64,000 nucleotides of DNA. Source: Mesostigma viride (Eukaryota; Streptophyta; Mesostigmatophyceae; Mesostigmatales; Mesostigmataceae). The position numbers were made by a program, and so were the translations under genes. The notes beneath the pieces are model-generated. The model did not search any database. It was not told where the DNA came from and saw only the letters and a list, made by a program, of their open reading frames with translations. How positions within the stretch are numbered: position 1 is the first letter of the stretch; every line of letters starts with the position of its first letter. Of the stretch, positions 1-64,000 are shown piece by piece. Where the stretch lies: the NCBI GenBank assembly GCA_009746045.1, contig RPFO01000754.1, positions 62,001-126,000 on the forward strand, given 5' to 3'.

Positions 1-606
1 CCCACATCCCCACGCCCTCCTGGTTGTGGCGCGCTCCCGTTGCTGAGGGTGATCACTGGGATGGGCCCATGCTGCCACCCCGACACCCCGTGTGGTTTAG
101 GCATGCAATAGTGTATGTCGGTGAAGTAGCGTGAGTAGGCATGCTGTTGAGAACGCAGGTGCATGGCAGCTGGGAATGAGGGAGGCCATCTTGGGGGAGC
201 AAACGCAGACTGCCACAGCCACCCAGCGTGGGTAACACACATGAGGGCCTTCGCAGCAGACTAAAAAGCAACTTTATTTTCCCCACCAGTCAGAATACAA
301 AAGCACAGCTAATGAGCTACTTTCACCCACTCGCTAGCACCCAGCTCACAATCAATACAAAATTGACCGGGAAGACACACAGAAGCTTGTAGCTAGCACA
401 ATCTCTAAAAACATGCATGACCGAAACATTCCGGTAAGCACACTACAAGAAGAGATGGCCGCCTAGGTCTTATGAGCGTAGTATTAGAAAGCCGGCCGCC
501 GTGAACCATGTAAACCGCATTTTTGCCCCAAACATATGCACAGAGACGGCCAAAGACAAGAAACACTGATCGCTTGATAATGTCTACAATTGCCGGGTGC
601 CCATAC
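1..606. other. Downstream flank of the carboxypeptidase exon, no second exon identified
   Basis: I read both strands and found no stretch with M14 motifs or another recognisable domain. It is presumably intron sequence of the minus-strand gene or a 3' flank. Confidence 0.3.
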
Positions 607-813
607 CATTTCGTAGCGGGCTAAGCTTGGGTGAATTTCCGCTGCCTGTTGCATGTACCCGAGTATTTCGTCGGTTTTGTGGTACAAATCCCAAGGGATG
701 ACTGTTTTCTGCACAATTAGCGGGCGGCCCTCTACGGCGTGATTAGCTAGGAAAGAGGCTGCAATAAGAATGACACATATGACCGGTGATGCTCTCCAAT
801 GGCTGGTAGCCAT
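607..813 (-). CDS. First exon of a secreted M14-type zinc carboxypeptidase (partial gene)
   Basis: The exon starts at the ATG at 813-811 and reads 69 codons. It begins with a typical signal peptide: a short polar start, a hydrophobic run (VICVILIAASFLA) and a small-residue cleavage region near residues 27-30. It continues with WDLYHKTDEILGYMQQAAEIHPSLARYEM, split here as WDLYHKTDEILGYM and AEIHPSLARYEM, which resembles the start of the M14 metallocarboxypeptidase domain, where a YxxxxEI helix precedes an HP segment. A GTATGG donor follows directly at 606. The zinc ligands (HxxE and a later His) would lie in later exons, which I could not find in the 600 bases left in the window. The family assignment rests on this N-terminal segment only, so another secreted hydrolase is possible. 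Confidence 0.45.
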
Positions 814-1264
814 CGTCCCTAAGGCCCGTCACTAGTCTCCAACTTGCAGATGAGTGGATGCGGCCTGCGCTGCGTTAAAGCAGCCTTTCCTGCCCAGGTC
901 TCCATGAAAAAACATGAAACGAGCGCCCATGTAATAAGGGAGCGGAGTGCATGCTCAAGCGCGTCGTTTTACCAGCATGTCATACTTCGCAATGTTGTTT
1001 GACACAAAAACAGCTGTAGGTTGCTTCATGGTCGACTGGCTGTCCCGTCATAGCAATTGTTATGTTTCTAACCCTGTTCTGGCCATGGCGTTTTGGGCGT
1101 CTCGAGCGAGCGATCACCCAGCCAATCCTTTTTGTGTTCTAGTACCTAATGCCCAACCTGGACAAATTGATGGCAACTTAAGCTGGTAATTATTGAAGGA
1201 TGTTTGCATTCCGGTCACGTGCTCCGGTTCTCTTCAGTGTTTTTTTTAAGGTTTTCGTTACTAG

Positions 1265-2190
1265 TGGCGCTAGGCCACTTGTGGCGTTTCGAACTATGAA
1301 AACTTCAGTTTACTCGGCCAATGTGTGGCTTTAAGCCAATTAAAATTGGGCTTGGCACGGCCACGTGTGGCGGGCTGGCTTTTTGGTGCAGCAAATGACC
1401 CTACCGGCAGCGGGGTCAGCGCGGCGCGGCGCCGTACTGGCATTCCAAGTTCAAAGTAGTTCAGAACAGTATGTTTAATTATCTTAAGTTCAAACTAGTA
1501 GAATTTATTAGAATCATTCACGCCTTAAGTTGGGTTCACGCCTGAAGTTGGGTTGACCAAAAACCTCGAACCCAACTTAAGGCGTGAATGCCTGTACACA
1601 AGGCGGGCGAGCGTCTCCGTCTCAGGCATCGGCGCCGGGCGTACTTGGTAAATTAACAACAACGATTACCACTACAGCCACTGCTTAACAAAACGATTAC
1701 TGAAGTGCCGAAAGTCGAAACACATAGTCAATGCAATGCAGTACAGTACTGTATGGCTGGCGAGTGACTGGAACTGAGGCGCCAGCCGCCAGGCCGCCAG
1801 CCAGCTGAAGCCAGAAAATGCACACAAGCTGCAGTCTGCACAGTGCACTCTGGTCTCTGGCAGCGGGCCACTTGCCACTTGGCACTTGGCCGGGCTCTAC
1901 GTACATGCACTATGCAGTCAGTAAGTCAGTCAGTCATAGTAATACTCATAGTAGTTCTAGTACTAGGGAGGCTTGTGGCGGAACGCCGGCCGGAAGACCG
2001 GCTGACACCGCCAATTGTGGCGTAGCCTGTACTAGAGTGAACTTCAGGCACGGCCACCCTGTGGCGAAACGAAACTACAAAGTAGAACAGCACGGCCAAA
2101 TTGTGGCTTCTTGGGTGCCCTGTCCAAGTGGGTGGCACCGCCACATTTTGCCAAAAAAAGTGCCACACCGCCACATTTGGCGGTGTATCG
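1265..2190. repeat. Cluster of short GGCCA-spacer-TGGC palindromes
   Basis: Between the carboxypeptidase exon and SF3B5 there are about eight short inverted repeats of the form (C/G)CGGCCA or CCGCCA, a 2-5 base spacer and TGGCG. Examples lie near 1272, 1360, 2011, 2051, 2092, 2138 and 2169. The arms are constant while the spacers differ (CTTG, CGTG, ATTG, CCCTG, AATTG, CATT). They lie in non-coding DNA. They could be protein-binding sites or remains of small hairpin elements. Confidence 0.5.
1515..1590. repeat. 23-bp perfect inverted repeat (hairpin)
   Basis: The left arm 1515-1537 (CATTCACGCCTTAAGTTGGG onward) is exactly complementary to 1568-1590. The 30-base loop holds a third, direct near copy of the arm (ACGCCTGAAGTTGGGTT). 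Nothing coding overlaps it. Confidence 0.8.
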
Positions 2191-2879
2191 CCACTAAAAA
2201 AAACACTGGTTCTCTTGTGCAGCGCTAATGCTCCAGGACTCTGCCAGAGTAGCCTCATCAGTCTTGGATCCCACGCCGCACATGGCCAGCAGAGACTCCA
2301 GAACTCCAGTGTCTGCGGTTCCGCTTACAGCACTGTAGAGTGTAGATCCAGAAGAGACTCCAGAACTCCAGTGTCGATTTTGGAGCCAAACTACTGTAGT
2401 TCCTGGCCAGTTGTACATACTAGTACTTGTAGCACATACTAGTTCCCTGTTCCAAGTTCCAACTCCCAGAATCCAGACATCCAGTGGTCAGTGGTCACCG
2501 TGATGGCTTACCGCCTTTCTGCTTGCATACCAGAGTCGCCTGTAAAACTAAAATCCTCATGCACGCGGGCAAGGCCATGGAAACACATACATAATGGACG
2601 TGAGCATACTGCAAAGCCCACGCTCGTACTGAAGGTTAATTATTACAGTCCGACCAACCCCGATCACGTCAAAATCGAGGGTGATAAAAAAATTGTGCAC
2701 TTATTGCTCGGAAGTCGCTACCACTGTATAAGATACTTCTGATTCTATAGCTCGGTTGACGCACGTGCGGGGTTGCTAAAGGAGACGGACGAGCAAAAAT
2801 CAGTATTTGTCGTAGTTCACCAGCTGCGCCTCGTTGGATCGGGGTAACGACGCTGTTGGATCGACCCAGGGCGATAAGA

Positions 2880-5153
2880 ATGCAGGTAAGCCGATAAACA
2901 CGGTTTTTTTCCTTCTCGTACCATATTCGATTTCCCGAGCACCTCTCTCCGGGCACCCCTACTAATTTTGATCCTTTTGCATGTGCAGGCAAGCGACCGC
3001 TTCAACATCAACAGCCAGCTTGAGCATCTCCAGGCTAAATACGTTGGCACCGGTCATGCTGACCTGAACCGTTTGTGAGTGGAGCCGCTCTCTCGCTTCA
3101 TTTTTTAGGTTCCTTCATTGATTTTGCAAAGCAAGTGAACCAGTTGATGCTCGGGCTAATCGCGATACGGCTCGTTTTCTACTTTTTTCCCGCTGGACCG
3201 TTCTGCAGCGAATGGGCCATCAATATTCACAGGGACAGCTACGCTTCCTACATTGGCCACCACGATCTTTTGTCATATTTCGCAATTGCGGAGAACGAAT
3301 CTATCGGGCGAGTCAGATACAATTTTTTGCAAGTAAGTTACCCAAGTTGGTGAACTGAACGTAGTCAAGCAGCAGTTTCAGCTCATAGTTCGTTTGCGAC
3401 CTTCTTGAAGGTATAGTAACCTAGCCTTCTGTGCTCCTTGGTAGCGTTTAGGATTAGCTTGATAGATGCTTGTCTGGAAAAGAGGCCATACAGAGCACGA
3501 AGCGAGTGTGTGGTGTGTACGCTGGGCTGCAGCCTTTCATTGGCAGGACAGAATTGAGATCTGTTAGACTGTATATGGGGCACGTTATGTTTTCCCATGT
3601 CAGTATCTAGGTCAAGAAGGAAGCAACCATTCCAGCAGCATGTTGAGAGCCCACCGCCTGATAAAGGCTTGGGGCCAACCGCTCCCACGTAGGGCCACAT
3701 CTAGGCATGGCCATGTCGCTACGTGCATGGCTCGCCACGTGCTTGATGTCCCTGCTGCGAAGGAGCATAGCCAGCATGTGCGTGGATGTGGCCTGTTGTG
3801 CGGGGCGTGTAAGGTAGAGGTACGGCACGTGTCCCCCAGGTGTCCCTCGTCGCGTTGTTTCCTGTGGTGGCTGGTGGAGGATGGTTTTTGTACTGTAGCG
3901 GTGGCGCTGTCATGAATGGGTTGGTGAGAGAAAGTGGGTGCGGCCAGGGCATGCAGCAGCCGCTTGCTTCCATCACCCACCGCCGTCCGCGGTTCGCTGG
4001 ATGCCCGTCCTGATACGTTGTCGTGGTGCAGAAGCGCTGCCTGGTGCGGTTATTTTTTTATTGGGCGGGGGCTGGGTGGTACTGCGTGTGTAGCGTGATG
4101 GAGCTCACGGACTTGGACCATAGGCTGCGGAGCAATACGGCACGGGGTGTGTAGAGCGTGGGGGGCACAAGTGAGGAGGGATGGAAGGGATTGGGTATGC
4201 ACTGGGGACGTCCAAGCTGCAAAGCTGGGCCTGGGCCTTGTTGCTTCAAGGTGCTGACCTGAAGCACCGTGTCCTTGGTTGTCAAGGTGTGCTGGTGACC
4301 GTAGAAGAGGGCGATGTACCTATGATCACCATGTAGATGTGTGCTGCCTGTTGAAGAACGTCATGCTGCATGCATTTGTCTCAACTGTTGGATGGGCGCC
4401 AATGGGCACCACACTTGTAAGCTTTCGTATGTGATTGTTGCAAATGACCGAGTGGCCTACAGCCCACTGAAGGTTGCTTGCATCGACGTTATTGGTATAT
4501 CCTGGTTGATGAGTGAACTTGGCACCGGATTCGTTGTCCCCACCGTCCCGTCGATATAGTATACATCATGTTTTCTGGCATACATGGGCGTTTGGTTCAT
4601 GCCGCACATTGGAAAGTGATGTCCTCCGGATTTTTGCTTTTGCACCGTGTGCAGTTCTTGGACGTTTGGAATCATGGCATGGCTAACGTAATGACTGACT
4701 AGCTAGACCTTTTCAGTGGTTTTCCATTTGCGGGTATGTCCTCGTAAATGGTGCGAGAGCGATCGCAGCAATGGTGCTCACCACTAGACACTCCCGGCCA
4801 GTTAGGCTCAAAACACACGCTCTGATCAAGCAAGCTGCTTCCGGCCCCACTGTCTAGGTAATCCAGTCGCTCTACACGTGAGCCAGCCATAATTTCAATG
4901 CACAAGGCTACACATTTCCATCTCCATTCGTATTCATCATCCTGAACGACTCAAAAACGCGGGAAAGATAGCGGCAGGCTCGAGCTACCATGGTCCGGAT
5001 TCTCCCGATTTCTGGCCTGCGCTGGTTGTCTCCTTGATATTCTGGTTGATGGTCTGGCTTATGATATTCTTTGCAAATTCTGTCTTTGCGATTGGAAACT
5101 TGCAGAAAATGCTCCTGCCATGTGGGCTTCCACCAGAGAAGGAGGATGACTAA
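2880..5153 (+). CDS. SF3B5: Splicing factor 3B subunit 5 (SF3b10), four exons
   Basis: SF3B5 is a small structural subunit of the SF3b complex of U2 snRNP, which recognises the intron branch site in the nucleus. The exons are 2880-2885, 2989-3074, 3209-3332 and 5106-5153. All donors are GTAAG or GTGAG, all acceptors are CAG, and the phases agree. The product is 87 residues, the usual family length. It begins MQASDRFNINSQLEHLQ and has the family-typical KYVGTGHAD, NIHRDSYASYIGH and YFAIAENES segments, ending in MLLPCGLPPEKEDD. The MQASDRFN start and LNRFEW junction are of the plant type. The first coding exon is only six bases (ATG CAG). Intron 3 is 1.77 kb and carries a dispersed repeat (4515-5041). 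The gene looks intact. Confidence 0.95.
3340..4510. other. SF3B5 intron 3, non-repeat part
   Basis: This is intronic sequence between the third exon and the dispersed repeat. Open frames on both strands here have no recognisable domain, and I treat them as chance. Confidence 0.6.
4515..5041. repeat. Dispersed repeat, copy 1 (in SF3B5 intron 3)
   Basis: About 520 bases match 35998-36526 in the same orientation, with long near-identical blocks such as CAGTTCTTGGACGTTTGGAA and GCGATCGCAGCAATGGTGCT. Both copies end at the same point, TTGTCTCCTTGATATT. That 16-mer also occurs alone at 13832-13847. No protein domain is visible. It is probably a non-autonomous mobile element that landed in the intron about 65 bases upstream of the last exon. 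Confidence 0.75.
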
Positions 5154-5324
5154 GGGAGGCAAACAACCTGGAGTTGCTCTCCCTGGCAGTATCAACCTTC
5201 CGCCCCAGACTTGCTGGGACAAGGCTATGCATGGACATGACATCGCCAGTTCGTAACATGGAAAAATGGCCTTGTAGCGCAATGGCCTTTTGACTGTCCT
5301 GACGTACATTGATTAATTTATGTA

Positions 5325-5384
5325 CACGTGACTGCGTCGCGTGAGCAGAAGTCCTCAGTGGGAGGGGAACATGGGATGGAATGG
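5325..5384. repeat. 60-bp inverted repeat, left arm
   Basis: It is the reverse complement of 6773-6832 with two mismatches in 60. It contains the CACGTGACTGCGTC motif that also occurs next to AATT-rich tails elsewhere in the window (45224 region). The pair flanks 1.4 kb of LINE fragments. Confidence 0.8.
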
Positions 5385-5905
5385 ATGATGCTAGCTGTTA
5401 GATAGTTCCAAAAAATCCTGAGGTACATGCTGGGTTCTTTCACGGCCGACATGTCAGTGATGCCAAATATGTAGATTTTTAGTGTCTGAACGCCCGAGGC
5501 AGTTCTTGCTAAAAAAGAAATAAATACTACTATCAAAGAGTTCTATCGCAATATCAGTGAGACCACCAGCCGGCAGCCCTGAATCTGCATGGAGAATCTG
5601 GGCCATGGTAGCTGCGCTCGAGCCGGCCTGCGCCTTAGATCTTATCGGCGTTTGAATACCGAGTCATACAGGAATACGTTGTCTCACAGGATGATGGGAG
5701 GTGGAAACGTGTACGTTGACCATGAGACATGCAAGCACCTTGAATTATGCCTGGCTAACTTTCAGAGCCAGACCTAGCTAGAGATGGTTTAGCTAAATGA
5801 TTGCTGCTACTGTGCTACTCGCAATTTCATATTACTGAGACCGAGCACGAGCCACGAGGGGACATTATGGCGGACGGTGATTAGCCTTTGTAATTAATTA
5901 CTTGG

Positions 5906-6002
5906 ACTTTCCGCGATAGACTAGGCATGGGCATGTGCTACCCTAGATGAGACGGGCTCACATCCGGGCAGCCTCCTGGTTTGTCTGTAATATGGAGGCA
6001 GA
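5906..6002 (+). mobile_element. LINE fragment that served as insertion host (ORF2 C-terminus)
   Basis: The segment encodes the end of a LINE ORF2 (PGLSVIWRQ), the same motif seen at 6600-6625 and, as GLSVIWKK, near 42565. It stops at ATGGAGGCAGA (5992-6002). That 11-mer is repeated at 6857-6867, after the tail of the next element, so the two flanks were once continuous. Confidence 0.6.
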
Positions 6003-6856
6003 GGCCCCCACCCACACTCCGCCTCTTAGACGACACCGAGGTCCCCTACCCTACTTCAGGCAGCTTCAAGCTGCTCGGCAGTTGGCTTCCCGACTGCCAG
6101 GACGACATGACGACACGGATCGGCATGGCGTGGGCGCACCTCCATGACCACCGCCGCTGCTGGAGCAACCCCGCCCTACCCCAGCTCGTCAAGCGTGACC
6201 TCTTCAAGGTCGTCATTCTGACGATCCTGACCTACGGCGCCGAGACCTGGACACTGACGCAGGAGCTGGAGCAACGACTCGACGGCACCGTCACCAAGAT
6301 GCTGCGCAAGGCCCCTTTGGTTTGCACATTAGTAATGAGGATTTGTACGCTGATTTGCCCTATGTTTCCCACATTATTAGGCACAGGCGCCTGGGCCTAC
6401 TCCTGGCACCTGGCCCGCACAGATCAGGTAGACACATCAGATAGACTAGCTGGCACCAAACCCGCCCAGCCTGGGCGATATGTCCTCACCTGGCGTGCCC
6501 CAGGCCGCGCGCGGCAGGGCCACACCCGTTGACTTTTCGTGATAGACTCGGCATGGACATGTGCTACACTAGACGCGACGGGCTCACGCCTGGGCAGCCT
6601 CCTGGTTTGTCTGTAATATGGAGGCAGATGGTACGCAAGGATAGATGGCAAGTAGTAATGAAGGAGACCACCCCCAAGTCTGTGGGGGCTCCGCGTGTGA
6701 CCGTGTATGGCCTTCATAGCGATTCGGGCCGCGGTGCCCACACCCCTGTAACTAGGACCTAGATAGCTTACACCATTCCATCCCATGTTCCCCTCCCACT
6801 GAGGACTTATGCTCACGTGACGCAGTCACGTGGGCTATTAATAAATTAATTAATTA
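6003..6856 (+). mobile_element. 5'-truncated L1-like LINE (end of RT, ORF2 C-terminus, 3' tail)
   Basis: The copy encodes the end of a reverse-transcriptase ORF2: FKLLGSWLPD, KRDLFKVVILTILTYGAETW and LDGTVTKMLRK, which is the conserved post-RT region of L1-clade elements. The frame then shifts and a C-terminal segment follows (6580-6762). The 3' end is a CACGTGA-type hairpin and a TTAA/AATT tail. ATGGAGGCAGA flanks it on both sides (5992-6002 and 6857-6867) as an 11-bp target-site duplication. The copy is inactive: the RT core and everything upstream are missing. Confidence 0.75.
6773..6832. repeat. 60-bp inverted repeat, right arm
   Basis: It is the partner of 5325-5384. It lies directly before the TTAA-type tail of the LINE fragment at 6003-6856, so on this side it forms part of that element's 3' region. 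Confidence 0.8.
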
Positions 6857-6924
6857 ATGGAGGCAGATTGTTATGGGCGCACATGCACGCGTAGGCGCCC
6901 CACGAGCCACGAGCCAGGAGGTAG

Positions 6925-8240
6925 CCATGGCTGACGGCGGAGCTCATAACTTTCACGTTTGGGCACCAAATCCGACCGTGAATATCACTATCGCTTCGTC
7001 TTTCTAAGACGCACACGCTGATATACTTTTCCGAAACTAAAACACAATATTATGACGAGCAAACGCTCGACTACGCAACGCAGCCTGGCGGCTGCGATGA
7101 GCCAAGAAAATTCGCCTGCAGCTCCGGCTGTAGTTCCTCCAGGCCTGCCAGGCAGCTCGACCACTACTCAAGCGCTGGTAGTGCACTCGGCTCCTGCGGC
7201 CTCGCCATCGGCATCGCCTGATCCTAAACGCAGTCGCCCAGCAGCAGGAGGGTTTTCGCGCTCCACAGAACCGCGCTTTTGGCCCCAACCTTTCAAGGTC
7301 GACGATCACGACTGGACCAACATGTCCCCGGCAACTGCCATGCATTGCCTCTTCTTCGGGGACTGACTACGCCTCGCTTTACGACCTGTGCATCCATCTC
7401 GACAGCATCAACCGCCTCATCACCCCAGACGGCAAATGGTTTAACGCCGACGCTCTGCTCGGGTGCGCCCGCCCCCAACTCCAGCACACCATTCTCAACT
7501 CCCTTCTCATGCGCTCTGACGGCGAGATCTGGGCTCCATCCACAAATCTCCGCACCCACACTGCGTTCCATCCTTACGGACGCCTTCCAGCAGCACGTGA
7601 CCCCCCTTGCTGCCGATGTGGCAGCAATGGGAGGCACGCTGGCTACTGAGCTCCCTCACCTTTCCACCACCGTCGCCTCCACCTCCACTGCGCCATTTCC
7701 GCCTCCACTGCCGACATCAAGCCCCATCTCCACGACCTCGACAAGCGCCTCCGCGCCACCGCCCTCGCCCTTGAGTGTCTGCATGACACCGCAGGCCTTG
7801 ATCATGCACCGCCCAGGCGGTGAAGGACATCGCTGCCCATGCAGCCGGCATCTGCTGGCCCGGCCAGCGATGCTCCCTAGCTCCACCTGGGCGGACTTGC
7901 TTAAGCACCACCACACCACCTCCACCAGTGACCTCCACCATCGCGGCACAGCTCAAGCAACAAGCACTCGACCTTCGCGAGGAGGCCGACATCACCCAGC
8001 GCGGCCACAATGTCATCTTTAAGCACTTTGACCAGCCGGCAGATGAGACCTCGACGACTCTTCTCACGGCGCATTTAAGCGCGACATTCTTGCCCCCGTG
8101 CAACTCACTGGTGAGCTGCGGATGTCGGCTGTCCGCCTCCCCCGCGCCCGGGGTAAGGCTGGCCCGGCACTCGTGCTCCTCACCTTTAAGTACATGGTGG
8201 ACAAGCTGTCGTTCCTCAAGCGGGTACGTGTCACAACAAC
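6925..8240 (+). pseudogene. Decayed LINE: 5' UTR and ORF1
   Basis: The 5' part (6927-6943, ATGGCTGACGGCGGAG) and a TTTCTAAGACGCAC block match the leader of the minus-strand element at 21173-21340. ORF1 starts at ATG 7052 and reads 104 codons containing PPGLPG and SASPDPKR, the same motifs as in the intact ORF1 at 19799-21172. It then breaks by frameshift. Later frames restore the RNA-binding part: GHNVIFKHFDQPADE near 8005 and LRMSAVRLPRARGKAGPALV near 8115-8175. Gene order and motifs mark it as ORF1 of the same L1-like family, with several frameshifts. Confidence 0.65.
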
Positions 8241-9860
8241 AGCACCACTAGGGCCAGCAGGCGTAGGGGAGGGCAGATCAACATGGAGCCGCTTACCATT
8301 GCCGTCAGAGGAGACATCCCTCTTACGCTTCTCCACGGACCACGGCTGGTTGCCCGTTCGCCACCATCACTGCATCAGATGGCCGTGCCGCCCGCACCTT
8401 CCTCGCCTCCTCCACCGTCTCCTCATGCCGTCGCTTGGTCCCTGGTCTCTTACTCCCATCGCCGTCGCTGGCAGGGATAGCCTCCCCCACCAACTGCTCC
8501 TTGTCCTTCCTTGGCTCCTGGCTAGCTCTCCCCAGCCGGTGCCTCCGCCTCGCCCTTGTCGCTGTCGCCGGTTTTGCCACGAGGCATTATATACAAAGTG
8601 GCGACACAACAATACAGGCGAAGAGAAAGGAAGAACAGACTCAAGCGCTGGCGTTGCCTGAAGAGGCTGCTGACTGCTCTTCATGCAGACGCTGCTTCCG
8701 CCTCACGCTCCTGCGCAGTGAGCGCCACCTGTGTTCCAACCCTGGGAACCGCTCGGACCTCCGCCTCGTTATAAGGCCCAAACACCCGGCTCACCGGTCG
8801 CCCGTCTGCCGACAGCTCTACCGGCACCCTTGGCTCGCTGCCCCGGCCGGCGAAACCACTCCAGGTTCCTTACCCAACGGCTTCCACCACCACGCCGTTC
8901 GTTGCACGACCCTCGACCAAACTCGCCAAAATCGTGATCTGGCTCTGCCGGTATGTGCAGCTCCGCTCGAGTCGCCGAGCCGAGTATCCTAATCCTGCGT
9001 CCCATCGCCCTCGATCGTCAATCTGTTGCGAGGACCTGGTGATAATGCCCGCAGGCCTGTCCACGAACTGATCGTCGGGAAGTCCTCGGCAGAAACCTCA
9101 CGACGTCCGGTGATGATACTCACGGTCGGCCCAATCGCACCTGGCGCCCTTTGCACCCGGGGCGTGTCCAAAGTGGACCAAATGCCCGCCGGCCTGGTGG
9201 TAATGACCCAATGATCCGCGTGCCCGCGGGACTCCTGGATCAGGATGTTGACCAGATGTTCGCACGTCTGTGCGACGACCTAGAGCTGCTGAGGACCACG
9301 GGTTATCTTGCTCGCGCGTCTGCGCGTCCCGTATGTATAATGTGGGATGCGTCAGTGCCCTCCCCCAACGAACTGGTGGCCACCCAGTGATTGAACAGCC
9401 TCGCACCACCCAAACAGATGGCGACCAGCTGACCCAGCGTCTCTCGGGCCAAGTCCAGCGCCTGTAAGGTTACGTGCCCCGGCCCCTTGGTACGCAACTT
9501 CAAGGCTGTAAATCAAAGATGCAATCTCGTCGCGGATGCCGACGAGACGCTCCGTGGCGACCCTGCCCGTTTCGCCTGGCGACGTCGTCGCCCTTATGCG
9601 CATCACCACTGGATCGTTTGCCGACGGCCCAGCAGCGTTGCCAAAAACCGCAACCCGCCCTCCCTCAGCAAGCGCCCTCGCGCTACGTACGCGGCCTGCA
9701 CAAAGGTGGACGCGCTCGATTGGTGCGTGTAAGGGTAAAATGGCCTCTCGCGCACCGGCGGCACCGACGTACGTATCTCGACGGCTCGAAGACTCTGACT
9801 CAGGCGTCCTTGCCCGAGCGTCGGCCGACATGAAAATTGCAACAGGAAAGTGCAATAGTA
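8241..9860. other. GC-rich, probably the degraded remainder of the LINE
   Basis: Open frames overlap on both strands, but I recognise no endonuclease or RT motif. A Cys-rich stretch (CSSCRRCF followed by HLC) near 8670-8735 could be a remnant zinc-binding segment. Base composition is like that of the LINE ORFs rather than the AT-richer flanks. Confidence 0.3.
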
Positions 9861-10102
9861 TGAGTTAACGACAAAGCCCAGAGCGTGAGCTCCTGGTCTT
9901 TCACACAACGGGATGAGCCAAAGTTGCAGGCAGCAACCTTTTAACCCGTGCACCAAGCCACGACCACGGTGGTCACTTCCACCCCTAAGCTCGTCTGGAT
10001 TTGTACTAGAACACGCAATTTGTAGTTCATTTTGAAAAGTTGTATTTTATTGAATTTAAAGTTTCCACTTAAGTCTCTGAGGAAGGGGAAGTTCATAGGA
10101 CC

Positions 10103-10287
10103 CGTGACACCGTGACATCGTGACACCGTGACACCGTGACACCTCAAAATGCATATAAACACACATCTTTGCAGGTATGCAGTGATTATTAATGGGGATG
10201 ATGTATTCAATGGGTCATTGCAAGTTTTACCTATGCTTCTGACACCGTGACACCGTGACACCGTGACACCGTGACACCGTGACACCG
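10103..10287. repeat. Two short arrays of the 8-mer GTGACACC
   Basis: Five units lie at 10103-10142 and about six at 10241-10287. The same 8-mer (as GGTGTCAC on the plus strand) recurs at 11180, 11265, 11390 and in the large array at 15985-16715. Confidence 0.85.
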
Positions 10288-10568
10288 CAAATACCACGTA
10301 TACACCTTCATAATAATCCTAGTAGAGACATTCATTTCTCCATACATCTCGGTCATCTCACCATATATCGTCTCATGTTGATGTATTCTTGTTGTGCGTG
10401 TAGGTACCTTGCCGGGTCATGACAAGTTCAGCCATTCCTCGTTTATGCGGTCCAACGTCGCTTCAATAGGGCATGTGATTAATATCTGGTAACAACTTAT
10501 ATATGTTGGCACGCCATGCGTCCAGGAATAGTTGTCTCACTTAATATGCATGCAAGCAACCATCAAAA

Positions 10569-10973
10569 TCACTTTGTCATGAAATCACTTGCCGGGATTT
10601 CAGTTTCTCGCTGGCCGGCCTGAAAAAGCTGGTTCTTTATAAACTCTTTCCGATCCGCAGGCTTCTTAGACCACATGTCGGTCCTCATCGTCCTGAGCTC
10701 CTCGAAATGCACGCTTCTCAAACAATGGCGGCCACAACCACAGTCCCAGTCCCTGCAAAGTGCCGCAGCCAAGGACGAATCCTGGGTGCATTTCGCCAAC
10801 ACGGCGGCTGCAGATAACCGGACCCCGCGCCTCGCCATCATATTGAACACGACGACGCCCAGGAGTAATAGCAAGAAGAACATTCCCAAAACCTGCCAAC
10901 CCAGCGCCCCCGCACTGGGCTCCATGAAAACGCCGGGTCTCGCCATGGCTATGTCAACTGGGCAATGTTGCAA
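10569..10973 (-). CDS. Hypothetical single-pass membrane protein, 134 residues
   Basis: An uninterrupted frame runs from ATG at 10973 to a stop at 10569. One strong transmembrane helix (VLGMFFLLLLLGVVVFNMMA) spans about residues 28-47. It is followed by a Cys-rich segment with the spacing C, C, CGC, C (DWDCGCGRHC) and an acidic/basic helix with FEELRTMRTDMWSKKPADRK. I do not recognise the family. The mix of a clean helix and a charged C-terminal domain is better than expected for a chance frame, but no intron, neighbour or promoter supports it. It lies between GTGACACC arrays. Confidence 0.4.
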   Translation of the reverse strand: MQHCPVDIAMARPGVFMEPSAGALGWQVLGMFFLLLLLGVVVFNMMARRGVRLSAAAVLAKCTQDSSLAAALCRDWDCGCGRHCLRSVHFEELRTMRTDMWSKKPADRKEFIKNQLFQAGQRETEIPASDFMTK

Positions 10974-11209
10974 ACATCATTTGTCCCCCCCCCTCCCCAT
11001 CTATTTCTACGTTGGCAGATGGCAAACGTAGATCCCCACGCCATGTGTGGGGGGGAATAAAACATGGCAGACCGGGATGTCACGCCAGCCCGGTCTGCCC
11101 GAGTTGTTTAGCCCATGTTACCTCATTTGGCAGCGATCACCATCGCTGCCGCTCTCGTGAATTCGGGGTGAAAGCGCACGGTGTCACGGTGTCTCGACAT
11201 GTTTGTAGT

Positions 11210-11455
11210 TGGTTTGTAGTTGGTGTCTCGGTGTCTCAGAAACTCGTGGTCCGCATTGAGTGGGTGTCACGGTGTCACGACATCTGATTGGCCCGGTTCA
11301 GATTCGTTTTTTTTTTAATTTTTTTTTAATTCGTTTTTTTTTTTTTTTAATTTGGGGCGAATCTGAACCGGGCCAATCAGATGTCGTGACACCGTGACAC
11401 CCACTCAATGCGGACCACGAGTTTCTGAGACACCGAGACACCAACTACAAACATG
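11210..11455. repeat. Fold-back element with ~97-bp arms
   Basis: Bases 11210-11306 are almost exactly complementary to 11358-11455. The 51-base loop is nearly pure T with three AATT steps. The arms contain GGTGTCAC units and GTGGTCCGCATTGAGTGGG. It has the form of a fold-back or MITE-like element that has incorporated the 8-bp repeat. Confidence 0.8.
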
Positions 11456-11459
11456 TTGA

Positions 11460-12400
11460 GACATGGGTGTCACAACCGATGTCACAAGGTGTGCAGCAGG
11501 TATTTCCTTTCAATCCCCGAGGAAATTATCAACCATTCATCGGCCATTCTGGTCAGGATAGCTAAGAATGGCTAGCGAATAAAAAGGCAGTATCGAGGCT
11601 GGAAATTTTAGTGTATGCTCCTAGGGTCATATATTACTTGCCGTTATTTTTTTTCGCCACAAATTCTGCGGAGTCCTTCGGCATTTTGGCGTCATTCACA
11701 GGTGGGTGCCTGTTTTGTCGCCGATTTTCTCTCGACCCCACCTACCTGCAGCAAAAAATTTTCCCGATGAAAGTCGCCCTAACATCTGGTTTTTGACACT
11801 AACCGACGCATTTTTTAGTTTTTAAGGCCTTGACCGAAGCACTTTTTTCATTACCGGCTCAGTTTGCTTTAACCGAGCTGGCGCGATTTTTAATCCAATT
11901 TCTAGGCTGGGCCAGGCGTCGCAGACCCGTAATCCGTTTTTAAGTGCTTTTGTGCCCGATATCGTGTCTTTTGCAGGCGTTCTTGGCATCAAAGACGCCG
12001 TGGCGTCAGGGGCTAAAACGGACCTCCGCACGTTCGTTAACTGCGGCGAGCATGTCAATGCCGCCAGCAATTTTTGCTGCCGCGTCTGTGAAACGATTGC
12101 GATGCAAGACCGTTGTCGACGTGACGGAGTGGTATGTGCACATTCAGGTGCGAATTTCTTCGCTGTTGAAACCCCGGCCGGTAGCAGACAAGTATTTCAC
12201 CGTATCCCCTTTCCCCGAGTCTCTCTTTTCCGTCATGTTTTCATCTTACGGAAAGCGCGTATAAAGCATCAGTGAGCGACAGTATGATGGCGAGCCGTTT
12301 GCTCGCATCAGGGCTGTGCGGCTTATTCTAGAGAGAAGCGACATCAAGCAGATTTTGCAGCCGGATGTGAGGGAGGGGCCCTGCTGGGGTGGGAATAAAC
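11460..12400. other. No gene recognised
   Basis: Frames at 11611-11796 and 11952-12275 (plus) are open, but they have no recognisable domain and overlap each other. I see no splice pattern that joins them. Confidence 0.4.
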
Positions 12401-12418
12401 TGCTGTGAGTGACCGATC

Positions 12419-13145
12419 CACTCCCTTCCTCCCTCCCTCCCTCCCTCCCTCCCTCCCTCCCTCCCTCCCTCCCTCCCTCCCTCCCTCCCTCCCTCCCTCC
12501 TCCCTCCCTCCCTCCCTCCCTCCCTCCCTCCCTCCCTCCCTCCCTCCCTCCCTCTCCTCCCTCCCTCCCTCCCTCCCTCCCTCCCTCCCTCCCTCCCTCC
12601 CTCCCTCCCTCCCTTCCTCCCTCGTGAACTCACTCGTGGACTCACTCACTCGTGGACTCACTCCCTCACTCACTCACCCACCCACCCACCCACCCACCCA
12701 CCCACCCACCCACCCACCCACCCACCCACCCACCCACCCACCCACCCACCCACCCACCCACCCACCCACCCACCCACCCACCCACCCACCCACCCACCCA
12801 CCCACCCACCCACCCACCCACCCACCCACCCACCCACCACCCACCCACCCACCCACCCACCCACCCACCCACCCACCCACCACCACCCACCCACCCACCC
12901 ACCCACCCACCCACCCACCCACCCACCCACCCCACCCACCCACCCACCCACCCACCCACCCCCCACCCACCCCCACCCACCCACCCACCCACCCACCCAC
13001 CCACCCACCCACCCACCCACCCACCCACCCACCCACCCACCCACCCACCCACCCACCCACCCACCCACCCACCCACCCACCCACCCACCCACCCACCCAC
13101 CACCCACCCCCCACCCACCCACTCACTCACTCACTCACTCACTCA

Positions 13146-13185
<40 letters not shown>

Positions 13186-13336
13186 CTCACGCACGCACGC
13201 ACGCACGCACGCACGCACTCACTCACTCACTCACTCACTCACTCACTCACTCACTCACTCACTCACTCACTCACTCACTCACTCACTCACTCACTCACTC
13301 ACTCACTCACTCACTCACTCACTCACTCACTCACTT
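12419..13336. repeat. Chain of four related tetranucleotide microsatellites
   Basis: Blocks follow in order: CTCC (about 12419-12621), a short CTCA/CGTGGA bridge (12622-12663), CACC (12664-13119), CTCA (13120-13145), CGCA (13146-13215, with one CTCA interruption) and CTCA again (13216-13336). Each unit differs from the next by one or two bases. Long frames on both strands here are products of the repeat and not genes. Confidence 0.95.
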
Positions 13337-13348
13337 AGTAACTTGCAC

Positions 13349-13516
13349 ATGCACCACATGCGCAAGGAGGACACCAAGAGCTTCACCAACCACCGTCGAA
13401 AGCTTGGCTGTGATGCCAAGGGCAAGGGTGTGGGGGTGTCCATGTTGACACAGTGCATGAAGGCTGACAAGGTCAGGCAGAGATTGTGCAGGGAGGTGCC
13501 ACTACCTCCTAGCTAG
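13349..13516 (+). other. Open frame fragment next to the microsatellite
   Basis: From ATG 13349 a frame of 55 codons ends at TAG 13514-13516 and has coding-like composition (MHHMRKEDTKSFTNHRRKL). It stays open backwards into the microsatellite, so the true start cannot be set. I do not recognise it. It may be the last exon or a remnant of a gene disrupted by the repeat. Confidence 0.2.
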
Positions 13517-13939
13517 CGATACCGAGATGAGGGCGCGCAAACGCATCAGCGCCATGCCGCGTGTTGAGTAATTTGCAACTACATTACTTGGCATGCTGTG
13601 GGTGCACGTGTAAAATGACCTTTCTAGCCATGCATGCGACAGCTGCCAATATTATGTTCAGCAAGCTCCTCCGTATAATAGAAATTGCGTGAGCATCCAC
13701 ATGGCCACATGTGCATATTGTCAGCTGTGTCTATATCAATGAACTTTTATGTATGTCTCCTGGACGGGTTGTCTTACATCACTCGTGAATGGTTTCCATG
13801 TTTTAGTGAGTCATCTTATTTGAGTTGACCAGATTGTCTCCTTGATATTCCACACTGGCAGTTTCGCATCCATGGGTAAGAATTTGTAATGGAAACTGGC
13901 AGGTATGGCATTGATAGCTCTACCAAATAGAACATGATC

Positions 13940-14440
13940 GGCCTGAATTTTTGTGGAATGTCTAAAATCATGATGGCTAAGATGCATGCAAGTTTCCAGC
14001 CTCAACAGAGCACATCTTGTACGGAAACTGCACTGAAATGTGATGAAAAATACGAAAAACGTGCATTTTTGGTAACATTTGTGAGCAAACTGACATCAAA
14101 TACCCTCTGATGGTTCTGAATTTTTGTGGAATGTCTAAAATAATGATGGCAAAGATGCATGCAAGTTTCCAGCCTGAACTGAGCACATCTTGTATGGAAA
14201 CTGCCATGGAATGTGATGAAAAATACGAAAAACGTGCATTTTTGGTAACATTTGTGAGCAAACTGACATCAAATACCCTATGATGGACCTGAATTTTTGT
14301 GGGATGTCTAGAATAATGATGTTTAAGATGCCTACAAGTTTCCAGCCTCAACCGAGCACAGCTTGTATGGAAACTGCAATGAAATGTGATGAAAAATACA
14401 AAAAACGCACATTTTTGCTAGCATTTGGTGGCATTTTGTT
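13940..14440. repeat. Three tandem copies of a ~174-bp unit
   Basis: GAATTTTTGTGG begins units at about 13944, 14117 and 14290, a period of 173-174 bases. The units agree over nearly their whole length (AAGTTTCCAGCCTCAAC and TGTGATGAAAAATACGAAAA recur), with scattered substitutions. No coding potential is shared among the units. Confidence 0.85.
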
Positions 14441-14743
14441 ACCAAATGCGGTTGGATGACCATCAGATCTTGTGTACAGTCATTAGTCATGAGTATCAAC
14501 TTACTTGCAAACAGCCAGGTCAAGAACTCTTTATTTGCATATTAGAATGTATTTGTTTATATTAAAATCTGGAAAACTGCTAAAAATAGAAATGCCAAAA
14601 ATAGGTCAGCTGAGGTCCGGTAAGTCCGGAAAGTTGCAATCCTTCTACTGGTGTCCTGAACATGCTACCTACCAAGATCTAGCATGTTTCGACAATATTT
14701 GCATCGTACAGGAGTTATAAGGCTGTTTTTTGGCACTTTCAGA

Positions 14744-15676
14744 CCGTTGTGTGCGGAGCATGACGATGGAACGGGCGTAGCACGGCCAACGGGGGAGGAG
14801 ACTGAGAGCGCAGTTGATGCGGGGACACCCGTAGGTGATGAAGGGCGGGGGAATAAGAAATCGCACGTGTACGTCAAGGTTAAGGCCCTGACCGAGAGGG
14901 TCAATGCTTTGGAGAACCAACGAAGAATGCCATCCACCCCAGCAAGTGCTGCACCCAGCTCCAGCACTGGCGTTGGCACGGAGCTTCGCCGGCCCGCTGC
15001 GCCTGCCGCGTTGGGGCAACGCGAAAGCTTCAGCGCGGCCCATGGCCAAGTGACAGGACTGCAACCAGCACACCGTCAACAAGAGCCACGCGCGCGCGCA
15101 GTCGCAATGGATGGGCCGAGGCAGCTGGATCGGGAGGGGGAACCGTACGGCGAGCACGGTGTGTACGCGCCGTACGACCAAGGAATGCATGCCCAGCCTA
15201 CTGCCGCTGGCAGGCAAGCGGCCAATGCTTATGTATACCATGCCGGCATGTACGATCCACAGCCTGGCGAAGGGTCGGCAGCTGATCCACATCAGCCTTG
15301 AGGTCGCGGCACATTGCAACAAACCACCTACGTTGAGAACCCTGAGCCCGTGCAGCATTACAATGACGGCACTTACCGTTATGCCGCAGCCCCCCCTCTA
15401 AGGAGATCTCCAAGGAAGACAAAGCCGAGGCCCCAAATCCCCAAGGCCGCCGGGGAGCAAGACTGGCAACATCATGATGAGGGAGGAGGTTATGCAGCCA
15501 GGGATTCTCATTTCATGGGTCATAGCATTTTGATGAGCAAGGGACGTGGGCCTACAACGCCCACGTCCGGCCGGCCCCACAACCTGGCACATGCCCAGGC
15601 TCCACCGCGGAAAAGGCCACCCTACTCGCAAGATGTAGACGAGTCGGGGCAACACGATTATTATGGTTCATATTAG
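14744..15676 (+). pseudogene. Low-complexity protein frame interrupted by one TGA
   Basis: A single frame runs from about 14684 to TAG at 15676 with only one stop, TGA at 15299-15301. A TTTCAG acceptor at 14738-14743 suggests the coding exon begins at 14744. The first part has an acidic stretch (TGEETESAVDAG), a short coiled coil (KVKALTERVNALENQ) and then a Pro/Ala/Gln/Tyr-rich region. The part after the TGA is basic and Tyr/His-rich (RRSPRKTKPRPQIPK). I recognise no family. It could be a recently inactivated gene, a retroelement structural protein, or a gene with a spliced or read-through stop. Confidence 0.35.
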
Positions 15677-15984
15677 ATTGGGCATGTATGGTTTTGATAC
15701 GGCATTTGCTTGGCACCAGATTCTGCATTAAAGAAAGCTGTATGCAAATCATTGTCAGGTAAGTTTAAGCTAATATACATTATTTTATCTTGCATTTGAT
15801 ATTAAAGAGGCAGAGAGACACAGTTGGCAGATGCAAGTTTGCTAGGCCATGTAATAGGGATTATTGGTCATCCATCATATTCATAAATTTTCTTTTATTT
15901 ATACATGGTTGCATAATACATTAATGTTGCGTTAATACTTTGTGGCACTAAACAACAAAATCATGAAATGCTAGTGCTATCGTG

Positions 15985-16715
15985 TCATATTGTCACTATC
16001 ATGCTGTCACGGTGTCACAATGTCACGATGTCACGGTGTCACAATGTCACCTCATGTTAATCAGTGCTTCTGGGCAATGTAATATCATTGTTGCAACCCC
16101 ATGGGCGCCACATTACCTTGTGACACCATACAAAATCGTAAAATACTAGCGTTATGGTGCCATCGTGTCACGGTGTCACGGTGTCACGGTGTCACGGTGT
16201 CACGGTGTCACAATGTCACCTCATGTTAATCAGTGCTTCTGGGCAATGTAATATCATTGTTGCAACCCCATGGGCGCCACATTACCTTGTGACACCATAC
16301 AAAATCGTAAAATACTAGCGTTATGGTGCCATCGTGTCACGGTGTCACGGTGTCACGGTGTCACGGTGTCACGGTGTCACGGTGTCACGGTGTCACAATG
16401 TCACCTCATGTTAATCAGTGCTTCTGGGCAATGTAATATCATTGTTGCAACCCCATGGGCGCCACATTACCTTGTGACACCATACAAAATCGTAAAATAC
16501 TAGCGTTATGGTGCCATCGTGTCACGGTGTCACGGTGTCACGGTGTCACAATGTCACCTCATGTTAATCAGTGCTTCTGGGCAATGTAATATCATTGTTG
16601 CAACCCCATGGGCGCCACATTACCTTGTGACACCATACAAAATCGTAAAATACTAGCGTTATGGTGTCACGGTGTCACGGTGTCACGGTGTCACGGTGTC
16701 ACGGTGTCACAACAT
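15985..16715. repeat. Higher-order repeat: GGTGTCAC arrays inside a ~153-185-bp unit
   Basis: A unique block of about 120 bases (from CTCATGTTAATCAG to TATGGTGCCATC) alternates with runs of the 8-mer GGTGTCAC. The block starts at 16051, 16220, 16405 and 16558, giving periods of 169, 185 and 153. These differ by exactly 16 bases, two 8-mers, so the units differ only in the number of 8-mers. Confidence 0.92.
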
Positions 16716-16719
16716 GTTG

Positions 16720-18536
16720 GGACAATAACCTACATGCTTTGGACTTACGAGAGGCCCTAAATAACAAAGTTTGAAAAATCTCAATTTGTAGTAGTGTTCT
16801 AGTACAAATCCAGACGAGCTTAGGGCACGTCCAATGTGGGCACCCACGGTTCGTGCTTGCCAAGATAGCTGGTCTTTCCCATGACCAAGCTATATCCCCT
16901 TCGTTGTTCCTCGTTCCCCATCAGTGTGACGAGGCACGTGCAGGCGTGCAAGCAAATCCCCAACGTCCACTGCCATGCATCAGTGCAGAGCCAGGACGAG
17001 CTGGATTTGCCTAGACTCCTGCAACCTAGTGAAGTACAGGACCTGTCACAAGCCTGCAAGGTCTAGTATCCTTGCAGTCCTGTGCCAGCTCCAGTACCCC
17101 ACCAGTCACAGGCTGCTGCTCCTCCTGGTCTACGTGGACCACAGTCACGTGATGGACAGGCTAAGCCTGTGCAGGCACTGCCTGCCACGTGTCCTGTCCA
17201 CTATACCAGAGGACTGCACCTTCGCCGGCCACGGACGGCTAGGACTTCGGGACCTCATATCTTTCTCGTCCCTTGTTGTCTGTTTCAGGCGGTCAGCACG
17301 GCGTTGGAAAGGTCTTTCCAAACTGCATCCACTTAGCATATATCGGCTGCCCAAAATGCTAACTGATCTCGGCTCGTTATCCATAAATAGTCACATCAAT
17401 GTCCTGTCGCACAAGTCGATCCTGTCACTATTTGTTACGCCTAATCAATAGCATTGAATAGACCGCAGTGTCGGAGACTAAATGTCCTATCGTACACTGT
17501 GACAAGACGCCGTATGCCACGCGTCACTTGAAGAACCACTGTAGAATCACCGAATCCAAGTAGAATGTAGTAGAACAGTATCTTGCTCATATCTCGAGCA
17601 ATACTCATCAGAATGAACCCGTTTCTGGATTGTAGTAACCGGAAGTAGAATCTGTACAAGCCAAGTAGCTTAATTAGTAGAATAATATTGCTTGCCAGGC
17701 AGGGGAGGTGGCACCCCAAAACCCTTAAAAATTGACATATGGTAATATCACTTGAAATCCATTTGCACAACCCTAAGTTATGATTGGGGGCACTAAATAA
17801 CATCTCTAGTGAGTTGTCCATGCACTTATTGGGGGTACTACCCCCATATATACGCCAATAATGCGCTATAAATAGCAAAAGACGCTAATTAGGGCTGGGT
17901 ATGCCCCAGCCAATGCACACATTTATTTACAAAACTGCCTGCAGCGTTTTTAGTTCCCTGAGTTTGTAGCTTGCTGAGCTATTTACATCATGAAAAGGGC
18001 AAAACCTCGATCAGTTATTAATTTCCCCGCAAAATTACCCTTTTTTTACCGGACATTGGGAATAACTTTTTATAAACACGTCAAAAAAATACTTTTTCCT
18101 GCAGCGAAAATCCGTCTAACAGGGGGACAACTGTGTTCCAAGTCCCAGGTCATTCCGACAAGTCTAGCTCAAGTTATAAGGTTTTGCGTGCTAAATCCTG
18201 AACATACGCTAAATGAGGTTTTTCTGTGTATAAGTCACCTAGACATGATGTTTTCCATCCAAGAAGCCAAAAAACATGCCCAACTCGATCACACAACATA
18301 AGAAAAGGCTAGGCACCTCATCTGCCCTCCCCTGCCCTCAGCATGGCCAGCCTTGCCAGCGTGGGCATAGCAACACCATCGCTAGGCATACACGCACCAA
18401 GAGAGCATACACTATGCTCAGCCCAAGGTTACCATGTAAATTTATGCCAAGAACTCAGCAAGTATACGTGTAAAAACCTTAGAAAGAATGCCCAAGCAAT
18501 AGAGGCAACTGCAGCCTGCAAACTTGGCAGCAAATC
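16720..18536. other. No gene recognised
   Basis: Frames at 16975-17451 and 17082-17336 (plus) overlap one another and are Pro/Ser-rich without a known motif. The rest is AT-rich, with no feature I can support. Confidence 0.35.
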
Positions 18537-18545
18537 ATACATGCT

Positions 18546-19118
18546 CACCTGGACGCTGGATGACGACCTCACCCCCGCTCAGCAACAGCAGCGACGCGAC
18601 CTGTGGCCGGAATACCTCCGCCATAAGCAGGACCCCCAGAAGCCCAAGGTGTACTGGAGGGGCGGGGACCTGATGATCAACCACAAGATGTGGACGCCCC
18701 CAGCGGGCTAGAATAGCAATAGCCCTAGCTTGTAACCATTGGCGTCACTGCCGCTAAGGCAGCCATGCCTAGCTGTGCCAACACACCTAGTCACGTGCCG
18801 CCAACGCACGGTACACAACCAGCCATAGCCTTAGCCTAGTCCTAGTACAGCCATGCTACGCCCTGGCTATGTTCAGATTACTTGCCCACGCTCCTTGCTA
18901 TGATATGCTCACATGGGTCTTATTGCACCCACAGTTTGCCGGATCGTTAGCCTGTCCTTTTCGCTAGCCGCGCCCGATTGCAGCTGTGGCATGCCTTTGG
19001 CATGAAGGAGACTGGGGGTCTCTGCCCTTTCTCCTGTAGTGCACACACAGGGATTAAAAGCACTTCGGTGCTCCGTGACTCCCCAACGGGAGCACGAGTT
19101 TAATTAATTAATTAATTA
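18546..19118 (+). mobile_element. 5'-truncated ORF1-only LINE derivative
   Basis: The copy starts inside the last 60 codons of ORF1 (TWTLDDDLTPAQQQQRRDLW through MINHKMWTPPAG and a stop at 18711). It continues through the 3' UTR, the GGCATGCC hairpin, the CTCCCCAACGGGAG hairpin and a TTAA tail. ATACATGCT is present at 18537-18545 and 19119-19127, a likely 9-bp target duplication. It is an inverted near copy of 19383-19966, from which it lacks about 13 bases in the 3' UTR. Confidence 0.85.
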
Positions 19119-19127
19119 ATACATGCT

Positions 19128-19370
19128 GGCTGCCAAGCATTCACATCCTATCCAGCTTGCCTTGCTGCACACATAGCAGGGAAGTCTGGTTATAGCTCAA
19201 GGAAAGCAATGGAAACACCTATCTAATGCAATGCCACTCATGCAGTATGGCCAGCAAAAGAGCCACTCTCACCTTCCTTTCCAATATGGCAATTTGCTAA
19301 GAAGCTGATGCCAGCTTGTTAGCCTCTAGGCACATGCAGGATGTCGTTACTAAAACAGGCGTGTCACATC
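19128..19370. other. Spacer between the two tail-to-tail elements
   Basis: About 240 bases without coding potential separate the two elements. It is the loop of the large inverted repeat formed by the two copies. Confidence 0.6.
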
Positions 19371-19378
19371 CGGCACAT

Positions 19379-21355
19379 TAATTAATTAATTAATTAAACT
19401 CGTGCTCCCGTTGGGGAGTCACGGAGCACCGAAGTGCTTTTAATCCCTGTGTGTGCACTACAGGAGAAAGGGCAGAGACCCCCAGTCTCCTTCATGCCAA
19501 AGGCATGCCACAGCTGCAATCGGGCGCGGCTAGCTAAAAGGACAGGCTAACGATCCGGCAAACTGTGGGTGCAATAAGACCCATGTGAGCATGTCATAGC
19601 AAGGAGCGTGGGCAAGTAATCTGAACATAGCCAGGGCGTAGCATGGCTGTACTAGAACTAGGCTAAGGCTATGGCTGGTTGTGTACCGTGCGTTGGCGGC
19701 ACGTGACTAGGTTTGTTGGCACAGCTAGGCAAACATTCTAGGCATGGCTGCCTTAGCGACAGTGACTCCAATGGTTACAAGCTAGGGCTATTGCTATTCT
19801 AGCCCGCTGGGGGCGTCCACATCTTGTGGTTGATCATCAGGTCCCCGCCCCTCCAGTACACCTTGGGCTTCTGGGGGTCCTGCTTATGGCGGAGGTATTC
19901 CGGCCACAGGTCGCGTCGCTGCTGTTGCTGAGCGGGGGTTAGGTCGTCATCCAGCGTCCAGGTGAGGTCGTGCAACCGCTTGCGACGAGAGAGGAACCGC
20001 TGCTTATCCTCAGGGGAGATGAAGGTGAGCAGGACTGGTGGGGTGGCCGCCTTGTCCCGTGAGTGGGGAAGGCGGTGGCACCCACGCAGTTCTACCTCAC
20101 CTACCAGGCCCATGAGGGTAAGAAGCTGTTTCTTGATCTCGTCAGCAAGGGAGGTTGACGTCTCACCTGGCTTCTGGGGGAAGCGACGTAGCACCACTCG
20201 GCACTCGCGGCGAGCGCGATCGGTGACCTCCCGTTGCTGGGCCTGGCGGTGGTCCTCCAGCTCCTGGAGCTTCGTGGCGATGGCGTCGGTGGTGGAGGCG
20301 GTCGCTGTCCGCAGCAGGTCCGCGTAGGAGAGCGGGAGGTCACCAGCATCCTGCCGGGGTGGCTGGGAGGCAATGGTGGCCGTCTGCTCCGCTAGCTTTG
20401 GGACCTGTGTGGCCAGGGCCTCGGTGTGGGCGGTGATGGCCTCAAGCTTCTTCATGAGCACGCCGCACTTGCCTTCCACCTGGTTAAGGCGAGAGACAAG
20501 TGCAGCATGCGTTTCCGAAGCCTGCGCCGCGGTGTGTAGCGCCGTGAACTGTGGTTGTAGCTTGTGGACGACCTTGGTTTCCACGTTGGAGACCCGGGCC
20601 TCGACCGTGTTGAGCGTGGTGTTCAGCGAGGTCATCTTCTCGGCCAGCGGCCAGGTCACGTGCTCCTCCAGCACTGCGCGGATGTCATCCTTGCAGAGGG
20701 AGGAAGCCGATGGGGCTGCCGGCTGTGCGGGGGCTGGGGCGTTGAGTGCGTTCCAAAGTTCTCTGTGGATGGCGCCGAAGCTGCGCTGGTAGTAGCTGGT
20801 CAAGATAGACTCGCGTTGGCGGGATTCGGCACAGGTGTAGAGCCAGGACGTGTCGCGGTAGTCGATAGCCGCCCTCCCTCTCCAGGGCACAAAGAGCTTC
20901 CGCTCCTGTGTGAGGAACTGGAGAACTTCGACGACTTCCTGCGGCGACAGCTGCTGCCACTCGAGGAGGGAGAACATTCCGTCGCCGGGCAAGAATTTGC
21001 TCCATTTGTGGCGATCGTGGCATGGTTTCTTGGGCTCAGGCGAGGCGCTTGGCGAGGGTTTGGCGGGTAAGCCTGGCGGCTGAACAATGGCGAGGGCGAG
21101 AGGGTTGGGCTGGGCGCTGGGAAGCTGTGCCAGCTCCTTTTCCAGCCCTCGTTTTGCTTTGGTAGTCGTCATAGCTGGTCACGTGCGTAACTTTGTCTAT
21201 ACTGCGTGGCAGCCGTAACCGTTTATACTGGCAAGTGCGTCTTAGAAAGGCGCATCGAATGCAAGTGGTCTGACCGAATTTGGGGCTCAGACGCAAAAGA
21301 TCTGAACTCCGCCGTCAGCCATACCGCCGTCAGCCATTTTCGCGAAAGCCATATG
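19379..21355 (-). mobile_element. Near-complete ORF1-only LINE derivative (HAL1-like)
   Basis: In minus orientation the element has a ~180-base leader (21355-21173, with two GGCTGACGGCGG boxes), one long ORF (21172-19799), a ~400-base 3' UTR with two hairpins, and a TTAA tail. CGGCACAT occurs just outside both ends (19371-19378 and 21356-21363) and is the probable target duplication. There is no endonuclease or reverse transcriptase between ORF1 and the tail, so the element must borrow these. This architecture matches mammalian HAL1, an L1 derivative that keeps only ORF1. Confidence 0.8.
19799..21172 (-). CDS. L1-like ORF1 protein, 457 residues, intact
   Basis: In L1 elements the ORF1 protein is a trimeric RNA-binding chaperone that coats the element's RNA. 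This frame has the same order of parts. A Pro/Ala-rich N-terminus contains PPGLPAKPSPSASPEPKK. A central region rich in heptad spacing, roughly residues 165-275, includes LNTVEARVSNVETKV and LVSRLNQVEGKCGVLMKKLE and is a likely coiled coil. An RRM-like region around 320-395 contains CRVVLRRFPQ, ELRGCHRLPHSR and PPVLLTFISPEDKQRFLSR. A C-terminal domain contains DLWPEYLRHKQDPQKPKVYW and RGGDLMINHK. The start at 21172 follows the leader shared with 6925-7052. It is uninterrupted, so insertion was recent or the protein is under selection. No ORF2 follows. Confidence 0.85.
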   Translation of the reverse strand: MTTTKAKRGLEKELAQLPSAQPNPLALAIVQPPGLPAKPSPSASPEPKKPCHDRHKWSKFLPGDGMFSLLEWQQLSPQEVVEVLQFLTQERKLFVPWRGRAAIDYRDTSWLYTCAESRQRESILTSYYQRSFGAIHRELWNALNAPAPAQPAAPSASSLCKDDIRAVLEEHVTWPLAEKMTSLNTTLNTVEARVSNVETKVVHKLQPQFTALHTAAQASETHAALVSRLNQVEGKCGVLMKKLEAITAHTEALATQVPKLAEQTATIASQPPRQDAGDLPLSYADLLRTATASTTDAIATKLQELEDHRQAQQREVTDRARRECRVVLRRFPQKPGETSTSLADEIKKQLLTLMGLVGEVELRGCHRLPHSRDKAATPPVLLTFISPEDKQRFLSRRKRLHDLTWTLDDDLTPAQQQQRRDLWPEYLRHKQDPQKPKVYWRGGDLMINHKMWTPPAG

Positions 21356-21363
21356 CGGCACAT

Positions 21364-22150
21364 AACAAAGCGTCTGAGCAAGCTCATGTCCAAAGGATGA
21401 TGGAAAACAAATGTCAACACATTACCAACAACTTGACCTCGGCGCCTTAAGCATGCCAGCCACAAACTACACGAAATTGTACGACATTGCTAGGAATCTT
21501 ACGATGCAACCGAAAGAAATGGAGCGCTTCCTGCAGGGAAACTGCCCGAAAAAAGGGCGAAAGGCCGACGTTAATGCACCTGCCTGCGTGGAAATGTTTC
21601 ATGCATAAACTGGCACGCAAGCTCGAACAATAAAAGACATCATCCATTGATCAGGCGAACAAGGAAGGTGCGCCTTCCGTGAATACGTCGAAGGCGACAT
21701 GCGCAGGCCTGCGTAGGTTCTTACCTTGAATGCCGGAAATGTAAAAGAAACCGGGAAGCTTCGGCACAAACTCGACAACACCAAATTAAGTTAGCCTCAT
21801 AATCGCTCTTTAGAGCCTACGTTGCCTCACAATCGCTGCCGTAAACCTGCATTAAATTTCATGATCCGCAAGAGAAATTATATCCTGGACCCCCGCGCCC
21901 GTAGCCGTTCGAGAAATTAGCGATATTGCAAACCGTAAACGTTCCGCCATGAAATGAGGTCATCGACTAATCTTCTGCGAAATTCATGCATTTTTTCTAG
22001 CTTTTTAGATGCCATATCGATTAATATTGCCTGAAGGCAAGCCGCCATGGCCACCTCCGCGAGGGTTGAGCGGTCCGGGCACACATTATACACCGTACGG
22101 ACGGTACCGCGAATTTTTTGGCGCGGAAAATATTCGGCGCTCCACGTCCC
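21364..22150. other. No gene recognised
   Basis: A 65-codon plus-strand frame at 21411-21608 (containing YDIARNLTMQPKEMERFLQ) is open but lacks a known motif. The remainder has no feature I can support. Confidence 0.3.
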
Positions 22151-24755
22151 CTTAACTCAAGGGGTCGCAACCGACCCCGAGAAGGACCAGTCAGTCATGG
22201 AGACTTGGCCTGTCCCGACCAACGTTTGTCAGATGCGCAGCTTCCTTGGCATGGCGTCTAATACTATCGTCGCTTCATTCCTCGCTTTGCCACCCTGGCT
22301 GCTCCTCTCAACAATCTGTTGAAGAAGGAAACCACTTGGGCCTGGACAGCTGAGTGCCAGGGCGCGTTCGAGTGCCTCAAAGAGCGGCTTCTCACCGCTC
22401 CAGTCCTGGCCCTACCGGACCCCTCTCGGGGGTACTACGTGGTTGCGTCGGTCGGATGCCAGCAAGGTGGCGATAGGAGGCGCGTTGATGCAGGACTTCG
22501 GTAATGGCCTTCAGCCTATCGAGTACATCTCGGCGACGATGATAGCGGCGGAGCGCAATTATCCGGAACACCAGCAGGAACTACTCGCGGTGGTAATTTA
22601 CTGCTGCTATACGTGGCGCCACCTCCTTCTAGGAGCACAGTTTGATGTCTCCATCTGTCAGCCTATAGATAGCGAGGAGGATATCCGTACCGACTTGTCA
22701 TTCAGACAGATCATCGAGTCCTCTGACTCACCTGCTCACACAACCCACGCTAGTTCCTAGGCAAGCGCGGTGGCTGGAGTATTTGTCCCAGTTTGAGCCC
22801 TTCCGCATTCAGAATGTGAAGGGTGAGGACAAATTATGTCGTTCCAGATGCATGCCCTGTCCCGTAGGTCCGATTATTGGTTCCGTCAATAGGATGCTGC
22901 GGATATGTCAATAGGATGATTAACACGGACACCATAACAGGACTCGGATCCGTCAATACGGGTGCTGCACGACACCTTGGACGTTCTAGCTAGCCACGGT
23001 GGAGGTGCCCCTATGGGGCCTCGCGTCGAACCTTACGGGGCACCACCGGACTCGCCGACCTATCGATCGGTCTTTGCCACCGGTGTGGATTGGGCCAGTG
23101 ACTCAGGTAGTGCGCGAGGACGTACGCTTGGATCCCCCTTGGGGGGGAGGGGTCTTGCTCGGTAGCTCGGGAGGGCAGGTCGGCTCTTCCTTTGAGCCAT
23201 TTTGCGCCCTCTAGCGGGGTTTACCACCCCTTGGTCCCTACTATTGGTGATTCCATCGACTTGTTTGCTGCTGCTCTCAACAGCGTAGCTACAGTCGAGT
23301 CCGATAGCCGGCTGGAACTGAAAGGGCGATCAGCCGATTCACCATCACCGAGCCTACGGCACGGGAAGCCATAGCGTCCCATCCTCAGATGATGGACGGC
23401 CTCCCGTGTAAGTTTCAGATGGGTTTTCTCACGTACAGGTTCGACCTGACACGTAGCGGCTATACGTGCCCCTCATCTGCCGATCTGCCTTGTTCCATGA
23501 TGAGCTTCACGACGAGCAGCATAGCGGTCACCGCGGTACCCAACGTCTTGTTGATTTACTTCAGCGAACGTTCTATTGGAAAGGTATGCGGCGCGATGCT
23601 GAGGAATACGTCAGTACCTGCAGATCATGCCAGGTCATGAAGCCTAGGAACACTGGGTCAGCTGCCATCCCCTTAGTAGTCATCCCGGACCCTGTGCGCC
23701 CTTCAATGGGACAGCGTCATGATGGACTTTGTGGGACCGTTCGCGTTGACCAAGGCAGGTAATGAGCAACTTCTAGGACTTCATTCTAGACCGGATGACA
23801 CGGCGCTGTCATCTACTTACTGCTGTGTCCTCTGAACCTCACGGCTGAGGCATGCGCCGAGCTTTACCTGAACAATGTCTTCCGGTTCCACGGAATGAGT
23901 CGCCAGTTCATTAGCGACAAGGACAAGTTGTTCACATCCAAGTTCTGGCAGAGTTTCTTTTCTGCCCTTGGTACCAAGGTAACGCTCGGCACCGCCTACC
24001 ACAGTTCGACTTCACATCTGGTGGACGACCGTGTGGTGCAGGAGAGTCTGCGTCATTACGTGGATAGGGGTGGAGGCGACTGGGATGAGATCGTGCCGAT
24101 GGTGGAAGTTGCCCTCAACAATTCTCTTATCGCAGCACATGGGTATAAGTACCCCGTTCTTTCCGGACACGGGTCAGCACCCTCTCACTCCGGCCGACCT
24201 ACTGACCGGCACCCTGTTGGAGCACCCGGTTCTACGGTACTCCGATGCAGGGGTGCGGGAGCTGTAATTGGAGAACCTGCGATTGGCCCATGATTGTGCC
24301 ATCGCCGGGTACACCAAGGCTCCAGACAAGTACACAGCGCGGACCCGGCAGCCAGGGACTCACGGACTCCAGAGATCAAGGAGGGTGATCTGGTGTTGCT
24401 GGAGGGTCCGCGCTTGGGGCACTTCCAAGAGAAATTCGAAGAAGGCCTCAAGACCAAGTTGCAACCACTATTCATGGGACCTTACCTGGTCGAGAAGCGG
24501 TTCAACGAGGTCATGTACTATGTCCGAGTCCCTTCCTCCTGGAATCTTAAGTCTAATCTCTTTCATTGGGATCAACTTAAGTTGTACAAGGAGAGTGCCG
24601 TTCAAGGCAGGGTGGACGCTCCGGCGCCTATAGAGCACGATCCACAGACGGGGGAGCGTGAGGACGAGGTGGACGCCATCATAGGATCGACACCGCGATA
24701 CGCGTCGGGGACGACAGTTCCTGATCCGTTGGATGTTCCACCGGTCGCAACATGA
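22150..24755 (+). mobile_element. Degenerate Ty3/gypsy LTR-retrotransposon pol (RT end, RNase H, integrase)
   Basis: Motifs appear in pol order across several shifted frames. The RT thumb has TDPEKDQSVMETWPVPTN and MRSFLGMA (22170-22250), then LLKKETTWAWTAECQGAFECL (22317-22380). RNase H has SDASKVAIGGALMQDFGNG and AERNYPEHQQELLAVV (22450-22600). The integrase zinc domain has HDELHDEQHSGH and CRSCQVMK (23490-23640). The integrase core has VMMDFVGPF, FHGMSRQFISDKDKLFTSKFW and LGTAYHSST (23720-24010). The C-terminal module has GDLVLLEGP and LFMGPYLVEKRFN (24385-24510). At least five frameshifts are needed to follow it. The 5' half (gag, protease, RT palm) and clear LTRs are missing, so it is a dead fragment. 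Confidence 0.85.
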
Positions 24756-25518
24756 CAGCAGTTGGTTGCCCGAGTCCCAGCTAGATGGTTGTGCACGCCT
24801 TTAGCGAGTACAAGGCGCGACACTCACTTACGTATAGGTTATTACCTATATTTCGTGTGTGTGTGGCATGGCTGGGATGGTTGGAAAACCGTGCGTTGCG
24901 CGTTGCTGTGTTGTCTTGTGCCCCTCCCGTGTTCACTTGCAGGAGGAGGCACTCCGCACCTGGGAGACCTGCGGGTTCTACAATCTTGATGGCCAGTGTC
25001 TCATTACCCCACTATTCTGTTCATGGTCAATTCAACCATGGTGGTGCAGGTGCACCTTTTGCACCCAGAGTACAGTAGGTGGCAGTTTACACCCCCCACC
25101 TGCAGGTTGTAGCCCAGAATGTATTAAAACCATATGCCCCTTCTCAGCGATATGTTCTACATATGCTCCTAATGGAGATATATGTTCTTAATAAATTAAT
25201 TAGTTAATTATAGTTCGATATACCTATCGACGAAACAAGTGGTCAAAAGTGCTAGATACCAAAAAGATGTTCACTTGTTTTCCTAAAGACATAGACCAGA
25301 TGGGTTAGCATCAACACGATGTGATCGATAGTAAACAAATCCTGCCAATCTGCCATGTGCAGCTGTTGTAAAAGTCAAATCAGATTATGTTGTCTCATAA
25401 AGAAATCATGCTGAAACATGAACACAGTATTTCCGACTGAAGCTTGATGTAACCATGTGCACTTTTCATAGGTTCTGGACACCATACTGCAGAGAGAGTT
25501 GGCCAGGTGTTCCAGGCA
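24756..25518. other. Flank between Ty3 remnant and OPA transporter, no gene seen
   Basis: A 3' LTR might lie here, but no matching 5' copy is visible in the window. Short plus-strand frames have no motif. Confidence 0.3.
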
Positions 25519-28500
25519 CTACTTGCTGACATTTGACCCTTGCTCCCTGGACCGCATATTCCACATCGGCAGAAACAAAAGTAATTGAACCAGGGTCCCT
25601 GCTGCTATACAGGAAATGTAAGACTGCCAACCAAACTTTTGAACCGCCAAAGTCAGTGGATAGCCAGACGCTGTGGCTCCTATGTAAGCGATCCAGCCAA
25701 TAAAGCCATTTGCAGTGGCGACAGACTCCTTGGGTACAATGTCCGTTGCCACCAGCGCCACTGCATAACGGAGCGGTAGATATGACGCAAGAGCAGGTCA
25801 GGTGTCATGCCAAAATGCAATGGCAAGAGATTACTTACTGGTTACCCCAAATTAAAAAAAGGATATTCCATTCACGAGTGTCCTGAATCTTGGTTATCCC
25901 AGCAGTTATTTGGGGAAAATTGAAAGCAGTGGTGAGTTATGCATAAATCTTACCTATTCATCGCGTTTGCCCCATACAGCCACCCACCTGTCCAGAGAAC
26001 CTCATACTGCTCCGCCCACCCCATCCACGTTGCTACATTTCTGTGCTAATACATGACACCAAACTTAAATCTTGGCAATGCTTGGTGGACATGTCTTCAG
26101 AGGTGGCCGTCAACGCTCTATGGGGTAATGCAGTCCACCCATAAGTACTCATCCCAGGGTCTGGCAAGCAAAAACGTCCTGACACATAGCAAACAAGCCC
26201 CAACGTTTACGCTAAACAATACTCAATCCTTACATGCTTGCAGTTAGGGTTGCAGAACCAACACATGCGGGGGCCAACTTACCCAGCAGCTGCGGCCCGT
26301 AGATGAAGAACCCCATGGCGAACAGCACGGCCCAGTGCGCCGCGCCCATGCCATGTGCGGGCAGTGCCGCCAGCGCGCCGATGGCAGCCAGGGTGCCCAG
26401 GGTGCAGGCGATCATCACCTGCACGCGCTTGCCAGCCTGGCCTTCCCCCGGCCCCGCGTGCCGCACGAGGTAATCGGCCAGGAAGCCTGCGCGCGCAGGG
26501 GCAACACACGAGACGGTGGCGCATGCTCGGTGAGGTACACGTGGGTGGAGTCGAGAGGGCAGGGACGACCACTTGGGCCAACGGGGCTGGTGGCAACAGC
26601 TCCATGTCAAGGCATACAGACAATAACCTCTACCGCTGCCATGACCACCATAGCGAACAAAAAAGGCAGCCCCCACAGTCACACACACGACAACACTGCA
26701 CCCAGTGCATCACGCAACGGGTTGCTGGTGGTTGGGGGGGGCTGTGATCCCGCCGTGGTGGCTACCTGAATAGCATCAGCAGAACAACCTCCTAATGTAC
26801 AGCATGGCGGCTCACCCCCTGGCCGTGCCCAGTTGACAAATACATGTGCCGAATTGAGGCCGACACACATGTTACACATCAACTGCTTGCCAATGATGGG
26901 TGATCCAGGCTTGCATTGCGAGCCACGCCCACAGGGACACTGCAAGAAGGACACTGCCCGAAGGCGCTCCAACAGTGCTCGCATCGTGCCCATACCCTTT
27001 GGACCATAGCACTTGTCACAGCGCCTTCGAATCACAGCACATCCCGATCACGGTTGCTTCCACACATCCCGACCACGGTTGCTTCCACACATCCCGACCA
27101 CGGTTGCCTCCACACATCGCGATCATGGTTGCTTCCACACACCTTTTACTGCCATTATGTACGAGCGCGGTGCGTGGATGTCTCACCGGCACTGAAGTTG
27201 CCGAGCAGGCCCCCCATCTCAAAGCCGCTGACCGCGAGCACCGCCTGTTTGATGTCGAGCGCGCCCTTGGCGTTCAGCAGGTAGAAGTGCGCCCAGTTGA
27301 TCACGCCCTGCCGCACCGCGTAGACAAAGAAGTAGGAGGCGGCCAGAAGCCACATGGCGGGCAGCCGCGCAACATCGGCCAGCACAGAGCGCACGTCGCC
27401 ATCCTTGGCAGGGGCTGCAGGCCCGGAAGCCGATGCCTTCACCCCACCAATGGGCGCAAACCCCTTGTCCTCCGGCTGTGCGTGCCCACCACACAGTGTG
27501 ACAACGCGGGACAGCCCCCGGGCCCCAGCAGCAGTGCGTGAATGTTCATTAATAACCAAACAGCAACCTCCAATGTTCATTAATAACCAAACAGCAACCT
27601 CCAATGTTCATTAATAACCAAACAGCAACCTCCAATGTTCATTAATAACCAAACAGCAACCTCCAATGTTCATTAATAACCAAACAGCAACCTCCAATGT
27701 TCATTAATAACCAAACAGCAACCTCCAATGATTAATAACCAAACAGCAACCTCCAATGTTCATTAATAACCAAACAGCAACCTCCCATGATTAATAACCA
27801 AACAGCAACCTCCAATGTTCATTAATAACCAAACAGCAACCTCCCATGTTCATTAATAACCAAACAGCAACCTCCAATGTTCATTAATAACCAAACAGCA
27901 ACCTCCCATGTTCATTAATAACCAAACAGCAACCTCCAATGTTCATTAATAACCAAACAGCAACCTCCAATGTTCATTAATAACCAAACAGCAACCTCCA
28001 ATGATTAATAACCAAACAGCAACCTCCAATGTTCATTAATAACCAAACAGCAACCTCCCATGATTAATAACCAAACAGCAACCTCCAATGTTCATTAATA
28101 ACCAAACAGCAACCTCCAATGATTAATAACCAAACAGCAACCTCCAATGTTCATTAATAACCAAACAGCAACCTCCAATGTTCATTAATAACCAAACAGC
28201 AACCTCCCATGATTAATAACCAAACAGCAACCTCCAATGATTAATAACCAAACAGCAACCTCCAATGTTCATTAATAACCAAACAGCAACCTCCCATGAT
28301 TAATAACCAAACAGCAACCTCCAATGTTCATTAATAACCAAACAGCAACCTCCAATGTTCATTAATAACCAAACAGCAACCTCCAATGTTCATTAATAAC
28401 CAAACAGCAACCTCCAATGATTAATAACCAAACAGCAACCTCCAATGATTAATAACCAAACAGCAACCTCCAATGGCCCACTACTTCCACGGGTGTCGCA

Positions 28501-29752
28501 TGCAGCATCTGGGCAAGTTGGCAACCCCCCGTGGCTGCGCATGCCTACTGCGGCTCTGCGGCGCGGCGAGCAAGGGTGAGATACAGTGAGCAAGGGTCAG
28601 CAAGGCAGCGATGCACCTGCGGCTTACCTTGTCCACCACGACGAAGTAGCAGGCAATCGCCGCCAGCACGCCCAGGCAACCGGGCAGGAACATGCCGTAG
28701 CGCCAGCCCAGGGTGCTGGTGGCGCCGGCCAGCAGGGTGATGGCGACACCCCCCAGGTTGTGGCTCGAGTTCCACACCTGTCAGGTGGCATGTGTCACAG
28801 GCTTGCGGGTAGGTGGCATGCGGCACACGGGTGTGGGTATGCATGCATGCATGCATGCATGCCGGTAAGGTCAGTTGCCTCTGGTAAGCACACACGAAAT
28901 AAACATTGTCTTTGCGCGAAACAAGCATCATCTTTGCGCCACAAGGGTGGAGCGTGTGCAATACGAGTGGAGCGTGCACGGTGATGGAAAGGGCGGGCTT
29001 GCTTGTGTGGCGGATCGTGTTGACGCGTGGCTGCTCACCGCCCAGTAGCGGCCGCGGATGGCTGTCTCAAACCAGATGGTCAGCAGCTTGGCGCACTGCG
29101 GCGTGGCCAGGCCCTGGAAGACGCCGTTGATGGCCCACAGCGCGGTGCACACAGGCAGGGAGGAGGTCATACCAAACGCCAGATTCACGAGCGCGGCCGC
29201 CAGCAGCGCACCCGCGAATATCTGGCGCGGGGAGTAGAGGTCGCCCAGCAGCCCCCCCAGCAGCTTGGAGCCCGCGTACGCCACGGGGAACACCGAGGCG
29301 ACCGCGCCCACCTGCGTGATGGACAGGCCCAACGCCGGGTCGGCCATCATCGCGGGGCTCGCGTACGTGAACGACAGGCGGCACATGTAGTAGACGCTGT
29401 AGCCCAGCCAGATGCCCGCAAACATGCCCAGCCGCGTGCGCTCAAACGGGGTACCCAAGACGCCGGCGTCGCGGGGTGTGACCGCTACCGGCTCTTGTCC
29501 GCCCTGCTGCTGTGCACAGACAGGGCCCCGAGTACGCGTCGCCGCTGTCCTCGGGCGAGGCGTGGCTAGCGGGAGGCATGGGCCGAGCCGTTTATTCCAA
29601 CCGCTGACACCGCCGCCCTGGCAGCGTTTGGGGCTGCCTGCCTTTAGATGGGGGAAGCGGCTTGCGGGGCGCAGAGCTTGCTGCGCCCGCCAACCGAGAA
29701 GAGCCAGTGTGTGGGGACCAATCGTGCCAGTGAGCATTTTATCAAGGCGCAA
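25519..29752 (-). CDS. Organophosphate:phosphate antiporter (OPA family, MFS), five exons, likely plastid
   Basis: OPA transporters (GlpT, UhpT, UhpC and the SLC37 group) exchange sugar or glycerol phosphates for phosphate. The exons are 29752-29039, 28777-28628, 27475-27187, 26486-26283 and 25760-25519. All junctions are GT-AG with agreeing phase, and the product is 532 residues. The first ~110 residues are Arg/Ser/Ala-rich like a transit peptide, and twelve membrane segments follow. The two Arg that bind phosphate in GlpT are present, in GYSVYYMCRLSF and in FVYAVRQGVINWAHF. Other family signatures are ATPQCAKLLTIWF, VWNSSHNLGG, GWRYGMFLPG and PKESVATANGFIGW. WNSSHNLGG resembles the UhpC group, which serves as a plastid hexose-phosphate carrier in some algae; substrate and location are inferred. 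Intron 2 holds a 31-bp minisatellite. It is divergent from the ZIP-like gene. Confidence 0.9.
27037..27140. repeat. Short tandem repeat, ~25-bp unit, about four copies
   Basis: Units of the form CACATCCCGACCACGGTTGC plus TTCCA repeat with minor changes. They lie in intron 3 of the OPA transporter, close to the donor of exon 3. Confidence 0.8.
27541..28478. repeat. 31/28-bp minisatellite in OPA transporter intron 2
   Basis: About 31 units contain TTAATAACCAAACAGCAACC. Most are 31 bp (with CAATGTTCATTAA). Some are 28 bp because TTC is missing (CAATGATTAA), and a C replaces A in CCCATG variants. The array has no unique spacers. It begins about 65 bases beyond the acceptor of exon 3. Confidence 0.95.
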
Positions 29753-31355
29753 GGTAGAGTCTTTCTCCCGAGAGAAAACCAGTCGTGTTGCTTAAGACAG
29801 ACGGAGAGCCCGAAGCATAGCGGCGTCCAAAAAAGTTATCGTGTCAAAGTGAGGGAGTAGGTATCACGCTAGCCAATCAGGCTCGGACGGACCGCGCAGC
29901 GGCCACTACCGCTTCGCAAGGCAAACCCCTTGTCGGATTCCGCTTTTTTCTAGCGTGAGAAGAGGGATTGGCAATGCCAACAATTACACCTGCTCAAGCT
30001 AGGGCTAGGTAGCTCCTGCTTGCCAACGTTGCATTCCTGCTCAAAATACCGGCTGGTGCAAAATTACAGCCGGCAGCGGCAACACCCCAGCCGCAGCGAA
30101 ACGCACAAGCTATATTGTATGAATAAACGCCTCCGCACTTGATTGCGTATGTCTGAGTAGGCACATACAATGCGCGTACAAGAACAGCCTACTTCAGCTG
30201 ACCTGTTTAGGGAGCAATTTTAAAATGGCAATCTATATGGCCATAACGCGACAGGCCTTGTCAGCTAACATCCCAAAATTATCAAGACATGACCCCGAAA
30301 CAACGTGCTTTTTCCGGCTCCCCAAAGCAAGTTAAATTTGAAGTCATGTTTTTGTTGTTTTGTTGTTGTTGACAGCAGAGTGGCATGCAACATAACAAAG
30401 AAATTAATTATGAACCCCGAATAGAAGAACCCTCAATAATCTAGTAAGAATCTGACACGGGCATGGCAGGATCAACCCTGGCACGTGGCAACACAAGGTA
30501 TATGTTCAGTACAACTTGAACAACAAGTTACACAAAACTACGACACCAAGCCGAACACCTCTGCCGGCCCCCATGAGGCCGGACCAGCCTCTTCCAATAT
30601 ATCCCGCATCGGTATTCGGTGCGCCATTCGGCGTTTACTGTACAAATACAAAATTTGCCCAGTTGTCGTGGTCTCGTGGACACTGCGCCGTTGACATCTT
30701 ACCTCCAATATTACCCACCGACCCCCGTTGGTACGGCTTTTAAGGCAAACAGGTAACTCGCAGGTAATTCGTCTCCTGATGAGTGTACGAACCGTCAACA
30801 TTCTACAAGGATCTCCCCCTGGCTCTTGTTCGCTTACGCAAAAATAAAGTGCATGAAACCACGCGTGTCGGCGGTGTCGCGAACGAAACAGGCCGTACCA
30901 AAGATATGCGAAAAATGCACGCGTACACGGACGCGCGGGACGTCGCATGCTCTGCGCGCTTGATCAGTTAGTGCACTTGGTCGAGGCCGAGCCGCTCATG
31001 ACCTCATGTCGATCGGCCATTCGACCTGCGTCAGCTTCCTATACCACGCGCACCTGGTCGGGCAAGTCGTGGTGGGAGCAACACAGGCCTCGCTTGGTGC
31101 TGCAATAGAAGCCACGGTAGATTAGTCATCGCAGTGTCCAAAGGCTGTCGTGGGGGGACATGTTAGTTTGGTGCTAGCTCAGGTCATGGGCACTATTCAA
31201 TGCGACATGCCGTGTAGTTGTCAACTCCTTGAATGAACATTTAGTTGCCACATGAGGTTGCCGAGAGGCTTGCGTCTCAGGCCAAGTGCGGCTCCGGGGG
31301 TTCCAATTTCGCTGTAGTTGTGCTTGCGCAAGCGTGTTGAAATTACCGTGTAATC
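29753..31355. promoter_or_regulatory. Divergent intergenic region between OPA transporter and ZIP-like gene
   Basis: The two genes start 1.6 kb apart on opposite strands, so this interval must hold both promoters. I see no TATA box that I would commit to and no repeat array. Open frames here lack motifs. Confidence 0.35.
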
Positions 31356-33991
31356 ATGGCGAAGATTGTCGTGGTTACCGGGATAGCGACGCTGTGCCTT
31401 GGGATAACATTGGGTTGGTTTGCACTACCTTATGTTGCTAGCTTGGGAAGCACTTTCCTTGGATTTGCAGCGATTCCGTCCGCTGCTATGCTAATTGGCA
31501 GTATTTCATCATATGTAGTTAATCCTCGCGAAACCTTTGTCTGCGCTATGCAGCACCTGGCTGCAGGCATTGTCTTAGCCGCCCTTGGCAGCGAGTTCCT
31601 CCCCCGTTTGAAGCTCGCTGTAGTCACTTGGCAAGGTAATTCTGCCTATTGTCTGGTGACTTAGTGTGTTCTATTGCTTTTCGTGCTGTTTTGTGCTTTC
31701 ATTTATGCCGCGCTAGTCCATCTTACCGTGGGTAAGGGCTTGTATGCAGGGCTATGCTGCGTTGCAAATTTCTGGAATTGTATATACTATATAGGCGGGC
31801 TTGGGATGCCTTCGGATCAGGAGACCCCTATAGCCGCGAAATCATGCAAGAGGTCCTGTGTTCGAATCCGGTATGATACCAAACTGTTTCACTATGTAGG
31901 TGGAGTCGTGATTGTCGCATGTAATCAAACTGCTGCACTCATCGGTGTCCATTTCCTCTCCCCCCCCCCCCCCCTCCCCCCTCTGGTAATGTATGCAGGC
32001 GGTGCGGCTGTGTTTCTCGGCTTCATCGGCGGCATGGCCTTGCTGATGGCCCTGAAAGCCGTTTCTGGGGAGGAAGACGAGGAAGAGGGGTACAAGGTGG
32101 TCCCTGAGGAAGCGGAGGCCGCGCAGCCCCCCTCTCCCGTACCCGAGGACGCCCCCGCCGATCTGTCCTCCAACGTGACCATGGAGCCCGAGGGCGTGGC
32201 GAGTCGTCCCCCGGGCGGTCTGTCGCGTCGCTACACGTCGATGGACGAGCAGGACATGCGACGGCGCGCGCTCATGGGGCTGGAGGGGGAGAGCGCTACC
32301 GGCAGCCCCTGGGTGCGACCGGCCCAAGCGCACCCCCACCACCCCCACTACCGGCCGCTCGGGTTTGTGCGCCAGGCCTTCGGCATGCACTACACCCTGT
32401 CGCATGGAGATGACCTGGGAGAGGTGCGTGGGGCAGTGGCGGCCAATAGGGCGACGCACGCCCTGTGGCATTGGCGATGGTCGGTTCGGTCTATTGCCAG
32501 CCAATGCCGCCTCCCCTTGCCATGTGCAGGCCTACAGGAAAGCCCTGGATCATCCCCGCCCAGTTCCGCATCCCCCGCTTTCTCCCCTTGTTACGGTGCA
32601 CGTCATCCTGTGCTGCACGGCCAGGCTGCCACGTTTCCCACCCTCGCCCGCATGGCCCTACGCCCTACACCCTTGGGAGCGTGCAAGCAGTCACAACTGC
32701 CAGCTACGCAGGGGCGAACGCTCCCTTAGGGGCGCGGCGGCCAGTGGCGGGCACCTGCCTAGCCACCTTGCCTCGTCAACGGCTCGCCGGACACTTGCAT
32801 CTGGGATGGGGGGATTTGGGTTCCCCCCGCGTTCAGCCGCTGTGACATGGCAATGCCAAGTGTCGCAGGGCCCCAATCAGGCCGAGGCGCCTGGTGCAAG
32901 TACACCCGTGTGGCTTGCTTTGATAACCACTCCGGTGGCCTGTCATGCCTCTACTGCATCGTTCCCACCGTGTTGGTCACGCCGGTACTGCATCATTCCC
33001 ACCGTGTTGATCGCTGCTGCTGGCGTCCTTACAGGCATCCGCTTGTTTGGGGGGGAAATCTTTCCTTGGCCGATGCTTGCACTGCTATCACCACACACCG
33101 GCTCCACACACTGGCACAGGCCCTGTGGGGGTGGGAGCTGTTGCCCCTCGGTTTGTGCTTGTGATCTCGTGCATTGTTAATGTGGGGAAGCAGGTTGTGA
33201 ATGTGGTGAAGGTAACAAGCTGGCACGGACATCAGCAGGTTGTGTCTGCGTGGTGGCTTACAGTTTTGCTCCTGTTAATGCTTGCGCTTGTCGGCGTGTC
33301 TATGGGGGGGCCTGGCTGGCGTCAGGTCGCCCGCCCTCATGGGTATGCAGCCTACAGCGTGTCGACACCTGGCAGCATGCTCGACATCGAGGGTTACGGC
33401 GCGCAGCAGAACGGGCGTGAACCCGAGCCGCCCTTTCCCTTGCCATTGAAGGTCAACCATTCGGCGGCGCCCAGCCTGACCGCCACGCCGACATATCACG
33501 TCGCGGTCCCCGCGCCCCCCTCGGAGGCCAGCCTGGTCCAGCGGCCGTTCCCTTCCTCGATGGCCGCCGCGGTCTACATCGACTCGGGCATCGACGGCCT
33601 CTTCATCGGCGTTGCATGGGTCACCGCGCCCAGCGCCGCCTTCATCATGGCCGTCAGCTTGGGCGTGGAGATGGCGTTCCTGGGCCTGACCTTCTCGATC
33701 ACGGTGCAAAGGTCCTCAGGAGTGGGCGTGTTGAAGAAGCTGTGCGCACTCCTTTGGGGCCCGTGCCTTCTATACATCTTTGCCGTGGTGGGAGCAATGG
33801 CGAGCTCCGCCGTCATGCACTATCCTCTGGTGTTCAGTGGTGTATCTGCGTTCGGCACCAGCGCGTTGCTGTACATGGTAGCAGAGGAGCTCTTACTGTC
33901 AGCGCATGAGAATCCAGAGATTGGGCACATCTGGTGGATCGACGTATGCTTCTTTATTGGCTTCCTGATACCCATCTATTTGGATGCCTAA
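31356..33991 (+). CDS. ZIP-like metal transporter family membrane protein, probably three exons
   Basis: ZIP proteins move divalent metals into the cytosol through eight membrane helices. The exons are 31356-31635, 31999-32423 and 33326-33991, with phases that agree (about 456 residues). Acceptors at 33193 or 33238 would also keep frame and add a hydrophobic stretch. Exon 1 has the conserved MQHLAAGIVLAALGSEFLP. Exon 2 has GGAAVFLGFIGGMALLMAL and then a long acidic, Pro- and His-containing loop (AQAHPHHPHY). Exon 3 has IDSGIDGLFIGVAW, AVSLGVEMAFLGLTFS and SALLYMVAEELLL, ending WWIDVCFFIGFLIPIYLDA. Helices 4 and 5 lack the usual HNxxDG and HExPE histidines (here DSGIDG and GVEMAF), so metal binding may differ. 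Family placement is by pattern; the substrate is unknown. Confidence 0.75.
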
Positions 33992-34029
33992 ACTGCCAAT
34001 AGCAGCTGTAGATTTTGCAAGCTGTTCTT

Positions 34030-34034
34030 TGTAA
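34030..34034 (+). terminator. Possible TGTAA polyadenylation signal of the ZIP-like gene
   Basis: TGTAA lies 39 bases after the stop codon. In Chlamydomonas and relatives TGTAA is the usual polyadenylation signal; whether it is used here is inferred. Confidence 0.35.
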
Positions 34035-34489
34035 TGCACAGCCCGCATTTCCTGATGTTCATAGGATCTTGTTGTCAGGGAAAGTTAATATCTTATTCAA
34101 TCCATTATCTATTAGACATTCAGCCGGCATTGGAAAATTTTCAGAGCCCTTGCAGCTATTCCGCAGCAAAATGATGTGCAGCAGCACATGGCATTTTGGG
34201 TTCAATATGTGCTTGCGAATGTGTCATCGAGGTGTGACCCAGCATAATAAGGCTGGCCATCCTGTGCGACGGAATCCATCTGATCGATCACGTCCCTCCA
34301 TATAGCATATCAAATGCGGCCCTCGATCGGAGGTCCGTCGATCCAGCTCTACTAGGGACTCAATGTTCAGCATGTACTGGAAGCACACATGCATTGAGTC
34401 TGTTGCAGTTTTAAAATATTGGCAACAGAACGGAGGCCATGGTACGTGCCGATTTGCTCACGTCAACATAGTGAGGCAATGCTCACACG

Positions 34490-34620
34490 CGGGCCGTATT
34501 GCACCCACAGGGGATGCTGAATCGTTTCGACGGGCCGGTTCGATTGTGCACCCGGTGTGGCATGCCTTTGGCATGAGGGACGGCACGAGTTTAATTCATT
34601 CATTCATTCATTATTTAATT
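34490..34620 (+). mobile_element. Short LINE 3' end with ATTC-type tail
   Basis: The segment matches the 3' UTR of the ORF1-only elements: ATTGCACCCACAG, then GTGGCATGCCTTTGGCATGA, then GCACGAGTTTAATT. It ends in a TTCA/ATTC repeat rather than TTAA. The stretch between the two 3' hairpins is deleted. It is too short to contain coding sequence. Confidence 0.65.
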
Positions 34621-37077
34621 CATTAACCTGTGTTTTTTTACAACGCGATACATCGCGTTGTAGGGTTAGAACGCGATGTATCGCGTTGTAATCTGACACG
34701 TGGCAAACCTATTAAACATGCGATTTTTGGTCTGAAACTTTCAACATAGGTCAGAAACATCTCATAGAATTCAAGAAAAAATCCTGATATTTTTGGTATT
34801 TTTTTTGTGACAGCTGCAAACAAATATGTACCACTGAAATCAGGCATTTTCGCGGGACGAAGGTGAAGACGACGGCGATGGCGGCAGGTAGATCTCGCCA
34901 GTTTTCGCGCAAATTTCAGTGGCCGTTGGGTGGCACGACCATGATGATGCGTTCAAAGGTTGATAATTAGGTTTCTACGAGTTTGTTGAGGTACTAGGGC
35001 AAAGGAAACGTAGTTTTTTCCAGTTTCTCACCCAACTTTCATGCGGAAACGTCCTGGAAACCGGCATACATATTATTACGTCGAGACTCGGGTCTGCTGC
35101 GGCACCATGCTTGGTATTTCCATGGTGTTTCGACTTCTTAACACATGTTTATTCATTCCGAACGCCCGGACTCTCGGCTAAACCGTGATTTGTGCAGACT
35201 TTTATTGGGTAGCTCCGGGCATGATGGTGCCTGCAAATAGCGTAAGGCGTGACCGTGGCTATTGCTACAGTATGCTGTATTTTCCTGGAAATGGCCTCTG
35301 CCACCGGCTCAATAGTGCTTGCAGGCGTAAGTATATCGTGTTTCTACCTAGTTTCTGCCAGTTTTCCACTTATTTCTACCAACCTCTGCCCATCCTCTCT
35401 AAGACCGCCATCCTACTCGACGTTGCTTGCATGTCAGCCATAGCAGAAAATAGCAGGTTGCAGTTGTGCAGTATTTAGGTGCTGTATACGTCGTCAAGCC
35501 GTGCATATATCGTGAGGATTGGATGTTGATGGTTTATACTGCGTTGATTGTGCAAGAAGATCAGCTAGGTGCCCATAATCATGGTGTATAATCATGTGTT
35601 GTTAGCATCTTGCCACCATTTGCTAGCATGCATTCCAGCGTCATCTTTGCCTGCATGTAAGCTCATGGATCACTCAACCTATCCAAGCCTTGCATTACAC
35701 GTGCCTCTTTCTTTCAGTATTGCACGCGTTATGGAATGAAAACCCAGCACCTCCGTTCCCACGAGGCATGTGCTCAACACGTTGTGAGAGTGGATGATGC
35801 TTTGGCTATGGCTGCCTGATTCAGTCATATTAGGTCATCATTATGCTCCGTCAAGTCCGATGTTTTTTGCAACGTCACCCACATCTGTTCGGTGCTGCCC
35901 CTTGGCACAAGCTCTACAAACAGGTCGTGGACCGGCTGGATCGCATAGTATCTCCGCACATCTGAACCCTGTGATGCCAGATCTCCTATGCGGCCGTTCC
36001 GAGCTTGGCACTGGATTCGTTGTCTGCACATCGTCGCGTCGCTGCAGCAACACGATGTTTTCTGGCATCCGCGGGCTTTTGGTTCCCGCCGCACATTTGA
36101 AAGTGCTGTCCTCCGGCTTTTTGCCTTTGCACCGTGCGCAGTTCTTGGACGTTTGGAATCATGGCATGGCTAACGTGATGACTGACTAGCTACCTTTTCA
36201 GTGGTTTTCCATTTGCGGGTATTTCCTCGTAAATGGTGGGAGAGCGATCGCAGCAATGGTGCTCACCACTAGACACTCCCGGCCAGTTAGGCTCGAAACA
36301 CACGACCTGATCAAGCATGCTGTTTCCGGCCCCACCGTCTAGGTCATCTAGTCGCTCTACACGTAAGCCAGCCATAATTTCAATGCACAAGGATACACAT
36401 TTCCATCACCATTCATCTTCATCATCCTGAACGACTCGAACACGCGGACAAGATAACGGCAGGCTCGAGCTACCATGGTCCGGATTCTCCCGATTTCTGG
36501 CCTGCGCTGGTTGTCTCCTTGATATTAGGTCATCCAGTCATGTGATGTTTGATGCATGTTTGATGCTGTATAACTTATACAACACCTATTTCAACGTTTT
36601 GACCCTCCAAGCTCACTATGGCCCCGTTTATGGGGCTCGTGTCGTTGCGTCATGTTGTGAAGGGCTCTCATTTTTCCCACTGCGTTGTACTGCGTTGTAA
36701 TTGTGATGCTAATGAAAAATAGCTCCAGTGGCCCAATGGGCCTGAGTTTTGTTTCACAGAGCCTGCATATGTTGCCCATAGCTCGTGCAAGAAGCCAGAT
36801 TTTTTTCATGAACCATTTGTGAATAAGCACATGACTTGTGACCTAGGGTCAAGAAATCGCGGTCATGGTCAGACCCCCCTGTATTCAAACCAGTGTATCT
36901 CTCTAATGAATGAGCATTTTGTAGGTCTGAGTAGCTCAAAAAATCCTTTGATTTATGGGCTTTCAGGAAAGTATATACATGACCATGAAAAAAAAATTTC
37001 CTTAGGTGCTATACGCGTTCTAAAAAAAGCTTACAACGCGATATATCGCGTTCTAATTAAAAAAACACGGGTTAATG
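34621..37077. mobile_element. 2.46-kb element with terminal inverted repeats and ACGCGAT palindromes
   Basis: The left end (34621-34640, CATTAACCTGTGTTTTTTTA) is the reverse complement of the right end (37059-37077) with one change. Just inside each end lies a near-perfect palindrome built on ACGCGAT and ATCGCGT (34639-34662 and 37032-37055), with a second copy at 34669-34692. I see no transposase. The interior carries a dispersed repeat (35998-36526) and a possible short exon-like membrane segment near 35249-35330. A target duplication is not evident. Confidence 0.6.
35998..36526. repeat. Dispersed repeat, copy 2
   Basis: It is a direct copy of 4515-5041 inside the element with terminal inverted repeats. 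The two copies diverge mostly in their first 100 bases and share the same 3' end. Confidence 0.75.
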
Positions 37078-37178
37078 AGGGACGTGGGGGTCTCGATCTG
37101 CCCCCTGCCCGCTGTGCGCACTCTGGTGCTCCTTGCATGACTCCCCAACGGGAGCACATGTTTAGTTCATTAATTCAT
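37078..37178 (+). mobile_element. Solo LINE 3' end
   Basis: GGGGGTCTCGATCTGCCCCC and then ATGACTCCCCAACGGGAGCA match the 3' hairpins of the LINE family. The tail is TTAGTTCATTAATTCAT. Either the copy was truncated almost completely at its 5' end, or the element with inverted repeats was inserted into it. Confidence 0.6.
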
Positions 37179-38402
37179 GGTGCCAGGAATAGTTGTCTCA
37201 CTTGACTGGACCTGCTTACGCCCCGTCCGTGGGCGCAGGGAGAAGTGGTAAGAGGATGACATATGCCGCGATGCAATCAGGTCTGCCTTCGTGGACGCGC
37301 AGCCTTTGATGTACCTCAGTGGATGCAGATCGCGGTGTAGATCTCACGCCACCCTACGAACTGTTCATGCGATCGGTGGAGCTTGCATGGCTCTAAGCTT
37401 CTCCCCGAGCAACCCCGCGCCCGACCAGCCCCGCTCTACCTGCGCGACGCCCGGGTGGTTGCCGCCCGCGGCTGGCGCTAGCGCAGGCCCGCCGCCGCAG
37501 GGAGGACCTGTACCCGTACCAGGAACGGCTTACTCAAGCATATACTGCGGCCGCACATGCGGAGGAGTCAGGAGGTGGAGACACTTGCCGCCGAAATCAA
37601 TCGCCACACGGCCGCCAACCAGCACTGTCAAGGCGGCTTGGCGCTCGATCTCTCGACCGTCTCACCGGACGGCGGGAAACGCAACGGGCTGACATCCCAT
37701 GCATGCAGGCACCCCCAGTGAACGCCTTGAGATTTGGTTCAGCTCCCAGGCCAAACTATCGGGGGCCCCTGGCCCGCCCCCCCCGCTTGACCCCGCTGCA
37801 GCTGCACGCCCTGCGGCCAGCCGAGGCGGCCCCATTGAGCCCCCGCAGGCGCCCACCAGTGAGACGGACTACCTGGTCCCGCCGAGCTCTCCGGCCCCCT
37901 GGTGGACAGCCCCCACGACGAGTGGACTCCCCAGGAATGGGCTGCTGCCATCTCCACCCTCCGCAATGATGCTGCCATGCGAGTGGACAATATTTCACCG
38001 GAGGTGGTTAAGATGCCTGAGCTTGAGCCTTTCCTCCGGGGTGTTTGCAACCGGATTCTACGAGATGGCCTCCCCCCGCCGACGTATTGGAAGACCGCTG
38101 TCCGGGTCATGCTCTACAGTACAAGGGCAAGGGGTCCGCCGCGGATACCGGCAACTACCGCGGCGTATGCCTCCAAAGCTGCGTGCTGAAAGTCTTCATG
38201 CGTCTCCTGCTGAACTGCATGCGCGCCAGCCTCGATCCCCATGCACCTAGGTGAGTCCCAGATGGGCTTCCGTGTTGGTCGCAATTGTGTTAAGGTCACC
38301 AATACCGCGCGCCGCCTGATCGAGGACTTGTGGGCCGCCTGGCCCCCGGCCTCTTGCCATTGCTATTGATCTTCGTGGATTACACCAAGGCATTCGATAC
38401 GG

Positions 38403-41400
38403 AGCGTTTCTGGGGAAGCTGCAGCTCCAGAACCGTGTTGCCATTGTTCGAGCCATTCGGCTGCGAGGCCCTCTGGGCCTAGCTGGTTGTCGTCACCATG
38501 GCCTCGACCATGCACGACAATTATTAAGCGCCTCGTGCTGGGAGCACGTCGTCTGCTCCAGTCTGGGGACTTCAGCCTCGACGAGGAGTCTACACGCCGG
38601 CTCAGCTGAAGGCGAGGAGCGCGGTGTGGAACAGCCCCCCCGTCCGGGCGGCGAGCCTGGGAGGAACAGACACCGGGTAAGCGCGTTATGATGCATCTGC
38701 TTCAGGATGGCTCCTTTGCAGCATTCTTCAATGGTGCTCAGATTGGTGTTCAGATTAACACCGGCCCCGGAGCAGAGTCTCGTCAGGTGTCTAGCAAGAA
38801 GGGTGCTGCCTCTGGTGGTGCCGGTAGGTAGACAACCTTTCTCGTCGGCTCGCGGCTAACAGGCTAACTAAGTCGGGGACAGCCTCTAAATAGTCCCCCC
38901 GTTCCACTACCATGCATCGACCTAACAGTCGACTGAGGGCACATGGTGGTGCCGGTATCTCGGGCTAGAACGACAGCTCGATCTCAGCAGCAAGATTAGC
39001 AACACCCAACGCATGCTAGATTTTCTACGCCTCTGCGTTGCGCAAGCATCCCCGAATACCCAGAGCAGGCGGCAGGCTCGCATCCTACGCCTGCACTGAG
39101 GACAAAATAAATGCGATGAAAAGCACTACTTTCCTCCGCTTCCCTTCCCCCCGTTCCACCCCCACCTCCACCCCCCGCCGCATCCACCCCCATCATCCAT
39201 CGATCGCCGTTCTCCACTGGTGGGCCAGCAGGCATCCTTGGCCCTTGCCACCTTCAATGCACGCACATTACTAGCAGACGACGGCCATAGCTATCGGGTA
39301 GAAGAGCTCGTCGCCTTCTGCATAGCCCATCGTGTTTCTATATTCTAGGCGTTCAAGAGCATCGCCGCTCGGTGCCACTTGGCATGGTGAGCACTGATCG
39401 CCTGGCGGGTGGCTGGCGGTTTTACTTCGCTGGCAGCGGTACGTCTGAGGCCAAGGGTGTGTTGGTCTTTTGTGTTCGCCGCTGGCAGTTGCTATAGCCT
39501 CAGCACGCTTCAGTTTCTCACCCCACGCCTTATGGTAGCACATTTCACCTCCGTCGAGGGGCGGTCTAAGCACCACCTCACGGTGGGGGTGGGCTACGCA
39601 CCCCATAGTCCAGTCTACCTGAGTTGGAACGCCAGCAGTTCTTCGAGTCCTTGCATATAGCCTTGAGGGGGTCACTCCGGCCCGCCACTTTTTGGTTATG
39701 CTGCTCGACGCCAATGCCACGCTCCCCGTGGGCACTGCTGGCAGTCGCTTTGCGCCTGCTGACACGGCTGCTAACGACAACACTCCCAGTTTTCTGCCTT
39801 TTTGCGGGATAGCGGGATGGTTGCTGTCAACTGCCACTTCCAACGTCCCTCACAGGACTTGGTCACTTTTCGTGGCCCTAACGGCCGTCACTCAGCCTGT
39901 TTGGACTACGTGGTGGTACAGCAGCCCAGGTGCACCTCGGATCTGGACACCCGAGTGTTTGACACGCCCACGGTGTCGGCTCTGACCACCCGGGTTGGTG
40001 CGCGCGACCATTCGGCTCCGGTTCCACGTCCCCGCGCGCCGCGCCCCAGTGGTCCGCCCTGACTGGTCTGCTCTAGATACGCCCGCGGGTCCGGGGAGAT
40101 CCTGAGGACTGGACGGACGTACGTCGAGCACGCGCGGAACCACTTCCGACTGGCGTACCTGTCGGCCCTGGACGCCCGGGCGGACGTCGACGACCTGGAC
40201 CAGGGTGCCCCCAACGCCGCCATTTTTGCGGGCTTTGCGGCCCGTGCCCCGTTGCTGGCGGCCCGGCACCTGCCGGTCATGCCCCGCCGCCGCCCCGGCC
40301 CGCTCTACCGCCAGGATCCCAAGGTCTTGGCCGCCCGGCACCGCCTCATGAGCGTAACCGGGACCCGCTGCAGAAACCAGTGCTCAAGGCCGCCCTCGTG
40401 GACTCAGGCCTACGAGCACGCTCAGGACGCGGAGGCGGCCCAGCGCATCGCAGATGCCAAGGCCTGCCAAGCGCGCAACCAGGGCAAGCTAGGACATGTG
40501 GTACCACCTCGACCGGCTCGGCGGCCGGCGGCAGCGCACCCCGGTGGAGCACACGGGGGACGGCACGGCGCCGGTCGGCGGTCAGCCTTGACCGCTGGTT
40601 GGCCCACAATGTTTCCTTGACCGGTGGGGCTCGCGCCCCCCCCCCCGCCGCTTCACCCCGAGACGGCCGCCCGCCTCGGGGTTGCCGGACCCCCGCCGCC
40701 GCCAGCGCCCCCCTCCTCGGCCGCGGACTACCAAGTCCCCGCCTTGCAGGAGGGCTGCCTTGCCACCAACGACGTCATCCACCCCTTCACTTTGAAGGAA
40801 CTGGACGGCGCCCTTGCTCGCCTGCGGTACGATGCGGCGGTCGGTGCCGACCACCTTTCTGCCGAGCTGCTGAAGACCCCTGATCCGGCGGTTAGGGATC
40901 TTCTGCTGGCGTTCTGCAACCGTGTCCTGCTCTCTGACGAGCCTCCGCCTGAGTGAGTGGCAGACGGCCATCCGCGTCATGCTGTACAAGAAGGGCTCTG
41001 CTGCTGACCCCGGTAACTACCGGGGTGTCTGCCTCCAGAGCGCCGCGCTGAAGGTCGATCTTCATGCGCATGATGCTGCACAGGCTCCGCGCCGCGCTGG
41101 ACCCACACCTGGGTGAGTCTCAGATGGGTTTCCGTCGTGGTCGTAACACTTGTTGTCATGGCTGTGTTTGTCGCGCGCCGGTTGATGGAGGAGGTGCGTC
41201 GCCTTTGCCCTGACAGTTTGCCGCTGGTCTTCATTTTTGCTGACTATATATCAAGGCCTTTGACACGGTGACCGGCAACTACAGAGGGGTGTGCATTCAA
41301 AGTGCCCCCCTCAAGCTTCTTATGCGGCTCATCCTGAACCGCCTGCGCACGGCCCTGGACGGTCACCTCAGCGAGACTCAGCACGGCTTCCGTTCAGGTC

Positions 41401-43613
41401 GCAACACAGTACAGGCGCTCTTCGCTACTCGCCGACTGGTGGAGGAACTGCAACGCCTTCAGCCTGGTGAGTCCCCTTTGCACCTTGTGCTGCAGTGGAC
41501 TTCATCAAAGCCTTCGATTCGGTTTTCTGGCCTGCGCTTTGGGACATCCTCGAGTTGTTCCGGATCCCCCGCCCCCTGATTGCTGTCATCCGCAACCTGT
41601 ATGAAGGGTCCACCACTTCGGTGCGCACTTCTTACGGGACCACGCCCCCATGCCCTTTACAGAAGGGTGTGTGGCAGGGCTGCGTGCTGTCGCCCTACCT
41701 GTTCATTATTGTTGTTGAATACGTAATGATTCAGGCGCGCAAGCGATTTACCCGCATCGTGGGCAGGGAACCAGGAGTGCAGGTTGCTCACAAATTCTGG
41801 CATGGCGGTGCGGACACGGAGATTCGGCTAGCAGACATCATTTACGCAGACGACACCACCCTCTTCGAGGACACTGAGCACGTGCAGACATGCATGGCTT
41901 GACTGCCTGGCGCTCTCGAGGCCCGTGCAGTGGGGCTTGAGGTCAGCAAGAAGACAGAGGCCCTGGCGGTTGGGCTCACCAACTCAGCGCCGCCCCTCTA
42001 TCTCCTAGACGGCTCTCGAGTCCTGTTGTATCGGGACCGCGTTAAGCTGCTGGGCAGCCTGCTCCCCAGCTGCGAGGTTGATGTGGACCATCGCATCTCC
42101 CTCGCCTGGCACGCTTTACGCCAGTACCGGGCCCTGTGGCGCAAGCCCCTGGGCAAGATCGAGAAACAGGACCTGTTCAAGGTCCTCGTCCTTCCTGTTC
42201 TCACGTATGGCGCCGAGACGTGGTGGACCCTCACCGCCGACCTGGCCCGCAAGCTGGACGGCGCGGTCACCAGCATGCTGCGTTCCATTTTCAGAGTAGG
42301 ATATGCTGCTCATGTCCGCAATGAGGACCTGTACCAGGGCATGCCCTATATCACCAGCACCATTAAGCAACGCCGCCTGCAGCTAGTAGGGCACCTAGCT
42401 CGCACCAACCAGGTAGACACCTCACGTGGCCCCCCCGCAGGACTGCGACCATGCAGCCCAGCCTGGCCGGCACCTCCTGACGTGGGCTGGGCCCAGTGAT
42501 GTTAGACGCCGCAAGGCCTGCACCTTCAAAGAACAGCTAGTAGAGGACATGGGGGGCCTAGGCCTCTCCGTGATTTGGAAGAAGATGATGGACAAGGCCA
42601 AGTGGGCCCAGGTCATAGAGGACAACGAGCCCCCCCCAGTGGGGAAGCGCCCGCGTGTGCAATCCCGCGGGAGGCACGCCAGATAGCTCCCCCTAGGGCA
42701 ACGTGCGGCTGCCTAGATAGATGTTGTAGTTAGCATGCAGTTAGATAGATGTAGTATGTAGCCAACGTAGATAGATTAGACCGGTAGGAATGTTTGCACC
42801 CATCCATCCATCCATCGGGGTTAATGCTCCGTGACTCCCCAACGGGAGCACGAGTCTAATTAATTAATTAATTAATTTGACACGGTCCTCTGGGAGGCTC
42901 TTTGGGCCATCCTAGCTCTGGATCGCGGGTACCACCAGCGTTTATTGCTGCCATTCGTCGACTGTATGAGGGCTCACAGGCAGTAGTGCGGCCTGCGGAA
43001 GGCAGTAGTCCGGACTGCGGAAGGCACCACCCCACCATTCCCCCTTCACCACGGGGTGTGGCAAGGTTGTGTCCTGTCCCCATACCTGTTCATTATTGTC
43101 GTGGATCACGTCATGCGCCGGGCACGTGCGCGCTTTACTGCTCTGAAGGGGTTCGAGCCAGGCTTGGACATCCTTAACGAGAGCGCACATGGCGGGGTTA
43201 AACCTGGTTACCGCCTGGCCGACCTGATTTATGCGGATGACACCACCCTCATCGCGCGCCCCGAGCACATTCATCAGACCTGGCTGGACTGTCTGGGCCT
43301 GGAGGCGAGGGCGGTGGGGTTGGAGATTAGTGTCAAAACTGAGGCGATGGTGATTGGGGCCTCCAGCACACCGCCCCTGCCGCGCCTGCTCGACGGGACG
43401 GAGGTCCCGTTCCGCGATCGCTTCAAACTGTTGGGGAGCTGGCTCCCTGACACTGCAGACGATGTGGACATCCGCATCGGCCTGGCCTGGGCTAGGCTTC
43501 GTTCGCTCAACACCTACTGGCGCTCGAAGGGCCTGGGCGAGCACCGATCTCCCATTATAGCATGATCTCCCAACGGAGGCATGTTATAATTTAATTTAAT
43601 TTAATTTAATTTA
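38403..43613 (+). mobile_element. LINE copy A, inserted in copy B
   Basis: ATTCGATACGG at 38392-38402 and 43614-43624 is the 11-bp target duplication, placed in the RT motif A codons of copy B. Inside, 38403-38831 looks like the end of an ORF1 (HLLQDGSFAAFFNGAQIGVQ). An apurinic-type endonuclease follows at 39560-40062 (QFFESLHIAL, LDANAT, RPSQDLVTFRGPNG, LDYVVV, RDHSAP), then the RT start (40620-41258: LKELDGALARLRYDA, GADHLSAELLK, GNYRGVC). Copy C interrupts it in motif A. RT resumes at 42876 with FDTVLWEALWAIL, YLFIIVVDHVM, YADDTT and FKLLGSWLP, and stops abruptly near 43545. It ends in a GCATGATCTCC/GGAGGCATG hairpin and a TTTAA tail, so the ORF2 C-terminus is deleted. Confidence 0.85.
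41270..42875 (+). mobile_element. LINE copy C, inserted in copy A
   Basis: TTTGACACGGT at 41259-41269 and 42876-42886 is the 11-bp target duplication, again in RT motif A. The copy is 5'-truncated just before the RT box GNYRGVCIQSAPLKLLMRLI. It has FRSGRNTVQALF, MDFIKAFDSVFW (motif A), GVWQGCVLSPYLFIIVVEYV, the catalytic YADDTT at 41845-41862, FKVLVLPVLTYGAETWW and GLSVIWKKMMDKAKWAQV, ending near 42686. Two frameshifts (41490 and 41900 regions) break the RT. The 3' UTR ends with the hairpin GACTCCCCAACGGGAGCACG and a TTAA tail. It is the youngest element of the nest. Confidence 0.88.
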
Positions 43614-45090
43614 ATTCGATACGGTTATATGGGACGCACTGTGGGTGGTCCTTCACTCACCTGTTCCGTGTCCCATCGTACATCGTTGAGATCATCCGCC
43701 AGCTAGTTCTATGAAGGGTCCCAAGCCCAGATCCGTACCGCCGACGGCCGGCGTCACTCCGGCGTTCCCCCTGCACACCGGGGTGTGGCAGGGCTGTGTG
43801 CTCTCCCCATATCTATTCATCATTATGGTGGACTATATGCGGCGTGCACAAGCCCGCTTCGCCCGGGTGGAGGGGCGCCCGCCGGGGATCGAGGTCACGT
43901 CCGGAGTGTACGCCAGCTACGGCGGGGTTGACCCACCCTACCGCCTGAGCGATATGATCTACGCTGATGACACGACACTCGTGGAAACCCCGAAGTCAGG
44001 CCAACTCTGGCTAGACAGCTTATCACTGGAAGCGCGGGCGGTGGGGCTTATGATCAGCAAGAAAACGGAGGTCATGGCCATCGGCTTCCCTGCTGGGATA
44101 GCCCCACCCACCCTCCTCTTGCTGGACGGCAGCCCCGTCCCCCCGGCGACTCGCTTCAAGCTCCTTGGCAGCTGGCTTCCCTCCACGGCCGATGACATCA
44201 ACACCTGCATTGGCCAGGCCTGGGCGGCCCTCCGACGCCTCGACAGGTTCTGGACCTGCCGCTACCTGAGTGAGCGACGCAAGCGCATTCTGTTCAAGGC
44301 CCTTGCGATCCTCAGCATCCTCCTTTATGGCTGCGAGGCGTGGACCCTGGACCAGGCGCTCAAGCCAGCAGCTTGACGGCACCGTCACTCGAATGCTCCG
44401 TCATATCCTCGGCGTCCGCTACCAAGAACCCGCACCCGGGCCGAGCTCTACTGCGAGCTCCCTCTTGTCACCCATACCATCCGACACTGCCGCCTCCTCT
44501 TTGCCGGCCATCTTGCCCGCACAGACCAGGTGAATACCGATGTGGGCCCTGCCGGGGGGCTTAAGATGGGCCAACCAGGTAGACCCCTCCTCCTACTATG
44601 GCAGGGTCCCCTTGTCCCATCGCAACCCACTGGCAAACTTGCGCGCGCCCGGCACCGGCGCGGCGCGACCCGGACCTATGTGACACCAGTGCTTGAAGAT
44701 GCAGGGCTTCTGGGACTATCCGTACTCCGCGCCCGCATGATTGACAAGGAGAAATGGGCTGCCATCTGCGACAAGCACCTTCCTGAGGGGTATGCTCCCG
44801 TTTTCTCCCCACGGGCCCCGCGGCCCGTTGCTAGCCAGGGTAGAAGTCCGCAGGTGGAGGTTATTGGTCCTGAGGATAGCCGCTACACTACCGCCTCGTC
44901 TGCCATTACAGTAGAGGACAGCTCGGATAAGTTACATCCCCATCTAGTGCTTAACGGATGGGGGATGATGCAGACGATATTTGTTAAATAAACTTTTGTG
45001 TAATTATTTTTCTAATGAGATTAGCATAGTACTCCGTGGCATGCCTTTGCGCATGACACGCAAGTACTTACTTACTTACTTGTCTCACTT

Positions 45091-45663
45091 AATACGAGGG
45101 GGCCAGGGCTTTCCCTTGGCTCCAGCTCAGGGCTGACAGTGCATGCACGGCCCCCTACATGGATCTCTATGAGGGCTGATCCCCTGGAAGTTGCAATTCA
45201 CAGCGGCCTTGCCCTTGCCAACGCAGTCACGTGTCTATTAATTAATTAATTGATTGCCCTTGCCAAGCGCAAGGGTTTAGCGCGCAGGCGAAGTTTGTGC
45301 ATGTTCTTTTGGGCATCATCAAGATGATAATTATTGTTTGCTTGCAATACTGAGAAATCACAGTATATGAACCCCAGGATACCGCTTGTAATGATGGGCA
45401 AACAACCTGGCATGGCATAGTCAAAGAAAGTCGGCATCTGATAATGACCGGGCTAGCTCAAAAACCCGCGCCTCTGCTGCCTTGATGGCATCGTGCAGTG
45501 GTCCACTTGAGGGACTGTAGCCATCTTTCTCTCCTGGAAGCTCCAGACGGGCATACAACTGCGCATGCCAACCAGATTGAAGGAGAACCCGTGCAGGTAA
45601 GTAGCTGTCTTAGATCCAAATGCACATGACACAGTGCTGATAAATCGGGCTAGTGCCAAAGGA
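45091..45663. other. 3' flank of the PIN/TRAM gene, no gene seen
   Basis: An open minus-strand frame extending past 45664 would be read only if exon 14 were spliced in another phase. I see nothing else here except an AATT run at 45236-45251 next to GCAGTCACGTG. Confidence 0.4.
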
Positions 45664-48600
45664 TTATCCAACACGTCCACGACTTGATCCCTGAGAAAGC
45701 CACTGCACCAATCCCCCTATCATGCTTTCATCCAAGGAATGATAAGCAGTGGGGCAATGTATAGAAATTGCAGAGAGATATAACCAGTGCTAGTACTGAG
45801 GCATGCGGTTCTGCAGCCCGCATGTGTTTTTCTTAGCTTGCTCCCATGGTATCCAACTCAAGGGCAAAGGCAGAATCGTGTCACTTCCCACCTAAGCTAG
45901 GCACAACCAGGCGTATTCTCAACTGCTCACGTGTGTTAGCAACTTCATAATTGGTTGTAGCTACTGGACCATTCCCGCAAAAGAAATTAAATGCTGCGGC
46001 TCACCTGCAAATCCTCGTAGTCCTGCACTTTGTTCTGTATGGCCACAATCACCACTGGCACCTCCTGGCCAACCAGGGGAGCAGCACCCTCCACGATCAC
46101 CTGCCAGAGGTAGCGAGCACACATGGGCGTCAGTGATACATTTCAGTAGCGACATCTTGTGATACCCAAGCAAAGACTACGAAACGCAGGGAAGGCAACA
46201 ACCCCGTGTCCGGCGATGGCCGACGTCAAAGATGCGAGCAATGACCGCACAGCATGCGATTAGCACCACGCACAAGCTTCAAAATTCACTGGCCCGAGTG
46301 CAACCGTACACTGAGAGATCATGAATAATATGCGGGGTTTGGCCTTAGGCTGAGTTCACGGGAAGAAAAACAGGTGGGCAGAGACTGTGGCAAGAATAAG
46401 AAATTAATGGTAATGGTTACAGTAGTGGTCAATTGACTCTGCTATTGCTAGCCCGTGCAGTCAGCTTGAGATGTTAATGCCAAGGCAGCTGGATACATAG
46501 TCAAAATATTTGGGACGGTGCCTTCGTACCCTGTGCACATCCCTTATCAACCCGCAATGTTCACAGTGGCAGGCATGCTCTTGATAGTCCACCCATGCCA
46601 TGCGGCACTCTCAATCATGGATTCGGTAACACGCAAGGCAGAGACGTTTGAGGTCACCATCTGTCACAAGTCAACTTCAGCAAGCCAAGTATATGTCGCG
46701 GGCTGCCAAATGCATGGGCGTGTCTCTAACAAGTGCATTCGAATCGTTTCCCCTCCACACGCTGCGGCTCCTTAGATTGTCGTCAGAAAGCAACAAACGT
46801 GCGGCTCCTTAGATGAACAGCATGCGAGGGAAGGCAGTTTTATGTGCACCTTGCAATCGAGTTCTGCAAACCTTCCACCACCGTTACCCTACACGTTGAA
46901 CTTTGTCACACATAGCAGTGACGCTAATGTATTGATGGTCTTAAACCAGCAACCAACACTTGCAAGTGGCAAATAACGCTTACACAACCGTCCAATCCTG
47001 CACGTCTGCTGGCGCATGACAACATATGCATGCACCTGGAGTCCATACAATCCTTCTGCATGGGCAATCACAGTTGTCCACATGCCTTTCACACCAACAA
47101 AACTACCAGAGTTCTTGATTTTTTGCTATTTTCTATATGCGCGAAGACGGTTGGGAATCAGCTCACTTGATCGCGCTGACAGAGTTACCGATACTGGGCC
47201 CATGGCTGCGCCTGCAACCCTTGTACTTACAGTACCCAGAGTTGTAAAAGGCATAGAGAAGGGGTTCAAGGGGGTGCACCTCGGGGTGGTCCACACAGCA
47301 TTATGTGTGCGCTAAGTTGGGCTAGTTGGTTCTGAAACTACCCGCAGTGTCAGCGGTTCGGTGGAACAGACATGCAGAACACATCGTACCATTCGACGGC
47401 ACATGCCTGAAGCAGCATCACTGCACAGTCTCGCACCCATTCTCTGTACAGCGGACTCACCATCACACCGTCTTGCAGGTAGCAAATGGCATGCTCCGTC
47501 TCGTCGAGGGGCGAGGCCACGTCTGCCAGAAGCCTGCACGCGTGCACGCGCCACAAAAGGCATGCAGCCAACGATGACAAAATCAAGGGATGCCTTTGGG
47601 TTTGGGGAAGAAGACGGGAAATACTCGTCGTCACTTTTGATGGCGCAGAGAAATAGGCATGAATGGGGCACAAAAGTGATGCGCCATCCTCGCCACCTGG
47701 CAAGCGCTTCCTCTACACAGACATTTGGCAGGCAACAACAAAATCTCGCTTTTTCAGCAAGAAGTCCCACTCCTGAAAAGGATTATTAAGGGTAGCCGAT
47801 GTGATGATAGCTAGGGTAGCCGATGTGATGATAGCTAGGGTAGCCGATGTGATGATAGCTAGGGTAGCCGATGTGATAATAGCTAGGGTAGCCGATGTGA
47901 TAATAGCTAGGGTAGCCGATGTGATGATAGCTAGGGTAGCCGATGTGATGATAGCTAGGGTAGCCGATGTGATGATAGCTAGGGCTGCCGATGTGATGAT
48001 AGCTAGGGTAGCCGATGTGATAATAGCTAGGGTAGCCGATGTGATAATAGCTAGGGTAGCCGATGTGATGATAGCTAGGGTAGCCGATGTGATGATAGCT
48101 AGGGTAGCCGATGTGATGATAGCTAGGGTAGCCGATGTGATGATAGCTAGGGTAGCCGATGTGATAATAGCTAGGGTAGCCGATGTGATGATAGCTAGGG
48201 TAGCCGATGTGATAATAGCTAGGGTAGCCGATGTGATGATAGCTAGGGTAGCCGATGTGATAATAGCTAGGGCTGCCGATGTGATAATAGCTAGGGCTGC
48301 AAGGGAAAACTCAGCCATGCCGCTTGAGGTGCCACCAGCCTACGGGCATGACACGCAGGTCAGGTGTTACATCATGTCGAGAGAGCCTTGTTGGTGCCAT
48401 GCTAAAAATGGTTGGTTGTCAATCAAGGGCCCCAGTCACCCCCCAAGAAACACATACTGTACACCCTCTGCACACAACCTCCTGCACAGCTGTCCACCTC
48501 ATCCCATCCCGATAGCAAACACCGCGCTCTTTACTATGCGATGGCACAGGGTGGGCAGAAGGTGGGCGCGCACCTGTCCCCAGGGCAGTAGATCACATCG

Positions 48601-51600
48601 GTGATGGCCTTGCTGAACTCGTTGATGTTGAAGACAACGATGCCCTGCATCTGCGCAATCTGGCCGCCAGCCAACAAGGGAGGCAACATGCCCACAGCAA
48701 GGGTGGAGAATCGGTGCACCTGTCACACGCAACCAGACACGGTCAAGTGTGGACTCCAGCCCCCATTTGTGCGCCTCCTCCAGACAGCAGCAGATGAGGT
48801 TTGACGCCTTGACCCATTCAAAGCAAGAACACGCAAGTGTGTCATCCACCGTCACCTAAAATGGCTTTCTTGAAGCCTCAGCCAATCAGTGATAACCATG
48901 CCATCCAAGCCAAGGCGCTGGCATGTCCAAACTGCATGGCCATGTTGCATGGGCGTGCATGAGAGTTGCCATAGTCTCAATTGGGCGAAAGTCCTGTCGC
49001 CTCTATCCTCATCGTAACATCAGGTGCTTGCAAAGCCGAAGTATCTTCTCTTCATACCATCAACGGTAGGGGCCTGGTAAGTTAGGGGCCTTGTAATATC
49101 TGGCAAGGGCGACCGCAGAGGCGGGAGGCAGCACTACAAGGCAAATTGTCTCGGGCATGCCACTCCACTCGCAATTGATGCCAACCGGATCGTCCAAACA
49201 GGTGCCTACTGAGAATGTCAATGATGACGGGACTGGGGATGCAGCGTAGGCCATTATAGCACCACCCATAGGGATGCAGGAATACACAGCGGTCCATGGC
49301 AAGACCAGTCAGGCCGGAAGACCATCAGGGCAGGTTGGCGCCTACGGCAACATGCATTCACATGAGTGATACCCGCCTGATGGGCACTGGCGCACATGAG
49401 GCGCAATGACACACAGGGCATGGCTCACGACACAGAGTGAGCGGGTGTGCAGATCTCACTGCTGCTGTTGCTGGCAAGCCAAGCCCTGGCCATTCATTAC
49501 AGCATATTTACCATCCAACCCCCTTTAAGGGGGTTGCCTCGCAAAGAAGTACAGGGGCCGTCGATCTTTGCCAACCCGGCACTGCACTCTTTCGTTTGAT
49601 GGTAGTCCATGCTATGGTCGGCTGCGCTGGCTACACTGGTTCTGACCCTCCGCATCAGCACACATCAGCGTGCCGCTTACTTGCTGTAGGTTGTAGTCCA
49701 GCGTGACCAGGCCGTAATTGAGCCGCTTTGCCAGCCAGATAAGCGCCGCATCCACCTCCACCTGCATGCGCGCGAGGGCAGCGCGCCAGGCAACACGCCG
49801 AGCCGAGCCCAGCCACACGGGCACATGAGTTTGTCAGCAGCCATAAGCAGTGACCCACGTGTAATCAGGGTGATTAAGACACGCCTAAGCATTTTTCAGC
49901 CCAGGAGTCTAGGCGCCAAACATATCCTTTTGCCTTGGAGGGTGAATCATGCCCAGATACAGTGGCTTGGCCAGCGTATCCGTGCAAAAAGCATTACAGA
50001 GTGCTGCTACGAGGAATGCTACGATGGCATGCGGATGCTATACTGTCTCAATACTTAACCCCTAAATGGGCAGAAATACTGCCGATGCATCGGCTGTAAC
50101 TTCACAATTTTGCAAACCAGATGCCATCCAACCCACCCATATCCAATGGCTGTCCTTGGGGGCCAAGCATGTCCATGAGTTGCCCTTCGGGTTGGTATAT
50201 CACAACCTTACATATATGCAGGGTAGGCCATGTATAACTGCCGTCAAAGTCAGGGGGGTCAAGACGAGCGTTTTCATTTTTGGTAGAATATGCATTTTGA
50301 ATTATGTTGTAAGAGCTAGGCACCTACCACTTCAGGGATGATAAACAATTAGTTGCTGAACAGTTTGAGCCATTGGGGTCATCATTTGGGTGGGTATACC
50401 AGCAGTTACACCCAGTACAGCCCATAGGGGTACCGTTGGTAAAAAGCAACCAAGGGGGTAGGAGTGGGCATACTACCTACTAATACCTACTAATATGGCC
50501 CCCAACCATGCCACACAATACATTTCCCTTCCACAATGATGGGGAAACATAACTGCATCATCACACTGCCCTTACATGGCACCTATGTGCAGGTACCACC
50601 TTGTCCATGCACGTAGGTAACGTGGTACGGATACCCTACGCAAGGCATGCATTCTAGGAGGCAGCCACCAACAAACTAGTGATTTTAAGCCTATTTCAGC
50701 TTGCCCTAGCAAGGATAAACTAGGCCTAAGCTGCTATAGCTTGCCAGGTGATGGCCAGCACACCTGGTGGCACATGCTGACAATGGGAAGCTTCTACTCA
50801 CCGGTTACATGCTTGATGATGCCACAGAGACCAGCCAACTGCCTCACACTCATGCAATATGTGTGTGGGAAATGTATAACAAACATATATGGAGGTATTA
50901 AAACCCATACAGCCTCTAAAACTTATCACCATCACCCTGTGGCAGGTCAACTGACTGAGGGAAGCATCTAAGAAGGGTGTTTTAGAAAGGGGCCAGGCCA
51001 GGGTCAAGAAAGAGCATGAATAATGCAAAAAGAATGTGCTACACAAGCTAGAACGCATATATAGACGTCAAACATCGATAGGAAAACGATGATTAAGCTT
51101 TACCAGGCATGGATGGCGTTACCTTGGCCCAGGCGGTGGCCGCAAAATGGCGCATTTCGGCACACCAAAGTTGTGCAGCATGGTCGCTGGATTCGGCGAT
51201 TTCTGGCCACCCTTGCACGTTTACGACTACTATGTAACATAAAAAGTACAAAGAAACCAATATATCCTTTAAAATACGCCGGAAAGGTATTGCTGTCAAC
51301 GTTTCTATCGTCCGGCCTGATCGCAGTTTTTTCCAGCAAGAACGCTGCCGACACCTATCAAATGGCATTCCCGCGAACCAAAAATCGGCCTGTGTCATCT
51401 TTAGGACGTATAAAATCAATTTCCTGAGTTTGGTCAGAAAATTCGAACGAAAACGTAAATGCCATGCGTGGGCACAAGCCGCCATGGCCAGGTCGTCGTT
51501 TTCCGGAATGCACGTTGTACGTGAAAAAGTACCCTGACCCCTTGTACTTTGACCGGCCAGAACACCTCTATAACTTTGTCAGAAGTATGCAAACCCTAGT

Positions 51601-54600
51601 ACCATGCTGTGAGGAAAATTATAAACTTTCGATCTTCTCAGCTAAACTTTTCCTAATTCTCAATAGTTTTCGCGGCATTTGGTCCCCCGAGAAGGGGCCG
51701 ACGTGTCGGCTGTAACTCAGTTTTAGGCGGAAAATCGGCAGCCAGACCATTTAGGGGTTAAGTGCCAGCCATGATTTGATTTCTATGCGGGAACAGGGGG
51801 TGTGGCAAACGGTCGGCGTGCATGTCGCCATCCCATTGTGACATGCAAGCTGTCAAAGCAGGTAGCAAAAAACATATGAACACCAGAAAATGTGCAGAGC
51901 TCAGCACGGCATCACATGGCCCAGTGCATGCACAAGATGCAATACGGCCAGCATACCATGCAGTTGTTAAGACCTCTTGAACAAGCCACACGCAGGGAAA
52001 CGATACAAAAATAATAACCAATGCCAGGGAATGTTTGCAATCACCGGCACGTAAAGACACGATTACATCGAAGAAAACCGGGGATCTTGGATCCTTACGT
52101 GAAGAGGTGGTACATTTGAGCGCATCTCCTCTCGGTGGAAGGGACTCGAGGGCACGAGGGCATTGCCTGGTTCCTTTCATTACGGCGGCAGGGTTTACAG
52201 CAAGAAGCTGCCGCTCGGCAAGGGTCCCCCATCGACCAGGCGGAAACCAGGGCATGCACAGTGGGCAGTTTCCGAAGCCACACAGCTCCTTGACAGCAAG
52301 CCTAGCACAGAATACCGTGCGCTGGCCACGCACCGGGATGGTAGCGTTGTCCCGCTCCGCGCCGCGCGCCTGCGTGGTCAGCCCTTGCAGCTCGACATTG
52401 GTGGGGCCGATGCGCAGGCGGTCCGGGTTGAGTTGTTGCAGGCGCTGGGTGGACACAGGGCATGGGCCAGGCACGCACAGGAGAGCCGGCAAGCGCGCGC
52501 ATGTATGTGGTGTCACCCCACTAGCTGGATCCATGCAGGGCGGCATGTCCTGGGGTACAGCAGGGACGCCATGGCTGAGCAGCTCCTGAAGTTGGCACGT
52601 GGTTTGAAGACACAGCTTTGCACACCAATGTCTACGAGGTTTGGAGGTTGCAGTGATTGACACAGGTTCGTTACACTGTGCAGTGGTCGACGCAGGTTTG
52701 GACTCTGCACTGATAGACACAATGAGAAGAGTGGGAGGACTCGACCCACTCTCCAAAGCAGCACATGACGGTAAAAGAGTTTTTGTCCGGCCATGCACTG
52801 TCCAAGTCAGGCCGCAAACAGGGTCCTTGCAGCACCCTGCCCACCACAGGCAACAGGCAACCAAATACACATATGCAAAATACACATTTGCATGGCAGCT
52901 GGTTTGGCATATCACTGATACCAGCCATACCTAAGCACCACTCTTACACAGATATATCCAAGGACCGATGGGCAAGAAGCAACTGCGACTCCAACAGATA
53001 AAGGATGGGCAAGGTGACAATGTGTTACGAGCTGTCGTAAACACATAGTACTATGCGATGTGGCTGGCATCGTGCTACAAAACGGTTTGCATCATCACAC
53101 ATATGCGATGTGGCTGGCATCGTGCTACAAAACGGTTGGCATCATCACACATATGCGATGTGGCTGGCATCGTGCTACAAAACGGTTTGCATCATCACAC
53201 ATATGCGATGTGGCTGGCATCGTGCTACAAAACGGTTTGCATCATCACACATACGCGATGTGGCTGGCATCGTGCTACAAAACGGTTTGCATCATCACAC
53301 ATATGCGATGTGGCTGGCATCGTGCTACAAAACGGTTGGCATCATCACACATATGCGATGTGGCTGGCATCGTGCTACAAAACGGTTTGCATCATCACAC
53401 ATATGCGATGTGGCTGGCATCGTGCTACAAAACGGTTTGCATCATCACACATACGCGATGTGGCTGGCATCGTGCTACAAAACGGTTCGCATCATCACAC
53501 ATATGCGATGTGGCTGGCATCGTGCTACAAAACGGTTTGCATCATCACACATATGCGATGTGGCTGGCATCGTGCTACAAAACGGTTGGCATCATCACAC
53601 ATATGCGATGTGGCTGGCATCGTGCTACAAAACGGTTTGCATCATCACACATATGCGATGTGGCTGGCATCGTGCTACAAAACGGTTGGCATCATCACAC
53701 ATATGCGATGTGGCTGGCATCGTGCTACAAAACGGTTGGCATCATCACACATATGCGATGTGGCTGGCATCGTGCTACAAAACGGTTGGCATCATCACAC
53801 ATATGCGATGTGGCTGGCATCGTGCTACAAAACGGTTTGCATCATCACACATACGCGATGTGGCTGGCATCGTGCTACAAAACGGCTCGCATCTACAAAA
53901 CCGTTGGCATCGTCGGAGGATCCCGCGGCAGGTCAAGCGCATAGAGAGGGCTCACCGCCAGCGTGTCAAGCGCATCGAGAGGGCTCACCGCCAGGTCAAG
54001 CGCATAGAGAGGGCTCACCGCCAGGTCAAGCGCATCGAGAGGGCTCACCGCCAGCGTGTCAAGCGCATAGAGAGGGCTCACCGCCAGCGTGTCAAGCGCA
54101 TAGAGAGGGCTCACCGCCAGCGTGTCAAGCGCATAGAGAGGGCTCACCGCCAGCGTGTCAAGCGCATAGAGAGGGCTCACCGCCAGCGTGTCAAGCGCAT
54201 AGAGAGGGCTCACCGCCAGCGTGTCAAGCGCATAGAGAGGGCTCACCGCCAGCGTGTCAAGCGCATAGAGAGGGCTCACCGCCAGCGTGTCAAGCGCATA
54301 GAGAGGGCTCACCGCCAGCGTGTCAAGCGCATAGAGAGGGCTCACCGCCAGCGTGTCAAGCGCATAGAGAGGGCTCACCGCCAGCGTGTCAAGCGCATAG
54401 AGAGGGCTCACCGCCAGCGTGTCAAGCGCATAGAGAGGGCTCACCGCCAGCGTGTCAAGTCCTCGCCTTCCTTTCTCACGCTTCTCGGGTGTCGTGGAAT
54501 CAGCCATGGCCTGCCGCAGGCAACGCTCCATCCATGTCAGCGTCAGCATTATTTTGGCACGATGTTCGCAGAAGGATGCGACGCAAGTTGTGGAAGGCCC

Positions 54601-57600
54601 AAGAGCAGCAGTGCCCATGTTCAAGTGCCCACATCATCCTGCAGCATCTGCCAGGGTCATGAGTTGTCCATGCCAACACGATCCATTTCCTCAAAACCAT
54701 TCCTTGTTCCGCCCACAACCTTCCCTCCCTCGGTCCCTCCCATCACTCGTCAAATATTCAGATTATGTCCACAGATTAAGAAACAATTATGGGGTGGAGA
54801 ATTTTGGACTGCCCCTCCAGCCATCCTACTCCCTGGCATCTTCGCCCTCCCTGGCATCTTGTTTCCTTCACAGGCTGAAATTCGTCATGCCGTGTGACTA
54901 CCTTGTAGTATGCCATCATTTCTCCATTCATTCTTATCGCATAAATAAATCAAACCATAGAATCAAAATGTACGTGCAAACTCTACAGCCCTCTGCACTT
55001 GAATAACGACTGGCTGGTATCCAGCGCATTCAACCACACAAGCTCCACAGTCCACCCCTGGTGACCCATGCGCCAGTTTATCTCAAAGCAAAGACAAACC
55101 AGTCATTCAGTTAACACACGGTTAAACCCTCTTCATACCTAATATAGAAAAAGAGTTGAAGAGGTTGACAAGAGACAAATATTTCCTTATTTTGCTTGCC
55201 ATTTACTCTTAAATAAAAAATTTCTAGCTGAATGCATGCGCTCACCATGGCACTGTTTCACAAGGTAGGACACGTGATCAGCTCACCGATGGCCAGCCGC
55301 TATCACGGCGAAACCGTCCCTGGAAACCAAAGCTGGCCTAAGGGACAAAGATGGGAAGCTACGTAGCCACAAGCAATGCATGGCAACAGCTGTTGTGCAA
55401 TCACCAGACCCATTAGTGGAGCATACTGCTGTCAGAAGCATGCACTGGTTGAGTGGACCTTACCACCCGATCACACTGCAAAGGGAGAAAAAGGAATAGA
55501 TGGCCCGACCAGCAATGCCCGCGAGCCAGCCACCTGGCCCATGGCTGTTTTCCTGCCAGAGGCAATTTTTGTAGCCGATAGCAAGGTCAAACACGAGAAA
55601 CATGCCGAGTGCCCTCTCGCAGCTGATGGCAAGGGCACAGAAGAGAACCATGCCAAGTGCCCTCTCACAGCTGATGGCAAGGGCACAGAAGAGAACCATG
55701 CCGAGTGCCCTCTCACAGCTGATGGCAAGGGCACAGAAGAGAACCACGCCGAGTGCCCTCTCGCTTGACCCACCTGCATCTCGGCGAGCACAAAGCCAGG
55801 GATGATCAGCTCCCCCTCCAGGAAGCCGTACTCCATAACGTACTCCACTCGACCATCCACCAGCGCGCTGCAGCGACATGTGGCGCGCATGCAAGGGGGC
55901 CGCCGCACGAACAGCAAGGAGTGAGCGGGATGCCAGCAGAGCACGCCCGCAGCCGCTATGGTCCAAGGCGACGCATGTTCTCAGTGGCCTGTTGTTGACA
56001 CAGCACATTCTTTGATCACCTCCACCCAGCTGCTGCGCACAGTGCCTGCGTGGGGGGGTCTTCCACGCCGAGGCTGACAAGGCTAATGATGCCCCTAGGC
56101 AACTCGTTCCCCTTTGCACAGCGGCGCAGCAGCAAACCGACGAACGACCGGATGGCTATTTTGCATGCCGCATCCTGGTGCAGGGTGTGACCTGGCATCG
56201 ACCTGCCCACTTGCCGTGGAACCCTGTCTGCTGCCCCTCCCTCATGTTCCAAGCTGCGGTGTAAGGGAGGGTGGATGTAAACTCCAGGCCATGACGCAAT
56301 GGCTTGTCTTATTGCATACCAGAGCCTAACCCTGAGGCAATCAAAGCTGGGTGGCTTGCCACGCAGTTCCCCACGCTGGCCACTCTGCCGTACACGCCCT
56401 GCCCCTCTCGCGCTGCCTGCTGTTTTCTATCCCATCCTTTCCTCCTGCGTGCCCCCTGGGCACGTACCTGGTGTCGATCAGCTTGCCGCGCGCCATGGGG
56501 ACGGGGTACCCCAAAAAGTCCATGTCCGGCACCACGCGCAGCTTGGAGCCGGACACCCCGCGGTCGTTGCGTGCGAAGCGCAGCGCCTGCAGCACAATGG
56601 GCACGTTCTTGCGCATGCCCACGACGACCGCCTGGACCAGGGGGGTGGGTCGGAGGGGAAACCGCAGGGGTGATGCATGTGTGGGGCGCATGAGCAGGGG
56701 AGGTCATTGCATGCGCACAGTGGGGGCGCATGGGCAGACACGGCATGCGACACGCCATGAGGCACCATGGCGGACGAGAGCGGCCATGCGCAGATTCCGG
56801 TGAGCACTCCACGAGTTGTCCGGAACAGATGGGCCGCGCGGGGACAAGGCGCGAGCAGCCTGGCACATCCCATCGCAACACATGGTTGCCTTGGTCAGCC
56901 GACGTTCCACCACCTGGCTCACCCTGCGGCGGTGGCATGGCTCACGCTACCTGGCACTCAGAAACGTTTGGAACCCATGACCTCCTCGTCCATGCCTTTG
57001 GCGTCTCGGATCAATGCCTCTGGCCTAGTAAGGCACATTGAAAACTCTGCTGAGGTGTTGAGGACAGAGAAAATATGAGCAGAGCCTCTTTCGAAGATGC
57101 CTTGTTGCATGCGTGAGTATGGCCATGGGATGCATGTGCTTTCGAAGATGCCTTGTTGCATGCGTGAGTATGGCCATGGGGTGGATGTGCTTTCGAAGAT
57201 GCCTTGTTGCATGCGTGAGTATGGCCATGGGGTGGATGTGCTTTCGAAGATGCCTTGTTGCATGCGTGAGTATGGCCATGGGGTGGATGTGCTTTCGAAG
57301 ATGCCTTGTTGCATGCGTGAGTATGGCCATGGGGTGGATGTGCTTTCGAAGATGCCTTGTTGCATGCGTGAGTATGGCCATGGGATGGATGTGCTTTCGA
57401 AGATGCCTTGTCGCATGCGTGAGTATGGCCATGGGGTGGATGTGCTTTCGAAGATGCCTTGTTGCATGCGTGAGTATGGCCATGGGATGGATGTGCTTTC
57501 GAAGATGCCTTGTCGCATGCGTGAGTATGGCCATGGGATGGATGTGCTTTCGAAGATGCCTTGTCGCATGCGTGAGTATGGCCATGGTATGGATGGGCTT

Positions 57601-59742
57601 TCGAAGATGCCTTGTTGCTAGTCCATTGCATGAACCAACATATGACTGTGAACGATTGGAGACCTAGCAGTGCCCCCCTGGGCACCGCGCCACGCTGGCC
57701 CCCCTCTCCAGGGCCTATGCCCACATTCCAGTATGCGGATCTCACGACGCCCTCTGTGCAGGGCGCGCGGTGCGCGGCGCACCTGGATGATCGCGATGGT
57801 GACGGTGATTGCAGCCAGCGGCCGCATGAGGAAGAACTCCTCCGGCAGTTGCATATCGGAGAAGGGGGCCAGCGCCAGGTCCGACACCAGCAGGCCTGTG
57901 TGTGTGCGGGGGAAGGGGGGGAGGGGTAGGGATAAGCACGGGTTGGTGGCGGTGGGGTCACCGTGATCGTGCCGGGCGACAGACGGCAGGCCATCACATC
58001 CAGCCATGCGGCAGGGAATGGGCGGGGACAAGCCGATGGAAGCCGGCGTGCGACACAGCAGCGGACTGCAGCAGATGTCCAAGCGAGGTGGCACGTCACA
58101 AAGGCAAGCGAGGGCGGCGAGGCACCCACCTACAGCCAGCCCCAGCACCATCGAAAGCAGCTCGTCCGCAGGAACGGACTGGAGGCTTGCCATCGCTTTC
58201 CGCCCTGTAGTGACCAGGCTCAGACCCTGCAGGTGGGTGGGTGGCAGCCAGCAGGCATGCGGGTGGGTGGCAGCAAGCAGTCGCGCAACCAATGAAATGC
58301 CCACGCAACCAATGCGGCGCATGTGTCCCTGAGAAGAATACTAGGGCGCCGCGGCCTGGAAACAAGGTCGACGAAACAGGGCGCATGGCGCATTACTTGG
58401 GGTACAGCTCAGGCACACACAGGCTCTAATCTTGCGCCAGCACGCCTCTTCTTCCCCAACAATATGGAAGAGTAATACCGCAGAACATGCACCCACTGAC
58501 CCACAGGCCTGCTGTCATTAAAAACAGATGCCACCCAGACGCCGGGAAGCTGTACCCACGGGGCGCGCTCACGGTGGCCATACCCAATGGGCGCGCTCAC
58601 CATGGCCAGACCCAAAAGCGTCCCCATCAGTGCGGTCGCGGTTCGTCCTTCAGCGGACGCCAGCATGTTGGATAGGTCGCCCGCAGGCAGGAAGCGGACC
58701 TGCCCACACACATGCGCCCCCGTGGTGGGGTAGGAGAGCAACGTGGGGCGGGTGTCACGATCCACCAGAGTTGCATCTGACGATAGCAATAGGGCAACAT
58801 GTCCATCGTTTGTTCTGCACAAATATTTACATGACCAGAGCCGACACTTGACCGTCATGCATGCCAACAGACACAGTACACGACTGAGGCACCCTACCTA
58901 AATAAACACAGATGTGGCGCTGCTTCCTTGCCCGACCCACAACCCCCTACGGTTCCCTGCCACCTATCAGCAGCACGCTAGTGCCATGCTTCCGTGGTAC
59001 ACATAGGCTGACCAGCCGGCCCCCCACATGACATGCCACGGGGGCACAAATCGGATGAACGGGGCATGGGCCAGTTTACCAAATCAAGGGTCACACCCAC
59101 GACATAGCTGTGCCATCTCGTCGGCCGTGCAGCCTCCGTCCACCCCGTTCCCCGCACAGCGCACGGGGCACCCTAGGGAGGGGACAAGAAAACGAACTAG
59201 AGCAGGACAGAATAGTTCCTGGTCCATGGCCCATTGACGGGTTGGTGGCATTAGCAGCACGATGAGGATGATGACTCTCCCTGTGCGCAATACTCTTGAG
59301 CAGTTCAGCAGCCACCCCCCCCAGTAGGCAATACTCTTGAGCAGTTCAGCAGTCAACCCCCCCCCCAGTAGGCATTACTCTTGAGCAGTTCAGCAGTCAA
59401 CCCCCCCCCCAGTAGGCATTACTCTTGAGCAGTTCAGCAGTCATCCCAACCCCCGCTCGCCCGCTACCTCACGGCTGCGCCCCCTGCCCCTCCCGCTGCG
59501 TCCCAAGGCGCCACGCGACCACCCCCCACCCATCATGCGGCAGCCTAGCCCACGCACCACGTCATACCCGGCCAGTGCGCACGCGATGGCGGTGCAGGAG
59601 ACAACCCACACTTCCATGATGAAGCTGCCCTCCACCGCCACCGTGGCGCTGGAGCTACCGGACCGCGCGGGGGCCCGTCGCGGCCGGCGCTGTGCCGCCT
59701 CCCATGGGTACATGCTGCTGCCGCCGCTGCTGGTGGTGGGGG

Positions 59743-59782
<40 letters not shown>

Positions 59783-59784
59783 AG

Positions 59785-59844
<60 letters not shown>

Positions 59845-60613
59845 CGCTGCCGCTGCCGCTGCCACTGCCGCTGCTGCTGGTGGTGGCGATAGTGGTGCTG
59901 TTCGCGGTGCTGCCCCTGGTACTGCTGCTGTTGCTGCTGCTGTTGCTGCTGCTGTTGCTGCTGCCGGACGCCCCCCCTCCGGCCTCCACTGGCGCAGCGC
60001 CCGGCGTGCCCTCCACCTGCGGCTCGCGGCTCGTCCCAACGGTTTCCTCGGTGTTGTTCTCCACAGAGCTACTCGTGTCAGGACTGCGGGCCATGCCACT
60101 CGTCGCCTTGACAGCGCCCTGCGACATACCGGCGTTCTCTGCCGATGCTGCCTGAAGCAGCTGGGTAATATCCTCCGGCGTTGGTAAGCGATCCTCACGC
60201 AGACCCTTTTTTGCACGACTTTTTGTGAGTTTGCGCGGTCCGCTGGCCCCATCTGCCTCCCCCGTTGCCACCAATAACGTTGCATCCTGCGGTAGGTCTG
60301 AAACCGTCAGCCCTGCCCCAGACCCTTTTCCGTCCGCTTTGACGGGCTCATCTGGCCTTATTGGTGCCGCAGGGGAGACCGGCCGGTTTCCCAAGGCCTT
60401 GTCGCGATCCCTCCCCTGACTTTCCTGCGACTTCTTCCTCGGGGGCTGTCCACCCGGTCTTACTGAGCCGCCTTTTCTTCGAGCGGCGCATTGCACGGAT
60501 AGTTGACATGGCAGAGCCGCGGGGCGTTTAGGAAAGCTAATCTGGAAAGCTAAAGCTAATCGGTGGTCCCATCCCACCATGCCTCGCACACCCTGCATCC
60601 ACGCGCGTCCCAC
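45664..60613 (-). CDS. YacL-type PIN/TRAM domain membrane protein, about 14 exons, likely plastid
   Basis: PIN domains are metal-dependent ribonuclease folds and TRAM domains bind RNA; the YacL group joins them to N-terminal membrane helices. The exons are 60613-59530, 59172-59101, 58699-58601, 58226-58130, 57895-57783, 56631-56468, 55867-55774, 54510-54445, 52444-52334, 49761-49681, 48659-48574, 47533-47461, 46100-46005 and 45690-45664. From exon 3 onward every phase agrees. Between exons 2 and 3 it does not, so a small exon is missing or exon 2 is wrong. Exon 1 encodes a basic leader, Ser/Asn runs and one helix. Exons 3-5 add helices. Exons 6-11 make the PIN domain: LIDTSALVDGRVEY, PGFVLAEMQAMADS, KREKGRRGLDTL, VEVDAALIWLAKRL, LVTLDYNLQQ and IAQMQGIVVFNINEFSKAI, with the catalytic acids (DTS, AEMQ, MADS, LDYN) kept. 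Exons 12-14 make the TRAM part: YLQDGVMVIVEGAAPLVGQE to LQGSSRGRVG. The length is about 750 residues. The RNA target is unknown. Confidence 0.85.
47796..48300. repeat. 24-bp minisatellite in PIN/TRAM intron 11
   Basis: About 21 units contain GGGTAGCCGATGTGATGATA. GATGAT/GATAAT and GGGTA/GGGCT variants occur. It is open in frames on both strands only because the unit is a multiple of three. Confidence 0.95.
53053..53900. repeat. 50-bp minisatellite in PIN/TRAM intron 8
   Basis: Seventeen units contain ATGCGATGTGGCTGGCATCG and TGCTACAAAACGGTT. They are nearly identical, with T/G/C variation at GGTTTGC, GGTTGGC and GGTTCGC. It abuts the splice-site array at 53946. Confidence 0.95.
53946..54460 (-). 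repeat. 33/30-bp array of duplicated 5' splice sites after PIN/TRAM exon 8
   Basis: Exon 8 ends CTTGACACGCTGGCG and the intron begins GTGAGCCCTC. The array repeats this junction: each unit is GTGAGCCCTCTCTATGCG followed by CTTGACACGCTGGCG. There are 16 GGCG/GTGAGC junctions, with exon boundaries from 54445 down to 53956. The 489 bases between first and last equal 13 units of 33 and two of 30. All spacings are multiples of three and no unit contains a stop in the exon frame, so use of any donor would add copies of VSPLYALDTLA or VSPLYALDLA to the PIN domain. Confidence 0.9.
55590..55765. repeat. 48-bp minisatellite at the start of PIN/TRAM intron 7
   Basis: Three to four units contain GCCCTCTCACAGCTGATGGC and AAGGGCACAGAAGAGAACCA. 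The array starts about ten bases inside the intron. On the coding strand each unit holds CAGCTGTGAGAG, a donor-like sequence, and the exon frame stays open through the array. Confidence 0.85.
57070..57612. repeat. 51-bp minisatellite in PIN/TRAM intron 5
   Basis: About ten units contain TTTCGAAGATGCCTTGTTGC and ATGCGTGAGTATGGCCATGG. GGGGTGG/GGGATGG and TTGTTGC/TTGTCGC variants alternate. Confidence 0.95.
59283..59445. repeat. Tandem repeat of ~43-50 bp in PIN/TRAM intron 1
   Basis: Four units contain ACTCTTGAGCAGTTCAGCAG followed by TCAACCC and a C run of variable length, then AGTAGGCAT. Unit length changes with the C run. Confidence 0.85.
59740..59965 (-). repeat. Coding trinucleotide tract (poly-Ser and poly-Asn) in PIN/TRAM exon 1
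   Basis: Read on the coding strand, AGC and GGC codons give Ser and Ser-Gly runs and an uninterrupted AAC run gives about twelve Asn, bounded on both sides by Ser runs. It lies between the transit-like leader and the first membrane helix, so it forms a disordered linker. Such tracts are expected to vary in length between strains. Confidence 0.9.
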
Positions 60614-61582
60614 GCCTGGCGTCTGCCGGCTGCAGTTGGATTGACTAGTAATCTAAATCGGGGCACCGCGCTTTCCGTCTTCAACCGCCTTGTCATCAGA
60701 ATGTTGAAGTCATAGCAGGTGTCATTAAGTTCATCAGATTTCCCATGACTGTAATCGCATTTGCGTAGGACGTTCCATGCTGCTAGCGGCCTTGGGTTGG
60801 CACCCCCATGACACCATTCCTCAAGGCAACCATTTCTACTTTGCACGCAGTAGCACTAAAAATTGTATAGCATGGTGTCGCTACATCCACACAAAGCTCA
60901 TCCTGTCTCCCCTTTCGGTCTACCACAGTCCTGCGATAATGTTGCACGTGTGCACAGACCTGCAATAAAAGGAGGCCACTTCGCTAATATACGGAATCGC
61001 TGTGTTTATTGCGTGCACGTGAGCATATGGAACAGCTATAGCGTCGTTATGATATGGTCATTATGGTGCGTGCTCATATGAGTTATGCTGCCGTATGCAA
61101 GCTTAGTTATAGTATATTCCGTACATACTGGATGTCAGAGTTAGCAGTGAACTGTGAAACGGAACCCAAATATTGTGTTTTTCTTAGACTGCCCTACGCG
61201 CCTCACGCACATCTAGGCGCTGTCGAAAAATAGCTTTCGAACTGGGTAAAATGTGGGCCACGTTTATATAAACAGCAATGGCGGATAACCGTGCAGAATT
61301 CAGCTTCGGTGATTTGATCTAAGTAAACAGTTGCAACGACAAGTTGCCTTTTTCAATGCCAACTGTGCATAGAGAAATTTGGATATGGGCTCTGTATTTG
61401 TAATTGGGAATCATGTATAATTTGGGCCTACGTTGGGCGCCATTGGGATGGCGACCTTGGTTTCTCTAACAGGACATGCATCTGCAATGGTGACCCTGGC
61501 TTAAACTCCTGGCTCTTGATATGGCAGAAATTGATGGTAGGGGGATCGTCCATACAATTTTAGTGAAGCTGTAGTTGGGAAA
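60614..61582. promoter_or_regulatory. Divergent intergenic region between PIN/TRAM gene and CFAP221
   Basis: The two start codons are 970 bases apart on opposite strands, so both promoters must lie here. I see no repeat array and no clear core element. Confidence 0.4.
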
Positions 61583-62804
61583 ATGATCGCCGTTGGGGGG
61601 CGCGGAGGGCCTATGGATACCTACATTGATGATACCACGCAAAAGCCCCCAAACACCTTGACATCCAACAGCAGTAAGTGAACGTCTAAATTACGCTATA
61701 GCATATACTCTCGCCAAAATGTACATTTTGACTACATGACGCTATACTGTCATCCTCTCGTTTGCTGTCTTAAGATTATGTCTAGCTGGATTTTTGCCCC
61801 GACATGCATGGCCGCCGAGTTGTTATTTTCAAGGTTTCCAAAATCCCGCAGAAGACTGCCTCGATCCTGTAGTAAACCCTTTTTATTTGCTAAAATGCTA
61901 AATTAGGTGGTCTTGTGTTCTTCTAATTTTTGTCCCGTCAATTTTTTTACCAATCGTTTTCTATGAAACTGGCGTTTCAGGGGTGTACGCAAAGCTAGGT
62001 AATAACAGGTTTTTTGAAGTCCGGCCTGCTATCCTCCATTTCGGAGGGTATAGGGTGGGGAAGACACATGCACAGAAAATCCGTGTGGTCAACGTCTCTG
62101 AGCGGAGCCGACGACTTCACATCATTGAGCCAGCAACACCCTTCTTCCGTATCAAATGTAACAAACAGGTGAGCTGATGTGCATTTGCTCCATGCTATCC
62201 ACGGACACGCTGTATGAAAAGCATGGTGTCAGACTAATCCTGCCTCCACGGTAAACACATCCCGAGGCCGGACCATCTTATCCATTTCATTTCCCTTTCC
62301 ATCCATGCATGTCTTGTGACCCCTAATTTTGTCCAGGGCAATCCTTCGCAAGGGCAAGGGCATGGGAATGCTCGGCACCATTGAGGTCTAGATTAAGATG
62401 CCGGACGCCTTTTGATGGCGCTGCACTGCTTGCTGCTACGGCATCCCTTGAAGCTCTGCATGTTCTGTCAGGTATAACTAATGCGTGGGGTGCTGGGTAA
62501 ACAGCGCTCTGGCATGCACTCGCCCTGACTGCATCCACAATCCGGCGCCTGGGCCGCGTGGCGCATGGCCCCTTGCCACCGCACACTGGCTACTTGCATA
62601 TGCGCCGCAGGGCCTGATTGCTCCCGGCATGTGCGAGGAGGTGGTGGTGGAGTTTGTGCCCACCGAGTGGCGCTACTACTACGACACGCTGCGCATCCAC
62701 AGCGAGGAGGAGAACCTGCTGCTTCCTCTGCACGCCTACCCCGTGCTCAACCGCGCCAGCTTCCCCAAGCGGCTCGACTTTGGGCGATGTGTTATCCATG
62801 AGAC
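61583..62804 (+). CDS. CFAP221: CFAP221 (FAP221/PCDP1), first three exons, gene continues beyond the window
   Basis: CFAP221 is a calmodulin-binding protein of the C1d projection on the ciliary central pair and is needed for normal beating. The exons are 61583-61673, 61981-62168 and 62611-62804, all GT-AG with agreeing phases (1, 0, 2). The start is the ATG at 61583; a second in-frame ATG at 61613 is also possible. Exons 2 and 3 encode an ASH/MSP-type domain: FFEVRPAILHFGGYRVGKTH, KIRVVNVSERSRRLHII and GLIAPGMCEEVVVEFVPTEW. The family signature follows at EWRYYYDTLRIHSEEENLLL and PLHAYPVLN. About 158 residues are seen, roughly a fifth of the usual protein. The donor of exon 3 opens into a long repeat array. 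It indicates that the organism builds motile flagella. Confidence 0.85.
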
Positions 62805-64000
62805 GTGAGTGAGGGGAGCCGTGAGTGAGGGGAGACGTGAGTGAGGGGAGAGGCCAGTGAGGGGAGAGGTGAGTGAGGGGAGACGTGAGTGGGGGGAAAG
62901 GCCAGTGAGGGGAGACGTGAGTGAGGGGAAAGGCCAGTGAGGGGAGACGTGAGTGAGGGGAGACGTGAGTGGGGGGAGAGGCCAGTGAGGGGAGACGTGA
63001 GTGGGGGAGAGGCCAGTGAGGGGAGACGTGAGTGGGGGAGAGGTGAGTGAGGGGAGAGGTGAGTGAGGGGAGAGGTGAGTGAGGGGAGACGTGAGTGAGG
63101 GGAGACGTGAGTGAGGGGAAAGGCCAGTGAGGGGAGACGTGAGTGGGGGGAGAGGCCAGTGAGGGGAGACGTGAGTGGGGGGAAAGGCCAGTGAGGGGAG
63201 ACGTGAGTGGGGGGAGAGGTGAGTGAGGGGAGACGTGAGTGAGGGGAAAGGCCAGTGAGGGGAGACGTGAGTGAGGGGAGAGGCCAGTGAGGGGAGACGT
63301 GAGTGAGGGGAAAGGCCAGTGAGGGGAGACGTGAGTGGGGGAGAGGCCAGTGAGGGGAGACGTGAGTGAGGGGAAAGGCCAGTGAGGGGAGACGTGAGTG
63401 GGGGGAAAGGCCAGTGAGGGGAGACGTGAGTGGGGGGAGACGTGAGTGGGGGGAGAGGTGAGTGAGGGGAGAGGCCAGTGAGGGGAGACGTGAGTGGGGG
63501 AGAGGCCAGTGAGGGGAGACGTGAGTGGGGGGAGAGGTGAGTGAGGGGAGAGGTGAGTGAGGGGAGAGGCCAGTGAGGGGAGACGTGAGTGGGGGAGACG
63601 TGAGTGAGGGGAGAGGTGAGTGGGGGGAGAGGCCAGTGAGGGGAGACGTGAGTGGGGGGAGAGGTGAGTGAGGGGAGAGGTGAGTGGGGGAGAGGTGAGT
63701 GAGGGGAGACGTGAGTGAGGGGAAAGGCCAGTGAGGGGAGACGTGAGTGGGGGGAAAGGCCAGTGAGGGGAGACGTGAGTGGGGGGAGACGTGAGTGGGG
63801 GGAGAGGTGAGTGAGGGGAGACGTGAGTGAGGGGAGACGTGAGTGAGGGGAGACGTGAGTGAGGGGAAAGGCCAGTGAGGGGAGACGTGAGTGAGGGAGA
63901 GGCCAGTGAGGGGAGACGTGAGTGAGGGGAAAGGCCAGTGAGGGGAGACGTGAGTGAGGGGAAAGGCCAGTGAGGGGAGACGTGAGTGGGGGAAAGGCCA
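62805..64000 (+). repeat. 16-bp minisatellite built on the CFAP221 exon 3 splice donor
   Basis: The array begins at the first intron base. Units are GTGAGTGAGGGGAGAC and variants (GTGAGTGGGGGGAGAG, GTGAGTGAGGGGAAAG, GCCAGTGAGGGGAGAC), often paired into 32-bp doublets. Exon 3 ends GAGAC and the intron starts GTGAGT; the junction GAGACGTGAGT is repeated dozens of times. It runs off the window, so at least 1.2 kb of intron 3 is this G-rich array. Confidence 0.95.

Follow-up and report, generated by a model that had tools for sequence, protein, structure and literature searches.

In a YacL-like PIN gene on the minus strand of a Mesostigma viride contig, the end of exon 8, together with its 5' splice site, forms the unit of a minisatellite offering 16 splice donors, and this array is a junction minisatellite of the kind found in the human IFI6 and CBS genes. 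We put the probability at roughly 75% that it arose by duplication of the exon-intron junction and that the first donor is the one mainly spliced, with the other 15 acting as decoys that may leak. The features discussed here (Table 1) lie in a window of 64,000 nt on contig RPFO01000754.1; the published M. viride genome (strain NIES-296) is given as 441.8 Mb in PMC6947507.

Table 1. Features of the window at and around the exon-8 donor array (a slash marks an exon-intron boundary).
Feature	Positions	Strand	Description
Minisatellite at exon-8 donor	53932..54459	minus	unit CTTGACACGCTGGCG/GTGAGCCCTCTCTATGCG, 16 donors
First donor, GTGAGC	54439..54444	minus	donor chosen in public gene model
16th (last) donor, GTGAGC	53950..53955	minus	use would add 163 residues
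Exon 8 of PIN gene	54445..54510	minus	66 nt, AMADSTTPEKREKGRRGLDTLA; final 15 nt make up the exonic half of the unit
Exon 9	52334..52444	minus	RLQQLNPDRLRIG...; acceptor-side partner of exon 8
Second minisatellite, intron 8	53052..53893	minus	50 bp x 16.8; period not a multiple of three
48-bp x 4 minisatellite	55573..55762	minus	about 11 nt into intron 7; abuts donor, does not include it
28-bp x 2.2 duplication across exon-3 donor	58553..58615	minus	second donor would shift frame
16-bp minisatellite, GAGAC/GTGAGTGAGGG	62800..64000	plus	starts at CFAP221-like exon end; putative donor

Tandem Repeats Finder reported the exon-8 array with a period of 33, 16.2 copies, and 97% matches. The 33-bp unit consists of the last 15 nt of exon 8 (CTTGACACGCTGGCG) and the first 18 nt of intron 8 (GTGAGCCCTCTCTATGCG). 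Its GTGAGC donors follow one another on the minus strand from 54444 and 54411 down to 53955, at spacings of 33 (12 times), 30, 30, and 33, and all 16 share the context GGCG/GTGAGC, each unit thus retaining an intact GCG/GTGAGC. Numbered from exon 8, units 1-12 are identical to each other, variation is confined to units 13-15, which have a T>G change (TAT to GAT) and/or a 3-base deletion, and unit 16 returns to the common form. The offsets of the later donors are divisible by three in 15/15 cases, and the gene frame, one of the three of six frames that are open in the unit, stays open throughout the array; the 489 nt between the first and last donors correspond to 163 residues. An earlier note, made from this sequence alone, had described a unit made of the exon-8 end plus donor, 16 junctions in one context, spacings in multiples of three, the lack of stops, and a possible gain of 0 to 163 residues placed after KGRRGLDTLA, and had suggested that unequal crossing-over might change the number of units. 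Its observation of the array is confirmed. Exon 8 joins exon 9 at GLDTLA/RLQ, and both the exon end and the joining point agree with the public M. viride gene model.

A 39-mer bridging two donors had 13 matches (up to 3 mismatches) in the 439.9-Mb assembly, all of them at the exon-8 locus, and a dispersed or mobile element was ruled out as the source of the array, the unit being unique in the assembly. The flank on the exon-8/intron-7 side matched itself and one 66-base stretch elsewhere (88%) and nothing else; in the one assembly searched, neither the array nor its flank turned up a second time. Those 66 bases of intron 7 match a stretch of another scaffold (L021, 1501-1566), possibly as part of a dispersed repeat. 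RNA of exon 8 plus the array folded less stably than all 100 shuffled sequences (z +3.32), and we therefore claim no structural role for the array.

Exons 3-9 of the host gene join as one open frame with GT/AG ends, reading LIDTSALVDGR ... LAEMQ/AMADSTTPEKREKGRRGLDTLA/RLQQLNPDRL. A search of 5.8 billion proteins, in which 7996 candidates were scored, returned 97 hits. The best of these was the M. viride model eukprot jgi/Mesvir1/26041/Mv09584-RA.2 (P0001; 458 aa), with 100% identity across the whole 303-residue query, and the remaining hits, where the source gives a name, were mostly 'uncharacterized protein YacL'. The PIN domain is present (PF01850, 26.5 bits against a cut-off of 23.6), while the C-terminal TRAM domain scored below its cut-off (PF01938, 12.4 bits against 21) with its aligned region and beta strands present. 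The host protein family is that of the bacterial YacL-like PIN-TRAM proteins, and the best fold match was 3ix7 (E 5.4e-11), the PIN domain of Thermus TTHA0540. The gene holds further intronic minisatellites on the minus strand, at 47789-48296 (24 bp x 21) and 57088-57618 (51 bp x 10). Just upstream of it, on the same strand, a 403-codon open frame at 59441-60652 has long Ser/Asn/Gly runs and ends in a likely membrane helix (SFIMEVWVVSCTAIACALAGYDVV); it may contain the true N-terminal exon, missing from the public model.

The public model reads GLDTLARLQ, i.e., it uses the first donor and carries zero repeat units. Possibly this model was predicted and does not represent a transcript; the gene models of Liang 2019, a set to which it may belong, are described there as integrating ab initio, homology, and RNA-seq evidence. 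The interval from G259 to Q267 was exactly nine residues in 97/97 proteins, the M. viride model included, and no insertion at the junction point was found among these 97 (96 besides the M. viride model); unlike the Mesostigma locus, the proteins found have neither repeat nor insertion there. The exon 8/9 junction falls after residue 264, within a predicted helix (250-269) whose AlphaFold2 blocks 251-260 and 261-270 had mean pLDDT of 97 and 95, in a model that was moderate overall (mean pLDDT 72.3, pTM 0.45) and had 16 of the 97 proteins in its alignment. Since the junction lies inside a confidently predicted helix and Thermus 3ix7 aligns through that helix without a gap, extra units would probably split a core helix. 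Considering the public model, the 0/97 proteins with an insertion, and the position of the junction in a helix, the protein-length rheostat proposed in the earlier note is unsupported.

It is nevertheless necessary to consider a ladder in which splicing is shared fairly evenly among several of the 16 donors, yielding PIN proteins with 0 to 163 extra residues in a mix tuned by array length. All 16 donors share one 9-mer, with 6/9 matches to CAG/GTRAGT, and local sequence therefore cannot choose among them; all are in frame and open, and downstream repeat units have been reported as donors in IFI6. Moreover, with LDTLA at the end of the common unit, the sequence joining RLQ is regenerated and a folded product of later donors is conceivable. 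However, the zero units of the public model, the uninterrupted proteins, and the high-confidence helix all argue against such a ladder, as does, weakly, a two-unit isoform query that found no match among 3981 candidates, in a search whose length limit kept full-length proteins out. We consider this explanation quite improbable. Splicing most likely relies mainly on the first donor, with the others dormant or leaky. Short reads would be able to separate first-donor use from later-donor use. The unique part of exon 8 is GGAAGGCGAGGA, followed by CTTGACACGCTGGCG, and exon 9 starts CGCCTGCAACAA; the first-donor junction string is GGAAGGCGAGGACTTGACACGCTGGCG/CGCCTGCAACAA, and the repeat-unit strings before exon 9 are CTCTCTATGCGCTTGACACGCTGGCG for donors 2-13, CTCGATGCGCTTGACCTGGCG for donor 14, CTCTATGCGCTTGACCTGGCG for donor 15, and CTCGATGCGCTTGACACGCTGGCG for donor 16.

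The reading frame of the array tells little about its use. Among 105 minisatellites (periods 9-200) in 286,655 sampled bases, comprising the window, its flanks, and scattered stretches, 46 had periods divisible by three, and the chance that a unit has such a period and is also free of stops in a given frame, computed from consensus units, was 0.36 overall and 0.34 for units of 20-60 bp. Since about one third of the sampled minisatellites are in frame and open by chance, the in-frame, open state of the exon-8 array is weak evidence for a rheostat. The 15 spacings are likewise not 15 independent facts, as they reflect one unit length and one type of 3-base deletion in two adjacent units.

Junction-spanning repeats were also found elsewhere in this genome. 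Outside this contig, minisatellites covered 13.6% of the 204,014 bases sampled, a base rate that is uneven between the sampled loci (6.6% without the two stretches in which array makes up over half of the bases; median per locus 2.9%). When exons 3-9 of the PIN gene were examined, 2/7 donors were spanned (exons 3 and 8), the exon 7 donor was abutted, and 0/7 acceptors were spanned; the chance of at least 2/7 donors being spanned was p = 0.07-0.25 against the 13.6% and 6.6% coverages. We also surveyed exon ends at the 44 matches to dynein-heavy-chain AAA_6, fetching 20 donor and 20 acceptor stretches as a subset of these ends and dropping donors L045 and L048 and acceptor L070, whose sites could not be assigned. 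Tandem repeats including exon bases spanned 3/18 assigned donors (L047, 24 bp; L053, 40 bp; L054, 109 bp) and 0/19 assigned acceptors, at a TRF minimum score of 30; the three spanning donors also passed at 50, and the L039 donor, where a 9-bp x 2 repeat ends, does not count as spanned. Two or three acceptors had an array ending no more than 15 nt away (L065, L069, and, at the lower threshold, L068).

A further case lies in the neighboring gene, which is CFAP221-like (P0098). Its array, GAGACGTGAGTGAGGG, fills the contig to its end, 8,641 bases past the window and more than 9.8 kb altogether. The public model P0098 ends in HET, followed by a TGA within the first donor-like site, at the array; since the homologues P0099 and P0100 continue where P0098 stops, we infer an exon end at this point, and the public model is probably truncated. 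Altogether, five other junction-spanning repeats were found, i.e., three dynein donors, PIN exon 3, and the putative CFAP221-like exon end, and in 0/5 would the extra donors seen yield an open, in-frame product; of the six, exon 8 has the only array that stays open as well as in frame. The extra donors seen in the other five would either change the frame or lie beyond a stop, which suggests that junction arrays are tolerated without being read. This genome seems to live with duplicated donors that are little used, and the first donor would therefore be favored at exon 8 as well. Genome-wide, triple GTGAGC occurred 5818 times vs. 3727 for a reversed control; however, long arrays add many counts and GTGAGC itself is commoner than its control (189 vs. 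137 in the sample), and we therefore did not use these counts as evidence. Among the first matches listed, all on scaffold C1, were ten GTGAGC arrays, with an upstream open frame of at least 64 codons in 7/10.

Such recurrence raises the question of whether minisatellites nucleate at the 5' splice sites of this genome more often than at the 3' sites. When dynein and PIN-gene exons 3-9 were pooled with the exon-8 donor left out, 4/24 donors and 0/26 acceptors were spanned by repeats with bases on either side of the site (Fisher p = 0.046). However, the difference shrank to 4/24 vs. 1/26 (p = 0.18) when a sequence-recurrence score replaced TRF, dynein alone gave 3/18 vs. 0/19 (p = 0.105), and 4/24 was not clearly over background coverage (p = 0.07-0.42). 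Counting arrays that end within 15 nt, moreover, gives 3-4/18 dynein donors and 2-3/19 acceptors, and the ten GTGAGC arrays listed on one scaffold are not decisive. The donor excess over acceptors is suggestive only, and we regard a mutational bias of this sort as unlikely. A broader version, with 5' splice sites as the preferred birthplace of minisatellites, which then carry copies of functional donors through introns, and with a leaky, low-level, allele-dependent ladder of PIN isoforms as the outcome here, seems to us very unlikely.

Extra copies might instead draw U1 to the vicinity of a weak 5' splice site and so help it, whichever donor is cut. Exons 3 and 8, both spanned by repeats, have the two weakest of the nine PIN-gene donors compared, each with 6/9 matches to CAG/GTRAGT, a coincidence expected once in 36 by chance. 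This is a post hoc comparison of nine donors in one gene by one crude score, however, and a weaker junction recurrence (13/18 bases at +132) is seen at the exon-4 donor, which does not belong to the weakest. We hold such donor redundancy to be a long shot. Main use of the first donor has points against it as well, in that the 9-mer shared by 16/16 donors leaves nothing local to favor the first, all 16 GTs are intact, and the array is the sole one of six that is in frame and open.

The human IFI6 minisatellite starts at an exon end, comprises ~26 units of 12 bp, and gives isoforms in 4-residue steps, its later donors keeping the reading frame. Like it, the array in the Mesostigma PIN gene is a minisatellite across an exon-intron junction that offers multiple splice donors, and its later donors stay in frame. 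Unlike IFI6, the Mesostigma unit is 33 bp long and sits in the gene of a PIN-domain protein in an alga, and its later donors are candidates, whereas those of IFI6 are reported from mRNAs. The earlier note knew of no named system with a multiplied donor, which was mistaken: the IFI6 (6-16, G1P3) donor minisatellite is named in a title of 1995 (Turri, Cuin and Porter, NAR 23:1854), a passage of PMC4526556 reports variants in which two downstream repeat units serve as donors, giving three mRNAs of which the 130-residue form predominates, and CBS provides a second case (PMC2630376). The human CBS 31-bp VNTR is written c.1444_1467+7(16_21) in PMC2630376, a name that stands for 24 exon and 7 intron bases in 16-21 copies; it is polymorphic in people, and a table in PMC1395315 enters it as 'exon 13-intron 13'. 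The Mesostigma unit resembles it in consisting of an exon end and donor; the CBS unit differs in that 31 bp cannot be divided by three, which makes its donors change the frame. In 2001, Lievers reportedly linked alternative splicing to this VNTR. CBS 844ins68 is presented in PMC2630376 as a tandem duplication of an exon-intron junction with two competing splice sites. Compared with the Mesostigma array it has two copies only, and the intron 7/exon 8 side is duplicated. Literature searches by topic, rather than by gene, listed no description of the Mesostigma array.

The origin of the array can be pictured as follows. In a genome with many minisatellites, one would have been born at an exon-intron junction, when a 33-bp segment, reaching from 15 bases before the end of exon 8 to 18 bases into intron 8, underwent tandem duplication and then expanded. 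Since the exonic half of the unit encodes Leu260, invariant in 16 aligned proteins, along with the mostly Asp position 261, exon 8 probably served as the template of the unit. The exon-proximal units are probably recent copies, since units are identical on the exon side and the variants sit near the intron-distal end; if expansion beside the exon was recent, then the intactness of all 16 GTs would need no selection. The ancestral first donor would be mainly spliced, giving a normal PIN protein, while the other 15 would be redundant decoys within the intron, from which there may be leakage of the limited sort known from the donor minisatellite of human IFI6. The in-frame state would make leakage less harmful and is not evidence of selection for the array.

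Junction-spanning tandem repeats are familiar from two human genes. They seem to recur in this streptophyte alga, where they appear to be tolerated even where the extra donors would break the frame. With 16 identical donors in one intron, differing mainly by position, the exon-8 array of M. viride is a natural test of 5' splice-site choice.
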